From a virus, in IMG/VR virus record IMGVR_UViG_3300045999_012606, positions 1 through 20,801 of that record: 20,801 nt of DNA; one strand, given 5' to 3'. A program made the position numbers and the translations under genes. Below, one piece after another: positions 1-20,801 of this stretch. Each line of letters starts with the position of its first letter. Within the stretch, counting starts at the first letter, position 1. The notes under the pieces were generated by a model, which saw only the letters and a program-made list of their open reading frames with translations, was not told the DNA's origin and did no database searches.

Positions 1-235
1 CTCCAGCACCGAACGTGCCGCCAAGACCGGGGTTCACTGCAAACGCAGACCCCTTCGTGATGATGTTGTAGCGGTTGAGAATTGCCGCTGATACCAACTG
101 GTACACAAACGGGTTACGAGAGATGTCATTGCGCAGATCGCTACACACGTTGACCGCAGCAGCATGGGCAGTTGGCATGGGCGGAATTTGCCGCCATACC
201 AGCGTGTCAATGACCTTCTTGAATGTGTTTGCCAT
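1..235 (-). CDS. Probable virion structural protein, N-terminal part (runs off left edge)
   Basis: An open minus-strand frame begins with ATG at 233-235 and continues past base 1 without a stop. About 78 residues are visible, starting MANTFKKVIDTLVW and containing RNPFVYQLVSAAILNRYNI. I recall the pattern 'RND-SRNPFVYQLVSA-LNRYNI' from uncharacterised structural proteins of environmental phages; no search was possible. It follows the 136-aa gene after 9 bases, so it is probably co-transcribed as the next gene of the late operon. The leader GAGATATACAT supplies a GAGA-type ribosome site. Function is unknown; a virion role is inferred from position downstream of the capsid genes. Confidence 0.75.
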   Translation of the reverse strand, partial: MANTFKKVIDTLVWRQIPPMPTAHAAAVNVCSDLRNDISRNPFVYQLVSAAILNRYNIITKGSAFAVNPGLGGTFGAG

Positions 236-244
236 ATGTATATC

Positions 245-655
245 TCAGGTGATGCGGCTACGAACGCATTGCGCCCATGCCGTACGGTTAGTGTCAAGCA
301 CAGTCATACGGGCGTTGTAGGTGTCGATGTTGTTTAGCGATGTGACGTTGGCTACCGTGGTTACCGTGGTTACCGTGGTTACCGTGGTTACCGTACCCGA
401 CTCCACCAACACCGTGCCCCGCTGCCGCTGCAAACTCTTGTCATAGCCCAGCGGTGCCATCAGCATCTGCAAGATGCGCGTCAGCAGACTTTCAGAGTGC
501 TTGTCAGCTACGGGCAGGGGAGCATCATCAGATACATCAACTGCAACGCCATCCACTCCCGCCACCGGCTTAACCCGCTGATACAGGACACCACCAATAT
601 CATCAGCGGCAACAGTTGCGCCTGATCCGGGGGTATATCCTACATTGTCAGCCAT
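245..655 (-). CDS. Probable virion protein with a Val-Thr-Thr repeat
   Basis: This 136-aa protein starts MADNVGYTPGSG. Its start is supported by TAAGGAA about 6 bases upstream, where the TAA is also the stop of the preceding gene. The N-terminal half is acidic and small-residue rich. Residues about 85-100 form a (T-V-T)n tract encoded by a 9-bp DNA tandem repeat. The last 40 residues (NIDTYNARMTVLD..RTAWAQCVRS) look like a compact conserved domain. It lies in a run of four 78- to 139-residue proteins after the capsid genes, so a head-surface, connector or tail role is plausible. No family is recognised with certainty. Confidence 0.8.
   Translation of the reverse strand: MADNVGYTPGSGATVAADDIGGVLYQRVKPVAGVDGVAVDVSDDAPLPVADKHSESLLTRILQMLMAPLGYDKSLQRQRGTVLVESGTVTTVTTVTTVTTVANVTSLNNIDTYNARMTVLDTNRTAWAQCVRSRIT
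353..397 (-). repeat. Five tandem copies of a 9-bp unit inside a coding region
   Basis: On the plus strand TACCGTGGT is repeated at 353, 362, 371 and 380, with a final variant TACCGTACC at 389. The unit is a multiple of three, so copy-number change would keep the reading frame and only lengthen or shorten the Val-Thr-Thr tract of the 136-aa protein. Confidence 0.9.
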
Positions 656-665
656 GTTCTATTCC

Positions 666-1067
666 TTACAGCGCGAAGATGCCGCTAGCGTTCCAAGTAA
701 CAGAAATGTTACCACCGTTAGGCGTTACCGGCAAACCAGTGACACCTGTGTCAATAAATGCCACCAACCTAGACGTACCAGCCGTACCAGTGTCAATGTA
801 CAGCACCAAAGCTTCAACGCTATTGCCTGTGACAGCCGTATAGGTGATATCGCCACCATCGAATACACCATCTGTATATGACTTCGTAGCACCAATCGTC
901 TGCGCTGTACCGACAACACCAGTAAGCGAAGTGAGGAATTCGTGTGCAGAGCTATATGTGTAGGTGCCAGTGTCAACAAGCGCTGCCTTCACTGTGCCAG
1001 TAAGCGCAGAATTGCTGCTGTTCTGCAGCAACGCTTCTTTCCATTTTGGATAGAGTGAATTAGCCAT
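666..1067 (-). CDS. Probable virion protein, beta-rich, 133 aa
   Basis: The protein starts MANSLYPKWKEALLQ and is rich in Thr, Gly, Val and Ser, as expected of a beta-sandwich capsid or tail component. The start at 1067 is preceded by AAAGGT. The opening pattern 'YPKWKEALL...VKAALVDTGTYTYS' matches, from memory, phage proteins of unknown function that sit next to similar proteins. The next gene upstream (139 aa) shares the theme 'K-ALYTSAATLGAS.....T.NEVVG.GY', so the two may be distant paralogues. It is part of the late operon, 14 bases after the previous stop. A decoration or tail-tube role is only inference. Confidence 0.8.
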   Translation of the reverse strand: MANSLYPKWKEALLQNSSNSALTGTVKAALVDTGTYTYSSAHEFLTSLTGVVGTAQTIGATKSYTDGVFDGGDITYTAVTGNSVEALVLYIDTGTAGTSRLVAFIDTGVTGLPVTPNGGNISVTWNASGIFAL

Positions 1068-1081
1068 ATTTACTACCTTTG

Positions 1082-1501
1082 TTAATTAATTCTGATGATG
1101 GCATTGGCACCATCAGCTACAGGCATCTGCACAACAAACGAGCCATTAGTGGACGTCCTGTCTGAGCCAAAATCAATAACAGCAATGGATTTATTGCTCT
1201 TGCTGCTGTTATAGAGTATAGCACCTCTAGCAGTGATGGTTGCATCACTCCACGTTGTATCACTAAAATCTACAATGGCAACACTGCCATCCAAAGAAAT
1301 AGTAGCGCCTGTCAATGTATTGCCACCGGCAACATATCCTACTCCTACCACTTCATTACTGGTAGTGTATGCCGTAGCGCTAGCACCCAACGTAGCAGCG
1401 CTTGTGTAAAGCGCCATCTTGATTACATCAGTGTCTAGATCGTGAACACCGCCCAACAATTCTTGCTTAAAGCTGTTACAAACCGCTGATGTAATTGCCA
1501 T
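1082..1501 (-). CDS. Probable virion protein, beta-rich, 139 aa
   Basis: The start is placed at ATG 1499-1501 (MAITSAVCNSFKQELLGG), which has AGGA six bases upstream. The open frame continues further upstream, but that stretch crosses a transcription terminator and carries no likely ribosome site. The sequence is Thr/Ser/Gly/Ala rich with alternating hydrophobic residues (VAIVDFSDTTWSDATITARG), suggesting a beta fold. The motif 'HDLDTDVIKMALYTSAATLGA' resembles phage proteins annotated only as hypothetical or structural. The gene lies immediately downstream of the 1516-1555 terminator, so its dose may be set by read-through from the capsid transcript. Confidence 0.82.
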   Translation of the reverse strand: MAITSAVCNSFKQELLGGVHDLDTDVIKMALYTSAATLGASATAYTTSNEVVGVGYVAGGNTLTGATISLDGSVAIVDFSDTTWSDATITARGAILYNSSKSNKSIAVIDFGSDRTSTNGSFVVQMPVADGANAIIRIN

Positions 1502-1515
1502 GATGTTCCTAAAAC

Positions 1516-1555
1516 AAAAAAAAACAGAGACAGCAGCATAGCCACCGTCTCTGTT
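1516..1555 (-). terminator. Rho-independent terminator after the capsid/135-aa genes
   Basis: On the minus strand a 9-bp stem AACAGAGAC / GTCTCTGTT (1555-1547 and 1531-1523) encloses a 15-base loop and runs straight into an uninterrupted U tract (plus-strand A run near 1516-1524). It lies 14 bases past the stop of the 135-aa gene and just before the ribosome site of the 139-aa gene, so it would attenuate transcription between them. Confidence 0.85.
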
Positions 1556-1568
1556 GTTAACACACAGC

Positions 1569-1976
1569 TTAAGCCAGAGTGTCGCGGTCAACAGTACCGG
1601 GAGCAGCCCAATCCTTATTGACATCAACAACAATAGCGAACACGCGACCAGCGATAACACCGGGAGAACCAGAGATCGTCGTCACAACGTCAATGGTATC
1701 AGCGGCAGCAACCACACCAGCGGTAGTGCCAACCTTGATGGTGTTAGCAGCGGTGTTGTCGAAGTTGAGGTCGTTGGCGAATACGGTGGTGCCATCGGTG
1801 ATGTCCATCGTATACGTGGTGATATCAGGCACCGTCGTATAGTTTTGAAAACCGACAGCAAGCACCAGAGTGCCAGCGCCGACAGAGATGCCTACGGCGG
1901 TGCCAGAAGTGGCGGCAAGCGACACATCCTTTTCCACAACATAGGCGCGATTACGAAGAGATTGAACAGCAGCCAT
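1569..1976 (-). CDS. Capsid-companion protein (possible head decoration or cement protein)
   Basis: The start is chosen at ATG 1974-1976 (MAAVQSLRNRAYVVEKDVSL), preceded by TTGAAAGGAAATATA, a strong Shine-Dalgarno. This gives 135 aa. The sequence is rich in Thr, Val, Gly and Ala with few charges, typical of an exposed beta-barrel virion protein. It ends VDVNKDWAAPGTVDRDTLA. It is the first gene after the major capsid gene (45-base gap) and is followed by a strong terminator, so it should be made at capsid-like levels. A head-stabilising or decoration function is inferred from that position; no family was identified. Confidence 0.82.
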   Translation of the reverse strand: MAAVQSLRNRAYVVEKDVSLAATSGTAVGISVGAGTLVLAVGFQNYTTVPDITTYTMDITDGTTVFANDLNFDNTAANTIKVGTTAGVVAAADTIDVVTTISGSPGVIAGRVFAIVVDVNKDWAAPGTVDRDTLA

Positions 1977-2021
1977 TATATTTCCTTTCAAAAGGAGAGG
2001 GCCGAAACCCTCCCTTCAACA

Positions 2022-3092
2022 TCACGCGACGTTGTACTTTCCGCGAACGATAGCTTCCGGCCTCAGTACTTTTCTACCGTAGACATGCATACCACGAACG
2101 ATGTCAGCGAAGCTGTCAGGATCGCGATAGGTTTCGGTCTTGGTGATGGTTTCAGCAGTAGCCACAGCCGACTCATGACCGGCAACGATGATGCCGTAGT
2201 TGTCGTTCTGGTTAGCCGTACCAGCAGTGCCGGGACCGGTGCCGATAGCAGGCAGGTTGTTCGACACATACACCTTGAAGCCGTGCAGGTTGCTCAGCAC
2301 AAGACCGTTCTGCAGACCAGAGCCACCGAAGTCGCTGTTGAGCAGACGGCTGTCTTCGTCCTTCAGCATTTCCACGAAGATCGGGTCAATCACAAGGAAA
2401 CGACCGTTGGAGTCAACGTTCTGTTGATCCAGCAGACGAGACATGCGAGAGATGATCATCAGCGGCGACACACGATCAGTCGGCAGAGAAGTCGTACCCG
2501 GCAGACGCGGAGTCACAGGGATAGAATGCTCACCAGCAGACGCCGTCGTGATGCTAGCGAAAGAACCCTTCTTCAGCTTCATCGAAGCCAGCAACTCATC
2601 GCTGTCAGCCGTAGCAACAGCAGCCGTGCCAGAAGCGGTGGTACGAGCCACAGTGGCGTTAGCATTCAGAGCAGCCTGTTGGAAGCCCGTCATGTAGCCC
2701 AGAACGTCTTGGTCGTAGTTGTCCTTCAGACGATAGGCAGCACGATCAGACGCCAGAGACATCCAATTGATGTGCGACTGCGAAGACTCAATGTCATCCA
2801 CCTTGAAAGCGAAATAGGCAGACTTATCGACCACCAGAGTGAAGTCGCTGTCGTCGAGGTCTTGCGCCGTCACTTGAGTGCCACGCGCATAGTTCTTGAC
2901 AGAGATTTCAGGTTCCTTGATGATCTTCACCGAATCGCCCACATTGGCGATTTCGCCAAAGTAGTCGTTATTGGTGATAGCTTCAGCAACGGAAGACTTA
3001 CGGAAAGCAAGCTGAACTTGCTTGGAATAGATAACCGGCGACCAGTTACCATTAGGAAGATTGCCCCAACCCGGAGCAGCAGCAAATGCCAT
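2022..3092 (-). CDS. Major capsid protein (HK97 fold, P22 coat-like)
   Basis: This 356-aa protein has the usual length for a phage major coat protein that forms the icosahedral head. The N-terminal part shows SVKIIKEPEISVKNYARG and DDSDFTLVVDKSAYFAFKVDDI, a pattern typical of the N-arm, E-loop and spine-helix region of P22- and T7-type coat proteins (recalled, not searched). Later parts contain RFLVIDPIFVEML and LHGFKVYVSNNLP, common in this family's A-domain. The start at 3092 has GGAGAAATCATC before it. It is separated from the scaffold gene by about 210 bases containing a terminator and hairpin, suggesting its own transcription signals or regulated read-through. The order scaffold then capsid is classical. 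Confidence 0.93.
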   Translation of the reverse strand: MAFAAAPGWGNLPNGNWSPVIYSKQVQLAFRKSSVAEAITNNDYFGEIANVGDSVKIIKEPEISVKNYARGTQVTAQDLDDSDFTLVVDKSAYFAFKVDDIESSQSHINWMSLASDRAAYRLKDNYDQDVLGYMTGFQQAALNANATVARTTASGTAAVATADSDELLASMKLKKGSFASITTASAGEHSIPVTPRLPGTTSLPTDRVSPLMIISRMSRLLDQQNVDSNGRFLVIDPIFVEMLKDEDSRLLNSDFGGSGLQNGLVLSNLHGFKVYVSNNLPAIGTGPGTAGTANQNDNYGIIVAGHESAVATAETITKTETYRDPDSFADIVRGMHVYGRKVLRPEAIVRGKYNVA

Positions 3093-3238
3093 GATGATTT
3101 CTCCTATATTAGCATTTAATACTGTCTTAGGATTTTATCGGGCCTTGCGAGAAATAGGTGGTTATACTTAACTGATCTAGTTTCAATTAACTACAACGGC
3201 TATCTGCTTGGGTTGTCGATACAACACTTGACAGAAAC

Positions 3239-3268
3239 AAAAAAGACGTTGCCATTTCTGACAACGTC
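3239..3268 (-). terminator. Rho-independent terminator between scaffold and capsid genes
   Basis: On the minus strand GACGTTG / CAACGTC (3268-3262 and 3251-3245) form a perfect 7-bp stem with a 10-base loop, followed by a run of U (plus-strand A tract 3239-3244). A second perfect 7-bp hairpin, ACAGAAT-TTCT-ATTCTGT at 3278-3295, lies just upstream in the transcript. Together they follow the scaffold stop at 3304. Bases 3093-3238 hold no gene. Either a capsid promoter lies there that I could not identify confidently, or capsid expression depends on antitermination. Confidence 0.85.
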
Positions 3269-3303
3269 CCCGTTAGAACAGAATTTCTATTCTGTGTCAA
3301 GCG

Positions 3304-4161
3304 TTAACGCGCATTTCCTGAAATATCGTACACAAATTTGCCAGAACGCATTGCTTTGACAATGTTTTCTTGATTTGCTTCGTATTCAGTGATGGACATC
3401 TTCTGCACTTGGCTTTCGTAGAAAACGCCTTCTTGATCTGCCGTTGCATTCGGAGTAGATCGGCCACGGGTGTTAACAGCCTGTGCAGCAGACTTATCCT
3501 CTGACGCCTTACGCTTGCTGATGTTTCGATCTGCCTTGTAAAGATCGATGACACGTGCCGCAGAGCGGAAGTCATCGTCGTTCTCATACAACGCATCCTG
3601 TACCCATTTTGGTTGCTCTTCTGCCCAATTGTGGAAGTCTTCGTTGTCTTCAATCTTATCGAAGTCGGGATGCAGCTTCAGCAATTCGACACGTGCTTTT
3701 TCGCGTGACGTTTCTCGCTCACTCTCATCAACCTTACGCATACGCTCTTCAAGAGACTTCTGCGTTTCCTTTGCCTTCTTCAGCGCAATGCTTTCAACAA
3801 TGCGATAGACATCAGGATATTGCTTTGCCCACATATCGATGTCTTCATCACGCGCAGGCAGCTTCATCTGCTTCTCTGTAGTCTTTTGAACAAGTGCTTT
3901 CAGTTCATCGACTTCTTTTCGAAGATCGTCTTCAACCTTTTGCGAATGCCGACGAAGATCGCCGTAACGCTTCTTGAAAGTTTTCTCTTCTGCCGACAAA
4001 TTTTCGTCAGAAGTTTCTTCCTTAGCTTCTTTATCATTGACGTTGGATTTGAGGTTTTCAAGTTCTTCCTCGTCTTTCTTGATGCGATCTTCTAGCGCAT
4101 TGCGGCGCAGAGAAAATGGAGCCACCTTAGTTTGTACAGGTACTGCAATTGCATTTGACAT
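3304..4161 (-). CDS. Capsid assembly scaffolding protein
   Basis: This 285-aa protein is extremely charged and predicted largely helical. Residues about 20-160 are Lys/Glu/Arg rich with heptad-like spacing (RIKKDEEELENLKSN; LEERMRKVDESERETSRE), suggesting coiled coils. The segment LHPDFDKIEDNEDFHNWAEE followed by WVQDALYEN is one I recall from scaffolds of marine and freshwater podoviruses. The basic, flexible C-terminus fits the coat-binding end of scaffolds. The start is supported by AAAGGAA upstream. Its place between portal-side genes and the major capsid gene is the standard one. Scaffolds guide procapsid assembly and then leave the head. Confidence 0.88.
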   Translation of the reverse strand: MSNAIAVPVQTKVAPFSLRRNALEDRIKKDEEELENLKSNVNDKEAKEETSDENLSAEEKTFKKRYGDLRRHSQKVEDDLRKEVDELKALVQKTTEKQMKLPARDEDIDMWAKQYPDVYRIVESIALKKAKETQKSLEERMRKVDESERETSREKARVELLKLHPDFDKIEDNEDFHNWAEEQPKWVQDALYENDDDFRSAARVIDLYKADRNISKRKASEDKSAAQAVNTRGRSTPNATADQEGVFYESQVQKMSITEYEANQENIVKAMRSGKFVYDISGNAR

Positions 4162-4226
4162 GTGTTAAGAATTCCTTTAATGATTATTTGGAAATGATTG
4201 AGTGAGTAACAATATGTAGATTGGTT

Positions 4227-5894
4227 TTAGTTGAGTTGAAACGTTTCCGGCTTAAATCCACCGCCACCGCCACCGCCATAGCCATAGCCTCCGTCGTAGC
4301 CGCCATAGCTACCACCGCCGATGCCATAGCCTCCGTCGTAGCCGCCACCAAAATTATCCCAACCCCAGAAGTCTATATCAAACGAGTCAACGTTGTCAAA
4401 TCCTCTGAAGTCAGACATAAAGTCTGCACCAGACAAATCACGTGTTTCTACTGGAGCATTGAGGTCAATAGTTTTTGCATAGTCTGCACTTACGCCACTG
4501 TCGATCAACGATTGTTGTGCAGCCTTTACTGCGGCATCAGCATCCTTAGTATCACGATATGCATTTGCTGCTGACTGAGTAGCTGCTGCAATTTGTTCGG
4601 GAAGCAAACCAATGTCGCTAGCGTTAAGCTGATCAGCAATAGACGAGCTAATTGAAGCAGCATATCCACCAGTACCAGTTACACCGGGGGTGTTTGCAGC
4701 CTGATTAAGCGGCATACTTGTCAAAGTATCGATCTGTGATGCTGCTGCAGCGCGACCAATTGGGCTTGTTTGAGAAGTAGATAGTCCACTAATTGGATCA
4801 AGAATTGGCTCTACTCTATTAACATCAATTCCACTAACTCTAGCAGCATCTCTTTGATTAGCCTCAGCAAAGAACGTATTAAAGGCATCTACGCCAAACT
4901 TATTCATAGCTGCTCTGGCACCCATTGTAAGAATGCCGGGAACACCCATCGCAGATGCCAACGCACTCAATGCGGCACTACCAAGAGACACTTGCCATTT
5001 ACTAACACTATTTTGCCAAAGATCATCTGGCATCAATTCACCACCGGGACCGCTGCCACCGGGATTGTAAATCATAGTTGGATTGCCAAAGTCTGCTAAA
5101 TTGCTACCAGTATATGTACCTGTAATGAATTCATTGCCGCCTACACCATTAGTCGTTGACCCTGATGTAGCTGATGTATTGTCTGTTCCCGTAACAACAC
5201 CACCAACAACTGCACCAGCACCTCCAGCGCCACCACCGCCGCCAGCTTCGCCGAGAGGGTCACTAGGAGTTATTCTTTTTGTAGGTCTGCTACTCTGCTG
5301 TATAGCACCATTAGGCATAGGCTTCATAGGCTTGCCGTTGATGAACGGCATGTAGAAGTCTTTACCTTCGTTGTCTTTGAAGAAACGAATGTCTAGCGCA
5401 GGATTCTTTGGTGCTTTCTCAATGTCGTAATAGCTAGCGTTGACAAAGCCGCCAGTGTTGAATGCCATCTCCGTCTGACGACCAATTTCATTTTGATCGA
5501 CTTCTTTCATAATGCCATCGATTTCGTTTTCGAAGTCGTCGTCTTCTTCAAACGAGTCATCAGAGGCTTCACCAACGGCTTCAGCATTACCCATTTGACC
5601 AATGTCATTCATACGAGCAAGACCACGCTTAGCGTCGTCTCGCAGCTTCATCAGTCGCTCAAGACCAATGAAACGAACAACATCAGCAGGGATGACAAAC
5701 TCACCCGGTGACAACTTAGCGTCAACGTCATCCCTCACTTCTTCAGCAAGGCTACCCGTAGGCACATCATTGCCGCTGACGGGATCGACGTCTTTGCCAT
5801 CGTCCATCATCCCGCCTTCAGCGAACAACTTCTTTTTGTTTGTAGTGATGGCTCCAACGCCAACTTTACTACTACGTTTTTTCCCGAAGCCCAT
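4227..5894 (-). CDS. Large virion-associated protein with Gly/Tyr-rich C-terminus
   Basis: 555 aa. Residues about 60-92 contain LSPGEFVIPADVVRFIGLER followed by a basic helix; this 'L-PGEFV---V--IG---L' motif recurs in large phage structural or putative internal/tail proteins. Residues 111-128 are an Asp/Glu patch. Residues 215-236 are a Gly/Ala-rich linker. About 300-350 is an Ala-rich helical, moderately hydrophobic part. The last 47 residues are Gly/Tyr/Asp-rich (GGGYDGGYGIGGG and similar) and end PETFQLN. The gene overlaps the 73-aa gene by 23 bases. Location between portal and scaffold suggests a head-neck or ejected protein. The exact role is unknown. Confidence 0.85.
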   Translation of the reverse strand: MGFGKKRSSKVGVGAITTNKKKLFAEGGMMDDGKDVDPVSGNDVPTGSLAEEVRDDVDAKLSPGEFVIPADVVRFIGLERLMKLRDDAKRGLARMNDIGQMGNAEAVGEASDDSFEEDDDFENEIDGIMKEVDQNEIGRQTEMAFNTGGFVNASYYDIEKAPKNPALDIRFFKDNEGKDFYMPFINGKPMKPMPNGAIQQSSRPTKRITPSDPLGEAGGGGGAGGAGAVVGGVVTGTDNTSATSGSTTNGVGGNEFITGTYTGSNLADFGNPTMIYNPGGSGPGGELMPDDLWQNSVSKWQVSLGSAALSALASAMGVPGILTMGARAAMNKFGVDAFNTFFAEANQRDAARVSGIDVNRVEPILDPISGLSTSQTSPIGRAAAASQIDTLTSMPLNQAANTPGVTGTGGYAASISSSIADQLNASDIGLLPEQIAAATQSAANAYRDTKDADAAVKAAQQSLIDSGVSADYAKTIDLNAPVETRDLSGADFMSDFRGFDNVDSFDIDFWGWDNFGGGYDGGYGIGGGSYGGYDGGYGYGGGGGGGFKPETFQLN

Positions 5895-6093
5895 TGATTT
5901 CGTCCTTCAGTTTTGTGAGCGCTGTCAGCGCCATAATTGCACCCTGTGCACGATAGATTTCTGGCAAATCCGTAGACTGTTCAAGTTTGCGACGATTGCT
6001 ATCGATGTGATGATGTATCATCAAAACGAATGCGTCCCATGTAATAGGCGTTGCTAGAACGCCAAGTTTTGGTAGATATTCTTTATACTTCAT
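5872..6093 (-). CDS. Small conserved phage protein next to portal, 73 aa
   Basis: Starts MKYKEYLPKLGVLAT and contains a helical region (TWDAFVLMIHHHIDSNRRKL) followed by a second helix (YRAQGAIMALTALTKLKDEING). Its ATG overlaps the portal stop by four bases (TCAT on the plus strand), and its 3' end overlaps the following 555-aa gene by 23 bases, so it is translationally coupled on both sides. Small helical proteins at this position are common in podoviruses, but I know of no proven function. A head-assembly accessory role is a guess. Confidence 0.8.
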   Translation of the reverse strand: MKYKEYLPKLGVLATPITWDAFVLMIHHHIDSNRRKLEQSTDLPEIYRAQGAIMALTALTKLKDEINGLREKT

Positions 6094-8162
6094 TGTGCAG
6101 GAGTAGGAGGTTGTTGTGGAGGTGCAGCACTAAAGCCGGGTTCACCCGGTGTAGGAGCGGTGCCAACGCCCATGTTACCACCACCACCACCGCTAGTGTC
6201 AGACACAGGCAACGGCTGTTCACCACCCGGTGCCATAGGCGCTGCAGGAGGCTGCATCTTCTGCAACAGCAGGGCCTGCTTAGCTGCCTCTTCCATATCG
6301 TTAGATACAAGCTCTGGATCAAGGTCCATCGACTTAGCAATTTCCCTGACAATGTAGGGCAGCTTAGCAAAAGGAGCCAGCACAGGATTTTGTACAACCT
6401 GCAAGAATTGAAGCAGACGTTGACTACGAACTTCGTTAGCCATCAACGATTCAGTGCCGCGTGCGTTAACTTCAAGATCACCAACAATCTCAGGATCAGG
6501 ATCAAACTGCATGTTGAAGCTAAAGAAAGCTTCACCAATAGGACGAAGCAAATAGTCGTCCATATTCTTGATAACAGTTTTGATATTGACAGAGGCAGCA
6601 TTCATCAGCATAGAAATGCCAGATGATGTGCGACCAACACCACTTACGCCTGTTTGTCCGTGAGCAAACGAAGGCATGCCGGTAGACTCATCAGCAAGCA
6701 CTCGCGCCTTATCAAATAGCTGAAGATTGGTTTGAGCTACGTTAGGAAACGATGTTCCAAACAAGGCTTGACCGGGTGCGCCGCCTTGACGACGAAACAC
6801 CTTACCGGGATACACTGTCAAGTCTTGACCGGGCACTAGATTGGTTTCGTCAATCTCAAATACGAGATTTCCAGAAAGCACAGCGTTGTCTACAGCAAGC
6901 CGCATAAATCCGTTCATCAAAGTTTGTGTGTCGTCCATGTTCTCAGAGACGCCAACACCAAACATCGAGTACGGATTTAGCTCATATGGCACCACGTAGT
7001 AGGGAATACGAGCAGGCTTAAAAGGATTGAGGACAAGACGTATGATTTTGCCACCACTAAACCAGATGTTTGCCTGCAATTCAACGCTGTCCTCAAACTC
7101 AGAAGGAATATCGATGTCATTATCACGAAGCAATTCAATATCGACATTTCCCCAATATTCCAAAACTTCCCAACGTTCAACACCCATGTTGGGCTGATAA
7201 TCGCTTAAATCGTCTTCCCAATATTCCTTTGTATAGTTTGGCCCGTCAGTAACAAGTGCGTCAATGACGCTGTTACGAAACATAGGCCGACGCTTCAACT
7301 CAAGCAACTGAGTCTTATTCAGCTTATGACGCTCAATGAAATATGAAGACTCATCGATGTTGCTGGCATCAGGATCGACGTAGCTATTCCAGACGCTAAC
7401 GTGCTGCGCCTTCGGCATAGTTTTTAGAATGGGCTTATATTTACCGTTTTCCCAACGTGGATATTCCTTATCCACTGCAAACGGACCCTTCATAATACCT
7501 GTACCAAATAGGGCAAGCTCAAACGATGTAGAACGAAGATGTGTCGCAGCCTTGCTTTCATCAAGCTGATCACGAATCTTCTTGTCCATCTTCTGTGCAG
7601 CAACTTGTGCTGGAGAAAACGTTACCTGCGTAGGTAGTTTGCCTGCACCTTCTTTGACATTAAGCCCTTTGAAAGCATTCTTCATCGATCCCAACAAATC
7701 AGAAATCTTGGTGCCGGGGGGAAGAGGCTTTGTAATGTCAATAGAAGGCGCTACAGGCTGTCCAGCAGCCTTCTTTTGTTCTTCAGCAACGTCAATGTGG
7801 ACATGCTCAGCAATACCTAACGGTTGCGGAGTAGGATCAACAGAAAGAGGAAACTTGCTACCGGAAAACAATACATCAATGATTTGACCATATGCCGCCA
7901 ACACCTTTGTCTTGGTAACTTTGATGAATACGCGAGACTTCTCAGTCTCTGTAAACTTCATATCGGGACCATAGATGCCGCGATAGTTGCGATAGGCACG
8001 AAGCCAACGTTCTTCATCGTAACGACGAGATTGCTTCGAACGACTATATCGTTCTTTGACGAAATTGATGAGCGAACCACCAGCAAACGTGGTTTCACCG
8101 CTGTCATCTGGTAGACCAATAGATTTATCGTCAATGAAATTGTTATCGTTACGAATAGCCAT
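6090..8162 (-). CDS. Portal protein (P22-type, head-to-tail connector)
   Basis: 690 aa, the length range of P22-like portals, which form the dodecameric ring through which DNA is packaged and ejected. The N-terminal region (WLRAYRNYRGIYG; KSRVFIKVTKTKVLAAYGQI) is typical for this class. The middle has RIPYYVVPYELNPYSMFGVG and NGFMRLAVDNAVLSGN, classical portal wing/crown patterns. A further helical segment (VKNMDDYLLRPI-like) precedes the C-terminus. The last 50 residues are Pro/Gly/Gln-rich and probably disordered. The start is supported by AGGAAATAATT. It lies 43 bases downstream of the large terminase, the usual packaging order. Confidence 0.94.
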   Translation of the reverse strand: MAIRNDNNFIDDKSIGLPDDSGETTFAGGSLINFVKERYSRSKQSRRYDEERWLRAYRNYRGIYGPDMKFTETEKSRVFIKVTKTKVLAAYGQIIDVLFSGSKFPLSVDPTPQPLGIAEHVHIDVAEEQKKAAGQPVAPSIDITKPLPPGTKISDLLGSMKNAFKGLNVKEGAGKLPTQVTFSPAQVAAQKMDKKIRDQLDESKAATHLRSTSFELALFGTGIMKGPFAVDKEYPRWENGKYKPILKTMPKAQHVSVWNSYVDPDASNIDESSYFIERHKLNKTQLLELKRRPMFRNSVIDALVTDGPNYTKEYWEDDLSDYQPNMGVERWEVLEYWGNVDIELLRDNDIDIPSEFEDSVELQANIWFSGGKIIRLVLNPFKPARIPYYVVPYELNPYSMFGVGVSENMDDTQTLMNGFMRLAVDNAVLSGNLVFEIDETNLVPGQDLTVYPGKVFRRQGGAPGQALFGTSFPNVAQTNLQLFDKARVLADESTGMPSFAHGQTGVSGVGRTSSGISMLMNAASVNIKTVIKNMDDYLLRPIGEAFFSFNMQFDPDPEIVGDLEVNARGTESLMANEVRSQRLLQFLQVVQNPVLAPFAKLPYIVREIAKSMDLDPELVSNDMEEAAKQALLLQKMQPPAAPMAPGGEQPLPVSDTSGGGGGNMGVGTAPTPGEPGFSAAPPQQPPTPAQ

Positions 8163-8205
8163 AATTATTTCCTATGTAGCGGTGTCGGGTTATACATCAA
8201 AGTCA

Positions 8206-9618
8206 TCAATAGCCAAAATTCTTGTCAAAAACGATCTGACCACGCGATTGTTTAGCTGGATCAAAATCAAAGATGTTTGCACTACGTGGACGAGACATAA
8301 CACCATAACGCAGAGCGTCATAAGTGTGGTCGTTCTTCACTTTAGTGTCAATATCTTCAGAGTTTGACTTGTCCAACGGAATTGTTGGAAGGTCGGCAAT
8401 AGTTTGTGTGCAGTTTTGGAAGAATGTTATACGCGGATGCCCTGTAAATTGATCAATTTGTAGGCGTCGATGTATTTCGTTCTTACCAGCAATGCGACTA
8501 CCAGCACTTCTATCAGAAGGACGCCACCGACAGCCTCTAACAATCATCCGTTCAGCGATAGATGGGCCTGTATCACCCCTTTTATGCCAGCATGAGCTAT
8601 CTAACACCCCATATCGAATACGTTCACCAGCTTCAAGCTTCAAAATCTGTTCTGCCAAGTCTTCGGCAAGCACTTTTGTGACATATAGCTCGCGATAGAC
8701 CACCAAAGACTCGTCAGGAGCAACAGCAAACCATAGCACAGCAGTAAAACTACCATAGCCGTAGTCGCAAGCACGAAAACGAGTCCAATCGGAAGGAATA
8801 GAATAAGGCTCAACCACGTGAATTGATCGTTTGAACTCAGGAAATGCAGCACCTTCCGCAACATCCCAATCTCCTTCAAGTAGTTGACGTCGTTGATGCT
8901 CTGGCAACGACAAAAGCATTGTTTCATAGTCACCAGATTTGGTCAAATATGGGTTGTCAGAGAGCTTTGCAGGGATAAATCGTCGCTTAAACAGCGGCTG
9001 TCCTTGTCTGCTGTGCCCTTCTGGGTATGACATCACATCACCAGTGTCAATGTCGGTAGCCCAAAAGGCCTCATTGGGTGGTGAAGGGTCAATGAACATC
9101 TTCTTAACCCAAGCATGCCCTCTATTACCCGGATTTGTTGATGCTCTCATGTACACCGGCAGGTCTGACGCTGCTGTACGAAGACGAGAACGCATGTAGT
9201 TCCATGCAAATGGTGTTGACCATTGCGTCAACTCGTCAAAACCAATCCAGCTAAACGACAAACCCTGATAGCGCAACACATCTTCGTCTCTATCAAGGTA
9301 GGACATCCACAGCCTGCCACCACCCGGCACTTCCCATTGAAACTTACGCTCACTCCACTTGATGCCGGGAATGATTTTGGGATAGAGTTCTTGAGACTTC
9401 CACACAAGTTCTCGTAGTTCTTCTGTAGTGTGACGCAGAAGCAATCCAGAAAACTGTGGATGGCTGATGTAGCGCAGCGGGTCTGCAAGCATCGCATAGC
9501 TCTTGCCACCGCCTGCAGCACCCCCATACAGCACCTCACGCTCAGAAGACGCTAGAAAGGCTGTCTGAGGGCCTGTATTGGGCTTGAAGATGATGTTCTG
9601 AATCTCTACTTCATTCAA
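8206..9618 (-). CDS. terL: Terminase large subunit (ATPase and nuclease)
   Basis: TerL packages DNA into the prohead through the portal and cuts it. Numbering from a TTG start at 9616-9618, Walker A is GGAAGGGKS (about 32-40), Walker B with catalytic Glu is IGFDELTQW (about 125-133), and the coupling motif STNPGN is near 160. RNase H-like nuclease acidic residues fall in RACDYG (near 285), GVLDSS (near 340) and TYDALRYG (near 434). The frame is open to an ATG at 9795, which would add a Lys/Pro/Ser-rich 59-residue tail overlapping the previous gene by 185 bases. I prefer the TTG because homologues as I recall them begin about 15-20 residues before GPQ, but its ribosome site is weak. Confidence 0.93.
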   Translation of the reverse strand: MNEVEIQNIIFKPNTGPQTAFLASSEREVLYGGAAGGGKSYAMLADPLRYISHPQFSGLLLRHTTEELRELVWKSQELYPKIIPGIKWSERKFQWEVPGGGRLWMSYLDRDEDVLRYQGLSFSWIGFDELTQWSTPFAWNYMRSRLRTAASDLPVYMRASTNPGNRGHAWVKKMFIDPSPPNEAFWATDIDTGDVMSYPEGHSRQGQPLFKRRFIPAKLSDNPYLTKSGDYETMLLSLPEHQRRQLLEGDWDVAEGAAFPEFKRSIHVVEPYSIPSDWTRFRACDYGYGSFTAVLWFAVAPDESLVVYRELYVTKVLAEDLAEQILKLEAGERIRYGVLDSSCWHKRGDTGPSIAERMIVRGCRWRPSDRSAGSRIAGKNEIHRRLQIDQFTGHPRITFFQNCTQTIADLPTIPLDKSNSEDIDTKVKNDHTYDALRYGVMSRPRSANIFDFDPAKQSRGQIVFDKNFGY

Positions 9619-10072
9619 TGCGCTCAGGGATTGGGTGTCGCTCGTAGAGACTGAGATAGGGCTCTTGATCGAAGAAGGCTGTTTTGTCTTTTTTGCCAAG
9701 GGTGGTTTCGAAGGCTTTTGCCTTTTCGAGCGCGTCTTTGTATCTGCTGGCAAGGGCAACATAGAAATTGTGTTTATGCTTTCGCCGTCTTTCATCTCTA
9801 AGCCGTTTCCTTAGCCCATCGCCAGATATTGAGCGTTCTGTTTGTTTTGTAAGCCAGTTTGCAACTTGCTGAAACGTATATCGTTTGCAATATTGCTCAG
9901 CAATCTTTAGAGCATCAAGCTCTTTTGGTATTGGGACATACCAATTTGGATCAGACTCCTCAACCCTATATCCAAAGGGGATGAGCATTCCTTTTCTAAG
10001 CCGTGGTATTTTGACGTATTCAGTGCGCTCTACAGGTTGAGGAAGAAGCCAATGTCCCAGTTCTCTAGTCAT
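9611..10072 (-). CDS. HTH-like phage protein upstream of TerL
   Basis: 153 aa. The core segment ALKIAEQYCKRYTFQQVANW, followed by LTKQTERSISGDGLRKRL, has the length and pattern of a helix-turn-helix. I recall similar proteins ('KKHLKQYSYREVAEWLS--TGR-IS--GLRKR') directly upstream of TerL in environmental phages. The C-terminal half is basic (RRRKHKHNF; ALEKAKAFETTLGKKDK). It starts two bases after the TerS stop (TAATAATG) and ends 8 bases into the preferred TerL frame. It may be a DNA-recognition subunit of the packaging machine or a regulator. Which of this and the 121-aa protein is the true small terminase is not settled. Confidence 0.82.
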   Translation of the reverse strand: MTRELGHWLLPQPVERTEYVKIPRLRKGMLIPFGYRVEESDPNWYVPIPKELDALKIAEQYCKRYTFQQVANWLTKQTERSISGDGLRKRLRDERRRKHKHNFYVALASRYKDALEKAKAFETTLGKKDKTAFFDQEPYLSLYERHPIPERIE

Positions 10073-10074
10073 TA

Positions 10075-10440
10075 TTACTCAGAGGAGTCCTTCGGAGGCA
10101 ATATCATAATGCCACCACTTGTTTGCACTTCCAGCTTCTCCGTCTTAACAACACCAGACCTGTCAAGAAGGTCTTTGGCAGCAGACAGCTTTTCCTTGAT
10201 GCCAAGCTCTGTAGGATCATCGATGCCACTGATGACAGCCATAGCCGCTTTAGGAGCATGCATGGCAATGTATAGCTGAGTTGCTTCGATGATGTGCTCT
10301 TTCAGAGTAAACATCAATTCCTTCGTAGGATAGGTTTTGCTATAGCCTGCAAGCTCTTTAGCGCGAACGGGACTACCATTGGCATCGCCAAGCAATGCGT
10401 CAATGAATTTCTTTTGCTGTTCGTTAAGTTGTTGTTTCAT
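10075..10440 (-). CDS. terS: Putative terminase small subunit (DNA-recognition)
   Basis: 121 aa. The start MKQQLNEQQKKFIDALLGDA leads into VRAKELAGYS, the usual N-terminal HTH layout of small terminases ('L---Q--FI-AL------A---AGY'). A central helical oligomerisation part (IKEKLSAAKDLLDRSGVVKTEK) and a C-terminal GGIMILPPK follow, a tail I recall from TerS-like proteins. TerS selects the packaging site and loads TerL. Its ATG overlaps the upstream stop (TCAT at 10437-10440). Two genes upstream of TerL is an acceptable position. The family assignment is from memory and residue pattern. Confidence 0.8.
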   Translation of the reverse strand: MKQQLNEQQKKFIDALLGDANGSPVRAKELAGYSKTYPTKELMFTLKEHIIEATQLYIAMHAPKAAMAVISGIDDPTELGIKEKLSAAKDLLDRSGVVKTEKLEVQTSGGIMILPPKDSSE

Positions 10441-10778
10441 GATTGTGTATTACTGGCAAAAAATTCTTCTGTGCGAATAGACACGGTGATGGCGTTGCTA
10501 CCAACACTAGCAAAGCCAACAATTTTGTCATTCTTATCAAGATAGAGAGGTGCTGTAATCTGCAGAATGCTACGTGATTTCATTTGCACAGCATCCATAA
10601 TGTCGAACGACGCTGCATCGCTAGCACGATACCATTGTAGCGTTACGTTAACGGTGCTGTCGCTTCCATTAGAAACAAAGATGCTGTTGATATCAGCCCT
10701 AAACGTAGGCGGAACAACATAAACATCTTGGCTGCTTGTTGTCAGCGTCTGTGCCACTGTTCGCTTTTTATTGCTCAT
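10437..10778 (-). CDS. Probable virion protein, Ig-like beta domain, 113 aa
   Basis: MSNKKRTVAQTLTTSSQDVY opens a compact beta-rich protein with DINSIFVSNGSDSTVNVTLQ, then ITAPLYLDKNDKIVGFASVG and a final VSIRTEEF. I recall such domains in structural clusters of marine phages without assigned function. Its ATG overlaps the stop of the 419-aa gene and its stop overlaps the start of TerS (both TCAT), so the trio is translationally coupled. A surface or tail-associated role is inferred. Confidence 0.82.
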   Translation of the reverse strand: MSNKKRTVAQTLTTSSQDVYVVPPTFRADINSIFVSNGSDSTVNVTLQWYRASDAASFDIMDAVQMKSRSILQITAPLYLDKNDKIVGFASVGSNAITVSIRTEEFFASNTQS

Positions 10779-12034
10779 CGACTTATCTCTTCCCAGTCCA
10801 AAGAACCCAACACCTGATTCCCGTTAGCCGCAGCCGAGCAAGCAAGCGTCAATTCGTATGGGGTGGCAGTAAACGAGTCACGCTCTAGTTGAGAAGCAAA
10901 CAACGCTTCCTTCAAGATGTCAACGCTGCTTGAGCCTTGGTTAGAGCCTTGGAAAAAGCCCGTTGCTAAAATACGCCCATTAGTGCTTGAGAACGCAGTG
11001 CCAGTTATGTTGTACTCAACCCCAGAATTGGTTCCCGCGCTAACCCACGTACCGCCCGTTGTAGTTCCAGATGCAACAACTTCCCACTTGTAGTTGGCGT
11101 TGTTGCTTATACCCAGAATAGATATTGCTGTCAAAATAACAATCGCATCAAGCCGGGTAGACTTCAGACGGATAGATACCACCGGGTAAAACGTACCGGC
11201 AGTGGTTAACGTCGTTGGACTTGTAATGACATTCCCGGCAGACAACTGTGCGCCGCGCAACTCGTAGCCACCTTCGGAAATCACCGTCGAGCACACCTGC
11301 TTGAGCGTGCTTGCACTGGCAGTGGCGGCTGTGTTTGTCATCTCATACCGCAGAGGCAGAGATGCAGTGGTGATGTACGTTGTAGTGACAAGGTTGGCAT
11401 GATGGAAGCTGTGTGCTGGAACAAACACACCATCAATGACAAAACCCATTCGCACCGTACCCAATCCCAGCCACTCAACATCCATATACAAGATTTGAGC
11501 TTTAGAAACATCTAACGTAATGCCAGATGGGCCTGTGCCGTCTAGCTTATCCTGATTCCAATTTGCTTGTGCTACACGTGTATTTACTGCAGAACCACTA
11601 ACACTACTACGTTCAACAAGATATATGTTGAGTCCATCTCGCTCAAAATACATTCCATTGTCAACACCAAAATAACCACAACGCTGACGTAGATTTGCCT
11701 TAGCTGCACCGAACACAAACGTGTTCATCACCAACAAGCTCTTGCCCGGTTGATAAGCAAAAACCTTTATAGTTTCTCGAATGATTTGGTCGTTGTTAGC
11801 ACTGCCAACAGTTAGATTGACCAACCCTTCATTTGCACTGAACGTAGCGGCAGCAGTGCCAGTGATGCTATTGACCCAGAGGTTGTTATCAGCGTAGCGA
11901 TGCGAAGAATCAAACAGAGTTAACGGACTACTTACACGAACTCGTCCGAACGCATCAACGCTAGTGCCTCCAATAGTAACACTGTTACCATCAGAGGCAA
12001 TGCGTACTAGCGCGGGATAGCTTGTTATGCTCAC
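10775..12034 (-). CDS. Probable virion structural protein, 419 aa (GTG start)
   Basis: The start is GTG at 12032-12034, directly abutting the TAA of the upstream gene (TAAGTG), with GAAGAAA upstream. The N-terminus reads NSVTIGGTSVDAFGRVRVSS followed by LTLFDSSHRY, a motif I recall in large structural proteins of cyano- and pelagiphage-like genomes. The rest is Thr/Ser/Ala/Gly-rich with a jelly-roll-like beta pattern (VEWLGLGTVRMGFVIDG) and ends GSLDWEEISR. It could be a capsid fibre, tail spike or head-attached protein. It is unusual that it sits upstream of the terminase genes. Confidence 0.87.
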   Translation of the reverse strand: MSITSYPALVRIASDGNSVTIGGTSVDAFGRVRVSSPLTLFDSSHRYADNNLWVNSITGTAAATFSANEGLVNLTVGSANNDQIIRETIKVFAYQPGKSLLVMNTFVFGAAKANLRQRCGYFGVDNGMYFERDGLNIYLVERSSVSGSAVNTRVAQANWNQDKLDGTGPSGITLDVSKAQILYMDVEWLGLGTVRMGFVIDGVFVPAHSFHHANLVTTTYITTASLPLRYEMTNTAATASASTLKQVCSTVISEGGYELRGAQLSAGNVITSPTTLTTAGTFYPVVSIRLKSTRLDAIVILTAISILGISNNANYKWEVVASGTTTGGTWVSAGTNSGVEYNITGTAFSSTNGRILATGFFQGSNQGSSSVDILKEALFASQLERDSFTATPYELTLACSAAANGNQVLGSLDWEEISR

Positions 12035-12193
12035 TTATTTCTTCTTAGCTTTACGTGCTTCCGACAAGGCAATTGCAATAGCCTGACCTTTATTTTTCAC
12101 CGTCGGAGCTTTCTTGCCAGCACCCTGATGCAGAGTGCCTTCCTTAAACTCCTTCATCACCTTGCCAACTTTGGCTTGTTGCTTAGGCGTCAT
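12035..12193 (-). CDS. DUF6496-like small basic protein, 52 aa
   Basis: This short frame starts MTPKQQAKVGKVMKEFKEGT and ends AIAIALSEARKAKKK. The patterns VMKEFKEGTLH, a basic middle and KGQAIAIALSEARK match what I remember of the DUF6496 family, small lysine-rich proteins of phages and bacteria with no known function. Its ATG overlaps the stop of the 68-aa gene (TCAT at 12190-12193) and its TAA abuts the GTG of the 419-aa gene. It is almost all charged or small residues and is probably nucleic-acid-associated or disordered. Confidence 0.85.
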   Translation of the reverse strand: MTPKQQAKVGKVMKEFKEGTLHQGAGKKAPTVKNKGQAIAIALSEARKAKKK

Positions 12194-12396
12194 TTCTTCT
12201 TTGTGGCACAGCCACCCATAGCCATCTTCGTCTTGCCCTTACCCTTAGCAGGCATAGCAATCATGATCGCTAGCGCGGCACCGGGCTTCTTGCCTTTAAC
12301 AGCACCACCCTTTGCCATTGCAGGCTTACCAGCCATCAAACACTTACCTGCTTTAGCGCAAGCAGCGGGATTGGGACAACCAGCACATGTTTTCAT
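12190..12396 (-). CDS. Small Cys-rich, Lys/Gly-rich phage protein, 68 aa
   Basis: The start is taken at ATG 12394-12396 (MKTCAGCPNPAACAKAGKC) because AAAGGAAACGAGAA precedes it; the frame is open further up but without a good start signal. Four cysteines are spaced C4-x2-C7-x5-C13-x5-C19, which could bind zinc. The rest is Lys/Gly/Ala/Met-rich (MAKGGAVKGKKPG; a second Cys near the end, GGCATKKK). Similar short 'C-GC--PAAC--AGKC' proteins occur in phages, function unknown. It is coupled to the DUF6496-like gene. Confidence 0.78.
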   Translation of the reverse strand: MKTCAGCPNPAACAKAGKCLMAGKPAMAKGGAVKGKKPGAALAIMIAMPAKGKGKTKMAMGGCATKKK

Positions 12397-12440
12397 TTCT
12401 CGTTTCCTTTGTTTAAGACCTGCATATATAACAGGAACAC

Positions 12441-13118
12441 TCACTTTTTCCATTTTTGCTGAGGCTTCATCGAAGCACCGCAATTCACCACGCCACCCTT
12501 GGCATACTTCTTAACGGCACCACCCTTATACATCTCAGAAGCACGCTTGCGTGTTTCGTCGTCAATGTTCTCATTGCGACCTTCACGAACAGACGGCTTA
12601 GGCGAAGAAGCCATCTCCGTTGTATAGCGCTTGCCCTGCCACGTAAACGTCTTGTCACCATCCTTACGAGCAGCAGCAAACGCTTCCTTGAACGTCTCCT
12701 TCTTCTCTTCCTTCTTAGCCTCTTCCTTGCGTGGAGCAGGCGTGTCATCATCCATCGAACGAGAAGCAACAGAAACACGCTTAGGAGCGCTTTCTTCGTC
12801 ATCACCCATCATAGCGCTACCAGCGCCATAACCAGCCATACCAGCGCCTGCTACAGCGCCTGCACGGCTACCTGTACGCAGCAGAGCCCTACCACCAGCC
12901 TCTTGAACGCTTTGGCGACGAAGAGCAGCACCACGCTTAATGTCTTCAGCTTCATCAGCACGTGCATTCAACGCCTTCTTGATTTGAGCAACATCGCTCT
13001 TGGTTTCCTTGACAACATCATCATCAAGGTCGCCAGCAAGCCTGTTCTTGCCTTTATTAGCAGCACCACGACGAGAGGCAGCACCAACACCACGACCCAA
13101 CAAACGAGAGAGCACCAT
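12441..13118 (-). CDS. Phage protein with 'TFTWQGKRYTTE' motif and KGG tail, 225 aa
   Basis: The start is placed at ATG 13116-13118 (MVLSRLLGRGVGAASRRGA), two bases after the upstream TAA, with AGGAAGAAAT before it. The N-terminal half is Arg/Ala/Gly-rich. A Gly/Ala segment near 110-125 (GAVAGAGMAGYGAGSAM) may be a weak membrane helix. Next comes an acidic/basic linker rich in Lys-Glu. Residues about 160-185 hold ETFKEAFAAARKDGDKTFTW then QGKRYTTE, a short module I recall at the C-termini of many phage proteins. It ends with MYKGGAVKKYAKGGVVNCG, a KGG-type tail also found in the neighbouring 68-aa protein. Function unknown. Confidence 0.8.
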   Translation of the reverse strand: MVLSRLLGRGVGAASRRGAANKGKNRLAGDLDDDVVKETKSDVAQIKKALNARADEAEDIKRGAALRRQSVQEAGGRALLRTGSRAGAVAGAGMAGYGAGSAMMGDDEESAPKRVSVASRSMDDDTPAPRKEEAKKEEKKETFKEAFAAARKDGDKTFTWQGKRYTTEMASSPKPSVREGRNENIDDETRKRASEMYKGGAVKKYAKGGVVNCGASMKPQQKWKK

Positions 13119-13119
13119 T

Positions 13120-13506
13120 TTATTTCTTCCTATATTTCGCTGTCTTAGCAGCCACAACCTCTGGCTGAGCAACAAATTGCTTACCAGCTTTACCACCAGC
13201 AGCCTTAGCTGCATTGGTAGCTTTCTTCTCAGACTCGCTCAAAGCAGACCACGCTGCTTTCGGTAAATAACGACGCTTTCCTTCAGAGGGCTTTCCAGAC
13301 GACGTTGTCCATTCTTCCTTAGTCCATTTCGTCATAGACTTCTGAGCTTCTGTCTTTTCTCCGGTGTAGTCGCCGCCTTTGTCTTTATATATTTTACCAG
13401 CAAGCTGTGCTTTTCTTGCACTCCATTGTCCAGCATCACCACCCTTGCTACTAGCTTTAACATCGGAAACAACTTGTTTCCACAGCTTTTCGTTAGAGCG
13501 AGGCAT
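13120..13506 (-). CDS. DUF5872-like basic protein, 128 aa
   Basis: Residues 1-80 contain KLWKQVVSDVKASSKGGDAG, WSARKAQLAGKIYKDKGGDY and SMTKWTKEEWTTSSGKPSEG followed by RRYLPKAAWSALS. This matches my memory of DUF5872, a small lysine-rich family in phages and giant viruses. A Lys/Ala-rich C-terminus follows. Function unknown; the strongly basic composition suggests nucleic-acid or virion-DNA contact. Its start overlaps the end of the HNH endonuclease gene by 14 bases, and its TAA is one base from the next ATG. Confidence 0.87.
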   Translation of the reverse strand: MPRSNEKLWKQVVSDVKASSKGGDAGQWSARKAQLAGKIYKDKGGDYTGEKTEAQKSMTKWTKEEWTTSSGKPSEGKRRYLPKAAWSALSESEKKATNAAKAAGGKAGKQFVAQPEVVAAKTAKYRKK

Positions 13507-13981
13507 GATCTAGAACTTTTTTACAAAGCATGCGAAAGTTATCAACAGACAAATCTTGTTTGCAGTTATTCACTTGCCATGTAACAAGACATACATTTTC
13601 TTTGATGTAACCTTTTGAAGAGTCAATACGATCTACTGAGAGTGTTGTCGACATGCCACTTTGTAAACTTAGAGCATCTCCAGTGTAAACGCACAACCCG
13701 TTTTGTTTATGGAATAGGTACATCAAGTAGTCTACCCCAAAGTCTAAATCAAGATTTTTTTCTCTTACACGCCTTGTCAGGTAAGAATATACACGCTTAC
13801 AAGCTCTTTCTACTGTAGCTGTTTCTTGCCTATATCTTTTGTTTCTTGATGAATTGCACTGCTTACAATAAGTCATGTAACCAGTAGGTTTTGACTTGTT
13901 TGCTGTAAATTCAGATAGTGGTTTTGTTGTACCACATGTAGTGCAAACAGTAATTAACAGTTCATCACTTGTAATAAGCAT
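13493..13981 (-). CDS. HNH homing-endonuclease-like protein with zinc ribbon
   Basis: 162 aa. The N-terminus has a zinc-ribbon pair C13-x2-C16 and C39-x2-C42 (VCTTCG; TYCKQC), then a basic helix (SSRNKRYRQE). The C-terminal half shows LCVYTG and LSVDRIDSSKGYIKENVCLV near 114-133, the 'DRID--KGY---N' core of phage HNH nucleases. Such enzymes cut DNA and act as free-standing homing genes. The gene is visibly more AT-rich than its neighbours and interrupts a run of small basic protein genes, which suggests insertion by transfer. It overlaps the DUF5872-like gene by 14 bases. Confidence 0.88.
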   Translation of the reverse strand: MLITSDELLITVCTTCGTTKPLSEFTANKSKPTGYMTYCKQCNSSRNKRYRQETATVERACKRVYSYLTRRVREKNLDLDFGVDYLMYLFHKQNGLCVYTGDALSLQSGMSTTLSVDRIDSSKGYIKENVCLVTWQVNNCKQDLSVDNFRMLCKKVLDHASL

Positions 13982-13989
13982 ATACAGCT

Positions 13990-14265
13990 TTAACGCTTTA
14001 GAGACCCATCGCTCTTTCGAGCAACCGACCTGTTTGCAGCTTTAGAACGAACACGCAAATTGCTACGCTCATTACCACCGCTAGCAGAAATTGGCGTCCT
14101 GTGATCAACATCTTTACCATCACCCTTACGTACACGCCCCTCTTCCATCATCATAGCCCTAGCAGCATTTCGCTGAGCCCTATGCTTCACCCGCATCGGC
14201 TTTTCTTCATGTTCCCAACGCAACTCTTTATCGTAGTTGCGCTTATTATCTTTCTGAAAAGGCAT
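13990..14265 (-). CDS. Small HNH-like (His-Me finger-like) phage protein, 91 aa
   Basis: Begins MPFQKDNKRNYDKELRWEHE. A basic helix (RVKHRAQRNAARAMMMEEG) leads to KGDGKDVDHRTPISASGG followed by NERSNLRVRSKAANRS. The D-V-D-H ... N-x2-S-N-L-R pattern is that of compact HNH/His-Me finger domains widespread in phages, where 'KGDGKDVDH' is common. It may be a nuclease involved in packaging or recombination, or an inactive DNA-binding relative. It lies 8 bases upstream of the larger HNH gene; no clear ribosome site was seen. Confidence 0.8.
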   Translation of the reverse strand: MPFQKDNKRNYDKELRWEHEEKPMRVKHRAQRNAARAMMMEEGRVRKGDGKDVDHRTPISASGGNERSNLRVRSKAANRSVARKSDGSLKR

Positions 14266-14270
14266 ATGCG

Positions 14271-14534
14271 TTAATTAAAAAATTTACTACCAAACTGCAC
14301 AAGAGCAAACAAAGTAATGGCAAGACTCCAAACACCAATGCCCCTATTCACCCACATCTGCACCGTCTTATCTGTCCTACCTACAGAAGTTTCAACAGCA
14401 ACAACACGCTGCTCCACCCTACCGATGCGTTCACCTTGATTTGCCAGCCTCTCTTCAACAAGAACAAGCTTCATGACAGCATCAGCCAACTTATCCACTT
14501 TGCCTTCAAGGCGACGAAAGTCATCATCACTCAT
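14271..14534 (-). CDS. Coiled-coil protein with C-terminal membrane segment (possible holin/XhlA-like)
   Basis: 87 aa. Residues 5-60 have heptad-like hydrophobic spacing (RRLEGKVDKLADAVMKLVLV; RVEQRVVAVETSVGRTDKTV). Residues about 66-83 (GVWSLAITLFALVQFG) are a single hydrophobic helix. This N-terminal coiled coil plus C-terminal anchor is the layout of XhlA/haemolysin-type and other lysis-associated proteins, but also of unrelated small phage membrane proteins. No endolysin is visible nearby, so a lysis role is only a possibility. The ATG is one base from the upstream stop (TAATATG). Confidence 0.8.
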   Translation of the reverse strand: MSDDDFRRLEGKVDKLADAVMKLVLVEERLANQGERIGRVEQRVVAVETSVGRTDKTVQMWVNRGIGVWSLAITLFALVQFGSKFFN

Positions 14535-14535
14535 A

Positions 14536-14787
14536 TTAACAATTCCATGCTTTTAGCGACAACGCTTTGCGCGTCGGCTTGCCTTTGTCATCCTTCATCG
14601 GACCCGGCATACCACTCATACGCGCACAGAAACTCTTACGCCGCTTAGCATCCTTCTCATTCTTCGGAGTTGGCGCAGGAGGCTTCAAATTGCCACCAGT
14701 GGCTTTGTTGTAAGAAGCTCTTCCTTTGGCATTGAGGCCGCCTTTGGGGTCCTTCCCTTCTTTACGTTGCCAAGCAGCAGTTTTCAT
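14536..14787 (-). CDS. DUF6321-like protein, 83 aa
   Basis: Start MKTAAWQRKEGKDPKGGLNA, continuing KGRASYNKATGGNLKPP; later RRKSFCARMSGMPGPMKDDK then PTRKALSLKAWNC. The near-invariant 'AWQRKEGK-PKGGLNAKGRASYN-ATGG-LK' and 'RRKSFCARM-GMPGPMKD' agree with the DUF6321 family as I remember it (phages, function unknown). The ATG at 14785-14787 is used; the frame is open to a TTG at 14817, but neither has a clear Shine-Dalgarno. Confidence 0.88.
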   Translation of the reverse strand: MKTAAWQRKEGKDPKGGLNAKGRASYNKATGGNLKPPAPTPKNEKDAKRRKSFCARMSGMPGPMKDDKGKPTRKALSLKAWNC

Positions 14788-14860
14788 AAGAGCGCGTTGT
14801 AACAGCAAAACAAACAACAGGCAACAAACGCCTATCGGCTCTCAACAAAAATATCCTTCT

Positions 14861-14891
14861 ATATAGACTATGCAGGGAGCATAGAGTATAT
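14861..14891. repeat. Imperfect inverted repeat between small genes
   Basis: ATATAGACTATGC (14861-14873) and GCATAGAGTATAT (14879-14891) are inverted copies with two mismatched positions and a 5-base loop. This lies in the 146-base gap between the 83-aa genes at 14787 and 14934. The rest of the gap holds repeated AGCGCC/AGCGCT words and no gene. It could be an operator or an RNA hairpin in the leader of the DUF6321-like gene. Confidence 0.6.
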
Positions 14892-14933
14892 CGTTGATAG
14901 CGCCGATAGCGCTGATGTTGCTAATTTATCAGT

Positions 14934-15185
14934 CTATTTCCTTCTTCGGTTGACAACACCTTCATACCATTTTTCAGCTCTCATTGCCTTTTCAACTAGC
15001 GGTAGGGGTATCAGATATCCCGTATGTTTTTCTAATGCACTTCTAACGTAATAAACATCAGAATGAAAAGCAACTGTCTTTACTTCTTCTCGTTGCTTAA
15101 AGATTTCTTTCATTGCTAACGAATAGTAGCTATGAGGAGGATGAAAAACTTTAGACTTCAGTTGTTCTCTTGTTTGAAATGGCAT
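14934..15185 (-). CDS. Hypothetical protein, first gene of the leftward operon, 83 aa
   Basis: Begins MPFQTREQLKSKVFHPPHSY and is Lys/Glu/His-rich with mixed alpha/beta character (VAFHSDVYYVRSALEKHTGY; LPLVEKAMRAEKWYEG). No family is recognised. It shares the first four residues MPFQ with the 91-aa HNH-like protein, possibly chance. It is the gene nearest the strong leftward promoter at 15238-15266, whose transcript would begin about 45 bases upstream and cross a 14-bp inverted repeat. AAAGC upstream is a weak ribosome site. A regulatory role for such a promoter-proximal gene is possible but unproven. Confidence 0.7.
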   Translation of the reverse strand: MPFQTREQLKSKVFHPPHSYYSLAMKEIFKQREEVKTVAFHSDVYYVRSALEKHTGYLIPLPLVEKAMRAEKWYEGVVNRRRK

Positions 15186-15193
15186 TAAATAGC

Positions 15194-15234
15194 TTTCTAA
15201 TGAAACATAGCGCTAACACCTGTTTCATTAGAAA
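15194..15234. repeat. Perfect 14-bp inverted repeat at the leftward transcription start
   Basis: TTTCTAATGAAACA (15194-15207) and TGTTTCATTAGAAA (15221-15234) are perfect inverted copies 13 bases apart. They lie immediately downstream of the leftward -10 box (15238-15243), covering about +1 to +40. That position suits a repressor operator that blocks the promoter, or a 5' hairpin in the leftward mRNA. Confidence 0.85.
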
Positions 15235-15237
15235 CAC

Positions 15238-15266
15238 ATTCTAAACAACAATGTGTATGTTGTCAA
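15238..15266 (-). promoter_or_regulatory. Leftward sigma70-type promoter for the structural/late block
   Basis: On the minus strand TTGACA (15266-15261) is followed after 17 bp by TAGAAT (15243-15238), a consensus -35 and a 5/6 -10 with ideal spacing. It is the best such match upstream of the leftward genes and points at the 83-aa gene at 15185. A double ATATAG palindrome abuts its upstream side and the 14-bp inverted repeat its downstream side, suggesting regulation. Confidence 0.75.
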
Positions 15267-15282
15267 CTATATAGCTATATAG
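15267..15282. repeat. 16-bp perfect palindrome (two ATATAG-type octamers)
   Basis: CTATATAGCTATATAG is its own reverse complement and consists of the palindrome CTATATAG twice. It touches the upstream edge of the leftward -35 box. Possible operator or helix-unwinding element. Confidence 0.75.
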
Positions 15283-15333
15283 ATTGTTGACGTTGTTACT
15301 AATGTTAGCGCTGATGTTTCAACAAAATAATAA

Positions 15334-15386
15334 TGATGTATATTTCAATATTTGTTTCAATGTTTATTTCATTGAAATATACATCA
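15334..15386. repeat. Perfect 16-bp inverted repeat, 21-bp spacer
   Basis: TGATGTATATTTCAAT (15334-15349) and ATTGAAATATACATCA (15371-15386) are exact inverted copies. The spacer repeats the word TTTCA/TTTCAAT, so related half-sites occur four times in 50 bases. The composition is about 80% AT. It looks like a binding site array for a dimeric regulator or an origin-type element. Confidence 0.85.
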
Positions 15387-15391
15387 AATAA

Positions 15392-15421
15392 AATGCTAAT
15401 ACATCAGTGCAAATTAGCATT
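15392..15421. repeat. Perfect 9-bp inverted repeat
   Basis: AATGCTAAT (15392-15400) and ATTAGCATT (15413-15421) flank 12 bases. It follows the 16-bp repeat by six bases, and a plus-strand TTGACA lies four bases beyond at 15425, although I see no matching -10 for that. Confidence 0.75.
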
Positions 15422-15504
15422 CCGTTGACAAGTGTTAAGGATATTTTTAACTATTAGCGATGATGTTTTTTCATTAAAACACATCAACATAATGTTATTA
15501 CTAT

Positions 15505-15544
15505 TGTGTAGACGGACTTAGCCTTCCTGCTAAGCCTTTACACA
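15505..15544. repeat. Interrupted long hairpin
   Basis: TGTGTA (15505-15510) pairs with TACACA (15539-15544). Inside, GG-a-CTTAGC pairs with GCTAAG-CC around the loop CTTCCT. The result is a two-part stem with a small internal loop. It could be an RNA element or a bidirectional terminator-like structure, but no U-tract follows on either strand. Confidence 0.6.
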
Positions 15545-15685
15545 GAAAACATCCCCGTGACTCGGAAGCCTTTCGACATTAGGACGCTGCCTTCGCCATC
15601 CTGTTGCGCTGTTTCAATGTCTATCCCGCAGTAGCGCTTTAACGTCTTTGCAGACGCTGCCAGATGCTGCCGTTACCCGTTCACC

Positions 15686-15724
15686 TGACAACACCAGTTT
15701 TACACATGAGGACATGTGTTGTCA
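15686..15724. repeat. Two overlapping, mutually exclusive inverted repeats
   Basis: TGACAACAC (15686-15694) pairs with GTGTTGTCA (15716-15724). ACACATG (15702-15708) pairs with CATGTGT (15713-15719). The right arms share GTGT, so only one hairpin can form at a time. The pair overlaps a minus-strand promoter candidate. Confidence 0.75.
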
Positions 15725-15725
15725 A
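15697..15725 (-). promoter_or_regulatory. Second possible leftward promoter
   Basis: Minus-strand TTGACA (15725-15720), 17-bp spacer, TAAAAC (15702-15697, 4/6 to the -10 consensus). It is overlapped by both inverted repeats of 15686-15724, as expected for a repressed promoter, but the -10 is weak and the first annotated leftward gene is 500 bases away. Confidence 0.4.
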
Positions 15726-15730
15726 GCCTT

Positions 15731-15770
15731 TTGCGCAAAAATGATGTTGCTTGCGCAAAAATGATGTTGC
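15731..15770. repeat. Exact tandem duplication of a 20-bp unit
   Basis: TTGCGCAAAAATGATGTTGC occurs at 15731-15750 and again at 15751-15770 without change. Each copy begins with the palindrome TTGCGCAA. The unit is two helical turns long, so bound proteins would stack on one face. The word ATGATGTT/CTGATGTT also recurs elsewhere in the control region (near 14911, 15312, 15460). Confidence 0.92.
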
Positions 15771-15928
15771 AATGTTCGTAATAATAGACATTATCAAGCT
15801 AATGACTGATATTACGGACATCACCCTTGCTATGAAGCATTGCAGAAGTCTATGACATTGTCGCTCAAACGCTGTTTAGACGACATTGTTATTTGTGGGC
15901 GATGTGTTCATCAAGAAAGCCTGTGGCA

Positions 15929-15950
15929 TTCGCTATTCGCGAATAGCGAA
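15929..15950. repeat. Perfect 22-bp palindrome
   Basis: The half-site TTCGCTATTCG is followed directly by its reverse complement with no spacer (15929-15950). A 7-bp inverted repeat CATGTTA-T-TAACATG follows at 15951-15965. Spacerless palindromes of this length are typical of dimeric repressor operators. Confidence 0.88.
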
Positions 15951-16184
15951 CATGTTATTAACATGCGTTAGCATGCTGGGGTGTGTGTGAGGTAGGTTGT
16001 GGGCATGCTAGTTAGTGGTCACTAACATAAGTTAAAATACCTGTTCTGTGTAACGTTGTGTATATAATAGCGCTGCCACCCCCCAGTGGCCCACGCCCGC
16101 CCACCCTCGTCACGCTAGCGTTTGCGCGCTGCCAGCGCATGTGATCACGCATAATGCGCTGCGTCACACGATCATGTGTGTGTG

Positions 16185-16259
16185 GATTTACGTTGTAAAT
16201 CAAGGACTTAGCTCTATGTCTACGACATAAGTCGGACAGCGATTTTTCGTTGAAAATCG
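16185..16259. repeat. Three consecutive short hairpins
   Basis: GATTTAC-GTT-GTAAATC (16185-16201); TATGTC-TAC-GACATA (within 16205-16234, with outer GACT/AGTC pairing across a bulge); and CGATTTT-TCGTTG-AAAATCG (16240-16259). Arms are perfect in each. They form a series with the hairpins at 16261-16484. Confidence 0.75.
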
Positions 16260-16260
16260 G

Positions 16261-16297
16261 TATATAAGTAGTCGCTTATATAAGCCGTTGCTTATAT
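16261..16297. repeat. Alternative hairpins sharing an arm
   Basis: TATATAAG (16261-16268) pairs with CTTATATA (16275-16282). ATATAAG (16278-16284) pairs with CTTATAT (16291-16297). Both have 6-base loops, and they share 16278-16282, so the two hairpins exclude each other. Confidence 0.75.
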
Positions 16298-16318
16298 TCG
16301 AAGTGACGATGTACGCTG

Positions 16319-16383
16319 ACGTCTCTGACACCAGAGACGTAGTCTCTGACGCCCTACACCGCTTGCCAGAGACGTAGTCTCTG
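16319..16383. repeat. Five alternating GTCTCTG / CAGAGAC half-sites
   Basis: GTCTCTG at 16321, 16342 and 16377; CAGAGAC at 16332 and 16367. Neighbouring pairs form perfect hairpins: a 9-bp stem with loop ACAC (16319-16340) and two identical CAGAGAC-GTA-GTCTCTG hairpins (16332-16348, 16367-16383). The first two compete for the same CAGAGAC. Confidence 0.85.
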
Positions 16384-16469
16384 ATGTCCTTCGCTGCAGG
16401 CACACCCCCTCTTGCGCGTGTCCGCATGATGCATACCCTATGATGTACGCGCATGCACAAGGCGCGCAC

Positions 16470-16484
16470 GGCGACGTAGTCGCC
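16470..16484. repeat. GGCGAC-GTA-GTCGCC hairpin
   Basis: A perfect 6-bp inverted repeat around the trinucleotide GTA, the same GAC-GTA-GTC core as the two hairpins at 16332 and 16367 but with different outer bases. Confidence 0.75.
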
Positions 16485-16530
16485 AAAGCCCTGCATTTTC
16501 TGCAGCTGGCAACGCTGAAAGACCCTTCGC

Positions 16531-16560
16531 TTGACTCGGACATTAAAAGGTCGGCACAAT
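16531..16560 (+). promoter_or_regulatory. Right-arm promoter 1
   Basis: TTGACT (16531-16536), 18 bp, CACAAT (16555-16560). Upstream GACCCTTCGC and downstream GCATCCCATCG are shared with the other right-arm promoters. The leader carries CGGC-ATCCC-GCCG (16577-16589) and then the Shine-Dalgarno hairpin 16591-16604 before the ATG at 16611. Confidence 0.8.
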
Positions 16561-16610
16561 GCATCCCATCGAAACACGGCATCCCGCCGATTCCTGAAAG
16601 GAAACATAGC

Positions 16611-16817
16611 ATGACGAACGATTACACGATTACGCTACAGGACAACACTGGACGTGTTGTTACCTTGTTTATCAATGGCGCAACCATCGATGAGATGGTT
16701 GATACCAACACTCCTGAATGGCTTGCCATCGAAAACGTCGAGAGGAATGCTTTCGAAAACGCAATTGCCGAAGGCATCATTAGCGATGATGCTTGGCTCA
16801 TTGCCCGCGACGAATAA
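16611..16817 (+). CDS. Hypothetical small acidic protein, 68 aa
   Basis: The start at ATG 16611 is fixed by TTCCTGAAAGGAAACATAGC in front of it, the common right-arm leader. Sequence MTNDYTITLQDNTGRVVTLF, then INGATIDEMVDTNTPEWLAI, then a helical acidic C-terminus (ENAIAEGIISDDAWLIARDE). It looks like a small alpha/beta domain; no family recognised. It is the first gene of the right arm, driven by promoter 1, and the next gene follows after 38 bases with a decayed promoter between. Such first early genes often act on host functions, but nothing in the sequence proves it. Confidence 0.8.
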   Translation: MTNDYTITLQDNTGRVVTLFINGATIDEMVDTNTPEWLAIENVERNAFENAIAEGIISDDAWLIARDE

Positions 16818-16834
16818 CCCCATCGTTGACACTC

Positions 16835-16849
16835 TTTCCTGAAAGGAAA
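16835..16849 (+). promoter_or_regulatory. Representative Shine-Dalgarno hairpin TTTCCT-GAA-AGGAAA
   Basis: The ribosome site GAAAGGA is the 3' arm of a perfect inverted repeat with an upstream TTTCCT. The same element (TTCCTGAAAGGAAA) occurs at 16591, 17101, 17983, 18591, 19346 and 20021; a variant TCC-GAAA-GGA is at 20320 and a version lacking the 5' arm at 18289. The ATG is 6-7 bases further on in nearly every case. Here a TTGACA (16826-16831) sits just upstream without a -10. Confidence 0.85.
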
Positions 16850-16855
16850 CACATC

Positions 16856-17032
16856 ATGTCCAAGCATCACGAAATCATGCTCAACACTGCAAGCAAGCGT
16901 CTCGTCAAGGCGACGCTAGCATATGCCGAAAGCGGTGATCGCTCCCATTTCGAAGAAATGGCAAAGTTTCAAGATTTGCTGTGGATGATTGCAAAGCAAA
17001 TTGCTGCAGCTAAAGCTGCTGCTGCAGAATAA
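16856..17032 (+). CDS. Hypothetical helical protein, 58 aa
   Basis: ATG at 16856-16858 is preceded by the hairpin Shine-Dalgarno at 16835-16849. MSKHHEIMLNTASKRLVKAT, an acidic stretch and an Ala/Lys-rich end (QIAAAKAAAAE) indicate an all-helical protein. No family recognised. It is probably co-transcribed with the preceding gene, since only a -35-like relic lies between. The stop is followed within 8 bases by promoter 2. Confidence 0.78.
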   Translation: MSKHHEIMLNTASKRLVKATLAYAESGDRSHFEEMAKFQDLLWMIAKQIAAAKAAAAE

Positions 17033-17040
17033 CCCCACAG

Positions 17041-17070
17041 TTGACAGGGGCTTTTCGAAGTCCCTACAAT
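17041..17070 (+). promoter_or_regulatory. Right-arm promoter 2
   Basis: TTGACA (17041-17046), 18 bp, TACAAT (17065-17070): consensus -35 and a 5/6 -10. The spacer contains an inverted repeat GGGGCTT-TTCG-AAGTCCC (one G-T mismatch). It is followed by GCATCCCATCG and a weak leader hairpin near 17080-17096, and drives the Gp88-family gene. Confidence 0.85.
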
Positions 17071-17118
17071 GCATCCCATCGACGACATCTCGCCGTCACA
17101 TTCCTGAAAGGAAACATC

Positions 17119-17874
17119 ATGTTCAAGTCCAAGAATCTGTTGTCCGTCGCAAGTGATGCCAAAACCGTAAAGGGTGAAACCCTTGGGTTTATGACGGGCA
17201 TCCTCTACCTTGCCCCGTTCAAGTCCACGAAGTGGAATACCTGTAGCATGGCGGCGATTGCACAATGCGGTGATGCATGCTTGTATACCGCTGGGCGTGG
17301 TGCCATGTCAACGGTGGCACAGGGTCGAGTCAACAAAACCGTATGGTTTTTTGAGGAGCGCAACAGCTTCATGCAACAGCTTGCAAGGAACATTCGTTCA
17401 CTGAAAGTGAAAGCAAAGAATGCTGCACAAACGCTGTTGATCCGCTTGAACGGCACCAGTGATATCCGCTGGGAAACCGTAGGTTTCACTGATGTTGACG
17501 GCACGGTTTACGCTAGCATCTTCGATGCTTTCCCTGAAGTGCAGTTTTATGACTACACGAAGGATGCGAACAGGAAGGCAAAGCCTTCAAATTACGATCT
17601 GACATTCTCGTATAGTGGTGTCATCGGCTTTCAGCCGTTCGTCAACAAAGCCATTGAAAATGGTATGCGCATTGCGGTTGTGTTCCGTACTGAGGCATCC
17701 ATCCCTGCGTCATTCATGGGGATGCGTGTTGTAGGTGGGGACAACAGTGACGTTCGTCACATCGATCCACAGGGTGTGGTAGTTGCCCTGTATGCAAAGG
17801 GTAAGGCAAAGCATGACATGACGGGCTTCGTCGTAGACACCCCCGCTCCAGTGTTCATGCTGAAAGCGGCATGA
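17119..17874 (+). CDS. Gp88-family phage protein, 251 aa
   Basis: The start at 17119 (MFKSKNLLSVASDAKTVKGE) follows the standard leader. Patterns LGFMTGILYLAP, a cysteine group C42-x7-C50-x3-C54 in QCGDACLYTAGRG, LLIRLNGTSDIRWE (about 106-119), FYDYTK (143-148), IAVVFR and DVRHIDPQGVVVALYAKG agree with my memory of the 'gene product 88' family first named in mycobacteriophages. The biochemical function is unknown to me. The clustered cysteines and repeating beta-alpha pattern would fit a metal-binding TIM-barrel-like enzyme, but that is inference. It is the largest right-arm gene and stands alone between promoters 2 and 3. Confidence 0.88.
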   Translation: MFKSKNLLSVASDAKTVKGETLGFMTGILYLAPFKSTKWNTCSMAAIAQCGDACLYTAGRGAMSTVAQGRVNKTVWFFEERNSFMQQLARNIRSLKVKAKNAAQTLLIRLNGTSDIRWETVGFTDVDGTVYASIFDAFPEVQFYDYTKDANRKAKPSNYDLTFSYSGVIGFQPFVNKAIENGMRIAVVFRTEASIPASFMGMRVVGGDNSDVRHIDPQGVVVALYAKGKAKHDMTGFVVDTPAPVFMLKAA

Positions 17875-17883
17875 CGACAACAG

Positions 17884-17901
17884 CTTCCCCTAAAGGGGAG
17901 G
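17884..17901 (+). terminator. Weak terminator-like hairpin after the Gp88-family gene
   Basis: CTTCCCC-TAAA-GGGGAGG forms a 7-bp stem (one G-T wobble) ten bases after the stop. It is followed only by CTTTCG, so the U-tract is poor. The palindrome CTTTCGAAAG comes next. It may insulate promoter 3 from upstream transcription. Confidence 0.45.
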
Positions 17902-17920
17902 CTTTCGAAAGACCCTACGC

Positions 17921-17950
17921 TTGACAGGGCTTTTCGAAAGTCTACACAAT
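17921..17950 (+). promoter_or_regulatory. Right-arm promoter 3
   Basis: TTGACA (17921-17926), 18 bp, CACAAT (17945-17950), preceded by CCCTACGC like promoter 4. The spacer has GGGCTTT-TCG-AAAGTCT pairing. Confidence 0.85.
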
Positions 17951-17960
17951 GCAACCCTGT

Positions 17961-17980
17961 CGGCAGCACTGTCGCTGCCG
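17961..17980 (+). promoter_or_regulatory. Leader hairpin in promoter 3 transcript
   Basis: CGGCAGC-ACTGTC-GCTGCCG is a perfect 7-bp stem with a 6-base loop two bases before the Shine-Dalgarno hairpin. Equivalent stems occur at 18571-18586 (same loop), 20298-20313 (loop AATGTC) and, with a different arm sequence, 16577-16589. Confidence 0.75.
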
Positions 17981-18001
17981 TCTTCCTGAAAGGAAACATA
18001 C

Positions 18002-18208
18002 ATGTTGTTCATGGACGAGCAAACAATGACGTCAATGCATTCGTTTAGTATGCGATGCAATGGTGAGACACGTGACGTAGAGTTTGACGATGATGGTGCA
18101 TTCATTGTCAAGAAAGATAACGTCATCAAAGAGCGTGACCTCACCGATGAACAATGGGACGACATCGAAAGCGCTGTTGCCTACATACTCCTGTGGAGAC
18201 AAGTGTAA
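18002..18208 (+). CDS. Hypothetical acidic protein, 68 aa
   Basis: ATG 18002 follows the hairpin leader TTCCTGAAAGGAAACATAC. MLFMDEQTMTSMHSFSMRCN opens it, then RDVEFDDDGAFIVKKDNVIK, and a helical end (LTDEQWDDIESAVAYILLWR). No family recognised; the beta-hairpin followed by a C-terminal amphipathic helix suggests a small compact fold. Its TAA overlaps the ATG of the 27-aa gene (TAATG), giving translational coupling. Confidence 0.8.
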   Translation: MLFMDEQTMTSMHSFSMRCNGETRDVEFDDDGAFIVKKDNVIKERDLTDEQWDDIESAVAYILLWRQV

Positions 18209-18291
18209 TGCTGACATCCATCATCATCCTCTTCCTGCCCATCATGCTGATGGGATGTGCCATCGTCATTGCCGAATGGTTTGATCGCTGA
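18208..18291 (+). CDS. 27-aa single-span membrane peptide
   Basis: MLTSIIILFLPIMLMGCAIV is followed by IAEWFDR and a stop. Nearly the whole chain is one hydrophobic helix with a charged C-terminal end, the layout of tiny phage membrane proteins. GGAG lies about ten bases upstream inside the previous gene, and the ATG overlaps that gene's TAA. Its own TGA (18289-18291) is the start of TGAAAGGAAA, the ribosome site of the next gene. These overlaps make it likely to be real despite its size. Function unknown; membrane depolarisation, superinfection exclusion or host inhibition are possibilities only. Confidence 0.72.
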   Translation: MLTSIIILFLPIMLMGCAIVIAEWFDR

Positions 18292-18302
18292 AAGGAAACA
18301 CC

Positions 18303-18521
18303 ATGCTCGTCCATGCTTACGTAACAGAGTGTGACATCACCGGCAGACAGTATGTCAGGCCTGTGAAGGGTGCGTGTGCCCTTGCCCGTGGTGCCACAGG
18401 GCGTTGGTGTCCTGTGTTGGCATACGGTCCCGAGGAGGTGGAGCGTTTCAAAGACAGTGTCATCAGCGCTGACGAGGCTGCCGTCATCATCGAAGGCAAG
18501 GGTGATTGGCTCGACTATTAA
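18303..18521 (+). CDS. Hypothetical protein, 72 aa
   Basis: ATG 18303 is preceded by CTGAAAGGAAACACC. MLVHAYVTECDITGRQYVRP leads a small alpha/beta protein with a basic middle (KGACALARGATGRWCPVLAY) and acidic end. Two cysteines (C10, C36) are not in a clear metal motif. No family recognised. It is the third gene of the promoter 3 unit; promoter 4 starts 8 bases after its stop. Confidence 0.78.
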   Translation: MLVHAYVTECDITGRQYVRPVKGACALARGATGRWCPVLAYGPEEVERFKDSVISADEAAVIIEGKGDWLDY

Positions 18522-18529
18522 CCCTACGC

Positions 18530-18559
18530 TTGACTCGGGATTGTCAATGTCCCGATAAT
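18530..18559 (+). promoter_or_regulatory. Right-arm promoter 4
   Basis: TTGACT (18530-18535), 18 bp, GATAAT (18554-18559), preceded by AACCCTACGC and followed by GCATCCCATCGGCAGC. The spacer has a dyad CGGGA...TCCCG. The leader hairpin GCAGC-ACTGTC-GCTGC is at 18571-18586. Confidence 0.85.
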
Positions 18560-18608
18560 GCATCCCATCGGCAGCACTGTCGCTGCTCTCTTCCTGAAAG
18601 GAAACATC

Positions 18609-19010
18609 ATGCTCAACGTCAAAGTATTCGTCTATTTCAACCTCCATCGCAAATGCCTAAGCGTCAAGGCGCTGGAGGGTGAGCATAAGGGGCGTGTCAT
18701 TGCCTATGCTAACACCATTGTGTTGCACTCATGCAAGTTCAAGGTGAGTGAGGCAGGGCGTCAGCGGGTGCTGCGTGAACGTAAGAAGAACGTCCATGCT
18801 GGTGTCACTGGCTACATCTGTGGACTCAACCCTTGTGGCTACTTCGTTGATGCCATCAAGAACATCGGCAGCCCCGTCAAATATAACCCGTATTTGTTCA
18901 CGTCATTCGTTCATGCCGTGAACGAGACACCTGTACATGAGGCTCGACACGTTGCCATCGTTGCCAGCAATGGCAGGGCTTCCATGTTTGCTGAATATCC
19001 CCACGTTTGA
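18609..19010 (+). CDS. Conserved phage hypothetical protein, 133 aa
   Basis: The start at 18609 follows TTCCTGAAAGGAAACATC. MLNVKVFVYFNLHRKCLSVK then KGRVIAYANTIVLHSCKFKV and SEAGRQRVLRERKKNVHAGV form a pattern I recall as a conserved protein in phages and plasmids ('VFVYFNLHKKC-SV---GRV--HA------FKVSEAGRQRVLREK-KNVHA'), of unknown function. The middle is strongly basic and may bind nucleic acid. The C-terminus (PVHEARHVAIVASNGRASMF) looks like a closing beta-hairpin. The stop TGA at 19008-19010 lies inside the -35 box of promoter 5. Confidence 0.85.
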   Translation: MLNVKVFVYFNLHRKCLSVKALEGEHKGRVIAYANTIVLHSCKFKVSEAGRQRVLRERKKNVHAGVTGYICGLNPCGYFVDAIKNIGSPVKYNPYLFTSFVHAVNETPVHEARHVAIVASNGRASMFAEYPHV

Positions 19011-19036
19011 CTCAGGATTGCCGACGTCCTTACACT
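19007..19036 (+). promoter_or_regulatory. Right-arm promoter 5
   Basis: TTGACT (19007-19012), 18 bp, TACACT (19031-19036), preceded by TCCCCACG. The TGA of the upstream gene is part of the -35. The spacer has AGGA...TCCT symmetry. Its leader lacks the usual hairpin and Shine-Dalgarno hairpin; AAAGGA is instead in CACACAAAGGACACAAC. Confidence 0.78.
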
Positions 19037-19076
19037 TGTCGGCATCATCAACACTTCCTCACACAAAGGACACAAC

Positions 19077-19352
19077 GTGAACACAATGATGAACTACTGG
19101 CTCTCGTCTGCAAAGGATAGCGGACGTTTCTTCTCCGTGCTCTTCATCAAGGCAGATGGCAGTCTGCGTAGCATGAATTGCCGTGGCGGTGTGCGTAAGT
19201 TTCTGAAGAACGACGCTACACCACGTACTACCCCTGAAGGTGTGTTCGTCGTCTTCGATGTGAAGGCAATGGAATACCGCAGCATCCCTATGGATCGCAT
19301 CCTCACTATCCGTGCTGATGGTGCTGAAGCATCTGTTGCCGTCTCTTCCTGA
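19077..19352 (+). CDS. Small SH3-like barrel protein (DUF2693/WYL_2-like), 91 aa, GTG start
   Basis: GTG at 19077-19079 is chosen because AAAGGA lies six bases before it; ATGs at 19086 and 19089 are too far. The core GRFFSVLFIKADGSLRSMNC then RGGVRKFLKN and TPEGVFVVFDVKAMEYRSIP followed by MDRILTI fits the small beta-barrel family I know as DUF2693/WYL_2 ('F-V-FIK-DG-LR-MNCR-GV-K-L---...V-D---K-YR-I--DR-L-I'). Such proteins are common in phage early regions and may bind nucleic acids or ligands. The TGA stop (19350-19352) is embedded in the Shine-Dalgarno hairpin of the next gene. Confidence 0.83.
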   Translation: MNTMMNYWLSSAKDSGRFFSVLFIKADGSLRSMNCRGGVRKFLKNDATPRTTPEGVFVVFDVKAMEYRSIPMDRILTIRADGAEASVAVSS

Positions 19353-19363
19353 AAGGAAACATC

Positions 19364-19555
19364 ATGAAGAAGTTTCTCATCCTCGCTCAAGACTATGCTC
19401 TTGCTCATGGTGATGACGATTGGTTCTGTGAAGTGTATGGAAACTATCGCCAGTCAATGGACATCCACGATAGTACATGGATGACGCTGGCATATCTGTA
19501 TGGCGGCACCACTGCCAACATGCTGCAAGAACAGGCTGTTCCAACCTTTGTTTAA
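19364..19555 (+). CDS. Hypothetical acidic protein, 63 aa
   Basis: ATG 19364 follows TTCCTGAAAGGAAACATC, which also holds the previous gene's stop. MKKFLILAQDYALAHGDDDW, then FCEVYGNYRQSMDIHDSTWM, with many aromatic and acidic residues. It resembles a short helical domain; no family recognised. It is co-transcribed from promoter 5 with the genes on both sides; the next start follows after 11 bases. Confidence 0.78.
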   Translation: MKKFLILAQDYALAHGDDDWFCEVYGNYRQSMDIHDSTWMTLAYLYGGTTANMLQEQAVPTFV

Positions 19556-19566
19556 TAGGAAACATG

Positions 19567-19836
19567 ATGCCTGCAAACAGAATGAAGCGTGGCACTGGCA
19601 TCTATGCATGCAATTGCTGCACCCGTCTAACCCGCTCGACAGGGCGTGGAGACAACGACAACGTTGGTCTATGTGCTGAGTGCTATGACCTAGCCGGGTA
19701 TGAGAACATGCTGCTCGACGGCATGACATTATCCGATGCTGACATGGCACACATCAACGAGATGGTGGCATACATCAAGGCTGTTGGCGGCAACGCTGAC
19801 AAAGCATTCGACTATTCACTTCTGGAAACACAATGA
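19567..19836 (+). CDS. Zinc-ribbon phage protein, 89 aa
   Basis: Of two adjacent ATGs (19564, 19567) the second has the spacing to AGGA used by the other right-arm genes. MPANRMKRGTGIYACNCCTR carries the first Cys pair and NVGLCAECYDLAGYENMLLD the second (C-x2-C ... C-x2-C, about 20 residues apart), a zinc-ribbon layout. I recall the signature 'C--C---TR-TG-GDN--V-LCA-CY-LAG-EN---DG' in phage and plasmid proteins of unknown function. A helical acidic C-terminus follows. Its stop overlaps the next ATG (ATGA). Confidence 0.85.
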   Translation: MPANRMKRGTGIYACNCCTRLTRSTGRGDNDNVGLCAECYDLAGYENMLLDGMTLSDADMAHINEMVAYIKAVGGNADKAFDYSLLETQ

Positions 19837-20012
19837 ACGACATCATCTCCTCCATCCGTCGCACCCTGCAGCGTAAGCTTGCACGTTATGTCATCACCAT
19901 CTATTGGGAAGGTGACACGTATAAGCACTACACGTTCAAGCATAATGATGCATTCGAATGGATCGATTGCTATCCCGTCAATGCTGACTTCCGCATTGTC
20001 ACCCGTTACTAA
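19833..20012 (+). CDS. Hypothetical small protein, 59 aa
   Basis: The ATG at 19833-19835 overlaps the TGA of the zinc-ribbon gene (ATGA) and is preceded by CTGGAAACACA, a good ribosome site. MNDIISSIRRTLQRKLARYV is a basic amphipathic helix, followed by a beta-like part (ITIYWEGDTYKHYTFKHNDA) and FEWIDCYPVNADFRIVTRY. No family recognised. The coupling and clean ribosome site support it as a gene. Confidence 0.78.
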   Translation: MNDIISSIRRTLQRKLARYVITIYWEGDTYKHYTFKHNDAFEWIDCYPVNADFRIVTRY

Positions 20013-20039
20013 CCCGTCGTTTTCCTGAAAGGAAATAAC

Positions 20040-20261
20040 ATGCTCTCACATCGCTTCTACCTATCTGGCAGCGTCAACGCAGGCTGGGCCATCCATGACG
20101 CAGCAATGGGTACACCAGTGTGTGCTGACAAGCGTACACCACAGGCTGCGCTAGAGGTGGCTGAGACGCTCAATCTTTACATCTCCCCGCAGATGTGGTG
20201 TAGGGACACGCTGCAGTGGGTTGACATCGCTGCCTTCCTCTACAAAAGCCCCTCTGCTTGA
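20040..20261 (+). CDS. Hypothetical protein, 73 aa
   Basis: ATG 20040 is preceded by TTTCCTGAAAGGAAATAAC. MLSHRFYLSGSVNAGWAIHD, then PVCADKRTPQAALEVAETLN and a C-terminus with aromatic residues (LQWVDIAAFLYKSPSA). It looks like a small alpha/beta domain; no family recognised. The TGA stop (20259-20261) lies inside the -35 hexamer of promoter 6. Confidence 0.78.
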   Translation: MLSHRFYLSGSVNAGWAIHDAAMGTPVCADKRTPQAALEVAETLNLYISPQMWCRDTLQWVDIAAFLYKSPSA

Positions 20262-20287
20262 CTCGGTTATTAACTTTCGTCTACACT
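20258..20287 (+). promoter_or_regulatory. Right-arm promoter 6
   Basis: TTGACT (20258-20263), 18 bp, TACACT (20282-20287), preceded by GCCCCTCTGC. Leader hairpin GCAGC-AATGTC-GCTGC at 20298-20313, then the variant Shine-Dalgarno hairpin TCC-GAAA-GGA at 20320. Confidence 0.82.
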
Positions 20288-20335
20288 TCATTCCGTCGCA
20301 GCAATGTCGCTGCACTCTCTCCGAAAGGAAACATC

Positions 20336-20623
20336 ATGACCAATCTGACTATCAATGGCGTTGAATATACTCCTGTGAAGCCTGCTACCAATACCCGTGC
20401 TGTTGTCGTTGTTGATCGCGGCTGGATTTTCGCTGGTGATGTAACCCGCGAGAACGGACGCATTCGACTGAGCCGTGCATTGCATGTGTTCAAGTGGGAG
20501 TCCATCGGCTTTGCCAAGATGGTTGAAACCGAAAACGCCGATCTGCGTCCTATCTCGGATGTGGATTTGCCAGAAGGCGCAGAGATTTTCTGCATTCCTG
20601 TAGCTGACGATTGGGGCCTGTGA
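20336..20623 (+). CDS. Conserved small protein, DUF6948-like, 95 aa
   Basis: The start at ATG 20336 follows CCGAAAGGAAACATC. MTNLTINGVEYTPVKPATNT, then RAVVVVDRGWIFAGDVTREN and ALHVFKWESIGFAKMVETEN, ending VDLPEGAEIFCIPVADDWGL. The layout 'R--V---G-(V/I)FAG-(L/V)------L--A-----W-----A------P....--P---EI---' reminds me of DUF6948 phage proteins, which in my memory often precede Gly-rich repeat proteins as here. Confidence in the family is moderate. The TGA stop overlaps the ATG of the repeat gene (TGATG), so the two are coupled. Confidence 0.82.
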   Translation: MTNLTINGVEYTPVKPATNTRAVVVVDRGWIFAGDVTRENGRIRLSRALHVFKWESIGFAKMVETENADLRPISDVDLPEGAEIFCIPVADDWGL

Positions 20624-20801
20624 TGGCATCGTTGATGCACCCAGTTGGCTACGGCGACGGCTACAACTACGGCTACGGCGACGGCGACGGCTACGGCGAC
20701 GGCAACGGCAACGGCTACGGCTACGGCTACGGCTACGGCAACGGCGACGGCTACGGCAACGGCTACGGCTACGGCTACGGCAACGGCAACGGCTACGGCG
20801 A
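20623..20801 (+). CDS. Gly-Tyr/Asp/Asn dipeptide-repeat protein (runs off right edge)
   Basis: ATG at 20623-20625 overlaps the previous stop (TGATG). After MASLMHPV the protein is an almost perfect series of Gly-X dipeptides, X being Tyr, Asp or Asn: GYGDGYNYGYGDGDGYGDGN and so on to the end of the window (26 dipeptides seen, the last incomplete). The only break is one Asn-Tyr pair. It should be intrinsically disordered or form stacked Tyr/Gly structures; no function known. No separate ribosome site is seen, so translation probably depends on coupling to the 95-aa gene. The C-terminus lies outside the window. Confidence 0.8.
   Translation, partial: MASLMHPVGYGDGYNYGYGDGDGYGDGNGNGYGYGYGYGNGDGYGNGYGYGYGNGNGYG
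20647..20801 (+). repeat. (GGC-NAC)n hexanucleotide tandem repeat
   Basis: From 20647 to the window end the sequence is built of 26 hexamers GGCTAC, GGCGAC or GGCAAC (one exception, AACTAC at 20665-20670; the last hexamer is cut one base short). Only the fourth base varies and is never C. The repeat continues past the edge. Confidence 0.95.

Follow-up and report, generated by a model that had tools for sequence, protein, structure and literature searches.

The repeat gene at the end of the window, by which we mean the whole 20,801-nucleotide stretch of viral DNA that was analyzed, occupies the second position in a conserved two-gene cassette common to unrelated phages. Its array of Gly-X codon pairs grows, shrinks, and homogenizes by replication slippage or unequal recombination, and selection holds the array in frame, preserves the alternation of Gly with X, and limits X to a few residues. 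The product is most likely a disordered, multivalent partner of the protein encoded by the first gene and would take part in the DNA or RNA metabolism of the phage early in infection.

The repeat gene (20623 to 20801, + strand, 59 whole codons) opens with an ATG at 20623 and stays open through the last base, reading MASLMHPV-GYGDGYNYGYGDGDG and onward, with a full readable product of MASLMHPVGYGDGYNYGYGDGDGYGDGNGNGYGYGYGYGNGDGYGNGYGYGYGNGNGYG. The window spans a whole IMG/VR record of 20,801 bases, so the gene breaks off where the contig stops and lacks its C terminus. Contigs that end within the array are common; of 78 close relatives, 9 (the window's included) do so. The repeat itself is real. 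Tandem Repeats Finder placed a period-6 array of 25.5 copies, with the unit GGC-[T/G/A]AC, at 20647 to 20799 (+ strand; score, 215). The first-pass annotation had described a gene made of this hexanucleotide, which is correct from 20647 to the cut end but not for the first 8 codons, which are not repeat. These codons belong to a head, MASLMHPVG (20623 to 20649, + strand), whose xP[VIA]G form recurs in 74 of the 78 close relatives. Similarly, the statement that Gly is always encoded by GGC held for every one of the array's 25 Gly codons, but one position in the alternation has AAC in place of GGC (20665 to 20667, + strand, giving GYNYG). Codon counts agreed with the remaining description, in that the X codons (14 Tyr, 5 Asp, and 6 Asn) all end in AC, CAC is absent, and variation within the window array is confined to one base of six.

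This purity is far beyond what the rest of the window would predict. Codon usage in the window has GGC for 37% of Gly, TAC for 39% of Tyr, GAC for 48% of Asp, and AAC for 56% of Asn, and given the residues of the array, the observed codons have a probability of approximately 10^−19.8 under the usage of the window's other genes. A run of 3 GGC[T/G/A]AC units precedes the interruption, the longest unbroken run is 21 units, and in the rest of the window the motif occurs only as single-unit runs. No higher-order period was found in the order of the X residues in the window array. Elsewhere in the window, a 555-amino-acid protein adjoining the portal gene (4227 to 5894, − strand) has its own Gly/Tyr-rich tail, GGGYDGGYGIGGGSYGGYDGGYGYGGGGGGG, which contains a period-21 repeat (4281 to 4347) of another type than the GGC-NAC array. 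A nine-base repeat of 5 copies (349 to 394) encodes a Val-Thr-Thr tract within an open reading frame at 245 to 655 (− strand), and the product of 13493 to 13981 (− strand) is Endonuclease VII/HNH-like, with additional matches to the PHROGs sigma70 decoy and Srd anti-sigma factor families.

The gene directly upstream (20336 to 20623, + strand) encodes 95 amino acids and begins 4 nt after a Shine-Dalgarno-like sequence, AAAGGAAA (20324 to 20331, + strand); the GAAAGGAAA motif is also found ahead of other plus-strand genes in the window. Its stop codon overlaps the start of the repeat gene in the sequence TGATG (20621 to 20625, + strand), and in nearly all close relatives the repeat gene starts either at −1 or at an in-frame GTG at −4. 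With the two reading frames arranged in this way, translation of the upstream gene and the repeat gene is probably coupled.

AlphaFold2 modeled the globular upstream protein as a small beta-barrel (mean pLDDT, 82), and the predicted order of the barrel resembles that of Sm/LSm proteins, such as archaeal Sm and the Sm-like metagenome protein 3BY7. Among the matches listed when Foldseek was run against the PDB, most were Sm/LSm chains with weak scores (best E value, 0.01; TM score, 0.4 to 0.55), there was no sequence match to Sm/LSm proteins, and PDB sequence profiles gave no significant match for the window proteins. The barrel is predicted to be Sm/LSm-like. Among viral models, Foldseek matched proteins of PMBT5 and of a Rheinheimera phage as well as DUF6948 proteins, including a DUF6948 model in BFVD (E value, 8e-4; TM score, 0.65). 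The window protein itself had no Pfam match and did not reach the curated cutoff of 27 bits for DUF6948 (PF22253). Homology to this family runs through more distant siblings, since the window-family profile aligned to the distant-sibling profile with an E value of 4e-14 (hhalign) and those siblings match DUF6948 with E values of 1e-4 to 1e-2 (best score, 22.7 bits, under the 27-bit cutoff). By profile comparison and predicted structure, the upstream protein is classified as a divergent relative of Pfam DUF6948. No paper mentioning DUF6948 was found in the literature searched. Scans of 2 and of 369 sampled bacterial genomes gave no DUF6948 match, but the controls gave none either, so these scans carry no weight.

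A search for homologs carrying the same 95-amino-acid upstream gene had been proposed in the first-pass annotation, and a scan of IMG/VR viral contigs recovered 256 relatives. Of the 80 that were fetched, 77 had downstream sequence, and all 77 had a (Gly-X)n open reading frame of 34 to 139 amino acids directly after the upstream gene, usually starting from an overlapping ATG. In this close branch, the repeat protein consists of a head (..[FM]RP[VI]G), the Gly-X tract, and a tail (G[TS][VCI]xxxRxRR). The reverse search, starting from (Gly-X)n arrays, found a relative of the upstream gene at 47 of 119 loci, many with 26 to 48% identity. A profile built from distant upstream relatives (A3) recovered 419 loci, and in a fetched sample of 80, which includes a few contigs that seeded the profile, a Gly-X array was the next gene at all 76 loci that could be judged. 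The basic C-terminal tail (GTxxxxRxRR) was not present in this distant branch.

Cassettes from named phages show how widely the pair has spread. Eggerthella phage PMBT5 encodes gp37, with 37% identity to the upstream protein, followed by gp38, a Gly-X protein of 108 amino acids; Rheinheimera Barbavirus (115 records) encodes the partner as gp018 and the Gly-X protein as gp017; and Rhodobacter RcapNL carries the cassette as gp47-gp46, shortly after a CI-like repressor. Like the window, all three have a homologous first gene and a (Gly-X)n second gene, but with other head and tail peptides. The cassette is also present in MW202566, where the repeat codons are mostly GGT-NAT, and in three bacterial metagenome-assembled genome contigs, among them Burkholderiales and Dechloromonas. 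In MW202566, the Gly-X gene (L206, 2742 to 2981) is unannotated, and the record gives an overlapping frame, MVKVMVMV... (2815 to 3105). Some loci (L054, L034, L019, and L061) carry a tandem pair of Gly-X genes, and L019, L061, L110, and L120 contain a separate type, MKYPKG...AYPYPLVTR or similar. Gly-X tracts also occur fused to other small phage domains (L012, L035, L057, L079, L106, L024, L212, L245, L077, L089, and L116), including DUF7666, a GACIDGV-type N-terminal domain, a CYIAK..FAHG C-terminal domain, and a FWRSDEKGQPANSGG domain, the last three of which had no Pfam match.

The neighborhood of the cassette points to the early region of phage genomes. Genes for ERF, RecT, AAA_24, YqaJ, DUF3799, DUF669, SSB, or NinB, which are single-strand annealing recombination functions, flank 33 of 84 loci, a count made without a control set. 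In Barbavirus, the cassette lies between DNA polymerase and exonuclease, and a study of a Barbavirus phage places replication genes in the first expression cluster (PMC9305737). No tail genes were among the mapped neighbors of the cassette.

Active slippage or recombination with selected substitutions had been suggested from the window alone, and the relatives bear this out. Array length is polymorphic both in metagenomic contigs and in cultured isolates, and the refuting pattern named in the first-pass annotation (an invariant length with synonymous codon variation in relatives) was not borne out. Sister contigs with identical upstream genes have arrays whose lengths lie whole numbers of 6-nt units apart (products of 101, 95, and 139 amino acids in one case). 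Eight isolates of one cultured Rheinheimera phage species carry six array alleles, with zero differences in the 318 nt before and the 450 nt after the Gly-X gene. These alleles have one extra 6-nt unit at three different places or a changed X residue, and they use solely GGC, TAC, AAC, and GAC codons. Two isolates of a sister species have arrays 12 nt apart. Because these ten isolates were chosen partly for differing, they do not provide allele frequencies. Array length appears to be loosely tuned rather than fixed.

Codon use within arrays also fits turnover. The commonest Gly codon had a median share of 1.0 per array, and among 136 distinct arrays the top Gly codon was GGC in 121, GGG in 10, GGT in 4, and GGA in 1. 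Most synonymous change among relatives took the form of one unit replacing another throughout the array; the unit is GGC-NAC, GGG-NAC, GGT-NAC/NAT, or GGA-NNC depending on the phage, while Gly-X stays constant. Since each array uses one Gly codon almost purely and this codon differs among phages, the DNA unit is homogenized by repeat turnover with Gly-X retained. Genome-wide codon preference was ruled out as the cause by arrays that run against their own genome's preference; for example, in L125, which is closely related to the window, 42 of 43 Gly codons in the array are GGG, whereas the other open reading frames of L125 prefer GGC. Preference cannot explain such pure, phage-specific Gly codons, whereas repeated expansion from a few units can.

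The residues at X also point to selection on the protein. Across 3,588 X positions, Tyr (1,680), Asp (865), Asn (415), and Ser (405) made up 94%, and His was found 22 times. At the codon level, CAC was counted 18 times, compared to 184 for TAT and 1,496 for TAC, despite the fact that a single transition converts TAC to CAC. Avoidance of GGCC restriction sites was considered as a cause and dropped; CAC is as rare after non-GGC Gly codons (3 of 427) as after GGC (15 of 3,025), so site avoidance is not needed to explain its absence. Every array is read from a start codon in the frame that gives Gly-X, and its ends are also conserved within the close branch. The pattern thus reflects turnover and protein-level selection together. 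One locus (L197) has an array with both ends present and about 5 Gly-X units, and such arrays show that the tract need not be long and multivalent in every case.

The Gly-X protein was compared with several known systems, of which the following three were rejected. A diversity-generating retroelement target is ruled out, as the second base of all X codons in the window is an invariant A and the Barbavirus alleles change X via the first base or change whole units. RTX calcium-binding repeats (GGxGxDxUx) differ from the strict G-X of the window protein, which has no GG. The TrAA12 family (PF22807) scored 25.3 bits against a cutoff of 30.9 and covered 49 of 463 positions; one relative scored 32.4 bits, above the cutoff, over about 53 positions, as a compositional match. 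Apart from this subthreshold compositional hit to TrAA12, Pfam, PHROGs, and NCBIfam contained no family for either window protein. Both PF22807 and NCBIfam NF033849 give Gly-X arrays a score by way of a low-complexity stretch, which makes them a likely source of wrong annotations. Prion-like or Gly/Tyr low-complexity domains, such as those of FUS and hnRNPA1 and the linkers of SSB, resemble the Gly-X product in composition (Gly with Tyr, Asn, Ser, or Asp) and in its predicted disorder, but the Gly-X tract is a strictly alternating dipeptide without Gln or Arg. Low-complexity phage proteins are already known as a kind, and a survey of low-complexity regions in prokaryotes and phages found aromatic residues heavily underrepresented (PMC6821194). 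In the literature searched, we found no phage paper with a Gly-X repeat string of this sort and nothing relevant on Gly-Tyr phage repeats or phage LSm proteins.

A mechanism that would join these observations begins with an intrinsically disordered Gly-X protein, in which Tyr residues would serve as stickers and Gly, Asp, Asn, and Ser as spacers. This protein would work together with the upstream protein, to which it would supply a multivalent tail in trans. Sm and Hfq proteins carry their tails on the same chain, whereas the cassette encodes its low-complexity part in a gene of its own. The basic C-terminal tail GTxxxxRxRR of the window's subfamily may add contact with nucleic acid, and the two proteins would assemble loosely, or condense, on the DNA or RNA of the phage while early replication or recombination takes place. 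An AlphaFold2 model of the L203 homolog of the repeat protein, run without an alignment, had a pLDDT of 37, which is weak evidence of disorder. Taken as a whole, the explanation of a coupled cassette with a slipping array under protein selection, making a condensate-like assembly with the upstream protein, has about an even chance of being right. A bolder version can be offered tentatively, in which the cassette is a widespread, previously undescribed phage nucleoprotein system. An LSm-like protein and a separate hypermutable Gly-Tyr scaffold would make a condensate-like compartment where the phage replicates or recombines, and array length would be a fast-evolving tuning knob.

The main rival is a role in counterdefense, which we regard as improbable. 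The pair would then be a counterdefense or host-takeover unit in which the Gly-X protein serves as a decoy or a slippery substrate and sequesters or jams a host factor, such as an AAA+ protease or a defense sensor, and changes in length would mark an arms race. Small early genes with very fast turnover between conserved flanks fit this role, as do the spread of the cassette over unrelated phages and the position of the RcapNL pair just after a CI-like repressor. However, a pure decoy needs no constant neighbor gene, and the X alphabet is narrow rather than diversifying. A known link to defense was also looked for and none was found; RcapNL does encode a known anti-CRISPR, AcrIC9 (PMC7391736), but nothing ties it to gp46 or gp47.

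The surface, DNA-only, and artifact readings of the array are unlikely. The first-pass annotation had raised a surface protein or adhesive fiber, and Gly/Tyr-rich repeats do occur in silks and adhesives. The PMBT5 database record likewise names gp38 an "adsorption protein," a label for which the PMBT5 paper offers no evidence. That paper reported six virion proteins by mass spectrometry, with gp38 neither among them nor discussed, although trypsin would miss gp38 because its array has no internal Lys or Arg. A virion, surface, or adhesion role is made very doubtful by the early replication and recombination setting of the gene, with recombination genes at more than one-third of fetched loci and no tail gene among the mapped neighbors, and by the lack of a signal sequence recognizable by eye; an identity as an adsorption or tail protein was rejected on the same position and virion list. 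Equally doubtful is a function of the array as DNA or RNA (a recombination hot spot, quadruplex, pausing site, or packaging signal), with the protein as a by-product. Extreme codon purity and regular GG spacing speak for such an element, but the Gly codon of the unit differs between phages (GGC, GGG, GGT, or GGA) while Gly-X stays, the frame is that of Gly-X in all cases, the ends are conserved in the close branch, and X is constrained by residue and not by base. Neutral, microsatellite-like expansion or an assembly artifact is the most remote of these explanations. Short-read assemblies often break inside the array, and arrays can exceed the read length, as in the first Barbavirus isolate set, sequenced with 125-bp reads (PMC6715854). 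Nevertheless, the extra units in the Barbavirus alleles lie within runs of no more than 5 identical units, shorter than a read, and the array recurs across hundreds of independent contigs as well as cultured genomes, with the same partner alongside, in frame in every case, and with conserved ends and a narrow X alphabet.

The cassette provides a natural coding repeat that slips fast while a protein rule, Gly-X with X being Tyr, Asp, Asn, or Ser, is retained, both across unrelated phages and within one isolate collection. Gly-X genes have been missed or misannotated, one record giving the wrong frame and another the adsorption label. Because cultured phages that grow on laboratory hosts carry the pair, its role and the effect of repeat number can be tested directly. 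If the two proteins do make condensates, they would offer a minimal viral system of two genes in which to study sticker-and-spacer rules and how these evolve.
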